Assembly (NCBI GenBank): GCA_031310005.1
Contig: CM062380.1
Location: 372,001-436,000 of the forward strand
Direction: 5' to 3'
DNA from: Dactylellina haptotyla
Lineage: Eukaryota > Ascomycota > Orbiliomycetes > Orbiliales > Orbiliaceae
DNA length: 64,000 bases
Both the position numbers and the translations under genes were made by a program. Every line of letters starts with the position of its first letter. Within the stretch, counting starts at the first letter, position 1. A model generated the notes under the pieces. The model worked only from the letters and a program-made list of their open reading frames with translations, was not told the DNA's origin and ran no database searches. Positions 1 through 64,000 of the stretch are shown piece by piece.

Positions 1-3000
1 TATTTTTTTCTTCTTCTCCCCAAAAAACATTGATGGCGAAAAATTCCCTGCATTGATTTTCCGCATCAGTAGTGTATAGTTACGTTATATATATTGCGAA
101 GAGAGATACCAATATCGAAATACATGCACAATGACCTTCTCATTTTGACGTTTTCTCCCCGGGGCAAGCTTTTGGTTTCGTGAAGTGGGCTGTACCTGTA
201 CATGCCGTCGTACAAGTATGCTGTTTTCATACGGCCTTCGATTTCCAACCAACCAGGGAACTTTCTGTATTTGCCTCAAAATTTCTTCTTTTAAAAATTT
301 TTTAGTCTCCCCTTCGCGTGAACACACTCCATCGTGGGTTTTCATTGCGATAATTGCTAGGTTGGATTTTATTCGCCAGGGGCGTGCTAAAAAGTAGCGT
401 TTCGGGTTCCACTTTTAGAGCGATCGAAATTCGCCACCAGGTTGAAATGGTAATTCACTTTCCCCTTTTTTGGCTTCCAGATTCCCATCCAAGCGCAAAA
501 CATCGAGCTCGTGTCGCAGGGTGCTGTTCCCCAACACTCGCGCGACATGGTACCCTTTCTTCGGATCCAAAGACAACCGCAAGGACAGACGCGAATTTAT
601 TTCATAGCAACTCTTTCCTTCTTTTTCCTCCCCCCTCCACCCCTCTCGATCCTGACTATTTATTTTTATATCGGGCACCGATCGTCTGAAAAAAGAGGCC
701 GATAGGCTAGAGTGTTATGGCAGTCTTGAACTTTGATAGGTGCAGGGTCATTTGGGAGGAAGAAGGACCTTAGCCACAATGAAAAGTGGTCAAGGTGGTC
801 AATGCAGTTTAGTCTTTTCACTATTGGGTTAAAGCTGTCAGTTATCTCGATATTGGTTCTTGCTGTCACTTACCTCGCAATCGTTTGCCACTCTCGTGTC
901 AAGTAAAGATCGCCGGAGAGTGAGCAGGTCGAACAAGTAGACCAAGGGTTGTGACACTTTATTGCTGGATCCTAATAAAGTATTAACCTTTATTTTTTTG
1001 GGGTCGGGCAAAATTGTTCCATGCACCTGGGTAGTTCCGAGGTCCGCCACAACTTACGTGTCTCCGGAATTCGTGTCCTCTACCTTATTACTGGATAGGT
1101 CTTCGAAGGTTCTCTATATTCCAACTTGCAAAGGTCCTAACAGGAAAAGATTTCCTCTAGAATTCGTTAAACGCCATCCTATTCGTCAGAGGAGCACCAA
1201 GATTTGGCAACTGTTCGAATCGACCGATTGAAGACTTGGAAATAGTCGATCGTTGCGGAGACGCTCGCTACCCACAACCTTCGCTCAACACAGAGCCCAC
1301 TTCTGAATGTAAGAGTTTTCGATTTGGTGGGATGTTTACTTGAAAGATTGCCGGAGGTTCATTACTTCTTTCTTTAATATGCAGTCTTCGGGGTCGGTGG
1401 GCTGGTTCTACGTGGCATTTGGTGTGTAGCTTGCTTGCTTGCTGCGGGGTTTTTCTATTCACACCCATGATGTTTCGATAAACCTAGGGCTGACTATATC
1501 TCGTGAATGATCATCGGCGGGGAAGGTCAAAAAGGTCCAAGGAGTAATTTTCTGATTAGGAGGGTTGAGAGGTTCGAAAACCCTTCTTATTCGAAGCAAA
1601 TGTCGAACTACCCCGAGTTTTCGTTCTCGAATAGCCGAATCGACCAGGTCGCGCCCTTCATCGCTCGAAACAACATCCGCTCGAAACGAAAAAAGATAAA
1701 CGGTGTCCCTCTGCACGAAGAGACGTTGCAGCCAATTAAAGAGAGCCTCCAGGCCTAGTAAAGCGGCTTACCTTTCGAGCAACCCAAATCATGCGATACT
1801 TGCATCCAAAAATTCTTTCTTTTTCTCTTTTCTTTTTCAATTTTCGAGAATTAGGTTTTGTGTAGGGGCCCTACGCTTAGAATAGATACTATACCTATCT
1901 GGTACGTAGCATCACCTCGTTTCCTGCAACTGCTCTCGGGCTGCAAGGTTGAGAGATACGGGAGTTCGCGCGAGCCAACCCTAATGTAATTTTGATGCTG
2001 CTGCCAACGGACGGGCTTTCATAAGAAACGCTCAGCACTATGTGTGGTTCTCCAATTGCAACACCATAACGGGCCCAAAGATTCTGAGATCCTATTGGCT
2101 CTCGACAAAACTAGTTAATGGGGATAAACGGCGTGCTCTGGCTCGGACCAGAATCTTCTGCAGCTGCAGAACGACCAGAACGGATATGTGGAGGGGTGTG
2201 GGCAGATGTGCGTCCAGGGATGTTCCACTCCTGGGGGTGTGGATGGGTGGGACTGAAATACTGGGAGCAGCAGCAGCTTACTCTTCGGAGGAAGCTCCAT
2301 GTGCCTCGTGTACTCATGCAGCTATACTTCCGGATTGGCCCTTTGCTAATCGGCAGGAAAGGAAGTCCAGCAGTTTAGCCCGCGACGATCACTCTGTAAC
2401 TTTATTCCGAAGCTTGATGGCGCACACGAAAGTGGTCTGGCTCCCTGAAGACCCTGCAGTTTCTGCATGTTGTTTTTGAGCCAAAGGACTGGCTAAGGTG
2501 TCTGCATGGAGCACGCACATGGGCACTCATTGCCCTTATTGGAAATAAAGCTACCTGGTTTATATCAGGTGCATGGTGAAAGGTCGAGGCCCAGTGAACG
2601 GTGTGTTGGAAATGTAGAATGCAACACAAAAAATGTCGATAGAAAACCTGTTTCGCAGAAATCTTGTATCTTAAAAGGTCTCTGATCGGGGTACATTCCA
2701 CTATGTTGCTGGTTCTTGGGAACTGCTGACTTTATATCACCTAGGGAAGAGATCGCCGGTGGAGAAAGGTTTGCAGGAAACCGGGTTTTCCGAAGTATGA
2801 AAAAGAAAGTTGGAAGCTGCCTTGGAAAATGCTGTTCTCGCATGATCAGGCCGTATACCTTACATTTATGCGTGCTCTTTCTTAAAAAAGCCACTCTTTG
2901 GTCAATGCTGGGTAGAGACCTGTTGCTAGGTTTACAATATATAGCGCTCGTTTGCAATGCGTTGTGCGAGGGTTGGAGCCAACTTGGGCGCCTTTTAGTT

Positions 3001-4490
3001 TTGAGGTTGATAGCAAATCAGCATCGTGAATTCCCCGGGTTCGAAATCCGGCCTGCCGGCAAACATCGCATTCTCAAATCCATAAACCACGATAGAAGTG
3101 TCATTTACTTAAGGCAATTACGCTGCTGTATAATATCCCATTCGTTTTATTCTGAATTGTTTACCTACGCGCCCTGATTTCGTTTTACTTCTTGAGGGCA
3201 CCGCGGAGTTTTCCTTACGGGGCTCATGACTCGCGAATTAGCTACCAGTTGGCCTCTCAGACTAACCCCACAGGTAGCAAAACTAAGCGGAATAGACGTG
3301 TACGTTTCGTCATGTAGCTCATTTCTAAACCGAAATTCCTGGAACTTGCATAACCTGGCTTTATGCACTGTCGATGCACCGTCATATTCCAAGGAAACGG
3401 CTGGATAAGAGGTCCCCACCTGTCAAGGGTAGCACGTCTTGCGGTTGTTCCACTTTCCCCGTTTTGCAGTTTTATATTGCAATACCCCTAACAAGAGGGA
3501 GGTATGTCGTTAGCTATTCCCCACACCTTCGGCAAAAATTCTGGGCCTCATTCTACAATCAGTTGTATCTAAATCTGGTAAAACCCGCACGCACGCACAC
3601 CTGGACATGTGTCCAGACATTTTTCTGCAAGAATGCGTGTAGGTTTTGGTCTGGAAACTAAACCCTGGACGCGGCATGACATCAGCGGCTTCCCTTGGTG
3701 CCTGGATCTGATTTGAAACATTACACAAGAACCTGTTTTCCTCCAGGCCCATTATTTCTCCGGCCGATTAGCTTTCATCTTGCCCAGACAAATTGAACTC
3801 CACAACGGCTTGGAGTGGAACTCGCTGACGCAGAATTTCCTGTGTAGCTGTGAGGTCGCCTATGTACTACTGGGGAACCATCTATCATTCCCTTCTTTGG
3901 ACTGACTAGAGACTATGCAGCATACGCTCTTCCGATTAAACGCCGGCACCACAAACACCGAGCGCAGGATTAAATTAATATTGGAGAAGGCCGTGATCAA
4001 CATGACCTTACCTGTCAAAATTAATCTTCTGTCCTGGTATGGTATTTTTGGCAATAACTTCCGAGCCTAGTTCCAATGCAGGGTCTCGCTTGCCATCCGC
4101 AGGCTTGTTTCCTGCTGTTCCCTGTTTTTTATACGCCAAGCCTTTTTTGCTCTGTGAGCAAACGTCGCATCACAAACCGGGCCTTCGCGACGACTCAACA
4201 CCTTACCTCATGCACGACTCATCACCACCTCATCAGAACATAGCATCGACATCTTTCCACGCGCCGGCCGGCACATACCGAAACCCTTAAGGAGTACAGG
4301 GAGAAAGCAAGAGCCTTTGTATGGTATCATGGTTCCCGGTTGAAGCTGAACGGAAAGACGACACGCATACTGGAGCTGGTTGGCTGGCCCGAGTGGACCC
4401 AACATCCGCCACTCTCAAACCAAGGACGTCTCCCTTACGCCAGAACCAGCCTTGACTCGAAACGCGCCGGTACACACACCCACACCAATA
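1..4490. other. Long stretch without a recognisable gene
   Basis: Open frames here are short, overlap on both strands and show no domain, signal peptide or intron-joined continuation that I recognise. Base composition is not strikingly AT-rich, so I see no obvious sign of repeat-induced mutation, and I found no terminal repeats or transposase-like protein. The last few hundred bases must hold the promoter and 5' leader of the SPP2 gene that starts at 4491. A tRNA-like T-arm near 3035-3051 was examined and rejected. Confidence 0.6.
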
Positions 4491-5852
4491 ATGGACAGAT
4501 CTTCGAATGGTACGAACGGCTCGTCTGGATTTTCCATCTCCTTGGGTCCCAAGAAAGGCCCACCCAGACCTACGACTGCGCCTAGGAAGCCCCTCGCTGG
4601 CCACTCTGCGTTCTCCAAACCCGCGAATAAGCGTGGACCGGCTCTGTCAGACGACGAGGACGATCATGATGGCGATGACCACCGAGACAAGGTTCAATTG
4701 GTTACGGGCTTTGGAAGCCGTGGCGCGATCACCGCCGATGGCGAGAAGGAAGCCAAAACTCTTGTCATACCTGCACTGAAGAACAAGGATTGGAGAGCTG
4801 AGAGTCGAAAAAAGAAAGGAATATATCTCCCTCCGGAGGCCATAGCCCAAAGGGAGGGTGCGTCTGTCGATACGCGAGATATCATTGGGGATGAGCCAAT
4901 GAAAGTCGGCCTGCAGTTTGTGGAAAAGTCAACTGCTGGAATGTCCATTGCTGAAGGCGATGTTGGCATGCCAGATGTTGAAAATGGCGCCTTCGAAGAG
5001 GACACACAGGCTGAAAAAGTTGAAAAAACCGAGGACCAACTTGCCATGGAAGCTTTATTGGCCGGAGATAAAGCCAAAGCAAGCACCCTGACGATACCTG
5101 CTGCTTCTGGAAACGTACAGGACAGCCGTACCTTCTTACAGAATGAAGATGATGCATATCGAGCCGACGTCGCATCCCGTCCTGACGCTGCTACTCTGGA
5201 AGAGTATGCTGCTGTCCCCGTAGAAGAGTTCGGAGCCGCGCTCTTGAGAGGCATGGGATGGAAAGAAGGCCAATCCGTTGGAAAAACCGGCGGCGCCGCG
5301 AATAAACCTAGGCTCGTTGAGAAACGACCCGCGTTTCTAGGAATCGGTGCAAAGGGAATTGGCGCGGAAGAAATTGGCGCATGGGGAAAGGGTGATAAAA
5401 AGGGACGCCAAAGGGTTGACAAGACCTATTTACCGATAACGCTCGTCGACAAGGACGGTAAAAGGGTCGAAGAAGATGGAAAGAAAGATTTAGTCAAGAA
5501 GGACGTCGATAAAGATTGGAAGAGGCGGGACGATAGAGATCGCTCCGATAAGCGGGATAGGGATCATGATTACTACGACGATAGAGATAGCTCGCGGTCT
5601 AAACGTGATCGGGACAGAGATCGTGACGACACCAGGGATCGAGATAGACGTGATAGGGATAAAGAAAGAGATCGTGGATCTTATCGGGAACGCTCGCGCG
5701 ATAGAAAGGATCGTGACAGAACGAGAGACAAAGATAACGACAGGAACTATGACCGAAAACACGGGTCTTCAAGCTATGATGGTCGAGATCGCGATCGAGA
5801 TAGGCGGAGGCATCGAAGCCGCAGCCGCAGCCGTGAGAGGCATCGACGTTAG
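4491..5852 (+). CDS. SPP2: Spp2-like pre-mRNA splicing factor (G-patch, activator of the Prp2 helicase)
   Basis: Single-exon gene of 453 residues. Spp2 binds the DEAH helicase Prp2 through a G-patch-like domain and promotes spliceosome activation. Visible here: an N-terminal FSISLGPKK motif close to the start, an acidic stretch (about residues 53-65), and around residues 238-300 the Spp2/G-patch core with VEEFGAALLRGMGWKEGQ followed by a basic, Gly-rich segment (FLGIGAKGIGAEEIG). From about residue 327 to the end the protein is an Arg/Asp/Lys-rich low-complexity tail with DRDR and RSRSR-like runs. The open frame extends upstream to 4380, but only through a TTG, so the first ATG at 4491 is taken as the start; it places the conserved N-terminal motif where the family has it. 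The RD-rich tail is longer than in yeast Spp2, as in GPKOW-type homologs. Nuclear. Confidence 0.88.
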   Translation: MDRSSNGTNGSSGFSISLGPKKGPPRPTTAPRKPLAGHSAFSKPANKRGPALSDDEDDHDGDDHRDKVQLVTGFGSRGAITADGEKEAKTLVIPALKNKDWRAESRKKKGIYLPPEAIAQREGASVDTRDIIGDEPMKVGLQFVEKSTAGMSIAEGDVGMPDVENGAFEEDTQAEKVEKTEDQLAMEALLAGDKAKASTLTIPAASGNVQDSRTFLQNEDDAYRADVASRPDAATLEEYAAVPVEEFGAALLRGMGWKEGQSVGKTGGAANKPRLVEKRPAFLGIGAKGIGAEEIGAWGKGDKKGRQRVDKTYLPITLVDKDGKRVEEDGKKDLVKKDVDKDWKRRDDRDRSDKRDRDHDYYDDRDSSRSKRDRDRDRDDTRDRDRRDRDKERDRGSYRERSRDRKDRDRTRDKDNDRNYDRKHGSSSYDGRDRDRDRRRHRSRSRSRERHRR

Positions 5853-7383
5853 CTCCCTCAAACACTACTCCAAGGAGCAAACTAAGGCGTCGCCAATACT
5901 TTCAAGATCAAGATTGTAGGCTTTCTGGTGCCTCTAACATACACGAATATGGCTAGATTGGGTGTAAAACAGCGGGATGGGAAGGTATTGTTACTGCATA
6001 TTGTTGTCTATAGAAAGCTGGTCTAATTTCAATCTAGTATTTTTTACTTAACATACCAAATATTTAGTCTCTCGACTGGTGGCACGTCTTAAACATTTAC
6101 TCTCGGAATTCCTTACATCGTCGTCACCAAAATTAGCCTCATTTTGCGGAAAAGGCAACACAAACCTGCAATTGCTACGACACTCATGTATAATTCTTGT
6201 GAGAAGCATTCCACCTTCGGGAGGGAGGTTTCAACAAAAATTCGATCTTAATCTTATCTAATCAACAGGCTTTCGTGCTGGTGCACAGGCAGATTCAGTA
6301 AGAAAGGTCTTGGAGGGACCCACATGTCGGGATCGACAAGCCGAGCTCGAGGGGTTGGGTTGTATACGTAAACAAAGCGATAGCTGGAGGGATATATTGT
6401 CGCCTTTGCAGCATTGGCATTATCAGTATGTCTAAGGAAGATATATTCCGGGTTGTCATAGCTTTGCCTGCTCCGGTTCACAATGGATGTTGCCGAACCA
6501 TTGCGGTGCCTGGTTCGTGGTAACTAATCTAACTGTAGTAAGGCCCGGGGGCATTTTCCCACGCCACGGAGGCATATTATCGGCGTAGTAAAGAGTTGTT
6601 TCTTTGATTTCAGGTTTCTGACCGTCGAGATATCGGAAGCATTTACCGAAACTAGAAAACCAAGCCCAGTAACCGATCTTTTTACAGCTGGGTGTAAGGG
6701 ACCCCACATCTGGTTTCAAATTTGACCACCGCGATTCGTTCAACGGTTCAAAGGTATTCGCTCCAATACGGTGTTGAATGCAGATGTCTATATGTAGATA
6801 TATCACTACCTCTCAAATCCGAATTCCTTTAGTCTGGATGACGTTGGTTTGAAAACTACTCGCGCCTACTATGCTTTCCTGGTGATCGAATGTATGGAGT
6901 GCAGACGCCCAAAGTTTGTAATAGTATATTATATTATACTTTGCATCTAAGTTTCATTCGAAATCCATGTCAAATCTTTGGCATTTACAGCCTCCCGACA
7001 GACCACGGCATGATTGAGCCAGCTCAACGACACATTGAGTTCTCACAGCCGACGGGTCGTCCCGTGTGTCTGCTGTTGTGACGACGAGTCAAGCAAGGCC
7101 TCTCGTTGCTGTAGAAAAAGACGAAAAATTGGAATGGCTAGGACTATTTCGATAGCACATAATAGTGCGTACGCCACTGATTAAAAGTTTTGGTAAAGAT
7201 GTTTTATTTGGCACGAGTGTGGAGACAAAAACTCATAGAAACAGGAGGCCGAGGATCGTTAGTCGACGGACCTAAAAGAGCGTTCCTATATAAAAATCGA
7301 ATGGTACCTTTTTATGGGCGGGATTTTCTTTCTCCCTTCGCGCTGTTAAAATTTCCTGCGGAGAAACGGGTGATCTTTCAAAA
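5853..7383. other. Intergenic region, no gene seen
   Basis: No frame here has recognisable coding features. The first part should hold the 3' untranslated region of SPP2. The last hundred bases hold the TATA element of the secreted-protein gene downstream. Confidence 0.6.
7287..7295 (+). promoter_or_regulatory. TATA box of the small secreted protein gene
   Basis: TATATAAAA lies about 90 bases upstream of the ATG at 7384, a usual spacing for a core promoter in a filamentous fungus. Assignment is by motif and position only. Confidence 0.55.
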
Positions 7384-8013
7384 ATGTTTTTTCCAATTGC
7401 TAGAACACTCGCTCTCGTTCTGTCTGTAGCCCAGATTGCAACTGCACAGACAACATGTACCTGCGAGTGCCCTAGAGATGCCTGCTTCTCGCTTTTAGCA
7501 GGTTCAGCGTATTATCCCGACCAGGCTACTGTCAACGACTGTAGGTCATACGTAGTCACAACTACCGCCGGGCCTCCCTCGACAGAAACAGTAACGGTAT
7601 ACACGACCTCGACCTACGTTGGCAAAGATACCGTAACAATAACCAAATTTGACGGACCTACCGCAACGACGACTCAAGCCGAGGTCACTATCACAGAAAC
7701 CACCACCGTGCTTACTCCCAACAAGCGCTTTATCAAGGCTAAGCGTCAGGCGAATACCAGAACTATTCCCTCATACGCCAGCGGTATATGCACGGATGGG
7801 CCCAACTATGCCAGAGCATGCGGTTGTATTATTCTTGGAGCCACTTCGACCATCATCACTACCGAGAACCCGAGTACTGTGACAGAGACCGTCACTGGAA
7901 CCATCACAGATGCTATTATCGACCGAGAAGAAGTTTTCACGACTGTCCCGGGAACCAACTGGGTCACATCCTTCTCGGGAACGACTACCATCACCGAGAC
8001 CGTGAACTCGTAA
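7384..8013 (+). CDS. Small secreted Thr-rich protein with Cys module and Kex2-like site
   Basis: Intronless, 209 residues. Residues 1-21 form a clear signal peptide (MFFPIARTLALVLSVAQIATA), followed by a Cys-rich N-terminus (CTCECPRDACF) and a further Cys in NDCRSY. The middle is Thr/Val-rich with TETVTVYTT-like repeats. Around residue 120 there are dibasic sites (NKRFIKAKRQ) that could be cut by a Kex2 protease, then a module PSYASGICTDGPNYARACGC that closely parallels one in the 761-residue protein at 16577-18941 (PTYATACGNYNEYVSACLC). It therefore looks like a short paralog of that protein. There is no GPI-anchor signal, so it is probably extracellular or wall-associated. No family name can be given. 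The start is supported by the signal peptide and by the TATA element about 90 bases upstream. Confidence 0.75.
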   Translation: MFFPIARTLALVLSVAQIATAQTTCTCECPRDACFSLLAGSAYYPDQATVNDCRSYVVTTTAGPPSTETVTVYTTSTYVGKDTVTITKFDGPTATTTQAEVTITETTTVLTPNKRFIKAKRQANTRTIPSYASGICTDGPNYARACGCIILGATSTIITTENPSTVTETVTGTITDAIIDREEVFTTVPGTNWVTSFSGTTTITETVNS

Positions 8014-8702
8014 TCCTATTTTCTGGTTTTTACTATGCCAAATCACAATAATTTTGCTGTTCTTTTTGTGAATATATTTTGGCTCGGATATCTCAGGGTT
8101 TAATGTATTTTTAACTTCTATTCGGTTTCACGCACGTCAGCTTGCGCTGGTATCTCGTCAGTCACCTATGCTGGGAGGACCTGGGGGAGAATAGGGTAGA
8201 AATGGCTGTACACGAGGGAACGAGATTTAATAGTCGATCGAGGTCGAGTTTTGAGAAAGGAAAAAAATAATATTATACTGGTTGTATTTAAGAAAGGAGT
8301 AGTCGGTTCACGGATGCGATGCCTTTGCAAATTTGTTCCCAGGGTATGATTTGGATAATGAGTGAGAAACCCGTTTTATCTTATCTAGTCTGTTGCATGT
8401 TATACACCCGAAGGCATGGCTCTCCTGCTGGCTAGGTTGCAAGTGGAGCTAGTTTCAAATGTGTAATTTCGTGCCTGCATGCGTGCAAAAGTAGCTAATT
8501 AAAGAACCAAATTCGAACATTCGGATCAGATACCCTGATATACATGTCATTTTATCGATAAGATTAAACGAAAGTGTATCCGGTCTGTGCATGTATAGTC
8601 CCCACAAAAAAAAAATTTATTCTATGGGCCTACCTATTTTTTATAACCTGGGAAATTCAAACGCCGGTGCACCGTTATTCAAGGCAAAGCACTGCAGCTA
8701 TA
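8014..8702. other. Convergent intergenic region
   Basis: Lies between two convergent genes and should hold both 3' untranslated regions. I see no gene, repeat or RNA motif in it. Confidence 0.6.
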
Positions 8703-9575
8703 TTAATACATCCCACTACAATCGAGTCGGAGCCCGGTTATATGTGCCCCACCTGCAAAGGAGGCGGTCTCTTCGGTACCCCAGATCGAAAATTCTATCC
8801 AACGGTCCCTTAATACTGCAGTACGACTAATTTCCAATGATCTCGCCTTAATTCTTTCTTCCTCGACTAGTCTCCAAACATCCATAGCGAGATTTATACC
8901 CCGGTTCGATAACCCGTGGGTGAAGAACCGCTGCAATAGGTCCGCGATATCTTGCCCTTCTCGTCCAATGTTTTTTTCCCATGACGCTGTAACTCGACCG
9001 TTCCTCCATGATTGGACTTGGCCAAGATAGTGACCGGGTGGTAGGTGAGTTTTGTACTTTTCGAATTCCATCTTGAGGTAGACTGACTGTGGCACCGGGC
9101 GGCAGATCTTGAGTTTGAGAGGCTGGATCCATTTCATCGCTCGTTCATAAGCTGCTTGTAAACCAACTGCGGTTTTGGCACTCTCGTCTACGTCTAGCAT
9201 TTCTCTCAAGAACTTTACTAAGATACGGTTGAGAAAAGGCGAGACTTCATGCCTGCCTGCTAGCGGAGGCGCCGCACCATTTATTTTTACGTTTCCCTTT
9301 ATGCTAACATTTTCTCCGATCGTGACGTTTTGTTTTTGGGGTTTGTTCAGCTTTGCATGTTGTTCGAGGATACTCTTCGGCGGTTCGTGGCCGTCGTAGG
9401 TCCACGTGACCCACTTGATGAGTGGGGACGTTTCAACTATGTCCCTCCATGTTCTACAGACGAGCCGAACGGTAGTAAGAATCTCGAGGGGCTCTATGCA
9501 GACTAGGATATGTTCTAAGAGCTCAGTTGTGGAGAACACCTGGGGGACTGCGGCGCCTGTGCTTGTTGTTTGCAT
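8703..9575 (-). CDS. F-box protein
   Basis: Intronless, 290 residues. An F-box lies at about residues 12-52: VFSTTELLEHILVCIEP followed by LVCRTWRDIVETSP. This pattern (FxTxELLExIL, then VCRxWRDxI) is common in Pezizomycotina F-box proteins, which bind Skp1 and present substrates to SCF ubiquitin ligases. The rest has no recognisable repeat (no WD40, LRR or kelch). A Pro-rich segment VPQSVYLKMEFEKYKTHLPP lies in the second half. It belongs to a different F-box type from the five LPTEL-type paralogs at 37-60 kb. The ATG is the first in the frame and sits just before the F-box. Target unknown. Confidence 0.72.
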   Translation of the reverse strand: MQTTSTGAAVPQVFSTTELLEHILVCIEPLEILTTVRLVCRTWRDIVETSPLIKWVTWTYDGHEPPKSILEQHAKLNKPQKQNVTIGENVSIKGNVKINGAAPPLAGRHEVSPFLNRILVKFLREMLDVDESAKTAVGLQAAYERAMKWIQPLKLKICRPVPQSVYLKMEFEKYKTHLPPGHYLGQVQSWRNGRVTASWEKNIGREGQDIADLLQRFFTHGLSNRGINLAMDVWRLVEEERIKARSLEISRTAVLRDRWIEFSIWGTEETASFAGGAHITGLRLDCSGMY

Positions 9576-11615
9576 TATGTGGTGATTCGTAAGGTTGCAC
9601 CTGCAAGATCCATGGCCCAGCTGGCCAAGAGTTGTTTCCGTGAAAAGCTTCTGTGGCTCACGTAGCCGGTGCTACATGCTACAAGGTGGAATGAAAGGTA
9701 TGTGGAATTCGAATAGTTAAGTTTATAAAATATGAGGCTGGTTTGTTGGTAACATTTTACGTTTCCCTACACGTTGGATTTCTGTTTAGGTATCAAAGTA
9801 GATCTCGATCCTAAATGATAAGGCGGATACGTCGATACGCGGTGACGAAAAGTTATATTGTGTTGAGGGTAGTCCAACTTTCAGGGGCCACGATTGTTCT
9901 CGCGATGTTGAAAGTCAGAATTGAAAAGTAACAAGCTCCTCCATACTTTTATTTGTGTGACCATGCGGCATAGTTAAGCTTTCGGATCTTCGGTTACACG
10001 GTCCCGACATGATATGATCATGAGATCGGTGAATGAGAATTGAAATATAGATAGTAGGGGTATCTTGTATGCTAAATTGAACATCACTTAAGGAGAGCAT
10101 CTTATAGTTCCTGGGTAGTGCTTTCGAATTCGATCTGAATCCCAGACATATAGATAGATAACTGGTTAAAGATCCGCCAGGTTTGTCGGGATCCGGCAAG
10201 TTTGCCAGGGCCTGAACCCGATCTCGTGCATGAATGAGAGCACACAGAACAAGGGTGGAGCTGCAAGTGCGGTCGGTCCGAAAAATTGTCGTAGGTCTCG
10301 CGTCGAGCCCGAAGTTTCCCACACATTCCGGAAACGTAACGGGAAGCCGACAACTGGTAAGTGATGTAAGGGGTGTATTCCTTGATTTTCTGGACAGTAT
10401 GGCCTTTAGCTAATGCGATAGAATAAGAGCTTGAAAATTTTCTTTGAGACCGAAAGCCGACATCTACAAACCCTTCTGTCCCCTTTCAACTTGGCATCTT
10501 TGGAAAAGTAAGCTTTCCGGCGAATTGAGGATAGATAGCAGCAATGTTTAAATTTTATTTGCCCACGTTCTAGCCAAAGGGTACCCTGAAAATATGCTCT
10601 CGTGACCACAATCACACAGGTGCATGGTCTAATTAGCTAGCTGGTACCTGGTCCTCTTCTCGAGAGCCCTTTCAACGAAATTAGAAATTGGAACGCACGA
10701 CCTTGTTGAGCAGTCTCGTGGGGGTCCATTTTTGTCTAAAATAATCTGGGGAAGCTAGGGAGTTCCCAAAACTGAAAAATCAGCATAGTTGCTATAAAGG
10801 TCCCGTCAGCGTCCCTTGTTCGAGTAAAGGAAACGAAACGACCAGCTTGAGCTCCGTGGACCAGGAGCCGAGACCCTTTGAAAACGCACGGTCGATTGCG
10901 GGGACCCTTGGACTCCAGCTCTGGGACAATCTTGGATCTCGAATATTCTTTCAATCGTTCTTTAGCTTTCCTTGCTTTCGCTCGTTTCGCCGACGCACAA
11001 CGCAGAACCGCTGTGGCATTTCGCCCGACGCAGGCACCGTTCCCTGCCCTTTCGGTACTGCGAGCTAATAGGCTGCCCAAGTTAACAGCCGCGCCTCGTC
11101 TTCTCAGACAGCATACGATTTCCTCAAGCTGTTCGTGATATATGATGTATAGTATACGGACCGTACATCTCGACTTTTCAACCTCATTTCAAGGGCGCCA
11201 GCTGCTGGAATTCTCGTCATCACTCTGCTGCAGTTGCACCTGACAATTGTCCTTCGCACTCGTTCACTCAATCGTCCGCTCATTCGAACATTCAATCGAC
11301 TCGAAAATAGCCACGTCGCTGTCGGCGTTCCTCTTTCTGTAGCTGTGATTGATCTGCTGCTGGCGCGCTGGGCGTCTTTTTCACTATATAGGCAGTTTTT
11401 TGGCTCTGACATCAGTCTTCATTCCTTCCCATCTACTCCAACCTCTATTCTCATCCCGTCAAACCAAACTCCTGCGCAGCTGTTAAAAATTCTAACTTGC
11501 GACTTCGAGTCCCCAGAGTAAGTAGGACAATGTCGTCCAGCTTTGGAGTTCTCATCAGATTCATTTGGATGGGTGGTAAGCTAACTTTCGTACCCTGATC
11601 CGTTGTCAGTCAAAG
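9576..11615. other. Intergenic region upstream of the phosphatase-family gene
   Basis: No gene recognised over 2 kb. The part from about 11100 to 11520 is rich in C and T on the plus strand, with a TATA-like ACTATATAGG near 11382, and looks like promoter and 5' leader of the gene starting at 11616. A GTAAGT near 11519 and a TCAG at 11606-11609 could bound a 5' UTR intron of about 90 nt, but this is conjecture. Confidence 0.5.
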
Positions 11616-12616
11616 ATGGCACCAAATAGTAAAATAATCCTCATCCGCCATGGAGAAGCCACTCACAACCTCAACGATGTAAGTGATTCTGAAACCATTT
11701 TTGCTTCCTATTTTTCTTAATCTTGTTTAAGTACCTCAGTTAACACGATTTCATCTAGGATTTCCAACAGCATGACCCTCCTTTGACCCCTCTTGGCAAA
11801 GAGCAATGCGTCAAACTGCTCAAAGAAGCATTTGCTGCTGGTGAATGGGATGATTTCAAGGACCTCGACTTGGTCATCATCTCCCCTCTTTTTCGCACTC
11901 TTGAAACCGGGTTCCATGTTTTCGGTGATCAAATTGAGCAAGGCTTGAAATACGTTATTCTTCCCGAGATCCAAGGTACGTAGACACTAATTTGTAAAAA
12001 CTTAATGGTTCCAAATTTCTCATAAGTATTATATAGAAACGTCACCAAATCCTTGCGACACTGGTCGTTCAACCGAAGTCCTCCAGGGTCTCTTTCCAGG
12101 AGTTGACTTCAAAGAATGTGACCGTACTAACTGGTTGGTCAAATCGCACGGTTTCTACACGCGTGACAATCTTCCTATTCGTGCTGCCTTTGTTCGCAAA
12201 TGGCTGTATGAACGTCCGGAGAAGGTTATTGCAGTTGTAAGTGGTTCTCTCGATTATAATTTTTTTGTGAACCCATTTCTAACACGAACTTGCAGGTTAC
12301 CCATTCTGGATTCTTGCGCTGGCTTACTCCTCAAGACTTTCCTTTTGTCGAGCCTCGCGACAAATACCGCAATTGTGAGTATCGTACGTACGAGTTCGCC
12401 GGGATCCAGAACGACGATGGCGATGGCGGCCCTTACAAACTCGTCGAGGAGCAATGGTCTCGCGACCTTCGCAAGGCCAAACGTCTCGACCACGAAACCC
12501 TTCAGACTCCATCTGGAGAGACGGTTAGGTCTACTGACACGGGTGTTCCCCGCGAGATGCACGGTCTCGATGGTGCTTGCGATGACGACCCTGACCAACC
12601 CACCATTGTTTTCTAA
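11616..12616 (+). CDS. Histidine-phosphatase (phosphoglycerate mutase family) protein, Pmu1-like
   Basis: Four exons, 11616-11678, 11759-11975, 12037-12236 and 12296-12616, give 266 residues with all phases matching. The catalytic histidine motif RHGEATHN is at residues 11-18. LVIISPLFRTLETG supplies the second arginine, and VVTHSGFLRWL supplies the second catalytic histidine; all belong to the histidine-phosphatase superfamily. The overall pattern resembles fungal Pmu1-like phosphatases rather than glycolytic phosphoglycerate mutase. The natural substrate is not evident. The first exon is short (21 codons) and stops just after the catalytic motif. Introns begin GTAAGT, GTACGT and GTAAGT and end TAG, TAG and CAG. 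Probably cytosolic, as no signal peptide or membrane segment is seen. Confidence 0.82.
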
Positions 12617-13475
12617 ACAACATCGAATATAACGGCATCGATTATATCCCCTAATATCTTCCTTTTGTACCCTTTCACGGCTTTTTCGCAACCTTCAAAG
12701 CACAAGTGAATTTTATCGAGAGCGAACAATTAATTCAACTTTCGATACATTACAAAATCGACTAGCGCCATAGACCGGACAAACCAACCATATTGTGGTT
12801 GACGAACATCAAAATTAAATCTCATTTCTGTTTTTCACACCCAAAATCCTCTTCTTAGCCTGTTTTATTAGCAATTATGGGACGCATATAGGTTTCATGT
12901 ACTAAATGACCAATAATAAAAGTTTCTTATCAAGCTTATTTAATACCGTGCTGGATGTTTTGTCAGTGGAGAGAACGATTTGATGAGATCAAAGAGAACA
13001 TAAAGGCTTGAAAATTTTCAAACTTCAAGAGCCTTATCTATAATATGAGCTCTCGCGGGGTTTTCTGAGTAATTCTGGACTATGAAAAATGATTTATTGC
13101 TCTCATAGGCGCGCTTCGGCAGACATACTCTCACGAAAAAAAAGCGCTAGTCAAAACCTATAATTCTAATTATTGTAAACTAAGCCTTTCGCACCAAAGG
13201 TGCCGGAAAATTTTTGCCTAAATGGTTTTAGTTGAGCAAATGCCTCGGGCCTAACGTATGTTTGCATTCTTTCTAATGCGGTTGCTATAGGCACCAGGCG
13301 TGCTATTGCTTTAGAAGCTTGAGCAGCCTCTTTACTTTAAATATGAGTCGCCCCAGGTTTGCAGCCTTCGCTTTTAAAGCTTTTTTCTTAGCCACAAAGC
13401 ATCTATTCTTTACGAGACGCAACGATACCCAACTTTCCAATTTGACTGATGCATATCAAAAATTTAAGAGAGGGA
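12617..13475. other. AT-rich intergenic region
   Basis: AT-rich, with no open frame of interest and no recognised RNA gene. It should hold the 3' end of the phosphatase-family transcript and the promoter of the BTB gene. Confidence 0.55.
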
Positions 13476-14210
13476 ATGACGACTGAATCCGAGGCTGACT
13501 CTGAGAATAAAGAACATTTTATAACACCACCGTCATTTCAAGGGTAAGTAAGTTTCTATGTGGGAAGAGTACGAGAGAGTAGGATAGCAAGAATCTTGCA
13601 CCGAAAAGCTAATTATATCATAAAATTATAGCCTTCTTCAAGATGCGAGATTCTCTGATGTGAAACTGCTAGTTGGACCTGCTGAGAATGTTTACAATCT
13701 TCATCGGAGCATACTAGCATATCGATCAGGTTTCTTTGCCTGCAGTTTCGACCCCAAATGGAAAGAAGGCCAAGAATGCATCGTAAAGCTTCCAGAAATT
13801 TCGACGGGGGCCTTCGATCCAATATTGCAATGGATATATGGCGCCGAATTAAAGCTTTTTGAACATGTTGACGACATCTTGGAGATTTACAAGGCTGGAG
13901 ATTTCCTTCAAATTAAAGGATTTAAAATTGGTTCTTCGAAGAGCTGAAGATTGTAATCGTGGATAACGCGATCTCAAAACCATTTGAGCTATTGGGAAGG
14001 TTGCTGACGATCGCACCCAACGAAAAATATTGGAAGCTCAAAGAGATCACAAACCTACTCATAGGGCAGGTTCCGATTTCCTGGAACGAAATGCGCGACT
14101 TGTTAGTTGACGAGGCGGAGGATATTGACACCAAGCTGTTATTGTACATGATAGCTTCTGAGTTAGATGGATTCGCGAGAGCTAGAAACTTTCACAGGTA
14201 TAAATACTAG
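13476..14210 (+). pseudogene. BTB/POZ-domain gene with a frameshift
   Basis: Exon 1 (13476-13543) joins exon 2 at 13632 through a GTAAGT...TAG intron, giving a typical BTB start with LLQDARFSDVKLLVGP, then LHRSILAYRSGFFACSF and a BTB-core ILQWIYGAEL. Reading then fails near 13925-13930: the frame ends at 13947, while the next frame continues at once with WFFEELKIVIVDNAISKPFE and stays open to 14210. One missing base in the A run at 13924-13927 explains this. It could be a real mutation or a homopolymer sequencing error. With the shift the product would be about 225 residues, a plausible size for small fungal BTB proteins that recruit Cul3 or dimerise. The 3' part resembles the region after BTB in this class but has no named domain. 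Confidence 0.6.
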
Positions 14211-14472
14211 AACCATATCGAACGCCGCGCTGATCACTCCAAGACATGAAGATCCAGCCAGTCCACGAATTGACGATCTTGCGATGCAAAATGCAAATTG
14301 TTCATCAGACAATAACAAAAGTTATAATATTAGCGCGTTTGATTTGTCAAAATTGAAATAGATTTAAGGCAGGCTGTATAGAAAACTGGAGCTATAATTT
14401 TTATCTCTAAGACCTTAAGACAGCGAGCGACCTTGACGCATCCAAACATCTCACTTAGTTTAACCCAACGTA

Positions 14473-15648
14473 ATGAGGTCGCTTATAGATCTCCCGCTCG
14501 AACTTAAACTTGATGTTCTTGGGTTTCTTGACTCCCTTGCGGAACTGTATAGTATTTCTATCACATGCAAAAATCTTAGGGAGCTTGCTGAAACAAGGTA
14601 CTGGAAGATACTACGTCGTAAGATTTGGAAGAAAGAAATTGGAAATGGAATCGGAAAGCGAGTCGTATTGACGGCAGAGTTTAACGGTCTTGTTGTGCTA
14701 CAACGCTGCGGATTTGGAACCATCCATCCGAAGGTATTTTCTCGCGAGATCAAAACCTCCTATAAACATATCTGACCCTACTGGCCTTCAAAGGACCTCG
14801 CGAAACAGTTCTTACTTCGTGACGACATCGACAGTTTCCGTGTTAACTGGAGAAATCCGAGCGAACAGGATGTCAAAGATGTTGAGGACAACCATCGAAC
14901 TATCATTTGGTTCAGAAAAGAGTTTATTCAAAGGCAGAGAGCATCCAACACTTTACGATGTAATTCCGAAGGGTGGACTGGAACCAAAAGAGTATTGGAG
15001 ATCGAATCGGCATTTTGCTTGCTTTGGCTGTGGATACAAGCTTCATATCCGCTGTTAGATTGGCCGAACCGTGATATTGCAATCAACAAAGTCCTTCTTA
15101 AAGTCCTTGACTATGATACACACCCTCTTTACATCACCGTTGGGACCAATATATTGCGAACGACTTTTCGCTATCTTTGCGCTAGATTAGCGCACCTAGG
15201 GCCTATGTATTTGCTGACCCGGCTCGATAGAATGGAAGTGTCTCGCAGTTCATCATTTCTACGTTCTAAATGGCTTCAGTCGTGTAGGTTCAGTACAACC
15301 CCCCGCCCTACCTCCTAAAAATCCAACGCGGTGTATTGATTTCTTTTTTTCTTTTACATGTACATCGCAGATTTCGAAGAGACATTTCCGACAGTAATTC
15401 TCGCGAAACTGGGTCTTCGGAAGACAAAGGAATTGATTGAAAGTCCTTTGTCGGTCCAAATTGCTACAGCCGAGAGCTTCTTTAGTAAACAGATTGTGAA
15501 AGTATTGTCTTCATCATCAATAGCTGCTCCTATCACTACGAGTGAAGCTCTGCATTTGGAGTATTTGATGGTTTTGATGGAAATTTACAAAAATATGAAA
15601 GGGGTAGTAGACAGGGCAAAAATCCAATCCAAAGTTTTAGTAATTTGA
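14473..15648 (+). CDS. F-box-like protein (three exons)
   Basis: Exons 14473-14733, 14794-15283 and 15371-15648 give 342 residues with matching phases. The N-terminus IDLPLELKLDVLGFLDSL with ITCKNLRELAETRYWK is an F-box (residues about 3-45), the Skp1-binding module of SCF adaptors. The remainder is helical-looking and without a known repeat; it includes WLWIQASYPLLDWPNRD and a long stretch towards the end (LGLRKTKELIESPLS). Introns begin GTATTT and GTAGGT and end AAG and CAG. The non-canonical AAG acceptor makes the second exon boundary slightly less certain, but that exon is open over 490 bases in the right frame. It lies just downstream of the BTB gene; both are candidate ubiquitin-ligase adaptors. 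Confidence 0.62.
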
Positions 15649-16576
15649 TGCACGAGTCGCTTGATGCAAGATTCTATTTTACGTATATATGTATTCAAAA
15701 AAAAAGGGTGACAAGGTATATTATGTTTAATATTCTATATAAAGAGTGTGACTCAAAGGGCTGAGATTGCTCGGCGAAGCCTTCAGAACTTTTGATAGGA
15801 GAAAAGACATATTCATGGTATAAGCTGCATATCCTCTCAGGGAGGGTATCATGTGGACGTCTGCTTTTTGTTTCAATTTTTGGAGTTCGCCGTTTGCAGC
15901 ATCTCAGCTCACAGCCGTCGTCGACCTTTTGGTTGCGCAGGTTAGGCCCACATTTTGATAGGGATCCACCTTTTCGCAAGGAATGACTAGATTTAGTTTG
16001 CTAAACCCCTGTTCAAAATCGTGGTTGTATCCCTGATGCTAATTTATCGTTTTCGATCGGGAAAAATAGAGACCGAAAACCATTAAAGAACATGAGGTTA
16101 AACATGGGCTATGTTTGGCCCTCTGTCTCCTAATACTCACAGAAACTATGAATATAGCTCAGAGATTTCGAGGTTCGAATGAGAATATGATGCATATATT
16201 GCTGATCAAGCCTAGGTATCGGCTGAATTGAAGCGTCTCTTTACATATTCTGCAACTGCCTTCGGAGTTGGACGAAATGAGGTTAACTCAACCGCTTGGC
16301 GCGCTATTGGTTGGTCGAGTTTTGTGGCTTGCATGAGATGAAGGAAAGCTTAATTCGTTCATGATATAACGGCTTTATCGTATTCAATATTATAATAGGG
16401 AATTTGGGATTTCGACGCATGGACGGCAAATAGACACATGTTGGGCTCCAGCCTAGGAGGGCTGAAGGAAAAGAAATAAAGGGCCCCTTTCCACAATTTT
16501 AGTCTGACCGTTTCCTGTCACCGCTCGATGCCAATGTAGCACAACAAATCTTATTTTTTTTTTTTAAAAAAAAAAC
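15649..16576. other. Intergenic region, promoter of the large Thr-rich protein
   Basis: No gene recognised. The last bases before the ATG at 16577 are an unusual T-run followed by an A-run (16553-16575). Confidence 0.55.
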
Positions 16577-18941
16577 ATGCGGTATTTCAATATCGTTCTG
16601 GCGGCGGTCGCAATTCGGGCCAGCGCCAGTGCGGCAGCCACAACGCTTCTAACGTGCAATGCGAATAACTGTCTTCGAGGTAACTCTAAAAGCAAATCGT
16701 TTAAAACTAGTAAAAGAAAATGGCATAACTAACGTGGGAAATTCTTTACGCAATATAGCCATCCGAGCGACTCAGTCGCCTCAGCGCCTAGCGGATTGCG
16801 TTACAAATCTTCAAGCAACCGTTTCGCCATCGACTGTGACCGTTTACTCCACGACAACTGAGTATGACGAGGCAGATGTGGACGCCGTCACTTGGACTAC
16901 AGAGACCAGCACATTTACTGAGTCGAAAACTCAAGTGGTGACGTTGAGTATAACGGAGACAGACTCGGTCACACCTACCGATACTGAAACTGCGACCGTG
17001 GTCTTCCATGCTACCGCCACGGTTGACGTGCACGTAACAAATACGGATACTTCAACGTTTACAAACGTTGTGACATCAACGGCAAATGTACTCTATATTG
17101 CTACTGAGACCATCCATACGACTACTACAGAAACATCTTGGGTCACGGTCGTGAATGTTGGGACCGTAACGGAAACCGTCACGGACGAAGAAACGGCAAC
17201 CGATTCCGCTACGGTTACGGATACCGCCACCCTCACGGAAACAAGTGTCGCTACGTCTACATCCGTATCAATAGATGAGGAAACCGTGTATGTTTCTAAG
17301 ACGGTCACAAATTCCGTGACATTCACCGATGTCGAAACCTCTACATATACGGATGTAATCGTCCACGATCATACGTTGACGGTTCCAGCGACTGTGACAG
17401 AAACCTCGACCTTCGGGTCCGTGCAGACATCTCTCGTGTTCGAGACGTCTGTAATACACGCAACTTTGACTCAAACTATCATCGATACCGCGACAATAAC
17501 GCTCACGAATACGGTTCAATCAACAATTACAGTTACACCTACACCGATATCCACAGTGACTACCTTTGTCACATTTACAAACTTAAACAAACGTACCGCC
17601 ATCGCAGACTTTGCTATACCTACTTATGCAACAGCATGTGGTAACTACAACGAGTATGTTAGTGCGTGTCTCTGCGCCGGAGCCTCTCCGAGTACCATCA
17701 CCGGACCCACTCCTACCCAGGTGATTGTAGTCGGTTCAACAATCACCACCACGAATACAGAGACCAGTACCTCTCAAGTCGTGATCACTGAGACGCAGTA
17801 TGTGGAGACCGACTTTAGTGCAGTACTTGTTGATACGGTTACTGTTACCGCAGACGCTGTCACCGCCACCGAAACTATTTCGGAAACCATGACCGACTCG
17901 GTTACAGAAACAATCACAGATAGCACCAGCGTCACAGTCACCACAGATGAGACGACCGAGATAACAGTCGAGTCTACGTCTACAGGGGAGACCGTGTACA
18001 TCACGGAAGGGGATTCCACTGTGGCAACGACTACGACGGACTCAACCACTGACACCACTCTCACCATCACGACGACGGATGCTACAGTGACGGTAACGCA
18101 TACAGATAATGCTGTTGTTGTCACGACTATCGCTGTTACAACTGGAATCACCAATGTCATCACGAATACGGATACCAAAACTGTTACTGAGACAGAAAAC
18201 GTCCCCATCACCGAAACCGACACCGCCATAGCGAGCATCACTGTTACCTCTGATGCCACTATCGCAACGGTTACTTCGACTAACACCGAGCACGCCGTGG
18301 TTACCTCAATTTCCACCTCGCTAACAACCTTCACCTTTACGCAAGTAAGAACGGAAGCGACTGTCTTCCCACACGTCACGATAACCCAAACCCTTACGAG
18401 CGTGAGCACGGTGACGACCACTCTCATCCTCCCACAACCTACCGCTTATGGAGCATGCTTCAAGATTAGATACGTCTCGGGACCGGCGAGTGCCGCGGCG
18501 GCTGGGTATAATTCAGACGTATATATGTTCTTCTACCCGTATACCACCAGCAACGCCGAGATGATCATAAGCATTCGCCAAACTGCATCTACATTCTGCT
18601 TGTCCCCTGAAGGGTACTTGTTTTCGGGTAATTACTGGGCATATGTCCCCACAATCGTCAAACCGACCAATGGAGCGGATCCCGTCAACGTTAACTTTGC
18701 GGGACTCAGCGTTATCGGCGTGCAGCCGAGGCTAAAATGTAGTATCGTATCGCCTATTAATAATATCATGTGCTCGTCGTCAAACATTGCGGGTGCATAT
18801 GCTGTTTGGGGCGTGGGAGCGAACGGTGGAAGGAATATTGGTAGCGTGCTGATCGGGACGAGCAGTTACACTTGGCTAAATAGTAACGCGAATGGAGGCA
18901 ATTTTGGACCGGTTGTACTTAGAGCTGTGGCGCTGACATAG
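16577..18941 (+). CDS. Large secreted Ser/Thr-rich, wall-associated protein
   Basis: Exon 1 (16577-16679) encodes the signal peptide (MRYFNIVLAAVAIRASASA) and joins exon 2 (16759-18941) over a GTAACT...TAG intron with a TAACTAAC branch site; 761 residues. The start is chosen because it gives a signal peptide and joins CNANNCLR to ADCVTNLQATVSP, a pattern typical of such proteins. The bulk is low-complexity Thr/Val/Ser sequence with repeated TETVT, TDTAT and TVTVT units, likely heavily O-glycosylated. Near the middle are a Kex2-like NKR and the module PTYATACGNYNEYVSACLC, shared with the small protein at 7384-8013. The last 160 residues or so form a distinct, Cys-containing, non-repetitive domain starting at ACFKIRYVSG. 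There is no GPI signal at the end (RAVALT). A surface adhesin-like role is inference. Confidence 0.72.
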
Positions 18942-19375
18942 CTGAATTCATGAAGCTCAAAACTTTAGAATGCCCGGGGTCCAATGGGCATACCTATTAA
19001 TATTCGATCAATTGATCAAGCTTGACGGATTCCATGGATTTGTTTAGTACTTGAGATTACTGTAGCATATTCAGAGTTTATAATAACATATATTAATTTA
19101 TTATCCCCAAATCATTCTGAATAGAAATGGGCAACAGTTAGGGTGCCCAAGTCGTAGCTCTAATTAACTATAATATATTTATTCCCATCTGCCAGTATAC
19201 TAGTTAGTAGATAGTCCGATCGAGAGCCGGATTGCCGTTGTATTTTGTGCGTTGCTGTGTTGCCCGGCTGGCTGGCGTTCGAACCGCGCCTCTTCGCGAA
19301 CCCGCTCGCTCGCTCAGACTCATCTCGACTTCCAACTTCAACTTCAGCATCAACCACCACATCCGCGCAATCACA
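18942..19375. other. Intergenic region upstream of PRP28
   Basis: AT-rich first half, then a CT-rich stretch just upstream of the PRP28 start, typical of a fungal 5' leader. The PRP28 frame remains open upstream to 19232 but only from a TTG codon. Confidence 0.55.
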
Positions 19376-21885
19376 ATGAACGGCCACATAGAACCCCCTC
19401 CACCCCCTCCTCCGCCGCCTACAGACGACGTACCCCCGCCTCCACCGAGCTTAGATGGCGCTCCTCCTCCGCCACCGCCGCCCCCCAGAGATGCGGTCCC
19501 TCCTCCACCACCCCCAGTCAAAAAGGCATCAGTTGCGCCTAAGAAGACACCGCTTTCCGTCGAAGACCTTCTGAGGAAGAAGAAGGCCGCAGATGAAGCT
19601 GCCAAAAAGGTCAGCAGGGTTGACATCATAGCCGGTACCAATTCAATGCTAACACTCTCCAAACCACAGCCCAAGTTTCTCAGCAAGGCCGAACGAGAGG
19701 CCCTCGCTCTCGAACGACGCGCAAAGGAAGTTGAAGCAAAACGTCAGGCAGAGGAAGAAGCCCGTAAGGCTACCATGGCCCCGCCCCCACCGCAATCATC
19801 TTCGTCGTCTTCCTCCCGTTCAAATGGTAGCTCAAGCAATAGCATCCCCAGCGGTCCTCGTAATAACCCTCCCTCCGGCCCACGCAGAGACAGAGAACGA
19901 GGCGACAACCGAGATCCGCCCACGGGCCCGGCATCGATGCGGACCGACAAGTTCCCCATGGCCCCCCCGCCGCCGCCTTCTGCCAGACCGTCGGTGGCGG
20001 ACAAGAAACGGGAGGCGGAAGAAGATGCGGAAGCCAAAGTGATCCGATTACGATACATGGGCGCTGATCTCGACTCGAACAGTTTGAATAAGAAGAAGCG
20101 CAGAAAGACCTCTGAGAGAAAGTTTACTTTTGAATGGGGTGCCGATGAGGATACTTCACAGGACTACAACCCAATCTACGCTCAGAGGTCGGAGGCCAAG
20201 TTCTTTGGCAGGGGCAGGCTAGGCGGATTCGCGGAAACCGACAGATCCACCAAACAGTACGCCGCCGCGTTGGAGAGCCGGGGTGACTACGAGGAGAGGA
20301 TGAGAGCCCGAGAGCTAGTAGAAATGGACCGGAAGAAACGAGAAAACATGAGCTGGAGCGACAAGCACTGGAGCGAAAAACCTCTGGAGATGATGAAAGA
20401 GAGAGACTGGCGAATTTTCAAAGAAGATTTCAACATTGCCACGAAAGGTGGTGGTATTCCCAACCCCATGCGCTCCTGGCAGGAATCAGGTCTGCCTCAA
20501 GTACTACTCGACGTTATCCGGGACGTCGGCTACAAAGATCCATCTCCCATTCAGCGAGCCGCCATACCGATTGCCCTTCAATCCCGCGATGTTATCGGTG
20601 TCGCCGTCACCGGTTCCGGTAAAACTGCTTCTTTCATCCTCCCTCTGCTCGTCTACATCAAAGATCTACCACCGCTCGACAACGTTACGAAACACGATGG
20701 CCCTTATGCAATTATTCTAGCGCCCACTCGTGAATTAGCCCAGCAGATCGAGGGGGAAGCCACCAAATTTGCAACCCCACTAAACTTCCGCTGCGTCAGT
20801 ATCGTCGGTGGTCACAGTATCGAAGAACAGAGTTACTCCCTAAAGGATGGTGCGGAAATCGTCATCGCAACACCCGGTAGATTACTCGACTGTCTCGAAC
20901 GACGCGTGCTCGTGCTCTCACAATGCTGCTACGTAATCATGGACGAAGCCGATCGAATGATCGATTTAGGATTCGAAGATCCCGTAAACAGAATCCTAGA
21001 GTCGTTGCCTGTCAGGAATGAAAAGCCAGACAACGAAGACGCTGAGAACCCGACAGAGATGAAGAAGCGGATCGGTAGTAAGGATCGATACAGACAGACT
21101 ATGATGTACACTGCCACCATGCCGCCGGCGATCGAACGAATAGCGAGGAAGTATCTCCGGCGACCGGCGATTGTAACGATCGGTAACGCGGGCGAGGCCG
21201 TGGATACCGTTGAGCAGCGAGTCGAGTTTATCGCCGGAGAGGACAGGAGGAAGAAGCGACTGTTGGAGATTTTGAACTCGGCCATGTTCGCCCCGCCGAT
21301 TATTGTGTTTGTCAACATCAAGCGAAACTGCGATATGGTCGCTAGGGACTTGAAACACGCGGGATGGTCGGCGGTGACGCTGCACGGTTCGAAGAGTCAG
21401 GAGCAGCGTGAGGCCGCGCTGCAGGCGCTACGACAGCACCAGTCGGACGTGCTGGTGGCGACCGATCTGGCGGGTAGAGGTATCGACGTGCCCGATGTCA
21501 GTTTGGTGGTGAATTTCAACATGGCGACGAACATTGAGAGTTACACGCACAGAATTGGTAGAACGGGCCGAGCGGGCAAGAGCGGTGTTGCGATTACGTT
21601 CCTGGGAGGAGAGGACAACGATGTGCTCTACGATTTGAAGCAGATGCTGCAGAAGAGCACGATTAGTAAAGTGCCAGATGAGGTATGGCGATTTCCACGG
21701 GCTTCTATGTTACCGGATCCGAGAACCTTGCTAATGTTTGATTACAGTTACGACGGCACGAGGCGGCGCAGCAGAGGAGCCAGAGGAGCATGACGATGAG
21801 AGCGAAGCCGGTGAAGGATAAGGATGGAGATATGGATATGCCGCTCATGCGAGACGCTACGACGGGTAGAGCATGGGGGACATAA
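19376..21885 (+). CDS. PRP28: Pre-mRNA-splicing DEAD-box RNA helicase Prp28
   Basis: Prp28 drives exchange of U1 for U6 at the 5' splice site. Exons 19376-19609, 19670-21682 and 21748-21885 give 794 residues. The first intron is 60 nt, a multiple of three without an in-frame stop, so it is inferred from GTCAGC, a GCTAAC branch site, the CAG end, and because removal yields the family sequence PKFLSKAERE. The second intron is certain: it restores ISKVPDELRRHEAAQ. Motifs seen: VAVTGSGKTASF (I), PTRELAQQ (Ia), VMDEADRMIDLGFE (II, DEAD), YTATMPP (III; TAT as usual in Prp28), and HRIGRTGRAGK (VI). The N-terminus is strongly Pro-rich (runs of eight or nine Pro), followed by charged segments. The start at the first ATG removes a non-ATG upstream extension. 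Nuclear, U5 snRNP-associated in the family. Confidence 0.93.
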
Positions 21886-22201
21886 ATTGGGAACCTTATT
21901 TCAGCTATAAAGATAATTTGATACCTAATTTGATACCTATTTGGATTATGCATCTCGGAGTTTTTCACTATATATATATATATATAGATGCGACGCTTGG
22001 ACGCTCGGAACGAAACGAATAGAATCTGCCATTTGCTTTTGACTAGAACGATGACTATTGTACAAGTGAAAAGTACCAAAAGAAAAAGAATAGCAAAGGA
22101 CCCAATCGCCGCAAAAATGCATAGACGCCAGAATGAAGAACCAATAATTGTTAAACAATCAAGACCGGCCGATTAAAGCGACGGAGGGTATATATGGCGA
22201 C
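21886..22201. other. Convergent intergenic region with TA microsatellite
   Basis: Holds the 3' ends of PRP28 and of the ornithine aminotransferase gene, and a (TA)9 run at 21969-21986. Confidence 0.6.
21969..21986. repeat. (TA)9 microsatellite
   Basis: Nine perfect TA units between two convergent genes. Confidence 0.9.
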
Positions 22202-23842
22202 TTAGTGTGCCTTCTCCGAGGAAGTGAATGTAGGCAACTCCTTGAGAGCCTCGGAAATGATGCTGAGAGACCTGTCAATCTGCTCCTCCGTAATAACCAG
22301 CGGCGGGGCAAGTCGAATTATGTTTTCGTGGGTTGGTTTCGCCTGCGGAAAATCGAGATGTTAGTTTAATTTCACTCGGAAGAATAAATATTAGACGGTA
22401 TAACTTACCAGCAACCCCTTCTCCTTCAGCAGCAGGCATAGCTGCCACGCACTCCTGCCATTCGTTTTGCTCTCATCGACCACAACCGCATTCAACAAGC
22501 CCTTGCCTCTGACAAGCTTGATAATGGGGCTGTTGAGCTCCGTCAATCCCTTCCTGAACCTCTCACCAAGCACCGCAGCTCTCTCAGTGAGCTTCTCGTC
22601 CCGCACGACCTCCAAAGCCGCAATGGCAACCGCACAACCAAGCGGGTTACCACCATAAGTAGATCCGTGCGTGCCAGGCTCGATGCACAGCATGACATCC
22701 TTATCCGCCAACACGGCAGAGACAGGGTACGCACCACCCGAGATGGCCTTGCCGAGCAATACGACGTCCGGACGAACGTTCGAGTGCTCGACGCAGAGCA
22801 TTTTGCCCGTCCGTGCAATACCCGTCTGGATTTCGTCCGCAATGAAGAGGACGTTGTGCTTCTTGCACAGGGCGGCAACCTGGGTGAGGTAGTCGTCGTC
22901 TGGGACAACAATACCTGCTTCACCTTGGATGGGCTCGACGAGGAAAGCGGCAATCTTGTTCCCGTGCGAGTTGAAGGCTTCCTCGAGGTCTGGGATAGAG
23001 TTGTAACGAAGGGGTTTGTTTGTGCCTGGGATTGTGGGGCCGACGTTGGGGAGGTATGGGCCGTAGTGCTCTCGGGATTCTGGGTCCGTAGACATGGAAA
23101 TCGCACCGAACTGTGATACGAATTGCAGTGAAATTAACCTACTGGGATCTTCTGTTGATAGTGAAATCGTGGGGAAGGGTTGCTTACTGTTCTTCCGTGG
23201 AAGTTCTCTGTGACAGCAAGGATGATCGCCTCACCCTCTGGGATTCCCTTCTTCTTGTATCCCCACTTCCTGGCGAGTTTAAGGCCGGTTTCGACGGCTT
23301 CGGCACCGGTGTTCATGGGCAGGATCATGTCATAGCCGAAGAACTTGATGAACGATTAGTATTTAAATCAAACCAACAAACAGACGGGTCAATGGATAAT
23401 ACCTCTGTAGCAAATTTGGCGAATAGCGGGAAGACGTCGTTGTAGAATGCTCGGGAGGATAGCGTCAGTCTCTGAGCTTGTTGGACGAGAGCGTTGATGA
23501 TCTGCAAATAGCGAGTACCATTGGTGTTAGCTACAGCTAGCTCTAGCTCTAGGTATTTCTTCAGAAGATTGAGCACTTTGAACGCACCTTTGGATGGCAA
23601 TGGCCCTGGTTCACCGCCGAATACGCACTCAGGAAGTCGAGGTATTCTTTGCCTTCAGGATCCCAGACCTGGCAGCCCTTGGCCTTGGAGAAGACCATGG
23701 GCAGCGGGTGGTAGTTGTGGGCGGCATAGGTATTCTCGTACTCGACTGCCTGGTCGGTGGAGGAGGCGTGGAAGGACCCAGAGCCGGATTGGGAGGCATT
23801 GGGCTGCGCATTGGCAGGGGATTGCGTTGCAGCTGGCGACAT
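22202..23842 (-). CDS. CAR2: Ornithine aminotransferase (ornithine-oxo-acid transaminase)
   Basis: PLP enzyme converting ornithine and 2-oxoglutarate to glutamate semialdehyde and glutamate in arginine catabolism. Five exons on the minus strand, 23842-23588, 23501-23403, 23343-23188, 23110-22409 and 22342-22202, all phase 0, give 450 residues, the family's size. Motifs: [14 protein letters not shown] and [13 protein letters not shown] near the N-terminus, [53 protein letters not shown], and the PLP lysine in [16 protein letters not shown]. The last exon ends [11 protein letters not shown]. The first intron joins HCHPK to [10 protein letters not shown], matching family spacing. The N-terminus is Ser/Gln/Ala-rich without a clear mitochondrial presequence, consistent with the cytosolic fungal enzyme. 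All introns have good donors except GTGCGT in the first. Confidence 0.93.
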
Positions 23843-23989
23843 TTTGGAGGCGGAAGCAAGTAGGCCTGGTGATGATGTTGTGTTCGTAGGGGAGCGTTTG
23901 GGTTATAAGTAACGAAGCGAATATCAGGTTTGCAAATAGAAGATGAAGAAGAAAGGGTAGATGCAAGATATTCTTGTAGACAGCTGTAC

Positions 23990-24010
23990 AAAATAAATAA
24001 ATAAATAAAA
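23990..24010. repeat. AAAT short tandem repeat
   Basis: About five AAAT units in the presumed 5' leader of the ornithine aminotransferase gene. Confidence 0.8.
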
Positions 24011-24111
24011 TAGCTGCCGCGGGGGTAAAAAGCGTCCGACTTTGGAGAGTATTTGCGAAGATTGATAAAGAGATAAAGTCGGGCCAGGGCAGCTGCAGGC
24101 CCCCCAGCTCC

Positions 24112-24119
24112 ATTATATA
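24112..24119 (-). promoter_or_regulatory. TATA box of the ornithine aminotransferase gene
   Basis: TATATAAT on the minus strand, about 270 bases upstream of the ATG, implying a long 5' leader. By motif only. Confidence 0.4.
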
Positions 24120-24898
24120 GCGGGGGCACCGAACCAGACCAATTGGACGGCCTCCAATTCTCATCGTTTTCCTGCGTCCCTTCTGCCGTGAATAGCCCGG
24201 CTCCCGGGGTTCGGTGCCTCTGGAGAGTTTTTCGCAAAAACCGGCGCCAGGCCTTATTTGGGGTCACGAGACGTAGCGACTGTCTCGCATCTCGTCTAAC
24301 CTTGCGCTTAGCGGTCGAGGAAGCCAAGTAGGCCTCTGGCCATCCTGGCGAGCTGTCTGCTAAGGTTGAGTCCACGCGATCGGAACTCCCGTCAGCCTGC
24401 AGTCTGGCAATTGTGTTACGTACAAACTTTGCACTGGGCTCCTACGCTATCGGGGCGCTTGGTTGGGTGCCGTTTGGCTAAGTGCCCGCTAACGTTGGGC
24501 TGTTCCGGCCTGCAAATGCAAATGCAAGAGGGAGGTGGTGTGGTTGGACATGATTCAGCATGGCCCATGGCCTTTCTCCAGTTGCGGTATCTGACGGTTT
24601 CCTACAGAGCCCGGTTAGCCGCAGTCCCATTGAAGACGGACCCGAGATCGTGATGTGATCGTGGCCATCAATATTGTATTGATATCAGAGCAGAGTGTGT
24701 GGGGAGCATGTCCTTTCTGCCTGCGAGTGGGGGCCCGTCTGCACTGGCTGGCAGGGCCTTCCCAGCCGCTGTGCTGCCCTTTTGGCAGGCCGGCAACCTG
24801 CAACATCACCTCAACACATTCCCACCCGGGCACATTGAACATGCACTGCACCAGCTGCAGACCAGGCATCAGATCAGTGGCCAAAACACGACGGACCC

Positions 24899-25506
24899 AT
24901 GGACAGAACGGAACACTACGACTGGGTCCCTCTCGCGATAGCCCTCGAGAGCGTCTTCTTCATCTGGGCGTGCTGGACCTACCGCTGGGACATGTGGTCC
25001 TTCAGCGATTCAGGTGCATACGCGCCAACCTACTTTATGAAATACGTCCCGCCGTCCCATCGATGGCGCGAGCCACCCGACGTCCTCACCTTGGCACACG
25101 CGTACGGCCATGAAGCCAGTGGGAAGCGGCCTCCGCTGTATTTTGATATCTATGACCCTGGCAGTTTGACGTGGGCACTTGCTTACAACAATATAGCTGG
25201 ATGTAGGTAGACATTCTATCTATACATTATGAGTCAGAATATTTGTATCTCCAGAAAGCATCTAATAGAAAGTGTTTACTAATTATAGTGGCGATAATAC
25301 CTGAAAAACCAAACGGAAAGATAGCCGGGCTGGGCAGACTCTTCCTCGTCGACATCGATGACATGAACAGCGACTTCTTGCTCCAATACGAAGGCACCCC
25401 CATCCGGTGTGTCGCAGTCTATCCGGATTCAGCCCCCGACGCTGACTTCACCGTCAATAGTCCTCGGCTGAAGGAGCTAGTAGTCCCTCACAGAATTTGG
25501 TCCTGA
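24899..25506 (+). CDS. Hypothetical protein, two exons
   Basis: Exons 24899-25202 and 25289-25506 (GTAGGT...TAG intron) give 173 residues. I do not recognise the family. The sequence is aromatic-rich: LESVFFIWACWTYRWDMW near the start, then YAPTYFMKYVPPSHRW, LYFDIYDPGSLTWALAYNN across the splice junction, and LGRLFLVDIDDMN with YEGTPIRCVAVYP in the second half. There is no signal peptide and no convincing membrane helix. The joined frame and the matching phase (1+2) support the intron. The ATG is the first in this frame after upstream stops. It is transcribed divergently from the ornithine aminotransferase gene. It could be a lineage-specific gene; nothing in the context assigns a role. Confidence 0.5.
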
Positions 25507-25668
25507 ACTTTTGTCTTGTCATTTATGCAACCAATTAAAGTTATGTAATATATACCATTGCCATTGCCATAGCTATCATCTACCTAATCGGTTTTGTGTA
25601 TAAACTACTTGAATGCCAAAAAGCATATGCACTACCAATGCACGCATGCCAATGTAATATTAACTTTG

Positions 25669-25695
25669 AAAAAAAAAAAAAAAAGTAAAAAAAAA
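25669..25695. repeat. A16-GT-A9 homopolymer tract
   Basis: Two A runs separated by GT, between the 3' ends of two convergent genes. Confidence 0.85.
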
Positions 25696-25752
25696 GTAGA
25701 GAGATCACAGCCGTGATGCTAACCGCCAGCGTTCACCGGCTACCGCCCCGAT

Positions 25753-28700
25753 TCAAACCAAATATCCCTCCCCCTTCAACCACTCAGCCACATCCTCACG
25801 ATCTCTCTCCAGCCACTTCGCCTTCGCGCTAACCGCATCCAAAGCCTGCGCGAGACCCTTATCGAATCCCTTGGTGCTCCTCTTATCGAAGAACGCCTTG
25901 ACATCGGCAATCTGCTCCTCGGTCGTAAAGCTGCTCGTGACAATCTGCACGATACTTCCGAGCATGCCCAATCCAGGTGGCAGCTTCTGCTCGAGCTTGT
26001 CCCAGTTCTCCTTAGCCCAGCTCCACAGGGCGTTGATACCCTCGGAATGTCCGCGGAGACCAGCAAGAGGAAGGTAGATATCCTGCTCCTTGACATCCTC
26101 GGAGAGCGAGAGGGCGAGGGTATCCTTAATGCACTTGGGGTCCTTCGAGCGACCGAGGGCACGAAGGGCGGTGTTTCGCTCGTCGCTGTTGGCACCCGTG
26201 GCATAGGCGTTACGGACTGCTTCCCATTCCGCGCGGCCACCGGTCTTCAAGGCGATGGCATAGACAGAGCTTCGAAGGTTAGGGTGGATGGCAGTCTTGT
26301 CTCCAGCGATAAACCTGGCGAACATGTCCTTAGCAGCAGCGACGACACTATCAAAATCACCATTACGTTAGTCCAATCTTTTGTCAATAACGTTAAGGGG
26401 GGGGGGGGGGTCCGTAGGGATTCCTTACACATCGTCGTCGCTCATACCGGCACTACCGAATGCCAAAGCCTTGAATTGCTGTAGAATATGGCTGTCACCG
26501 CTCTTGAATTCCCATCCGAGCTTATGCGCGATTCCGGAAATGATATCCTTGTTGAACGCCTTCAAACCGTCCTTGATAGCCTGGTCCTCAAAGACCCAGG
26601 CGCCCCGGATGCTTCCGACTCTGTTCAAGATTTCGCTCCAAACAACATACTCATCCTCCTCCGTGAATCCCTTAATGAGAGAGAGGAAGCCGCTGGTCTT
26701 CTGGTGACCGCTGGCAACGAGAGCTCCCGCATCGGCAACCATACCGGTACGGTCCTCAACCGTCAACAATCCCTGCTTGGCAGCCTGGCCCAACTTCTCC
26801 AATCGGTCCGCTGGGTAGAGAGTGCGGTAGATACCGGAGTGGTTGGCGTTAACCTTGTAGAAGTCCTTGTCAACCGAGATCTCCTTCTCACGCTCAGTCA
26901 GGAGGATATCCTCATCAATGCCTCCCTTGGTCCTCAATCCCAACACGATAGGATAGTGAACCTCGTCTTCGTGAGGCTTCACGTCCGCGGTTCTCAAGAA
27001 CCTGTTCTGCTTCACCTTGATACCGTTCTCGGTCTCGGTGATGCTGACGACAGGGTGACCGATCTGTCGGGTCCAGACGTCCATCATACCGCTGATATCC
27101 TTTCCGGAGGCCTCGCTCAAGGCATCCCACAGATCCTTGGTGACGGTGTTCTTGTAGGCGTGTCTCTTAAGATACGCTCTGATACCCTTCATAAATGTCT
27201 CCTCGCCGATATACTGGCTGACCATGCGGAGGACGCAGCTACCCTTGGAGTAAGAGATGGCATCGAAGATTTGATTAATCTCAGAAATCTTCTTAACTGG
27301 CACCTCGATAGGGTGCGAGCTTCTCAGCGAGTCCAAAGACAGCGCGGACTGCAAGTTATCCGCAACATAGGACTCCCAGACCTTCCATTCTGGGTAGAAG
27401 ACGTTGCAAGAGTACCAACTCATCCAGGTAGCGAAACCCTCGTTGAGCCAGAGTCCATCCCAGAAGTCCATGGTGACCAAGTTTCCGAACCACTGATGCG
27501 CAAGTTCGTGCTGCACGACCTCGGCAACTCGCTGCTTAGTGCTCGCGCCGGAGGTGGTTTCGTCGAAGAGAAGGTCAACGAGACGGTAAGTAACCAAACC
27601 CCAGTTCTCCATGGCACCCGCGGAAAAGTCAGGAATGGCAACCATGTCCATCTTGGGGAGTGGGTAGGGGGACTCGAATGTTTCTTCGTAGAATTTGAGG
27701 GTTCTCGCCGCAAGATCCAAACTGAACTTTCCGAGGTGCTCGGAGCCCGGAGTGGCATAGACACGGACGGGGATTCTGAACTCGTTGGTTTCGATGTATC
27801 GAAGGTCACCGACGATGAAGGCAACGAGATAGGTTGACATCTTAGGTGACGTCGCAAACGTGTGCTTCACCTTGCCGTTGTCAAGAGCCACGGGTGCGTC
27901 GGATTCCTCGTTCATGTTGGAGAGACAAGTGAGGTTCTTGTCCGCAATCAAGACAATCTGGAAGGTAGCCTTGAGGGCAGGCTCGTCAAAGCACGGGAAG
28001 GCCTTGCGACAGTCCGTGGGCTCCATCTGGGTGGTGGCCAAGTATTGGGTCTTGCCGTCCTTATCCTTATAGGATGATCGGTAGAATCCAGCCATGTTGT
28101 CGTTGAGGATACCCTCGAACTCAATTTGGATCTGATACTTGCTACCGGCCTTCACCGGGCTGCCGAAATCAAAAGCGGCAGTCTGAAGGTCCGTATCATA
28201 TCTTCAAGTTTCGACCATCGTTAGAATTTCATCTCCACATGTGACAAAATGTACGCAATAACAAGGGAAGATATACACTACGCCGTCTGCATCAACAGTG
28301 CCCAAAGGAACTTGCTCCTCTCCCTTAATCTCCTTGAACGTAGCCGACTTGATCTTGATCTCGGTGCTGTTGAGCACGACCTTATCGGTATCCTCGACGG
28401 CATCTAGATCGACGGTAACGGTTCCGTCGAAGGTAAATTTCTCGAAATCCGGCTCGAGCTGGACAACGTAGTGCGATGGCTTGATAGCCTTTGGCAAGAC
28501 CTCGCGACCCTGGGTGACATCGATACTGGAGGCCACATCATCGGCGCCTCCGAGGTGGTGAGTGCGACACATATTGTGGCGGCGGGACGAGCAGAGGCGG
28601 ACTTGCTGCCGAAGGTATAGACGATTGGCGTTCTTGTAGGTCCTGCCGGTGAGAGCAGTGCCGGTAGCTAGCGGTCTGGCTTGAGCAGGAGTGGTAGTGG

Positions 28701-29033
28701 TAGTGGTAGGGAGAGCTTGCTGAGGTCTCGAGGTTATATATCGGGACGAGAAAGGCGTATCTGCAATGCCAATCCTGACTATCAGCAACACCGCTCTCAA
28801 CAAAAACTCTGGGCGTGTGACAAGAGTAGGTTTGGAATTTGGTTGAGAGTGTAACAATTATGATACGGTAGGTAATAATGTATGGGATGGTATGTGCACT
28901 TACTCGCAGCTGGGCAGAGGAGATACGGGGACGGTGCAGTGGAAGTGCAGACAGACACTCGGCTTCTCGAAAGAGTATTTCGTAAAGATGGGAGCGCTAA
29001 CGTCCTTCTTAGAAGGGCAGCTTGGTAGGTCAT
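25753..29033 (-). CDS. APE2: M1 zinc aminopeptidase (Ape2/Aap1-like) with mitochondrial presequence exon
   Basis: Removes N-terminal residues from peptides. Exons 29033-28904, 28760-28277, 28201-26429 and 26347-25753 give 993 residues, phases consistent. GAMENWG (about residue 400) and the zinc site HELAHQWFGN with the distal Glu in LNEGFATW (about 436-460) are intact, and the C-terminal ERAP1-like domain is complete, ending GEGYLV. Exon 1 encodes an Arg/Ser/Leu-rich, acid-poor leader (MTYQAALLRRTLALPSLRNT) that looks like a mitochondrial targeting sequence. A second ATG at 28572 (MCRTHHLGG, just before DVTQGREVLP) would give an 887-residue cytosolic form of the size of yeast Aap1. The last intron (26348-26428) contains a 14-G homopolymer. 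The donor of exon 2 is the weaker GTATAT. Location, mitochondrial, cytosolic or both, is inference. Confidence 0.9.
26397..26410. repeat. 14-G homopolymer inside an intron
   Basis: Poly-G on the plus strand within the last intron of the aminopeptidase gene, so a poly-C in the pre-mRNA. It is a likely hotspot of length change or sequencing error. Confidence 0.9.
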
Positions 29034-31000
29034 TCACACCCTCGAGAGATTATTCCCGCACGGGACGATATCTTTATATAATAGTATTTTTTTTCAAAAT
29101 TCGTTTTTTATTTTTCAATCGGTCTGGGCCTTCTCTTTGAACACGCCGGTCGATGGCGTGTATGTGGTGGGAAGCTGGCGGGCTCAGATCCCAAGCAGAA
29201 TCTGATCAATTGGGGTGGGTCCGAACTAGGTCCTTCCAGCCTGTGAGCACTCGCAATCGCTGGCTGTGGGGCGGGTTTCGATGCCTTTGCTTTTACTCAC
29301 TCGGTCCTTTTCGAATTCGATAGAAAGAAAAGAAAAAAGTTTCGAGTGGGGAACGCAGAAGGAACCTCGAATCGATAACATTCGCTAGACGAGACAGGCC
29401 CGGCCGGGGCAGAGCACACCGGACTGCGTGAGCGCACTAGGCAAAAAGGCGGCTAGTCGAGGCTCTCGCCTTGGACAAATCGAAATCCGGCGTATGCATG
29501 TGGTGATCGAACTCGCACCTGCAATTCTGACTGGAAATTCTTGACAGTCAGCTGCAATGCACGCAGGGTTCTGCTCGTCAAGCCCTGGCCTGCGAGGAAT
29601 GCTATCCAGTTTCTGCTTTCGAGAGGTGCCTCGGATAGCTACATGAGCACGTAGCTTCCCCAAACTCGAAACGCGAACGAACGTCTGGTACACGTATGGT
29701 CTGCCTCGTAGGTAGGTAGGTCGGTAGGTCAGATTACGCACTGGCCGGTTGGCCGAACAATGGTAATCGGAATATCGTGCAGCTTGCAAGCCTCGAAATC
29801 CAATCGGTGGCCCGGCCAGTTTCGACGCTGGATGATTGAAAATCGCATGCCGCAGAGCCCCACCCTGCTCGAACGAGGCCTGGTGGGGCACTTTCGACGA
29901 TTGCTACCCCGCATACGGCAGGAGCCAGCCTGCGAACATGCAACGGGGCGACGGCCGATATCACCAGCCAGCCTTCGCGGGCGGATTCACGCGAAACGGC
30001 ACCGTAACCTGTCCTGCGATCCTGTACACCGTTATTGTAAGCTTTTCAGTCGCGCCATTGGCTTTGCTTCCCGTTGGGAAATGGTTGGATGGATCAAGCA
30101 TGTCCAACTTGGGACCGTAAACCCAAAGGACCGATAACCCAAGCACTTGCTTTCCGCGGCATCTGCACCGCATGCGCGCAGACGGGCTAATCCGATTGCC
30201 TTACCTTTAAAGACACGACCGGACCCGGTGAACGAACAGCAGGTAGTCGTCGGTGGCGTTTTACTGGAGCTGACAGAACGCATCGATGCCGCACGCGTTG
30301 CGTTTTCGTGGCTGATTTGCTAGTTCACACATGCGCAGTACAATTGAATAACTGGTTAAGCACCATGTACGGCAAAATTGGCCTCGCCCGGTGCGAGAAA
30401 TCGCGCTGTCAACGCGCGCGCAATATTAATAGCAATATGATACTACTGATATCAATTCAATCGAAAAAACCATTTCATAAATTTTATTTCGGATTTATAA
30501 ATTTACCTAATTTATATAGAAATACCAGGTTTGCTTCTCGCATACCGACGAGTCCTAACTACGAGGGAGGAAAAAAGGAACACCAAGAGATAAAGGAAAC
30601 CACAAATGATGTTCCTACCATGTTAGGAAGAAACAGCCAATTAGAAAAAAAAAACTCAGGATATAAAATACATGATTCGAATGGTGAAGGGGAGCATCAA
30701 TAAAAAAGGGGGAAAGGGAAGCCATGCAGCTCGTGAAGTTTTTCTACCGGGTGAAAATGCATACGAAGGGGGAATGTGTGGAAGCAAGAGAAAAGATAGA
30801 ACAGTGAGAAAATTGTTGGTATTAGTGCTGGGAAATATCGTGAATGGGGTGTATCTCTACCGATAGGAGGAGGAGCAAACCAATATCGTGAGAAGAAAGC
30901 AAGGAGAGACGGACACACGTGAAAGCGAGACCAGCTTAGGCACCAAGTTGTAGCGGTAGCTACGAAATGGAACCAAGTCAGTGACCGTTGACAGGGTTCC
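29034..31000. other. Intergenic region between aminopeptidase and PRP39
   Basis: About 2 kb with no recognisable gene. It contains a run of GGTAGGTA-like units near 29710-29730 and an AT-rich part near 30420-30560. The aminopeptidase promoter is at its left end and the PRP39 3' end at its right end. Confidence 0.55.
29072..29080 (-). promoter_or_regulatory. TATA box of the aminopeptidase gene
   Basis: TATATAAAG on the minus strand about 40 bases upstream of the first ATG. So short a spacing suggests some transcripts start at or inside exon 1, which would favour use of the downstream ATG. Confidence 0.45.
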
Positions 31001-33645
31001 TCAAGCAGCTGCCACCTGTCCATTGGGCGCAGGTGTCTCTCCTTGCGCCTGGAAGTATTTCGTATATGGGTTCTCTCCTCTCCTGATCGCAGCTTCATCA
31101 ACTTCAACTCCAGGGTGTCCGTTCTCTAATAGCATCCTCCTATTCGTTGTTGCCTCCTTCCCGTCCTCCGCGAGTTTTACTTTATTCCCGGACTGAACCG
31201 AGAAAGGCCTATCCGCGACTGGTCAGCATCTCCTTCCTAAAAAACACGTATTTGAAACAGCTGTCAAAAAGCTTAAAACTTACCCGTTCACCTCCTTATC
31301 CAGTGTCATATATTCTTTGATAGAATCCTTCCCGCCTCTCTCCTGCAAGTACTTCATGTACAGATGTGTCAAATCCTTGGTGGTGGATACCGGCAACCTG
31401 GCACGTCGTCGAATATCCGTATGCACCTGTCTAATCTTGAGTTGCTGTGCAGCCTCGGTCTCCGCGGTTGTGGGCAGCTCCATCTCGAGCTGCAGCCAGT
31501 TGATCCAAAAGTATCTGCTATCTAGGCACCAGTGGCTGTTCTTTTGGAATATCTGCCTAGCTCCCTCTACATCACCCTTGATCTTCCAAACCATACGGGC
31601 CCATTCCGCCGTTGCTGCACCCTTAGTGTACGGGTCGGTGGTCTGATTATCGACGATGTCAGAGTAGATTTTGATAGCGGCATCGATGCCCTCGTTTCGA
31701 CGTATCAGATTCGCCAGGGTGACAAGAGCCTCGACATAACCTGGAAGAACCATCAAAACGGCCTCGAGTATGTCTTTGCCCATATCTGGTTTTCCGTGCA
31801 TCTCTTCGAAAAGGGCGTACTGAAGCCGAATTTGAGGTCTGCTCATAGGAACATATAGCATGCACGCGCGCTGGTAGATGTTTCGAACTTCCTCTTCCTT
31901 GTTTTCCTGCGAACTCATCCACCTGGCATATCTAAACCAGAATTCGTCGTAGAAGGCGGCAGTGACCAAGCATCGCTCGTAGAGGAATTGGATACGAGCG
32001 TAGTCGCCCTCGACTTCCTCGAAATCAAGATATCGTCTCCAGTTGATAACCTGCGCTTCATCGAGCTCCGTAACGTGGAAGTACGGTCGTTTTATCTAGA
32101 ATAACTAGTCAGCACGTTATTTCCTATTACCCGCAGTAAGCATGTTCGTACCTCTTGCTCGTATGTCCATCTTTTGGTTGTCTCGGTCTGAGTCCTCTGG
32201 AAGATTTCTAGGTGAAAGTTGTCAATCCTGGATCGGACCTCTCGTTCGATTTCCAACTCTCCACGTTCCATCTTCAGTTGTTGGTGGCCGGCTTGTATGG
32301 GCTGTTGGGGCTCATTCTCGACTTCTTGGCGGAATTGGTTCAGCATGTCGGCCGGTAACAGTTCGTCAAGCGGTCTAGTCTGCGCCATCGTTCTGAATCG
32401 CTCGAAGTATCGGGCATATTGGTGCATCGGGATATGAACGACTCGGTCGAGGATAGCATAGATTCGATCATGGGCGTCGAGGCGTTCCTCGAATTCGATG
32501 TATTTGTCCCAGAATGGATGGGCGAGGAAGTCAAGGCCGACGCAATTAGCGCCACGCTCGAATAGTCTAGTAAGGTTAGCGATTTCCCATGTCAGTTCCA
32601 CTTAATTCAGAGCTATGATGTCCGCAGAAAGGGGGCAAGGGAGGGAGGGGAGTGCATGAGCGCGTGAGGAACAAACAGGATGAGATATTAACTAAGCCTA
32701 ATAGTAGCAACCGGTCCAGAGACTCTTTTTATTTTTTGGTTTTCTCGGTTGCGTGGTTTCCAATTGCCATCTCTGAGATGACTCCGACTGGTATTCTCTT
32801 TTGGAGATAGTGCAAGGAATTCGCACGTAGACCCGAGGGTTTATAAAGAGAGTGTGATGTATAAGAGAGGTGTGAGATATAGAGAACGGTGTGGGAGTGA
32901 TGTTTTCATCGCGGTGAGGTTTCACTGAAGTTATGATAGACGAATTGTAAAGATCTTGCACATCAATGAGTGGGGCGCGGGGGGGGAAGGACAGGGAGGG
33001 GGGGAGGGGAGGGAGGAATTGGAGGAAGGGGTTTACAGCTCAAGGCTATTTCAATGAAATATAGATATGGTGTCCACTGGACGTCTCTCATCCGGCCATT
33101 CTATCTAGGTTATTGCCACCATAGTTGTTTTTGGCTTGAAGAACACTTACTCTCTAGTCACGTCGATATCGTGGCTTGTATCAACTTTGAAGTTGCAATA
33201 CGCAGTCCATAAGTCTACTGAATTTGTGATGCTGGCGACACCTCGTTCGTACACCATTTCGGATGCCTCGGTTCCGGCAATGCTGAACTCGAGATCGGCG
33301 TATTTTTTCCAGTATCCGAAAAGTAACGGAAATTTCGCTAGAAAGCGGTCGAATGCACTTCTGGTCATAGCGATTGCCTGGGGAGAGGAGTTTCTGTTGA
33401 GACCGCCGCCTCCCTCAAGGCCTTCACAGACGCGTATCAGTTTCTCCCAGTTTTCAAAGTCGTCCGAATCATCCATCTGTGAAGATTTAAGGATGGTTAG
33501 CAAACCTGCACTGAGTGACAAACTATTGCTGGAAGAGCAAATAATCGGAAATGCCAATACGTACGACGCCTTTATTTGCCGCCTCATATTCCGCGTTCTC
33601 GTCGACGTTCATCGCCTGAGGGTCGGGGTTCGGATAGTAACTCAT
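31001..33645 (-). CDS. PRP39: U1 snRNP component Prp39 (HAT-repeat protein)
   Basis: Prp39 is a helical HAT-repeat scaffold of U1 snRNP that helps 5' splice-site recognition. Five exons on the minus strand, 33645-33565, 33476-33151, 32566-32152, 32095-31284 and 31208-31001, give 613 residues with all phases consistent. HAT-like units recur, for example LFGYWKKYADLEFSI, DLWTAYCNFKVD, FWDKYIEFEERL, VINWRRYLDFEE, FWFRYARWMSSQ and YFWINWLQLEME. The first exon is 27 codons, Pro/Asn-rich. The second intron (32567-33150) is 584 nt, roughly eight times the local norm, and holds a G-tract. The last intron uses a GGATAG acceptor chosen because it alone keeps a long open frame, ending NPYTKYFQAQGETPAPNGQ. 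Nuclear. It faces the tRNA genes about 440 bases away. Confidence 0.9.
32972..33031 (+). repeat. G-rich tract in a PRP39 intron
   Basis: Several G runs of three to nine with short spacers on the plus strand, fitting a G-quadruplex pattern. This is the template strand for PRP39, so the pre-mRNA is C-rich here. Confidence 0.75.
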
Positions 33646-34083
33646 CGTGCCGGCGTGCACAAGAAATAGTGCCCGACGTCACTTCTCAACGGGGGTTGAA
33701 AAAAGCGGACAGAGAACGATGTTTCGTGGATTACTGTAATTATCACGCGCCGAGGGATTGTGAGAGCGTTTGGTAAAACAGAGAAGGTGGTCTGTCAGAG
33801 GGCTGGGTCGATGTGACGGTTGTTGATGGAAAGGTGGTGTTTTGGAGATGGATGCCAGAATGATGAAATGGGTTGAGTGGGTGCGGTTCGAACGAGATGG
33901 CTGGAACGGCTGGAAAATGTTGCCAGGCACAGGGACAACACGCCAAGAATCCTCCACGGCCGATCTTTGACTCATTTGCAACACGGCAACGCGGCAACAC
34001 ATCGCGCTTTGCAACGTCGCCCGGACCGCTGCTGTTTTGGTGGGAGGCTTCAACTTTCCTTCCGGGCGGCGTTTTCGTCACCA
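33646..34083. other. Promoter region between PRP39 and the first tRNA gene
   Basis: No gene. It holds the PRP39 promoter on the minus strand and the upstream flank of the tRNA-Gly gene. Confidence 0.55.
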
Positions 34084-34218
34084 GCGTCTGTAGTGTAACG
34101 GTTATCATCATTGCCTGTAAGTTGCAAAACTACAATAAATACACCACAGCAGACCTCAGTTCTAACTCGAATCCTCTAGTCCAAGCAATAGACCCGGGTT
34201 CGACTCCCGGCGGACGCA
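34084..34218 (+). tRNA. tRNA-Gly(UCC) interrupted by a GT-AG insert, copy 1
   Basis: Exons 34084-34116 (33 nt) and 34180-34218 (39 nt) join to a 72-nt tRNA. Acceptor stem GCGTCTG/CGGACGC pairs fully with one G-U; discriminator A; D-arm TAGTGTAACGGTTATC; anticodon stem ATTGC/GCAAT; loop CTTCCAA with anticodon TCC; T-stem CCGGG/CCCGG with loop TTCGACT. The D-arm and anticodon loop match yeast tRNA-Gly(UCC) closely, as I recall that sequence. The insert lies between nucleotides 33 and 34, not at 37/38 where eukaryotic tRNA introns sit. A and B boxes are intact and a T5 run follows at 34231-34235, so Pol III transcription is expected. The junction is unique: only this cut restores a 7-nt loop CTTCCAA. 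A canonical 37/38 cut would give anticodon GUA (Tyr), but the body lacks the C1-G72 pair of eukaryotic tRNA-Tyr. Confidence 0.82.
34117..34179 (+). other. Spliceosomal-like intron in tRNA-Gly copy 1 (63 nt)
   Basis: Begins GTAAGT, has TTCTAAC with the CTAAC at 34162-34166, and ends CTCTAG; the putative branch A is 14 nt before the end. These signals equal those of protein-gene introns in this window. The insert contains no GG dinucleotide, so it cannot form the Watson-Crick pairing with the UCC anticodon that canonical tRNA introns use. The mechanism of removal is unknown. Confidence 0.7.
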
Positions 34219-34230
34219 AATCCGCCTCTC

Positions 34231-34235
34231 TTTTT
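34231..34235 (+). terminator. Pol III terminator of tRNA-Gly copy 1
   Basis: T5 run 12 bases after the tRNA 3' end. Confidence 0.7.
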
Positions 34236-34423
34236 CGATAACTCGTCTTTGTGTCTCCTTTTGTTCCGCCGTGATTATAATCCATTATTCCTTTCAGTTA
34301 CTCTTTTGGCCCAGATTAGAAGCTATAATTTGGCGCAGATCTTGACTGTTTTCTTGTAACCAATTCTGGTTGGGAACCATGACTTCGAATGAACCAAAAT
34401 TCTGGCGAGGTCCCATCCAAGAA

Positions 34424-34555
34424 GCGTCTGTAGTGTAACGGTTATCATCATTGCCTGTAAGTTCCAAACTACAAAAAATGCATTAAATAGACGCCAGTTC
34501 TAACATCGTTCCTTAGTCCAAGCAATAGACCCGGGTTCGACTCCCGGCGGACGCA
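34424..34555 (+). tRNA. tRNA-Gly(UCC) interrupted by a GT-AG insert, copy 2
   Basis: Exons 34424-34456 and 34517-34555 are identical in sequence to the exons of copy 1, 340 bases upstream, and fold to the same 72-nt tRNA-Gly(UCC). The insert again lies exactly between nucleotides 33 and 34. The 5' flanks of the two genes are not alike, so the duplication is not recent or was limited to the gene. Identity of the 72 exon bases beside diverged inserts suggests selection on the tRNA body. A T4 run follows at 34568-34571. Confidence 0.82.
34457..34516 (+). other. Spliceosomal-like intron in tRNA-Gly copy 2 (60 nt)
   Basis: Begins GTAAGT, has CAGTTCTAAC with the CTAAC at 34500-34504, and ends CCTTAG; putative branch A is 13 nt before the end. 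It differs from the copy 1 insert in the middle and by three bases in length, but keeps donor, branch site and acceptor. It also lacks any GG dinucleotide. Confidence 0.7.
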
Positions 34556-34567
34556 GTCCGCCTTCAA

Positions 34568-34571
34568 TTTT
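34568..34571 (+). terminator. Pol III terminator of tRNA-Gly copy 2
   Basis: T4 run 12 bases after the tRNA 3' end; minimal for Pol III. Confidence 0.55.
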
Positions 34572-34714
34572 CCTCCAGAGATGTAGATATCCTTGAATCT
34601 CAAGATATATTTTTGAGATTGTTATAATTACAAAATTACAAAAGCTATGGTACTCCGGGATCGATCTCTTTGTTGATTTTTTTAGGGTTTATCAATTCGA
34701 ATTCTACAACTCTT

Positions 34715-34735
34715 AGAGAGAGAGAGAGAGAGAGA
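34715..34735. repeat. (AG)10 microsatellite
   Basis: Perfect AG dinucleotide run between the tRNA pair and the aminotransferase gene. Confidence 0.9.
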
Positions 34736-35228
34736 ACAACTAAATAATCAATTGATCAACTTGATTTAAATCTTGTTCAGTAAGATCTTAACCTGCGGCC
34801 CTGATGTCGTTACGGTAGTCATATTGCCCGCGCTCGTACCACTAGCTCTGTTAAGAAACCTCAATTCATCCTTTGACTCGTTGGGTTAATCGTATATAAC
34901 CCTTCTCTTCGACTGAATCAAGTGCGTTGTATATTTCAGAAATTATGTTATAATTTCTGAATACAGAAAGCTACCAGGATTGATGAACATTTCATTGGCA
35001 ATACGCATAGTCGGATGCCCCATCGCTTACATTCGAGCTAACGTCATTGGTCAAATACGTCCCGTCTTCCCCACAATCCGACGATAACCTGACATTGAAT
35101 CCCAACGACTCTTCCTCCACCGAGCATTCCAAAGCCAATTTAAATATTCATTTTATCGTCTACTAAAGCTGAACTACCTCTGAAGCTTTCCCGCTAGCCC
35201 ACTCATCAATTACCTGTTATCTCTCATC

Positions 35229-36807
35229 ATGGCCGCCACCACTAGAGCGGCCTTTGGAGTTCAGCATATCGCCAAGGTAAGGCCCTGTTCCCTCAAACTT
35301 GGCTCCCGGTCGCTAAAAATCGCCTTGTTTTTGAGTAGGGAATTGGCAGGCTATCAAACATTGTTCTGCGTAAAGGTCTGTCGTGTTTTGATCATTCAAC
35401 ACATTTATAATAAAACTACGTATTCAACGAAGTAATCAGTAAGGCCGCTGGCAGCTGGCTGACATGTTGACGGGATACCCATCTTCGCTCGTACCAGGGC
35501 AAGGAAGTTATGTTTGGACCGATGACGGCCATAAGTATCTCGACTTTACCGCTGGGATCGGTGTAGTAAATCTCGGCCACTGCCACCCTAAAGTTACAGC
35601 TGCTGCACAATCCCAGATTGGGACTCTCGTCCATGGTCAAGTCAACATTGCCATGCACGAGCCAATGCTCAATCTCATCGAGCGTCTGAAACCTGTCATG
35701 CCCGACCCGTCTCTAAACACCTTTTTCTTCTGGAATTCCGGCGCCGAAGCTGTTGAAGCTGCTGTTAAGCTTGCTCGTATGGCCACGAAGAAGCAAAACA
35801 TTGTAGTCATGCAAGGATCTTACCACGGCCGCACTTTTGGAACCATGGGACTCACTAAAAGCAAGACGGTTTACGGCGCGGGCTTTGCTCCTTTTATGCC
35901 AGGGGTCTTGACGAGCCCATTTCCATATTGCAATCAGTGTGCAATCGCTGGGGCGGACCCCACAATGGGATTTGAGAATTGTTGCAACAACCCGATCCAT
36001 GAGTTGAAGATATTGCTGAAGCAGCAGACTGCAGCATCTGATACTGCAGCGGTGCTCATTGAACCGATTCTAGGAGAAGGAGGATATGTGGTGCCCCCAC
36101 CGGGATTCTTGCCAGCCGTTCGACAGATCTGTGACGAAAACAATATTCTGCTTATTCTCGATGAAGTACAGAGTGGCTTCGGCAGAACCGGGAAGTATTT
36201 TGCGTCCGAACACTGGGGCGTCAGGCCGGACATCATGGTTATGGCAAAAGGCATTGCAAACGGAATGCCGCTCAGTGGTATCGTTGCGAATAAAGAATTG
36301 ATGGATAAACAGAACCCGGGAAGCATGGGAGGGACTTATTCTGGAAATGCAGTCGCATGCGCGGCGGGTATTGCTTGTGCTGAAATTATGCAAGAGGAGA
36401 AAATTCTTGACAACGTCGCCGCCAGGTGAGAAGCGAACAGGGAACTTTTGAAGCTTACTATCTTCTGACTCAAGTTATTCAGATCGAAACAACTATTTGA
36501 GACCCTCTTCGCCCTCAAAGCATCACCGAAAACTGGTCATTTGATCAAAGATATCCGAGGTCTTGGTCTTATGATTGGCCTTGAGTTCAATTCTCCGACG
36601 TTCCCCACATTAGTACCAAAGGATGTGCCTCAGGGCATCGCGAGTAAAGTCCAAGCGAAGTGTTTGGAGAACGACATGTTGTCCCTCACTACAAGCATCT
36701 ACGAAACGATCAGGTTCATCCCACCACTAACAGTTAGCGAAGAAGAGATGAAAATTGGATGCGATATTCTAACCAAAGCGGTGGAAGATGTCGCTAAGCA
36801 GGGTTAA
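35229..36807 (+). CDS. Class-III PLP aminotransferase, 4-aminobutyrate transaminase-like
   Basis: Exons 35229-35276, 35339-35375, 35498-36425 and 36483-36807 give 445 residues with consistent phases. Exon 2 is only 37 nt and encodes GIGRLSNIVLRK. Joining it to the CAG at 35495-35497 gives RKGQGSYVWTDDG, the expected N-terminal family pattern; the open frame starting upstream of 35498 is intronic. Motifs: FTAGIGVVNLGHCHPKV, NSGAEAVEAAVKLAR, GSYHGRTFGTMGLT, IEPILGEGGYVVPP, LDEVQSGFGRTGKYF and the PLP lysine in MVMAKGIANGMPLSG. The group includes GABA and acetylornithine-type transaminases; the family resemblance is nearest to bacterial-type GabT, but the amino donor is not proven. NCCNNPIHELKILLKQQ is a distinctive insert. 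A clear mitochondrial presequence is not seen. Distinct from the ornithine aminotransferase at 22-24 kb. Confidence 0.85.
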
Positions 36808-36961
36808 TTTCAATTGGAAAGTAGCTTGTAATATTGCTTGTTTGTCTTATTGTCATCGCACAAACTAAAGCATACTTCATGAGTCTGTATATGATAAGAG
36901 AACGAGAAGAAGAACTATAATTACAGGAGCAATCAAAGGTATCGGGTATATAAGTAATATC

Positions 36962-38386
36962 CTACATACTTTTCAAATCATCTTCTGTAACCCCTATGAG
37001 CCGAAGACCTTTCCAGTTAGGTACTCCGCTCGTTTCGCCCGAACCCCCTTTGTCATCAATTTGGAACGATACAACTTCCATAAGATTTCTTTGATAGTGA
37101 TCTGGATAGTCAGACTCCAACACAAACAGTACATCTTCCAACAATGGTAACCCATCTTGTACCCAATTATCAACCTGCATTCGTAGATGGTCGGTTATGT
37201 TCTCAATTATGTAATGACTCTGGTACGGTACCATGATATCTTTCAACTTCCCTAGTTCAAGCAAGTCCGCGTAGAATTCTCCGAGTAGGTCAGGTTTCAC
37301 GCGGTCGAGATCGCCATCCGCTATTAAAACTTTCATCGACTCCACATTGGGGAAGCGCAATGTCAACTCTCTGAATAGTATCGGTACCATGAGACCCGGG
37401 CCGAAATATAACTCTTTGACATTCGGGAAAACCGTATGCGGGAACGGAAATAAAATAGGTTCTTCGAGTGTTGCCTCTTCTACTAACCGTTCCACGTTAT
37501 CTATCTCACAAAATAGCACTACTTTCCTTAAGGATTCTGAAGCGCTTTGGATCAATAATAGCGGGTTGAATCGGTGTGAATGTGAGAATGAACCAGGTCC
37601 CATTATGTCGATTTCAATCTCCCCTAGTGCCGAAGGATAAATGGATTTGCTGATCGTCTCGGACGACTGCTGCTCAAGTTCTCCACATTTACAGCTCTCC
37701 GATGTCTGGGTCCCGCTTACTTCTTCATGACTACTTTGTCCTCGGGCGTCTGTTCCAACAGACCAGTCAAGAAATTGTGTGTCGTTTTCGGACATGATCT
37801 CATATGGACAGAATACGTCCTTCATATACAGTCCATGGTATTCGTAGGAGTGTGAGTTATCGATGTACGAAAAGTGAAGTGCCTTAATAAGTGGCGTTAC
37901 TACCAGGGGCGTGGAATCACCGGGATCCCTCGCATCACCAGGAGTATATCCTGATATTGTTCTGAAAAATCCATGGAATAGTTTCGAGTCGAAATCGGTA
38001 AGGTGCGCTTTGGGATATTTAACTTCTAGGCTCTCGTAAAGCACGAGCAGACTGTCGAGTCGAGGGAACGACTTTAACCCCGCGCTGCATTCGCGATAGT
38101 ATCTTACCGTTTCCCCGATTTCCTCTGCAGGCGTGGAGTATTGGATCCAGTTCTTGGTGCTCGTGTCAAAACTGACATGTCGAACAACATCCTTTATGTG
38201 GGAAAGACTGCCGCCGTCCGCAAACGCCTTGGGTGTATCGCATGAAATATAGATGGCGCGAAAGATGATTGGCACGGAATATTCGCGCCAGAATTTCGAG
38301 CAAAGCGAAAGCGAGAGAACATCTTTGAAAGGAAGGTAAGTGACGATTTCGTGGGCGAGTTCTGGTGGAAGCGAGTTCAAGTTCAT
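36962..38386 (-). CDS. F-box protein, LPxEL family member 1
   Basis: Intronless, 474 residues. F-box at residues 5-45: LPPELAHEIVTYLPFKDVL, then LSLCSKFWREYSVPIIFRAI. Downstream it shares landmarks with four other genes here: LRFPNVESMKV, LKDIMVPYQSHY, and NWVQDGLPLLEDVLFVLES. These positions and spacings define one paralog family with 39755-41176, 55262-56752, 57418-58599 and 58964-60403. F-box proteins link Skp1-Cul1 ubiquitin ligases to substrates; the variable C-terminal part would choose the substrate, which is unknown. The start ATG is the first in the frame and lies five residues before the F-box. The gene is convergent with the class-III aminotransferase gene, the two coding regions ending 154 bases apart. 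Confidence 0.75.
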   Translation of the reverse strand: MNLNSLPPELAHEIVTYLPFKDVLSLSLCSKFWREYSVPIIFRAIYISCDTPKAFADGGSLSHIKDVVRHVSFDTSTKNWIQYSTPAEEIGETVRYYRECSAGLKSFPRLDSLLVLYESLEVKYPKAHLTDFDSKLFHGFFRTISGYTPGDARDPGDSTPLVVTPLIKALHFSYIDNSHSYEYHGLYMKDVFCPYEIMSENDTQFLDWSVGTDARGQSSHEEVSGTQTSESCKCGELEQQSSETISKSIYPSALGEIEIDIMGPGSFSHSHRFNPLLLIQSASESLRKVVLFCEIDNVERLVEEATLEEPILFPFPHTVFPNVKELYFGPGLMVPILFRELTLRFPNVESMKVLIADGDLDRVKPDLLGEFYADLLELGKLKDIMVPYQSHYIIENITDHLRMQVDNWVQDGLPLLEDVLFVLESDYPDHYQRNLMEVVSFQIDDKGGSGETSGVPNWKGLRLIGVTEDDLKSM

Positions 38387-39754
38387 GGCAGGCCCAACCC
38401 TGGCGGCGAGTTCTGGCGCCTCTGTTTTCGCGGGTTTCTTGATGGTCGCACAAGATCCCGCGCAATCTACATGCGCATTTACCGGATGATCGTCGTAAAG
38501 CTAGGTGAGTGATACGTTCCACGACAGAGAAGGAACAATCGGGCGTCGAAGCAAGATTTTGACAATTTAAGGGCGTCCAAGCTCACGCCGCGACCACCAG
38601 GCTGCAAAGGGAGACCCTGAACGACCGATCACGTGATGCGGATTCTATGTTACCACTTGTGGGTTTCTCTCCTGTCGTGTTGGGAGGTCCTGTCTCCAGG
38701 TGGATTTGCAATTGAATTCTCGAAATTTAAGATTTGATTGGAAGCATTCAGCGAAGAGATGTCGCCGGGTATAAGGAATTTGCAACAGAATATTTTAGAC
38801 GAATCCGAGATCACCCCGGCCATTGCTTTATAGCAAATGTATAAAGAGCAATGGGGGGTTCCATGTTCTGGTTTCCGAGGGTTTTCGAGGCCCGTCCTGT
38901 CGGAAATTTCCACTGGCCAGCCGGGCGGAGACGAAGCCCTCGCTCGCCAGGACTCAGCCGCAGGCTGCCACAGCGATCCAAGCGGGCTTTAACGTGCATA
39001 AATCTTGCATAAGCAGCGCGAAAAACACATGTCCATCTTGATTTTTACCCAAGCAATCGGAGCTGCTCGCCAGGAAAATACTACGTTGGTGAAGCAAGGG
39101 TTATCATTTGCCACTACACCAACTTTTTAAATGTCAAAATACCGACTGTTTGGTACAGGATTTATATTTTGAGCTGGCCTTGGAAGTGAACGCAATCCAA
39201 GCGAATCTTTCAAGATAGCTCCAGCGTCCGTGCCCTTGCTTCGCGGAAACTAGAGTTATCAGTTATCATGGACAGAAAATATCCTTTTACGTTACACGAG
39301 GTTCAATGATAACGTTATAGAGTTTGCAGCCGTCCCCCGCCCATTGGGTCATGTCCATGTTCCTCGGGTATTATGACCGACATGGTGTCTAATTTTGCGG
39401 TGCCCTAATCTCAGCTTATTGGACCAGTGAATGTAGCATAGGACTGATAGCATCGCGAGACAAATTCGCTTTTTATTCGTATCTATTGGTAGATGTTCTG
39501 CCAAGACTGCACAGTTACAAAACACATATCCGACGCAGTATATATTCATCGTATAAAAGAGAAACTTGGGAAATTCTCGTATAACTATATATCAAGGCTT
39601 TTTGTAATCTATGAGTCTCATCGGAAGGTTAGGTCGATACTTTCCAGAATTGCCACTAGGTACGTTGTGATTGCCAATAAAATATTACCCTTCGAACGAA
39701 ATCCAATCGATCTGCCGAAAGAACAACAACTCAAAACTGAAAACTAATCTGGTT
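38387..39754. other. Intergenic region between two F-box genes
   Basis: Almost 1.4 kb without a recognisable gene. It should contain the promoter of the 38386 gene and the 3' end of the 41176 gene. No repeat or RNA motif seen. Confidence 0.55.
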
Positions 39755-41176
39755 CTATGCGTAAAGAAGTTCCTCAATTGACTTCCCAGATACCTTCGCA
39801 GTATTTATATCATAGTCTGTGATTCCAAGTCTCTTTACGGTGTAAGATAAAGCCTCTATGTGCCTCAGCGGCTTTATGAACACATCCACCGGCTCTTCTG
39901 ATTTTCGACTCCTCCAAAATAGCACTCTTGAGAGATATTTCAACCTGCCTCTTGCTACCCAATCGGCAACAATCTGGTCGGTTGTTTCCTGGCTCAGATA
40001 TTCTCCTTTGAACCTCTTACCTCTCGTCTGGCGTTTCCTTACCGGAATCGCTATTCTTTTAAGTTTCTTCATTTCTGGCAGAAAGCTATAGGCCGATCCT
40101 TCAAACCCCTTATGTGAATGAAAACGGTATGGTTGCCGGTGAACTGTGAGGTTTTCAACGTTGGGGAAGCGTAACGCGAACTCGGAAAAGAACTTAGGGC
40201 GCATGTAGTCATAAGACAAGGAAAGAGTCGTCACACCGTGGTACGTACTTGTGAGACCAGACAGCGCCTCAAGCTGTTTATTCGATTTATCTGGGATATA
40301 GGAGGGATCATCGGGGTCCATTCTGTGTATAATATAGAAGCTCTTCAAAGATTGACTTGAGGATCGCATCGTAGATAAGAGAGTTATAGGGTTTACTGAT
40401 AGGTAGCCGTCGCCACCACTAAGATCGAGGGTGAAATCTTCGAGGGCCGGTGGACACGGTACTGGGGCATTTGCCCTAACTGCTTCAATACTGGGAGCTA
40501 AGAAAGCCCTATCCGTCGCTTCTGGAACCCACTCTTCAAATCCTGTAGGCGTCCATTTGAATTGCTCCCATACACCACCAACCCAAAGCAATTTTATGTG
40601 AAAACTCCGGAGTTGGTTATGGAAGAATGGGAAAGTTGAAAGATTTGACATGATGAGATGGAAGAGAGCATGGTCGAATTCATATATAGTGTCAGGTCCC
40701 AGGGGCAATCTGCGGAGGTGGGCTTTGTGATACACAAAAGAGTATACTTTTATGCTGGTTATATTTGGGAATCGAGCTAGTACGTCAAAACAGTCACGGT
40801 AGAAACGGATCCTTTTTGCGTGATTGATAGTGCGGCAGTAAAGAACCAGCCTTCTGACGCTCGTGCAGAGACCGCGCAGATTTCCACCGGGCCCAAAGGC
40901 ATCACATTCCAAGCAGGCGGGTTCCAGTCTCAGTGTACGAAATAGGAAGGGGAGAACCAAGTCCCGGCATTGCTTTGAGCATCGAGAGAAGTTCGCGAGA
41001 TCGCTCGGATCTGAGAATGAGAAGATGGAGGCCACTAACTCAGGGGGCAGCCGAAAGATCTGACCGATGTCCATTTGGTACATGATGTCCTCAGTCTCGG
41101 CTGGATCCTGGCTAGCCGTAGCTGTCGGACTGACTGCAGGACTAGCTGCAGGACTAGGCTCCCCGTGTAGAGACAT
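39755..41176 (-). CDS. F-box protein, LPxEL family member 2
   Basis: Intronless, 473 residues. A Ser/Ala/Pro-rich N-terminal extension of about 35 residues precedes the F-box: IFRLPPELVASIFSFSDPSD, then FSRCSKQCRDLVLPFLFRTL. Shared family landmarks are LRFPNVENLTVHRQ, MKKLKRIAIPVRKR and DWVARGRLKYLSRVLFWRS. The C-terminus has KPLRHIEALSYTVKRLG and ends SIEELLYA. It is in tandem with member 1 on the same strand. Substrate unknown; SCF adaptor role from the F-box only. The ATG is near a TATA-like element on the minus strand. Confidence 0.75.
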   Translation of the reverse strand: MSLHGEPSPAASPAVSPTATASQDPAETEDIMYQMDIGQIFRLPPELVASIFSFSDPSDLANFSRCSKQCRDLVLPFLFRTLRLEPACLECDAFGPGGNLRGLCTSVRRLVLYCRTINHAKRIRFYRDCFDVLARFPNITSIKVYSFVYHKAHLRRLPLGPDTIYEFDHALFHLIMSNLSTFPFFHNQLRSFHIKLLWVGGVWEQFKWTPTGFEEWVPEATDRAFLAPSIEAVRANAPVPCPPALEDFTLDLSGGDGYLSVNPITLLSTMRSSSQSLKSFYIIHRMDPDDPSYIPDKSNKQLEALSGLTSTYHGVTTLSLSYDYMRPKFFSEFALRFPNVENLTVHRQPYRFHSHKGFEGSAYSFLPEMKKLKRIAIPVRKRQTRGKRFKGEYLSQETTDQIVADWVARGRLKYLSRVLFWRSRKSEEPVDVFIKPLRHIEALSYTVKRLGITDYDINTAKVSGKSIEELLYA

Positions 41177-41697
41177 AGTAGACCAATCTTAACCGGCTCG
41201 AAGGCACACGCTCGCAATGGTTGTATCCTTAGATCTCGTGGGTGTTATATATTATATATTGGAGAAGCGAAAGATGAACATGATTGTGGTGGAAGACGCA
41301 TCAACACGCAGCTTTAACTTATATGTAAATACCCAACACGACTTCGCAGGTTGGTGGCGCAGCTCGAATGCGGCTTTGTCTTGTGGCTGTTGCGTGAGGC
41401 TGCGAAGGCCTTCGCGTGTGGGCACTTCCACCCCAAACTTCTGCGACAGCCCGCCAGTTCTTTCTGTGACCCCAACCCCACAACCAGCACGAAATTCCCC
41501 CCCTCCTCCCATCGTCGCCTTTCGACCTCCACGTCCTTCGAGATATCTTTCCTCTCGCCGCGTCTACTTAAAGGATCAATGCGACCCGGAATATACCTTC
41601 TACGACCAAGTTATCCTCTGCCTCGCCGCTGCCCAAGTCTATAGCGCTAGAAGCATTCGCACACTACGAGGAACAATCACACGCCACCGTTGCTGCC
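41177..41697. other. Divergent promoter region
   Basis: Between the minus-strand F-box gene and the plus-strand Rad60/Esc2-like gene. It holds the TATA-like element at 41245-41259 and a C-rich stretch near 41460-41560. No separate gene accepted, although several short frames are open. Confidence 0.55.
41245..41259 (-). promoter_or_regulatory. TATA element of F-box gene at 41176
   Basis: Two overlapping TATATAA-like motifs on the minus strand about 70 bases upstream of the ATG. Confidence 0.4.
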
Positions 41698-43238
41698 ATG
41701 GCGTCGTCATCACCGAAGAAGCCGGCGATAAAGCCAATGTTCTTCAAGCGGAAGGACTTGTCTAAACCCAAACCTACATTACTACCTGTTGCTAAGCCCA
41801 CACCAATCGACGACCCGATAGAGAGCGCTAGCAGCGCGAAGGCGTCTGCAGCCCCGGAAGGTCCTGATATCATTGAGATAATAGACGATGTAGAAAATGA
41901 TAAGAAGCAGAAGCAGAAGGGCAGCAAGGTTGAGAAAACGGATCTAGACTACTGGGGCCGATCACGTCATGTTCACGATGGCATGATGAAGCTAGAGAGG
42001 GAGAGGCATCGCAAAGAGAAGGAAGCTGAGGATCGACGGAAGCAGAAGGAAGCCGCGGAACTGGAGAGGCAGAAGAAGGAAGAAAAACAGAACACTAGGT
42101 CGTCGAAGAGGCGAAAGAGTGGCGATAACGAGTGAGTGGCTACCGGTCATACCCTACCAAACTCCTCCACAGTCAGTCATACTAACCCCAGCAACTAAGA
42201 ATTATTCAGCTCTCCGACGATGAGAACGACGGTGACGAGAATAGAAATCGGAAGTCCCCGAAAGATGGAACAATCACTCCAACCACCTCGACAGACGCGC
42301 TCGATAACGCCGAGTTTGAGAAAATTCTCGCAGAATACAAGAAGAAGAAAGAAGCTGAAGACGCCGCCGCTGCAAAGTCGACCCAGGAGTCCTTTACGGA
42401 ACCGCTCCCGACCCAGCATCTGACGAACAGCCAACGTGCTACCTCCACAGATCCCGGGGATGCCTACAAAGACGTCATCATCCAAATCCTCATTGTCAGC
42501 AGGATAGACGGCACAAAGCCGTTTGTATACAACAGGAAATTCAGTCAAACGCTAGGGAAGGTCCGGGACACCTGGGCCCGCATGAACCATCTCACTGAAG
42601 AGCAAGTGGATCGGTTGATTCTCGTGTGGCAGAACGAGACGCGGGTCTTTGACTCCACAGTACCCCGAAGTTTAGGTATTCGGTTCGACCGGGAAGGCAA
42701 GATGTACGTAGAAGAGAAAAATAGACGGAAGACCTTCGGCAGACGGGATCGGGATGAGAAGGCGGCGCTGCAAGAAGGGATCGCGCCGGGCGAGTGTAAG
42801 ATATTTTTTGACGCAATGTGGGCAGAGGATTTTGAGCAGATGCTCAAGGAGCGGGAGGAAGCGAAGGCCAACGAGGAGAAAGAAATCTGGGGTATAACCG
42901 AGATAGAAGAGGAAGAGATTGTGACTGGGATCACTCCGAACGCTAAGCCAATGTTTATAACGTTGAGGGGCAAGAATTTCAAAGAGCTGAAGCTCAAGGT
43001 CAAACCTGTAAGTTTTATTGGTTGGTGGATTCTCGAAATTGAGGTACTCGATCGCTAACGGGATGCGCTACAGACCATGAAAGTCAGCGAAGTCATACAG
43101 AAGATGAAGAAGGAACGCGACCTGGACGATGACACCGAGATCGAGCTGCACTTTGACGGAGACGAGCTAGAAGAAGACATGACTCTCGAAGATGCGGAAA
43201 TAGAACACGAGTTTCAGATTGATGTGGTTCTCCAGTAG
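41698..43238 (+). CDS. Rad60/Esc2-like protein with SUMO-like domains
   Basis: Exons 41698-42131, 42200-43007 and 43074-43238 give 468 residues. Rad60 (fission yeast) and Esc2 (budding yeast) guide sumoylation during DNA replication and repair. Order of parts: basic, Pro-rich N-terminus with PDIIEIIDD, a SUMO-interacting-like acidic hydrophobic patch (about residues 53-61); a charged coiled-coil-like stretch rich in Lys/Glu/Arg; a first SUMO-like domain from DVIIQILIVSRIDG to VFDSTVPRSLGI; and a second one, FITLRGKNFKELKLKVKP joined to TMKVSEVIQKMKKERDLD, ending FQIDVVLQ. Intron 1 (GTGAGT) has a perfect TACTAAC branch and ends AAG, an unusual acceptor chosen because it alone keeps the frame (NEIIQLSDDEND); the nearer CAG is only 7 nt past the branch. 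Nuclear. Confidence 0.82.
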
Positions 43239-45355
43239 TTAGCCACTCTCATTTCCTTTCTCTTTTACTCTTTCCCAACAAAAAAATCTTATATCGAATA
43301 GTATTCCCCTTCGGGATAGAGGGGTGTGGATATTCTTTTGTTTTTTTTTTCTTTTCTTTCGTGTATCAAAGCTGTGACCCACATCTGGTGATGGAGTTTC
43401 TCGGATACTTTTCGACATTTTTCGGGTTCTTGTTGTCTCTTTTCCCTTTTGGTGGGCAGTTTTCTTCTCGCGCGGATAAACCGAAAGAAAAACCTGGGGT
43501 AAAAGCCAGCCATTTCCCTTTTCTTCACGAAGTCACGATGGCAGGTTTTCTTTTTCTCCCACTTCCTGTCTTTCGTTCTGCATTTTCGTTTGAGGAGTTT
43601 TATTTTTATTCTTCTTGTCTTTCTTATTCCTTAGAGCCGGAGCAGGAGCATCTGTGGTGTGGCTTGGTCATCTTCCTTTCTTCTTCCTTTTGTGCATATT
43701 ACAAAGAGTATACCCCATTTACGACTGATGAATAATTATAAAGGTATTCGTAATTGAGCATTTTTCCGTCCACGGCTAGTGGTCTCGGATCACGATCTTG
43801 TGTACGAGCGTCCAGTGATTCGGAATCAGATGGGTCGCACGAGATTAGAGCTTGGTCGTATAGGAAAGCTGCCAGAGCTCAACAAATTTATAGCTGCCGG
43901 ATATTCTGAAGGAGGTTAGATTAAGCTCATAGCAACATGCATGCTTTCCCCAGAAAATTTTTCTTTCTTCCCCAGCTAGTAGCATCCGTCTTTTAAGATA
44001 TTAATATCACTCAGGTCAAAGCATGGGGATGGGGCTCATATGATCCAATGGCATCGCTATAATTATGCACCTGCATCACCCTAAAGAAAATTCTCGTGGC
44101 CACAAATAAGAATAAAAAACCATACACAGAATCCTTAGAAAAAGGCTTAAGCAGAATTAGGAGTACTATCTGGGCCAGGTGCCAATAGCAATCACTCATA
44201 TACTCCCGGTGGACCACGCAGTTACGTTTCTGTTACCCTATAGTCGCAAAGTTACGTATTCGATTACCCCATACTTAGTTTCCTTTCCGCCTCCATTGCC
44301 GTCCGTATGCGTCGCTAGGCTCCTCCGGTGTTTAGTTCTTGAGCACCAGGGGTAGAGGAGTTCCTATGCAAAAAAAAAATAAAAAGGAATAACGTATCAC
44401 ACACCTCAGCTAGATGGAGATAGTACGGTATGCAGCCTTAAGGGAAACCATGGGTCCAAGGTCAGTCTTTCTGTTTTTCCATTTCGCCCTCACAGCTCCA
44501 TGGGGAAAGGAACCAATGAACTCGCTCTTCCCGACGGCCGGTTTCTCGCAACACAAACCGCGCTCGTTCGTTCCAGTCCAAAGCTTGGTTAGCTTTGACA
44601 CCCACCACCCGCGAAACTTGTGACGAAAATGGAAGTTGCCGCTAACGACCGACAGTGTGATCGGAGCCTGGCCGTTGTAGTTTTAGAGTTGTCGTCCGCC
44701 GTCCGGCCGGATCGGAGTAGTGTCGAAAAGAAGGCAGAGGGAACAGTCAGGTCCAGGCGGAACCAGACCCATGAGCATAGCAGAGCTGGTCATCGGTGGA
44801 GTAAAAGAAAAATACGGGAAAAAGAAAAGAAATATATCGGAAAAAAAGAAATCTTAGTTGGAACCCCTGGTGGATACAACATTGCGATAACAATGTGAGA
44901 ATTGACGAATATGGCTCCGACTTTTCCTGATAAGAAAGAAATAGAAGGGGAAAAAAGAGAAGGTTACTATCGTAGCAGTGCATAGGAGTGAGTGCGAGAT
45001 AGATAAATACTGGGTCGACCTGCTCCCCTTGAAGAAAAGGAAAAAAAAAGGAAGCAAAGTAGTGGTATAGATATAATACAGTGAAGGATCCGGTTCTAGT
45101 ATTTTCGCTTGATTTCTTATCAATTCGCCACCAATTGGACAGCTTGTTGTATTTTGCGAAAGCTTCAGAATATAAATTCGATAGTCGCAAAGTATCCAAC
45201 TCGACAGCAAGTTTCGACAATCGAACAGTCTTTTCTGGCCTCTATATCCTCTTCTTCTATAAATATATTTTATTTAATCTTTTCCTAATAAATATATCAT
45301 CCGCGGCAATATATACACCGTATTCTAAACAACAATCACATAGTCTTTCAACAAG
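43239..45355. other. Intergenic region upstream of serine dehydratase
   Basis: About 2.1 kb without a gene I can support. Many A/G-rich runs lie near 44800-45070, and a TATAAATATAT stretch near 45258 may serve the dehydratase promoter. Confidence 0.55.
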
Positions 45356-46756
45356 ATGACTATCGCATACCCTTCCAGCACCCAGGAACCACAGCTCCCA
45401 TGGTGCCAGACACCATTGAAACAGTCCAAAGCCCTTAGCAGAGCGGCAGGATGGTCAGTGCCACAAAAATCAGAAACTTCACAAACGGGACACCTAATTT
45501 AACGAAATAAATACAGCAAAGTCTTCATGAAACTCGAAAACCTACAACCCTCGGGCTCCTACAAATCCCGCGGCATGGGCAACATGTACCTCCGCTCTCT
45601 TGCTGCCCTACCGGACCCTTCTCGTGCGCGGTTCTACTGCTCCTCAGGCGGTAACGCGGGTCTCGCGGCCGCCACAGCTGGCAAAATGCTCGGCATCCCG
45701 ACCACAGTAGTGGTATCGAAGCGCACCAGCGAGCTGATGAAGGGCAAGATCAGAGATATGGACGCAGACCTACACGTCTTCGGTGACGGACTGATCGAAG
45801 CGGACGAGTACATGCGTGAAGAGCTGATGAAGCACGACGACGGTGCGGTCTACTGTCCTCCATTTGAGTATGTCTATACCTCCCAATTGCTTAATACCAA
45901 TTGCACCACGGTAAACCCGAGCCCGTATAAAATTTGGAAAGGAGCTAACGGCTGTTTTTTAAAATTCATAGCCACCCATACGTATGGGAAGGAAACTCAA
46001 CCATAATCAACGAAATCGCCCAACAGCTACCGGCATCCCAACCGGTTCCGGACGCGATAATCTTCTCCGTCGGCGGTGGCGGTCTCTTCAACGGAATAGT
46101 CAAGGGCATGAAAGCCCACGGCTGGGACAACGTTCCCATTATCGCAGTCGAAACCCGCGGCGCGGATTCCCTCGCCACTAGCATGCTGCTGGATGAACAC
46201 CACATGTTGCCCGCTATTACCTCTCGGGCGACCAGTCTCGGTGCCAGGCGGGTGAGCAAGCAGACTTGGGAGTACGCCCGTCACGGTGGGAAGGACGCCG
46301 GATTGGACGTACGCAGCGTGGTGCTGAGTGATGACGAGGCGTTGATGGGGTGCGTTAGATTAGCGGAGGACGAGCGTTTGTTGGTTGAGGATGCGTGCGG
46401 AGTGAGCGTCGCTACTGTTTACAATGGCGCATTGAGGCGGGCGTGTCCTGAGCTGAGGGAGGATAGTTTGGTGGTTGTGGTTGTCTGTGGTGGTAAGTTC
46501 GCCGTCTAATTCGTGCTATCAACAATACGCATAGGCTAACGGTATGAGTGTAGGATCAAATGTCACGATGGAGATGCTAATGGAAGCTAAAGCGAAGACC
46601 GGGGAGGAGAGCGAAACGGAGCTTGCGGTCAAGGAGCTTCCGGTTAAGAAGATCACGAAAGAAGTCACAGTCAAGGATAAGACTGTACCTTCCTCGCCAA
46701 CCCGGCCGCCAAACCCAACAAGGTGGTCGTGGCGGTGGAAGATCCGCAATAATTAA
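45356..46756 (+). CDS. CHA1: L-serine/L-threonine dehydratase (Cha1-like)
   Basis: PLP enzyme that deaminates serine to pyruvate and threonine to 2-oxobutyrate. Exons 45356-45453, 45517-45867, 45972-46492 and 46554-46756 give 390 residues with matching phases. The PLP lysine is in PSGSYKSRG, the phosphate-binding loop region in SSGGNAGLAAATAGK, and the glycine-rich loop in SVGGGGLFNGIVKG; VVVVCGGSNVTMEM closes the fold. The first exon gives the short N-terminus ending in SRAAG, joined to CKVFMKLENLQ. No mitochondrial presequence is evident, but catabolic Cha1 of yeast is mitochondrial, so location is left open. The C-terminus has an additional charged tail (about 50 residues) compared with the catalytic core. 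Splice signals GTCAGT, GTATGT and GTAAGT are all good. Confidence 0.88.
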
Positions 46757-47226
46757 AACCCGATAGAGGTGGGCCCGGCGTTGAGATGTTAGTGTTACAA
46801 GAGTTATATTGCTTTCTTCTATTGAACCAAAAACACAAAGAGTCTATTATAATGGAACAGGGGAAAAGGGAAGGGGTATCAACCGGCGTTTTTATTAATT
46901 CTTCAGCTTCATTCTAAACTATGTTTGTTGTTAAACCAGTCGTACAGTTAGTTTCCTTGCGGTTTTCTTTTGTTTCAACAGCATTTTTTCAATATGCGCA
47001 CATGCATCCAATTTCCACAAAAAGAAGAAAAGTCTATAATCCAGCTTATGTCTACCTGTCGATTAATCTAAAAAAGTTCTTCCAATCCCGTCCGCTGGTA
47101 ACCCGGTCTATCAATCGATGCAAAGAGGTAACAAAACTCCAGGCTCTTTAAATAGTATCAACGATATCGATCCGTTTTAATGCCTGCAATATCGAATCTG
47201 CAATAATGAGGAGTTATCTCAAGGGT
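46757..47226. other. Convergent intergenic region
   Basis: Holds the 3' ends of the dehydratase gene and the small basic protein gene; AT-rich, with nothing else seen. Confidence 0.55.
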
Positions 47227-47787
47227 CTACTTGCTGCTCCGCTTCTTCACACCTTTCTTCTGCCCACCCCTGGCTGTAGTCTTCTTATTGGCCCCAGCGC
47301 TTCCGAATCCGTATCCCCATCCGGAGAAAAGACTCCTAACGAATCCGAATCCCATAAACCCGACGCCGTTATTGCTGCCCATGGAAGATTGCGCGGTATC
47401 CGGTGCCTCGATTATTTCAGCGATATGTTTGCTTCTCTGGCGTGCTATTTTTATCCACGGATATAATAAAAAAAGTAAAAAGAAAGTAAATAAGTGTCCC
47501 AACGTGGCTGAGAGATAAAAAGGCGAGATATAGGGATAAAACTTACGTGTAGCTGCTGCTGCCCGGCGAGGGGATTTTGAAGCCGGGGTGGATCGTGCGG
47601 GTCCAGTTGTAGAAGACTTAGATTTAGATCTGGTGGACATTGCGGGGGGCGGTTTGATGGATGCTCTTTTGGCGGGAGTGGTTGCAGGGGAAGAAGAGAT
47701 GGGACTCTTGGAGGACTTGGATTTAATGACCTTAGATCTGCCGGGACGGGATTTGAGGGTGGAGGGTCTGGACTTCTTTGGGGGCAT
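47227..47787 (-). CDS. Small basic Lys/Ser/Pro-rich protein, function unknown
   Basis: Exons 47787-47547 and 47444-47227 on the minus strand (GTAAGT...TAG intron) give 152 residues. The first 80 are rich in Lys, Ser, Pro and Ala (MPPKKSRPSTLKSRPGRSK and similar), like a histone H1-type tail. Then comes RQRSKHIAEIIEAPD, a Gly/Phe/Asn-rich section (GVGFMGFGFVRSLFSGWGYG) and a basic end (GGQKKGVKKRSSK). I do not recognise the family. The frame is open through the intron, but reading it through would insert an unlikely hydrophobic stretch, and the donor and acceptor are strong. The upstream open frame begins only with a TTG, so MPPKK is the start. A nuclear, nucleic-acid-binding role is plausible from composition only. 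Confidence 0.5.
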   Translation of the reverse strand: MPPKKSRPSTLKSRPGRSKVIKSKSSKSPISSSPATTPAKRASIKPPPAMSTRSKSKSSTTGPARSTPASKSPRRAAAATRKFYPYISPFYLSATLGHLFTFFLLFLLYPWIKIARQRSKHIAEIIEAPDTAQSSMGSNNGVGFMGFGFVRSLFSGWGYGFGSAGANKKTTARGGQKKGVKKRSSK

Positions 47788-49961
47788 GATTGATGCTTTT
47801 GTTAGGGGTGCGAAGTATAAATGTGACAACTACAGCCCTGACCGTAGCTAAGGAACATATGCATATACAGTCTTGATGGTTGGTGAGTGAAGGATCGGTA
47901 CAAAAAACAACTTTATAGCTCTATCAAGTTTGCTTAGTGGGTAACTGGCGTGTATTGAATGAGGAGAGATTGATATGACTTCGGATGTAGAGGGTATCAA
48001 AGTGGCAGTACGTTTCGCGCTGTAAATGACGGCGATGGAAGATGAAGTCACAGTTTGGCAGTCAATTTTCACATTTTGGCAGAATGCCCGCAGGTACGTA
48101 GACGGGTGAGAGAGATCAACGACCTCAGAAGGGCATAAAAACAAATTTGTTTTTCGCGGCTGGCTGATCGGTGCAGCTCTCTGCCATGTCATTTTCACAT
48201 TTATTATCATCCGTTCTATTCAGCCCAGCGTTGAATCGTAAGAATATTATAACATATTATGCTATAACGCTGTAAATGAGAACAACCGTACTGGATATTT
48301 ATCTCACGTGTTTTCGATCGTACGACTCTTGAACAATAGAATGCAGGTTTACGAATCACAATAATAAGATCGTGTCAGATAGTGATAAGACGGCACAGGT
48401 GGGTCCGGAATGTGTTGTTGTTGTTGTGCTGGGAAGTTCCGAGTCTGTCATGTAAGTCATCGAGAGAACTGCGAGGCTTAGATGGCCAGTATTCGGCCCC
48501 ACAGCAATTAAACATCATGCAAGATGCCGTCTGGACGCCTTTGATACCGACGCGCGCACAAAAGGTAGGGATAGAAACTTAAGACGCATTGACAGTTCGG
48601 CTCTTGCAAAATGGACTGGGTATGCATTTGATACTCAACACGTTTGCTAGTTTGAAAATACGGTCTGATGGAACACTGACAGACGCACGACATCATAGCG
48701 ACATGGTTCAGCGTCGATGGTGGCGCAGGAAGAGAAGGATGGCCTGCAAATTAGAGCCTTTCGGCTGGTTCCTGCGTCGGTGGGTTGGGCGATATGGGCA
48801 GGTGTTTTACCAGTTTTGCCAGTGTATGGGGCAATTTTGGCTGGTAAGGTTGGTTTTTTGCCCGAATATATCCCTGGCTCGGACGAGAAGAGTTCGCCTT
48901 AGACAGTTGAGACAAAAATAGGGTCCTTGTTCTTTTTTCGCTTTCTCGCCTGTGCCATTAGTTTTCCCTTTGGCCCTATCCCAAGTGGGGACTTTTTCCT
49001 TTTGTCGAGATTTCGAGGTGACATTTGTGCACAAAAGTTGAAAAATAAGATCTTTAATCTTAGCTATATTTGGGTGCAAGGGAAAGTTTAAGAGATAGGA
49101 TATCGCAGCTGCAACCACAATTGTTTTGCAAAAAGGACAGAGTTGATGTATTGAAATCGGAGCTGAAGATAGGGGAGAGAGGCTGGAGAGCCGGCAGCGC
49201 CGTGCTCACTCTCCTTTACATTGTCATCGTAAACCGGTAGAACGTCCATGATTCGATAGGAATCAAAATGATAATATTGCAATAAACCAGGTCCAGATTA
49301 TGTGGAGGGTGAGTTGTTCCTTTGCTGGTTCCGGCAGTTTGAAACGATGCCCGGTTTCGTTCACCAGCTGGTCGTTTACGTTGGGACACTGGCCCGTAGC
49401 TGGGCATCAAAAGTTTATACTCTGGTATGCGTGTAGACTTCTCGTTAGGTATATACTGGATTATACATATATGCTCGTAAGGGATGTTCGACGCGGGTTG
49501 GGGGAGATGTCTCCTGCGTACGCTGCAGATTATAACATGCACATGTATTTTGATATCTGATTCTGATTTGACGTTTTGTGAGAATTAAGACCCTTGGTTG
49601 GATGTGCCCGACTAGCAGACATGCCTGTCGGTTGGAATTTCACATGAACGGTGGGTATGTCATCATTGTTCAGACTTTTCGATGGGCGTGTTCCCTGCGC
49701 GCTTCCGTTCGCGAAAGAGAGAAAAGAAAAAGGAAGAAAACCTTCCGTTTGCTTTTTCCCCGAGGTGTTCTTTTCCCATTCCCTTTTCTCCACCGTAGCT
49801 ACCAAGCGGGGTGTTCTTGGCTTGGAAACAAGCTGAAAATAGCAATGGAGAGGAAATCTGATGCCGATGAAGAAGGCCACCCCTTGATACCGTTTACGTA
49901 TGGCGGGCCAGATGCATGCGAAAGGACTGAAGTCGGCAGCGGGGCAGCGCGTCGATTGCGG

Positions 49962-49969
49962 TATAAAAG
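49962..49969 (+). promoter_or_regulatory. TATA box, distal, upstream of GFA1
   Basis: TATAAAAG followed by a CT-rich stretch at about 50017-50040 and a possible 5' UTR exon ending in a GTAAGC donor. It could serve GFA1 or an unseen non-coding RNA. Confidence 0.4.
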
Positions 49970-50437
49970 GGAATGTAGGGTCCATCCCCTTGGTTTGATG
50001 GACCCATGAGCTATCCATCCATCTCTCTTTCTCTTCTCCAGATACATACGTACGTTTGTTTATTATAACCAAAGTGTTTTTTATTCGCACTATTTCAAGG
50101 TAAGCATCAACATTGTTTTGCGATTATCCTTTTCGTACAGCTGGAGCGATACGGTTTTCCGGTGTAAGCTGCAGGTGCAGGGCAGCACCCCGGCCGGTGC
50201 ATGAAGAGGAGAGAGCCTGCCTGCGAAGTGTGCATGAATGCAAAAGAATCTCGAGACGTTACATTCCTGAGCTTGCGATTTGCAAACTGCAGCTCGAATT
50301 CCCCACTGAGGAGTGAGGGAGTGTGAGAAGGGCAGTCAATTGGCGCGGTTCTTTGGTCTGCTGTACAGCTGGTGCCCGAGCTAGAAATACAGCTGCATCT
50401 TGTCTCTTCCAGCTCCTTCCCTTATCTGCCATATCGG

Positions 50438-50461
50438 TATATATACGGAAGGGTATATATA
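50438..50461 (+). promoter_or_regulatory. Paired TATATATA motifs upstream of GFA1
   Basis: Two 8-base TATATATA motifs eight bases apart, followed by CT-rich sequence. Confidence 0.35.
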
Positions 50462-50916
50462 GACGGACGGAGACGCCTCGCTGCTGCTCCTTTGCGTTCC
50501 CTTTCTGACCATCGTCAGCCCATTCGGTTTCCCCTAGTTGCAAATTTATATCATCTCTCGTAGAAAGTCGAAAACGAGGGTAATAAACGGTACGTAAGCG
50601 GCGGGTCTGGCTGGCAGGTCAGATCAGCCCTATCGGCTCCCTCACTCCCTCCGTTTTTCTGGCAAAAGAAAAGGCTGCATTTTTGGCCGCCCGCCATTGG
50701 TCGCTCCCAGCAATCGGGAACGTGCCTGCTGTGCAGTGTCTATATGGTCAGTCCACGGCGGCCCAGCTGCCCTTTGCGAGCTGGTTGGCACAGCTTGTAG
50801 CTAGCTAGCTTGTGGCTAGCTAGGTCTCTCCCTCGGGAGCTTGCTGCTGAGGCACCGGCTGTTTTACACGAGACACCTTTTTATATCTCGATGCTACCGG
50901 TTCAGGCGTATTGTAT

Positions 50917-50924
50917 TATATATA
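50917..50924 (+). promoter_or_regulatory. TATA box, proximal, of GFA1
   Basis: TATATATA about 460 bases upstream of the GFA1 ATG and about 160 bases before a long CT-rich leader-like tract; the most likely GFA1 core promoter. Confidence 0.45.
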
Positions 50925-51375
50925 GCTGGGCTCCTGTCTCAGCGGGCGAACTGGGAAAGAGATTCTGAACAGAGCAATCACGAACTCCATCACTCGCGTT
51001 CGAATTATACTCCCCGCCTCACTTGACAGAGGGAGATATCACCATCTGTGATTCCAAATACTACTTAAGGAGCCACTAGGGCCCTTCTCCTTGGACCCAC
51101 GCTTGCACATACTGTTTTCTATCTCTCCGGTCCGTTCTTCTTTACTGATTAAATCTTTGGCGAGCAGCGGCGGCGGAGAAAACAGACGCAAATATCCGAC
51201 CTTCCTCCTCTCTTCTGTCCTCAACCAACTTCCCCTCCTCCCCTCCTCCACCACCATTTACAACCACCACCGCGTCTCCGTGTCCGTATAGTTATTATCA
51301 TACCAGCATCCGCCCTCTATTCCTCCGTCTCGATATAACCCTTCGTATAATAACTAAACTCAGTAGCTAGCCAAT

Positions 51376-53967
<2,592 letters not shown>

Positions 53968-55261
53968 ACGGCCGGACGAAGGAAATTAAAAAAAAGCCGG
54001 AAAATTTAAATAAACAAATTATTATCGAAAGCGAGAGGAAGAGATCTGCTTTCGAAGTAGGAAGCTCCCATCCTACTAACTTTTTGTATTGCTCACAAAG
54101 ATATTTTCTTTCTGCTCTATGCGTGATTATTTTAAACGTTGCCTCTGCCTGTCCTATCTATTCATTTTTTTTTTCTTTTTCAACTCCGCTTCTTCTTCGA
54201 TATTGTTCTATATGTCATTGTAAAAGAAGAGGAGTGGAAACAGAGGAAATGGGATTTGGATATGGTTTGGGACGATGATGCCACAGGAACGGGAAAGTGT
54301 ATATTTAAAGCAGCAAAAATTATAACTTTGGAGGAATTGGTGTCCTTTTTTTTCTACTATTATGATTATATTCCACGAATACTGCGGCTGGTAGCTTTAA
54401 ACCGTGAGGATTGAAATGAAGTGAAGCCAACTGAACCGAGCTATCGATCGATCGATTGGAGACGGCGGTTCGCCTTGAGGCCTAAACATAGCGCGGTGGC
54501 TGCGGTCATAAAGCCACATAAGGCCGCCCCAACGCAGAACTAGCGAGCTGATGAATAGCAAGTCGGAGCTTCTGAGACAAGAGGCTTGAGGGTTTGTATC
54601 TAATCACGATCTCTGACACAATCCCGTAAGAATCCTCTCGGTTCGACGACGGCGTAATTCAGCAATTTATGGTAAGAATTACGTGCGCCGCTCTCCAGTT
54701 AATTATCTAAACAGGATATACATCGAATCTACGAGGCAGACCGAAGGAGCAACACGGCAGCCCCCACGGTAGTTGCGAGTACTCTTTGGGTAGCTGTTGG
54801 ATGCTCCCGTGCTCTTGGCGGCATAGCTAACGTTAGCTAGCTTCCCGCCGGGAGCCTCGTGGACCGACGAGAACACCCCTGGCTAAGGAACCGGTCCAGG
54901 CAATTCGCTCGCTCGCGGTCGTCGAGCCACGGCTGGAGCTATATATAACCACATTTGACAGCCGTCTAATCTTTACGATTTCGCCATTGGTTTTAAAAAT
55001 TCTCGTATTTCACCCCTCCCGAGGTCTCGTCTCCCTAGTTGTAATAGCTTCAGATATACATACTTTACGCATATAACTAAGTTCGACTCCGCATCTCTAT
55101 TGCCTCGAGTATTGTCGAGTATACGTATACCCCCGTTCACAGAGGCGAGCTCGGTCCGGCGGCTCCCCACACACCCACGAAATCGATCTAAAACCTACCG
55201 CTCATCTGCATTTACTAAATTAATTGCGGGTATTTATTTACTTATTCATTTATATACAATA
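53968..55261. other. Intergenic region, GFA1 3' end and F-box promoter
   Basis: AT-rich GFA1 3' region up to about 54400, then a mixed stretch with a short ATCG repeat (54443-54456) and the promoter of the F-box gene. No gene recognised. Confidence 0.6.
54940..54948 (+). promoter_or_regulatory. TATA box of F-box gene at 55262
   Basis: TATATATAA about 310 bases upstream of the ATG. Confidence 0.45.
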
Positions 55262-56752
55262 ATGGCAGCCGAACCATCCACCGTCCCCCCGCTGCCCACC
55301 GAACTCCTCCTTTCAATACTCTCCTACCTCCCCTTCCACGACATCAGAACCTTCTCAACATGTTCCAAGGCCTTCCGCTCCACGAGTCTCGCGCTCGTCT
55401 TCCGCAATTTGAAATTCTCCCACTCCGCGTCGACGTCGATAGCCGACATCCGGCGCACTTTCGAAGACCCCGAGCACGGTAGCCTCCACCACATTTGCGG
55501 CCAGGTGCGGCACGTGACGCTGCACAGTCATAATATAAAGGGCCTAGAGGAGATCGTAACGTACTTCCGCACCCGGGTGGCGCTGTTGCCGCTGTTTCCG
55601 GGTCTGACGAGTTTAATGATCACCCGGGCCGGGTTGTACCCGCACATGCTGGGATGGCTGGAAGGGTTCGATGACAGTATTGTCTCTGCGATCTGGAGGA
55701 TGTTAGAGGAGGCATGGCCGGGGCGTCACACTTTACTGAGAAAAGTGGCGTTCAAAACTCTCGATTACGTCCATCAGGATCGTTTGAGGGGGCAGGAATT
55801 GTCGGTTGAGAGTTTGAGGTTTCTAGGATGGGATGGGTATTACGAAAATCAGAAGAGGCAGCGGGCCGGTAAAGCCAGTAGTAGTATCACAGCGGACGGG
55901 TACGGAGATAGGAACCGCGGGGAGGATGAGGATGATGATTACGAGGAGCGGGATGAGGTGGAGGAAACCGGGGCGAACAAGCACGCCATCGGGTTGGGAG
56001 ATATATATCCTTGTCCCGCGCCGATTGAAGAGGCATACATCAATCGAGATTATGTCACCTCTCGCCAGAGGATCATCGAACGACCGATTCCAGATCTGTT
56101 GTACCTGGCTAACTGCCGGCAGAGTCTGAAGACCGTCGGGATCTGGATCAATACCTTCAACGGGAATATGACGCCACAATGGGCGGCTACGCCTGCAGAG
56201 GATTACCTGGCCTTCAATAACGTGAGGGATCTGAGGATAAATATGGGCTTTTTCATGCAAAGTTTCCCGGAACAGTATCTTGACGAACTGGCGCGGCGGT
56301 TTCCGAAGGTGGAGAAGGTGGTTATCTATCATGACTACAGATGTCACGAGTATATCGAGGGAGAGAGGATGTATAGATACGGCAGCCTGATGAAACTGTG
56401 GCCCAAAACGTTGAGAGAAGCGAGGTTACCCTGGTTGACGTATTTTGGGAGCAGCTATGAGACGAGGAGCATGGGGGCTACGATTAACGTCTGGATTGAC
56501 GAGCATAGTTTGGACAAGCTGAAGAGGGTAGTGTTTGTTAGGGAGATCGTGCAGGAGGAGAGTGGGTTTGATATGCCGGACGAACTCGAGGCTATCGGGT
56601 GCGATGTCGTCATCGAAGGGGAGGATGAAGGACGGTGGGGGGATGAGGTTCGGGACGAATACAAGTTGAGGTCTTCGGATAGAAAGTTGGTTTGGGGAGG
56701 GCTGTATAGAATACCCCAGCTGGAGCTGGATGGATATGTTGTGCCTGGATAG
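55262..56752 (+). CDS. F-box protein, LPxEL family member 3
   Basis: Intronless, 496 residues from the ATG at 55262; the frame is open further upstream, but the F-box starts 11 residues after this ATG and an upstream extension would carry odd basic sequence. F-box: LPTELLLSILSYLPFHDIR, then FSTCSKAFRSTSLALVFRNL. An acidic insert (about residues 220-240, RGEDEDDDYEERDEVEE) is unique to this copy. Shared landmarks: ARRFPKVEKVVIYHD, TLREARLPWLTYF and WIDEHSLDKLKRVVFVRE. First of three tandem copies on the plus strand. Predicted SCF adaptor with unknown substrate. Confidence 0.75.
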   Translation: MAAEPSTVPPLPTELLLSILSYLPFHDIRTFSTCSKAFRSTSLALVFRNLKFSHSASTSIADIRRTFEDPEHGSLHHICGQVRHVTLHSHNIKGLEEIVTYFRTRVALLPLFPGLTSLMITRAGLYPHMLGWLEGFDDSIVSAIWRMLEEAWPGRHTLLRKVAFKTLDYVHQDRLRGQELSVESLRFLGWDGYYENQKRQRAGKASSSITADGYGDRNRGEDEDDDYEERDEVEETGANKHAIGLGDIYPCPAPIEEAYINRDYVTSRQRIIERPIPDLLYLANCRQSLKTVGIWINTFNGNMTPQWAATPAEDYLAFNNVRDLRINMGFFMQSFPEQYLDELARRFPKVEKVVIYHDYRCHEYIEGERMYRYGSLMKLWPKTLREARLPWLTYFGSSYETRSMGATINVWIDEHSLDKLKRVVFVREIVQEESGFDMPDELEAIGCDVVIEGEDEGRWGDEVRDEYKLRSSDRKLVWGGLYRIPQLELDGYVVPG

Positions 56753-57417
56753 GCTGTATATTTATTTAACTTGTTAAGCATCATTTGAATCATTAACCCA
56801 CATTCCACAGACTCGAGGGCACATATGTGTCCCGAATATTCAATCAAAGAGTAAGAACTGAGATAGTTCGAAATGAGCTAAGATGTGCTGAATACTTAAT
56901 TTGGCGAAGGTCCATTTGTACTGCTGCATGTTGACAGCATCTCAAGGATCCAAATTTGCGAAGACCAGATTCTTGTAAATTTATTTATTTATTATATATC
57001 TGAAAGGCTTAGATATAATGCAAGAAAAGGTTCTTTATATCTCATAATTCTCTTTCTGCTAGACCTGGCTTTAGTTCGCGCAACTACAAGCGCTATAACA
57101 TAACTGCTCTAATATATAAATGTCCTGAGATATCTAGGTTCTGGTGATAAATGTTTTAGGGACAGAAACAAATAAAACGTATCTCAATTCCTTTAAATAT
57201 TTGAAAATCCTACGACCTAGTATAAGCAATCGAAATGAATCCTAAGATATTCCAATATGAGGTTCGAAGAGCCGGCAGGGATAAATTCACCGACGCCAAG
57301 GCTGCCATATTTAGTGCACGATGCGCGCATACGAATCCAACGAACGTCGAAAAGGCGGAGTTCGCGATTCCTCCCACGTTCAACACACGGTAACACAAGG
57401 CGTTCCAACTGAGCGCC
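56753..57417. other. Intergenic region between F-box genes
   Basis: AT-rich, no gene seen. Confidence 0.6.
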
Positions 57418-58599
57418 ATGGCGAGCTTTGAGCTCCTCCCCACCGAAATCACGCTTTCCATCTTTTCCTATCTGGACCATGCCGATATCGCGGCTTTTTC
57501 ATTATGTTCGAAAGCATGCCGTGATAGATCTTTATTGGTGTTGTTCCGCGCGCTGAAATTCCCCACGGACGTCCAGATCCTGCTCCCACTATTGGAGAAA
57601 CTAGAAGATCCCCGCCATGATTCTTCACTTCTATTCGGTGGTGGATTTTCTGATATCCGAGAAAGCGTCAGACATATAACGATGGATAGTAGCGGGTTTT
57701 CTAAAGTGCCAGATACAATCTCGTATTTTTATACTTGCTCGAGATTTCTTCGCGTGTTCCCTAAATGCGCCAAGCTCAAGATTAGATATAAAGATCTAGC
57801 GCGGTCTTCTATAATATCTACGGTTAGGCGACTTGACTTCTGTCTCTTCTACGCAATATGTTTGGCTGTATCTTTGGCGTGGCCGTCGACATTTCAAAAT
57901 CTGAGAGCCTTGTATCTGGAGATTGTTCCTTGGATCCCGACGGACGAAGACGATAATGGATCGGGCAGTGGCAATGCGTCCGAGCCAGTCGCAGAAGGAA
58001 GTAGTGCTCCAAACCAGCCGGTAGCGCCAATCTCAAATGAACAAAAGCAAGCGTTGGATTTCTCTCCTAAGCTTGATAGTATCTCGGAATGGGCCATGTC
58101 CGTCGAGGTACCCTCAAATCCTGACTCCGAAGCAGAATTCGAATCACCATTCGAAAGGCCGGTGTTCGAAAATCTCAAATCACTGATCCTGAGTACGAGC
58201 TTCGCATTCAACTCGGTAGCCAGCCACCGCATTGAATTTATCAAGCTCTTCCCGGCTGTAGAAGCCATATCGATATCCTATCTTCAACGGGAAGCGCAGC
58301 ATTTCTTCATAAACGAGGATACCGCCATACCGCTTCTTCACAAAATGGAGGGACTGAAGAGGATCACAATATATGTGTATTATGGGCCTTTTGCGCAGGA
58401 GATGAAGCGGTATAAGGATACAAAATTTATCGAGGAGTGGGTCAAAGGGGGGCTTAAAAAGCTGGAGCAGGTAATGTTTGTGCATACGCATCGAGAGGCC
58501 GAGGGAATAGAAGTACGAGGGATGGAAGCTGCTGTTTGTAAAGTTGTTGCTGAAGACGGGCGATCGTGGTGTGAATGGGGCGAAGTTTATAAGCTGTAA
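57418..58599 (+). CDS. F-box protein, LPxEL family member 4
   Basis: Intronless, 393 residues, the shortest of the five copies. F-box: LLPTEITLSIFSYLDHADIAA, then FSLCSKACRDRSLLVLFRAL. The middle has a low-complexity linker with DEDDNGSGSGN. Landmarks: KLFPAVEAISISY, MEGLKRITIYVYYG, EWVKGGLKKLEQVMFVHTH. The C-terminal part after the last landmark is brief (ends WCEWGEVYKL). SCF adaptor by the F-box; the target is unknown. Confidence 0.75.
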   Translation: MASFELLPTEITLSIFSYLDHADIAAFSLCSKACRDRSLLVLFRALKFPTDVQILLPLLEKLEDPRHDSSLLFGGGFSDIRESVRHITMDSSGFSKVPDTISYFYTCSRFLRVFPKCAKLKIRYKDLARSSIISTVRRLDFCLFYAICLAVSLAWPSTFQNLRALYLEIVPWIPTDEDDNGSGSGNASEPVAEGSSAPNQPVAPISNEQKQALDFSPKLDSISEWAMSVEVPSNPDSEAEFESPFERPVFENLKSLILSTSFAFNSVASHRIEFIKLFPAVEAISISYLQREAQHFFINEDTAIPLLHKMEGLKRITIYVYYGPFAQEMKRYKDTKFIEEWVKGGLKKLEQVMFVHTHREAEGIEVRGMEAAVCKVVAEDGRSWCEWGEVYKL

Positions 58600-58963
58600 G
58601 GGTTTTTGTATACCAATTTAATTGCAATATTAGTATTATAGAGCGGAAGTAATTTGAATACGCGCTGTGAATGAAGTATATTTTTACAGCACGTTAAGTT
58701 TAGTACAGTGACACTTTGTTGACGTCTTCGAAGATTAACTTGAAATCTATGCTTAAAAATGTATTGTATATATGAATTTAACAGCGGCGGTACATGTCTG
58801 AATGTAGAACTTTTATCTGTCTTTCGTTGGACGTAATTGCTTGTTTGTTCGAGAGGTTTTTATGTCAGACCATTCATAGTTGGACTTGCGCCTATTTAAA
58901 TCCAACATTTCACGAAAGTCAACCAGTCATCTAGTAACATTTATATCGAAGCATCAGGACCTT
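58600..58963. other. Intergenic region between F-box genes
   Basis: AT-rich, 364 bases, no gene. The next gene's frame is open from 58880 but lacks an ATG until 58964. Confidence 0.6.
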
Positions 58964-60403
58964 ATGGAGTCTCCACCATCGTCAATCCAAATGGCTAGGT
59001 TTTCTTGGGGAAACTTGCTACCGACGGAGCTAAACCTTCAGATACTATCGCATCTGGACCACGCAGACCTCATATCGTTCTCGGAAGTTTCGACGGCATG
59101 CGCCCATATAGCGGCACCGCTGCTGTTTCGACGTATTGTCCTATCACCCAGTCGCTGGAAGGGGGAAGCCCCGCCGGTCCAAGATTGTCCGGTTGAGTAC
59201 CAAGTTCTGCTGGCTTCGTTCCAAAACGCAAACAGCAGGCTGTATAAACTCAACACGCGAGTCACACATATCACATTATCGACCGCACCACCCGATGAGG
59301 AGAACGAAATCGAGAAATACCTCGAAGATTGCGCGGCCGAGCTTATCGCAGGCACCTTTCCTAACCTTGAAGGTCTAAAGATTAAATATGCTACCAACGA
59401 TGCGGAGATTATTCATCGCGTCCCAAACTTCTGCGAGCGGATGTTCAAAGATTTCTTCACATCGTTATCAAATGCTCCGGGGAAACCGTTGAAACGGCTA
59501 GCTTTAGAGGTCGTAAAGCCGTATCCCGGTCGTGGCCACGGAATCTATAATTCCATTGAACTTATCAGATCTCTCAGGGGCATCGACCCGGACAAGTTCG
59601 CTTCCGTCGGGTCCTTGACGGCCGTGAACCAGACGCTTGGTGAACCCTCAAAGAAATCCAAATACCTTTCTTGCTTAGAAGAAGGTTCCATCATCGCCTT
59701 CACGAGGGACTGCCGGAATGGGGAGTTCAATCCCATGTCTATTTTCAAGCTTTCAGCAGGGACGCTGACCAAGTTTACGATTAATATACAGCCGTGGTTC
59801 CTTCTCAGCAAAATGTTTGAGGATTACGATGGCTCCGAGGGGTGGGCTCTAGGGAGGAAATCAACGAGACCTCGGTTGCGGGATGAGCCCACCGTCTTCC
59901 CTCTAGTGAAAGAGCTAAACGCCAACTTTGACTTTCTCAACTTTCTGACCCATCACGACGTAGACGAGTTTTACGATTTGGGTGAAGTGTTTCCCAACGT
60001 CGAGGACTTGACAATATTCTGGGCGGACAGGAGAGAATTCCAGCAAAGACAATATGGGTACTTTCATGAGGTCATCAAGATGAAGAGTCTGAGGAGGATC
60101 CGGGTTCCATGGTTCGATAGAGATACCTGGCTGGATCCAGAGGCCGGCAGCGTAGAAGGTACAGCGACGCTGGCAAACTTCTATTCAAGGCATTTGAAAG
60201 CTCTTGAAACTGTCAAATTCGTGCGAAGGGGGTCTTCGGTGCCGGCTGGTGCACCGCATTTAGAGGGGAAAGCTCGACCGGATGAGTGCATCGCGGTTGA
60301 TTTCTGTAATATCAAAGCTGGGCCGTATAATCCCTATGATGAAGGGGGGCTTAATAGGCCAGTTCCATACCTGAGTAAGGTATTTGAACTCGATCAGTTC
60401 TAA
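58964..60403 (+). CDS. F-box protein, LPxEL family member 5
   Basis: Intronless, 479 residues from the ATG at 58964; a second ATG at 58991 (MARFSWGN) also precedes the F-box. F-box: NLLPTELNLQILSHLDHADL, then FSEVSTACAHIAAPLLFRRI; the usual CSK is here VST. Landmarks: EVFPNVEDLTIFWADR, MKSLRRIRVPWFDRD and FYSRHLKALETVKFVRRG. It follows member 4 in tandem and shares the LDHADx(I)xxFS string with it, so the two are probably the closest pair. SCF adaptor by inference. Confidence 0.72.
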   Translation: MESPPSSIQMARFSWGNLLPTELNLQILSHLDHADLISFSEVSTACAHIAAPLLFRRIVLSPSRWKGEAPPVQDCPVEYQVLLASFQNANSRLYKLNTRVTHITLSTAPPDEENEIEKYLEDCAAELIAGTFPNLEGLKIKYATNDAEIIHRVPNFCERMFKDFFTSLSNAPGKPLKRLALEVVKPYPGRGHGIYNSIELIRSLRGIDPDKFASVGSLTAVNQTLGEPSKKSKYLSCLEEGSIIAFTRDCRNGEFNPMSIFKLSAGTLTKFTINIQPWFLLSKMFEDYDGSEGWALGRKSTRPRLRDEPTVFPLVKELNANFDFLNFLTHHDVDEFYDLGEVFPNVEDLTIFWADRREFQQRQYGYFHEVIKMKSLRRIRVPWFDRDTWLDPEAGSVEGTATLANFYSRHLKALETVKFVRRGSSVPAGAPHLEGKARPDECIAVDFCNIKAGPYNPYDEGGLNRPVPYLSKVFELDQF

Positions 60404-60777
60404 TTCATCAAATCTATGTAACGAAGCCCTTTGGAACCCAGTGGTAGTTTTGGTGGAATCCGTTTTCTACTTTAACTATGTCGAGAATGGGAATCCAGTG
60501 ACAGAAATCGACATCACGCTTGTAAAGAGCTCACAACTAAGTATATATATCTATATATATAAGCATAAATATTTAATCGAGAGTGAAATTTTGTGTTTGG
60601 GTGTCATATATCCTCTATCGTACAAGCGCATCAATCCAGAGCAGAAAAAGTCCCGTGAAGCAATCTGATATCATCCCTATAGAAAAAATCCCACACAACA
60701 AGACCATAATGAAAAAGAAAAGATATCGTAAAAAACAAAACAAAAAAAGGAAATGGGTATCTACCAAAAATGGATTC
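60404..60777. other. Convergent intergenic region
   Basis: AT-rich with TATATA runs at 60541-60563; holds the 3' ends of the last F-box gene and the dipeptidase gene. Confidence 0.6.
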
Positions 60778-62346
60778 CTACAACTCCACCCTCCTGTTCT
60801 CCAGCAGCATCTTTTTAACATCATCTTCCATCTCCTGCACGCCTTCCTTCTGCATCCTCTCTGCCGTCTTCTCGACTTCTCTCCAAACCCTCAGCACGTT
60901 CTTCCCCGCGACCTTGCTGACATCTCTATCGCTGATGCCCCTGTTCAACAACTCCTTCACGAGCACGGGATACTTGCTCACATCCTCTAATCCCTTCGGA
61001 ACGGTGGGGATGCCGTCGAAATCGCTCCCGAAACCGACGTGCTCGAACCCGATCCGCTCGCCGATGTAGATGACGTGATCGGCCACGTCTTCCAGCGTAG
61101 CTTTACCGTCGCCGGTTTGGGTGATAAAGTCCGGGGCGAAGTTGATCTGGACGACGCCGCCGTTCTTCTTGACGAGCTCCAGGACGTCGTCGGGGACGTT
61201 GCGGGGGTGGTTTGTGAGCGCGAAGGCTGACGAGTGGGAGAAGATGACGGGGGCCTGAGTGATCGCCAGGACGTCCTTCATGGTTGCGGGGCTGACATGT
61301 GAGAGGTCCACAATCATGCCCAGGCGGTTGAATTCCTGGATCAATTTGGGGCCGAGGGTGGGGTTCAGGCCGTTCCAGTGGGGGGCTGGCACCAACTAGT
61401 TCAAGCAACCGTTGTTAGTGGTGATTTTGGTGGGGGGTAAGTTTAAGGGGGGCGTTTGGGAAGAGTGAACTTACTGCGCCATCTGCATAGCGATTGTTGC
61501 AATTGTGGGTGAGGGTGATATAGCGGACGCCAGCTTCGTAAAATAACCGAATGGCGGCCGGGGAGTTTCCAATCTGGTGGAGGCCCTCGATGCCGAGGAC
61601 GCTGGCGACTTTTCTGCCGCCGGACGATTTGAAGATATGCTCGAAGTCCCTGGCGGAAGTGGCCCAGCCAAAGTGGTCCGGGAAGGCGCGAACCATCCGC
61701 TTCGTGACATCGATCTGCTGGATGGTGTCGTGGATTGACTCGTAGTAGACTTCGTCTTTGAATTCCTCGTTGGGGTCGAGGGCGGATGCGGGACATTCTG
61801 TGAAGACGGACCAGAAGACGCCGCCGACCTTGCCGGATCTGAGGCGGGGGATGTCGATCTGGCCGGTCATGTCGCCTGTTTTGAAGGGATCGGTGAAGTT
61901 GTCGCCGTAGATGTGGTTCTGGTAGAGGACACGGATGTAGAGCGGGAGGTCGATATGCGTGTCTACCGATAATTTAGCAACTCCGTTATAGAAAATACCC
62001 GAATGAAAAGAAAAAATATACCTATTAACGGGGAGGAGGAGAGGATCTGGTCGACCCGTTCGTCGAGGGTGAGGGGCACGTTGCGCGGCTTGAAGACCTC
62101 GTAGGCGTTGGAGAGGTCGACGTCGGCCCGCTTGGAGAGGAAGCCATTGAAGTGAGCGGCGGTGAGGAAGACGACCGCGATCAAGGGCAGGAGGTATTTG
62201 GGGTTCCCCAGATAGCGCTGGAGGAAGGGCTCCGGGGCACGCGGGCGCGGGGAGTGTCGTTCGACGTCCTCGTCGTCGTAGTCGCGGGGCTGTTTCTCCA
62301 TCTCGACAGATGTCGTCTGCGTTCCGTCGTCCCGTCGCGACGTCAT
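60778..62346 (-). CDS. Membrane-anchored M19 (renal-type) dipeptidase
   Basis: Hydrolyses dipeptides at a binuclear zinc site. Exons 62346-62022, 61962-61475 and 61395-60778 give 476 residues. An N-terminal cytoplasmic acidic/basic tail of about 50 residues is followed by a single membrane helix ([16 protein letters not shown]), so a type II membrane protein with the catalytic domain outside the cytosol or in the vacuole or secretory lumen is likely. Metal ligands are visible: DTHIDLP (HxD, spanning the first splice junction), GIEGLHQIG (Glu), IVDLSHVS (His), [10 protein letters not shown] (His) and GSDFDGIP (Asp). The splice sites GTATAT...TAG and GTAAGT...TAG join PLI to DTHID and DGA to LVPAPHWNG. 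The C-terminus is the usual helix pair. Specific dipeptide substrate unknown. Confidence 0.87.
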
Positions 62347-63373
62347 CGTTAGCTATCACATACACTCTCTTGTCAGATGGGAACTGAAGTTGGAGGGGGG
62401 TTGGAGGTTTCTTACAAGCGAGATTGAGGGTGTATCAATTTATAAAGAAAGTGGGAGGAGGAGAGGCGGTCTCCGGAAAGTGCGAAGGCGGGAGCGAACG
62501 GAAACGGGAGCATCGATTGGGCACCTTTTCTGTGTAAGCACCCAGCCGACGTGAGCATCCTGATTACGTTAGCCTTCTTCCCATCTGCACATTCGGACTT
62601 CTTCTGATAACGTTGGCGGGTGTGCGAAGGAGCACCGGTAGCTCGGAGACTCGCGCTCCCGAAAAGAGGCCCTGTTCGAGCGGAGCCCTGCTGCGGGATG
62701 TGCTTGCTTATAAAGCTTGATGCCCCGCCCTCTAAGCCCTATTCGTGCCCATCGGTGGCCTCGGGTCCTTCCCCTTTCGAGATGAGATCATGAAAGACTC
62801 GAGGAGGACTGCCCTTCGCGTGATAGCATCAGCATACTCGACCGGAGGCTATAGCTATCGAATATGCCTGCATTTGTTATGGAGCACGTCGGGACCCGTG
62901 TGAGCGGAACCGCAATCGCCCCCACTCGCACTAGCTTGGCACCAGCCGGACTCCGCCAGGCACTCTCGCGTCACTAATTCGTTGTTACCATCAGATTAAT
63001 ATTGATATGTATATTCTGTATATTCCGTATCTTGGAGACGTCGGTGATTGTCGGCCGAGTGTTGCGTATGCGGTAGACGTGTTGGCCCGACGTCCGACAC
63101 TTTTTATATCAATCAGTATTTTATATAAATCAATATTTATATAAATATATCGATATAACATTATCTCCCGTAAGATACAAGCCCTGTCGGAGGGGCTTTG
63201 CTCTGGGGAATAAACGGCGTGCGCGAGCGATTGGGCACCGGGCGGCGAAATCGCGCAATTGGCTGGTCCCACCGCCAATTAATTCTTTCACAGACATCCC
63301 ACCTCCTCTCGCCATGTAGACGGGTATTCACTCGAGATCGGAACCTCTCTCGATAGTAATACAGATCGCAGAT
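62347..63373. other. Divergent promoter region, dipeptidase and MRI1
   Basis: About 1 kb without a gene. It holds a minus-strand TATAAA at 62439-62444 for the dipeptidase gene and AT-rich runs near 63110-63155 upstream of MRI1. Confidence 0.6.
62439..62444 (-). promoter_or_regulatory. TATA box of the dipeptidase gene
   Basis: TATAAA on the minus strand about 95 bases upstream of the ATG. Confidence 0.4.
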
Positions 63374-64000
63374 ATGGCTACTCTGCTCGCCATCAAGTAC
63401 GCTCGCGGCAGCCTCGAGATCCTCGACCAGCTCCTCCTGCCCCACCAGTCCGTCTACATCCCCGTCAACGATGCCTGCACCGGCTGGCAGGCCATCAAGT
63501 CCATGCAGGTCCGCGGCGCCCCCGCCATAGCCATCGTCGCCGCTCTCTCGCTCGCCGTGGAGCTCAACAATGCCTTCGACACGGCGTCTGCCACCCCGCG
63601 GTCCGCCGTGGAGCTCATCCACGAGAAACTGGACTACCTCGTCACCTCCCGCCCCACGGCCGTCAATCTCGCGGACGCAGCCGGCAAGCTGAAAGCCCTT
63701 ACCCAAAACGTCCTCGCCGCCAACGAGGCCACCCCGGATCTCGTCGTCAAGGCCTACATCGAGGCGGCGGAGCTCATGCTCCTCAAAGATGTCGAAGACA
63801 ACAAGGCCATCGGCAGACACGGTGCAGAATGGATCACTAACGCCGTCGGCAAGACTTCCGGCATCCGGGTCCTCACCCACTGCAATACAGGGTAATCAAT
63901 AATTTATATATATAATTTTTTGCAGTATTGAATTCATTACTGATCAACGTCCGTCCGTGCAGCTCGCTGGCAACTGCCTCCTACGGCACCGCCCTCGGCA
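63374..64000 (+). CDS. MRI1: Methylthioribose-1-phosphate isomerase (5' part, cut by the window edge)
   Basis: Methionine-salvage enzyme converting methylthioribose-1-phosphate to methylthioribulose-1-phosphate. Exon 1, 63374-63891, begins MATLLAIKYARGSLEILDQLLLP and carries the conserved IKSMQVRGAPAIAIVAALSLAVEL and ends THCNTG. The intron 63892-63962 (GTAATC...CAG) leads to exon 2, which continues SLATASYGTALG to the window end. This N-terminal half is the eIF2B-alpha-like fold typical of MtnA proteins. The catalytic Cys and Asp lie in the missing part, so activity cannot be judged. The RGAP motif is intact. Cytosolic and nuclear in yeast. Confidence 0.9.

Follow-up and report, generated by a model that had tools for sequence, protein, structure and literature searches.

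The tRNA-Gly(UCC) gene pair

The window, i.e. the whole 64,000-nucleotide stretch of D. haptotyla DNA analysed here (C2:372001-436000 of a searched genome of 39.8 Mb in 11 contigs), contained exactly two tRNA matches to Rfam RF00005, at 34084-34218 (48.8 bits) and 34424-34555 (49.1 bits). Both correspond to tRNA-Gly(UCC) genes interrupted between nucleotides 33 and 34, with the following features, the A and B boxes being presumed from their consensus.

34084-34116, forward strand: gene 1 5' exon, nucleotides 1-33 of tRNA-Gly(UCC) (Rfam, ARAGORN; 100% identical to the gene 2 exon)
34091-34101, forward strand: gene 1 presumed A box, TAGTGTAACGG (sequence, consensus)
34117-34179, forward strand: gene 1 63-nt GT-AG insert at 33/34, mRNA-type (sequence, ARAGORN, enumeration of cuts)
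34160-34166, forward strand: gene 1 branch-site-like TTCTAAC, 13 nt from the insert 3' end (sequence)
34180-34218, forward strand: gene 1 3' exon, nucleotide 34 to the discriminator (Rfam, ARAGORN, DNA search)
34197-34207, forward strand: gene 1 presumed B box, GGTTCGACTCC (sequence, consensus)
34231-34235, forward strand: gene 1 TTTTT, candidate Pol III terminator (sequence)
34424-34456, forward strand: gene 2 5' exon of tRNA-Gly(UCC) (Rfam RF00005, ARAGORN, DNA search)
34431-34441, forward strand: gene 2 presumed A box, TAGTGTAACGG (sequence, consensus)
34457-34516, forward strand: gene 2 60-nt GT-AG insert at 33/34, mRNA-type (sequence, ARAGORN)
34498-34504, forward strand: gene 2 branch-site-like TTCTAAC, 12 nt from the insert 3' end (sequence)
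34517-34555, forward strand: gene 2 3' exon (Rfam, ARAGORN, DNA search)
34534-34544, forward strand: gene 2 presumed B box, GGTTCGACTCC (sequence, consensus)
34568-34571, forward strand: gene 2 TTTT, candidate Pol III terminator (sequence)

When run without introns, ARAGORN called no tRNA in the window, including neither Gly gene; when introns of 0-200 nt were allowed, both genes were called as Gly(tcc), with an intron of 63 and 60 nt, respectively, starting from position 34. An earlier, sequence-only reading had described two tRNA-Gly(UCC) bodies cut at 33/34, which was borne out by Rfam and by ARAGORN with introns. The splice-like signals that it had reported at the start (GTAAGT), inside (TTCTAAC) and at the end (TAG) of the inserts were also found, with the insert of gene 1 ending in CTAG, 13 nt after the branch C, and that of gene 2 in TTAG, 12 nt after it. 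Its remark that neither insert contains a GG, so that the anticodon UCC cannot pair with the insert, was right by reading. The statement that all stems pair did not hold, as the D stem of the Gly body includes one non-standard pair in the Rfam alignment, plus a G-U wobble seen by reading.

Eight cuts would leave a 7-nt anticodon loop in gene 1, and the insert runs from GT to AG solely when the cut is placed at 33/34, which restores the loop CTTCCAA with U33 and the anticodon UCC. The adjacent cut, which joins CTG to CCAA, also leaves a 7-nt loop with U33 and a glycine anticodon, GCC, the intron then being TA...GT. A cut at 37/38, where the Rfam alignment places its break, leaves a 7-nt loop with U33 and the anticodon GUA; an ordinary 37/38 intron was ruled out for the Gly genes, since it would put a GUA anticodon on a glycine body. 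The earlier remark that only one cut restores CTTCCAA and runs from GT to AG held for these boundaries, which are unique to 33/34; as for the loop, the neighbouring cut yields a glycine anticodon with U33 as well. Given these GCC and GUA readings, the case for UCC relies on the splice signals together with the failure to find any other Gly(UCC) gene, rather than on the loop by itself. In the window (both strands), the pattern GTA...CTAAC or CTAAT, followed by AG after 10-13 nt, fits 8 of the 1,406,614 stretches of 58-68 nt, a count that includes whichever introns fit and that uses a motif defined after the introns were seen.

Search for other tRNA-Gly(UCC) genes

Within the limits of pattern, DNA and ARAGORN searches, which were not exhaustive, there appeared to be no intronless nuclear Gly(UCC) gene; the check for intact copies elsewhere, suggested together with the sequence-only reading, has thus been run, and none was found. 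Among the best candidates scored, the spliced Gly(UCC) sequence matched the genome solely at the four halves of the two window genes, and the whole Gly gene, queried with a repeat or introner in mind, found itself and its neighbour, with nothing else. For Gly(UCC) genes carrying an ordinary 37/38 intron, the spliced-sequence search was the sole one applied.

A first pattern for intronless Gly(UCC) gave 19 matches versus 12 in the reversed control, and a second gave 38 versus 42, three of them shared with the first. ARAGORN called no tRNA at any of the places examined, i.e. 18 of the 19 in the first set (L033-L042 and L079-L086; the remaining place, C6:2130459, has a spacing of 10) and 23 of the 38 in the second (the three shared places and L087-L106; the other 15 have spacings of 10 or 17-20). 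In a tRNA, a spacing of about 13-14 is expected. A further pattern gave four matches (one in the control), corresponding to the two window genes, L107, where no tRNA was called, and L108, which is tRNA-like and unsplit. The mitochondrion has its own Gly(UCC). In nine open reading frames of the window, GGA accounted for 72 of the 276 Gly codons (26%). As expected for a fungal gene, the Gly-like split-gene pattern had no match in viral contigs, and the contigs of prokaryote genomes contained none to 26 bases taken from the 5' exon.

The two odd tRNA-like genes of L108 (C1:6411777 region; 562-636 and 1490-1561 of the locus) lie about 850 bases apart and have unusual anticodon loops; ARAGORN called them Leu and Lys.

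Further split tRNA genes in the same genome

At least five more split tRNA genes were identified: two Tyr(GUA) genes and one Ile(AAU) gene interrupted at 52/53, a second Ile(AAU) gene at 45/46 and an Arg(ACG) gene at 57/58. In this one fungal genome, at least seven tRNA genes, belonging to four amino-acid families, are thus confirmed to carry mRNA-type introns at four positions (33/34, 45/46, 52/53 and 57/58, according to our own stem numbering).

A tRNA-Tyr pattern gave 13 matches, three Tyr genes among them, and a DNA search returned the same three and no others. One of these (L118) has an ordinary 37/38 intron and reads straight through the 52/53 junction. The other two (L111 and L112) carry, in addition to the 37/38 intron, an insert of 67 and 62 nt, respectively, at 52/53, which begins with GTATGT or GTAAGC, contains CACTAAC and ends in CTAG, and whose excision gives the L118 sequence. 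Bases 1-83 of the Tyr query were 100% identical in L111 and L112, with the last two of these bases lying within the insert.

The first Ile(AAU) gene (Ile1) also combines a 37/38 intron with an insert at 52/53, of 68 nt, while the second (Ile2), found with a tRNA query, has a 58-nt insert at 45/46; another Ile gene (L008) is insert-free and resembles the joined Ile2 product. The Arg(ACG) gene, which was found with a 23-tRNA query (43 matches from 40 of the 58 candidates scored), is interrupted within the T loop, at 57/58, by an insert of 63 nt, and its joined sequence is displayed by an intronless paralog (L047). Its location is as follows.

C1:2328170-2328316, reverse strand: split tRNA-Arg(ACG) gene (loci L162 and L163)

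We also noticed a 41-base Arg(ACG)-like piece at C6:2456353-2456393, which could be another split gene or a fragment; an intact Arg(ACG) gene lies about 400 bases away.

An excision screen over 360 kb of genome DNA (duplicates included; Ile2 and the Arg gene left out) considered 799 GT-branch-AG candidates, and the distinct tRNAs spanning a junction were two Gly, two Tyr and one Ile, with nothing more. Thirty loci that entered this screen came from another pattern, which gave 32 matches versus 49 in its control. ARAGORN called a tRNA in all seven spliced products, with L047 standing in for the 5' part of the Arg product, whose own letters were checked later. Its labels, Asn(gtt) for the Tyr products and Thr(agt) for Ile1, arise because it sets the 37/38 intron differently, and our Tyr and Ile names follow the anticodon loop and the paralogs instead. 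When eight yeast tRNAs of families not yet seen were used as a query, two Phe and three Pro places were found, of which one Phe (L161) and three Pro (L157-L159) have ordinary 37/38 introns by eye; the Ile part of the query led to Ile2. A genome-wide Rfam search, with 63 of 1538 candidates scored, gave 62 matches, from which all seven split genes were absent.

Many other nuclear tRNA genes (L066, L067, L072-L074 and others, including Gly(GCC)) have short 37/38 introns, some of them placed by reading.

Signals of the inserts compared with mRNA introns

All seven inserts are 58-68 nt long and have the form GT...CTAAC or CTAAT...AG. They start with GTAAGT (twice), GTATGT, GTAAGC, GTAAGA (twice) or GTAAAT, so that GTA is present in 7/7 and G at position 5 in 6/7; the branch motif, 10-13 nt before the end, is CTAAC in six and CTAAT in one; and the 3' end is TAG in six and CAG in one. 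A GTRNGT-like 5' end, a CTRAY branch and a terminal AG, as in U2-type introns, are therefore common to all seven. The Gly cut is unique, whereas at the other junctions a repeated base or two permits several equivalent cuts, one of which is GT-AG (by eye).

For comparison, 48 mRNA-type introns were collected by joining open reading frames in 323 kb of the same genome, with no protein check and with the branch motif required by construction. This set showed the same kind of signals, with a median length of 71 and a median branch-to-end distance of 13.5; GTAAGT was the commonest of its starts and GTATGT the joint second. TTTT was absent from all seven tRNA inserts but present in 23 of the 48 mRNA-type introns (Fisher test, 0.017 by gene and 0.050 when five families are counted). 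The tRNA inserts are poor in T, which explains part of this difference: when they were shuffled at their own composition, TTTT was absent in 47% of trials.

A continuous B-box core, GTTCGANNC, is present in all seven split genes. In Tyr and Ile1, the last G of the intron restores GGTTCGA. In the Arg gene the B box is cut, and a B-box core, GTTCGATTC, lies within the intron, just upstream of its AG, as if replacing the B box that the intron cuts. Both Tyr introns (L111 and L112) have a predicted ATATGC/GCATAT hairpin directly upstream of CACTAAC.

The criteria of canonical TSEN introns did not describe these inserts, all seven of which sit outside 37/38, with the Gly inserts lacking anticodon pairing. 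None of the seven junctions forms the 4-bp central helix of a BHB motif (best, 2-3 of 4 pairs; shuffled inserts, 19%), and this motif was rejected. Lengths of 58-68 nt would probably leave no room for a group I or group II catalytic core, and the Rfam scan of the window at gathering cut-offs returned the two tRNA matches alone.

Signs of selection on the split genes

The exons of the two Gly genes are identical at 72/72 positions, while their introns are identical in 49 of the 64 aligned columns and their flanks at 55/115 (48%) and 59/115 (51%) positions, the mean for the aligned background being 48%. Between L047 and the split Arg gene, just two of 72 positions are changed, C becoming T at 4 and G becoming A at 69; these positions are partners across the intron, so that a C-G pair of the acceptor stem became T-A, a compensatory change. 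Changes on both sides were also observed between Ile2 and L008, at 7-66 and 5-68, and weigh less than the Arg pair, since these two genes differ at further places. The acceptor stem of Ile1 contains one T-T mismatch, and this copy may be weak as a result. The Gly pair and the Tyr pair are related genes and not independent events.

Proposed mode of expression and alternatives

Taken together, these features make it highly probable that the split genes work as Pol III-transcribed tRNA genes and that their precursors contain spliceosomal introns of the ordinary U2 type, and removal by the spliceosome would be by far the best reading of the inserts. We infer that RNA polymerase III would transcribe the genes from the internal A and B boxes, and that the spliceosome would recognise GTAAGT, the TTCTAAC branch site and TAG in the Gly precursors and join nucleotide 33 to 34, giving tRNA-Gly(UCC). 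For the T-arm introns, spliceosomal splicing would precede end trimming and, in Tyr and Ile1, also the removal of the 37/38 intron by TSEN, since an intron that breaks the T arm should have to go before the tRNA folds. The sequence-only reading had left a choice between the spliceosome and an unusual tRNA route; this view gained support, and its spliceosomal form now appears much better supported, owing to the five further genes, the three other positions, the insert-free paralogs, the compensation in Arg and the absence of BHB motifs.

The spliceosome mostly meets Pol II transcripts, and the introns could instead belong to such transcripts, the tRNA lying within a longer capped RNA that would be spliced and then processed by RNase P and RNase Z. 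We consider this unlikely, as the internal boxes are intact or replaced within the intron, TTTT is absent from the introns, and T runs are located just downstream of both Gly genes. Ectopic cleavage by TSEN or a different endonuclease, with an accidental GT-AG appearance, would draw on an enzyme that is presumably present, 37/38 introns being common in this genome, and has a parallel in a nucleomorph with ectopic tRNA introns, many without a defined BHB motif (PMC3978253). It is nonetheless very improbable in view of the GT, branch motif and AG found in 7/7 inserts, the BHB central helix found in 0/7, the lack of a GG for anticodon pairing in the Gly inserts, and the GUA anticodon that a 37/38 cut would give to a glycine body. 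We attach the same small weight to the idea that these are pseudogenes, former tRNA genes into which introns or debris have inserted, and that Gly(UCC) comes from a gene that escaped the search: the search for other copies was limited, the insert-free Tyr, Ile and Arg paralogs could do the work, and Ile1 has its acceptor mismatch, but the Gly exons have remained identical at 72/72 positions while introns and flanks diverged, a compensatory pair spans the Arg intron, both Gly genes retain their A and B boxes and the T runs downstream, and no other Gly(UCC) was found. Least credible of all, with hardly any probability left, is a tRNA-Gly(GCC) made by cutting one base further on or a GUA-anticodon tRNA made by cutting at 37/38, for although either cut leaves a 7-nt loop with U33, neither intron is GT-AG, Gly(GCC) has separate genes with a different body, Tyr(GUA) already has three genes, and Gly(UCC) would be left without any gene found.

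Under the spliceosomal reading, a further class of nuclear tRNA intron would exist, and we think it likely: spliceosomal introns would have entered tRNA genes of this orbiliomycete repeatedly and at varied positions, including a T-loop intron that brings its own B box; some pre-tRNAs would need the spliceosome and then TSEN; and, since every nuclear Gly(UCC) gene found is split, the decoding of GGA, and with it all protein synthesis, would depend on the spliceosome.

Relation to known systems

In textbooks, nuclear tRNA splicing is separate from that of mRNA and takes place at 37/38 through TSEN and a ligase. To our knowledge, U6 is the only precedent for the splicing of a short, uncapped Pol III transcript. 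No report of spliceosomal introns in tRNA genes was found among the open-licence PMC titles and abstracts listed, which is weak evidence of absence. As described in PMC10484740, the fission-yeast U6 snRNA is a Pol III transcript with an mRNA-type intron that is spliced in the cell, and this intron is thought to have arisen by reverse splicing near catalytic nucleotides. The genes reported here resemble it in yielding presumed Pol III transcripts with spliceosomal-type introns; unlike U6, which is itself part of the spliceosome, the hosts are tRNAs, from four families and with four intron positions. In the present genome, two full-length U6 matches, of 109 and 101 nt, look intronless by length (48 candidates scored).

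Ribosomal RNA, for its part, is made by Pol I. Spliceosomal introns in the nuclear rDNA of ascomycetes are indicated by the titles of Bhattacharya 2000 and Cubero 2000, as cited in PMC11889510. Those introns, like the present ones, are of mRNA type and lie in the gene for a non-coding RNA in a filamentous ascomycete, whereas tRNAs are transcribed by Pol III from promoters inside the gene.

The inserts share with canonical 37/38 TSEN introns their presence as intervening sequences in nuclear tRNA genes, and Tyr and Ile1 carry both kinds; they differ from them by their positions, their mRNA splice signals and the absence of a BHB-type helix. According to the review PMC3978253, the eukaryal endonuclease likely co-evolved strictly with 37/38 motifs, with ectopic cases in algae and nucleomorphs, and Crenarchaeota have tRNA introns outside 37/38, including in the T arm and variable arm. 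The earlier statement, which placed all nuclear tRNA introns at 37/38, was consequently too strong in view of the ectopic introns that this source gives for some algae and nucleomorphs. The present inserts are like those of the Guillardia nucleomorph, unicellular algae and Crenarchaeota in lying outside 37/38; unlike those, which are attributed to an endonuclease that cuts BHB motifs or have no defined motif, they combine GT, branch and AG with the absence of a BHB.

If these precursors are spliced as they look, the substrates of the spliceosome would include structured Pol III transcripts from several tRNA families, translation would rely on it directly, and it would become possible to test in what order these tRNAs fold, have their ends trimmed and undergo spliceosomal and TSEN splicing. 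The occurrence of insert-bearing and insert-free paralogs within one genome bears on intron gain. There is also a bearing on tRNA annotation, as the seven split genes were missed by the genome-wide Rfam search (63 of 1538 candidates scored) and the two Gly genes by ARAGORN without introns.

Genome and neighbourhood

The fungus is an orbiliomycete, from a class that includes nematode-trapping fungi, and 149 tRNA genes are given for M. haptotylum (PMC3828140). Among the proteins encoded in the window, an aminopeptidase shares 99% identity with one from Dactylellina haptotyla CBS 200.50, and a GABA aminotransferase shares 94% with one from Orbilia ellipsospora. The mitochondrial contig C11 (249811 bases) has a tRNA-Lys and tRNA-Gly pair near 176 and again near 140884; owing to this repetition, part of a mitogenome of about 140.7 kb may be present in it twice. 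Finally, five open reading frames of the window (36962-38386, 39755-41176, 55100-56752, 57418-58599 and 58880-60403), some of them in a row, appeared F-box-like by eye, with an N-terminal LPPEL or LPTEL motif.
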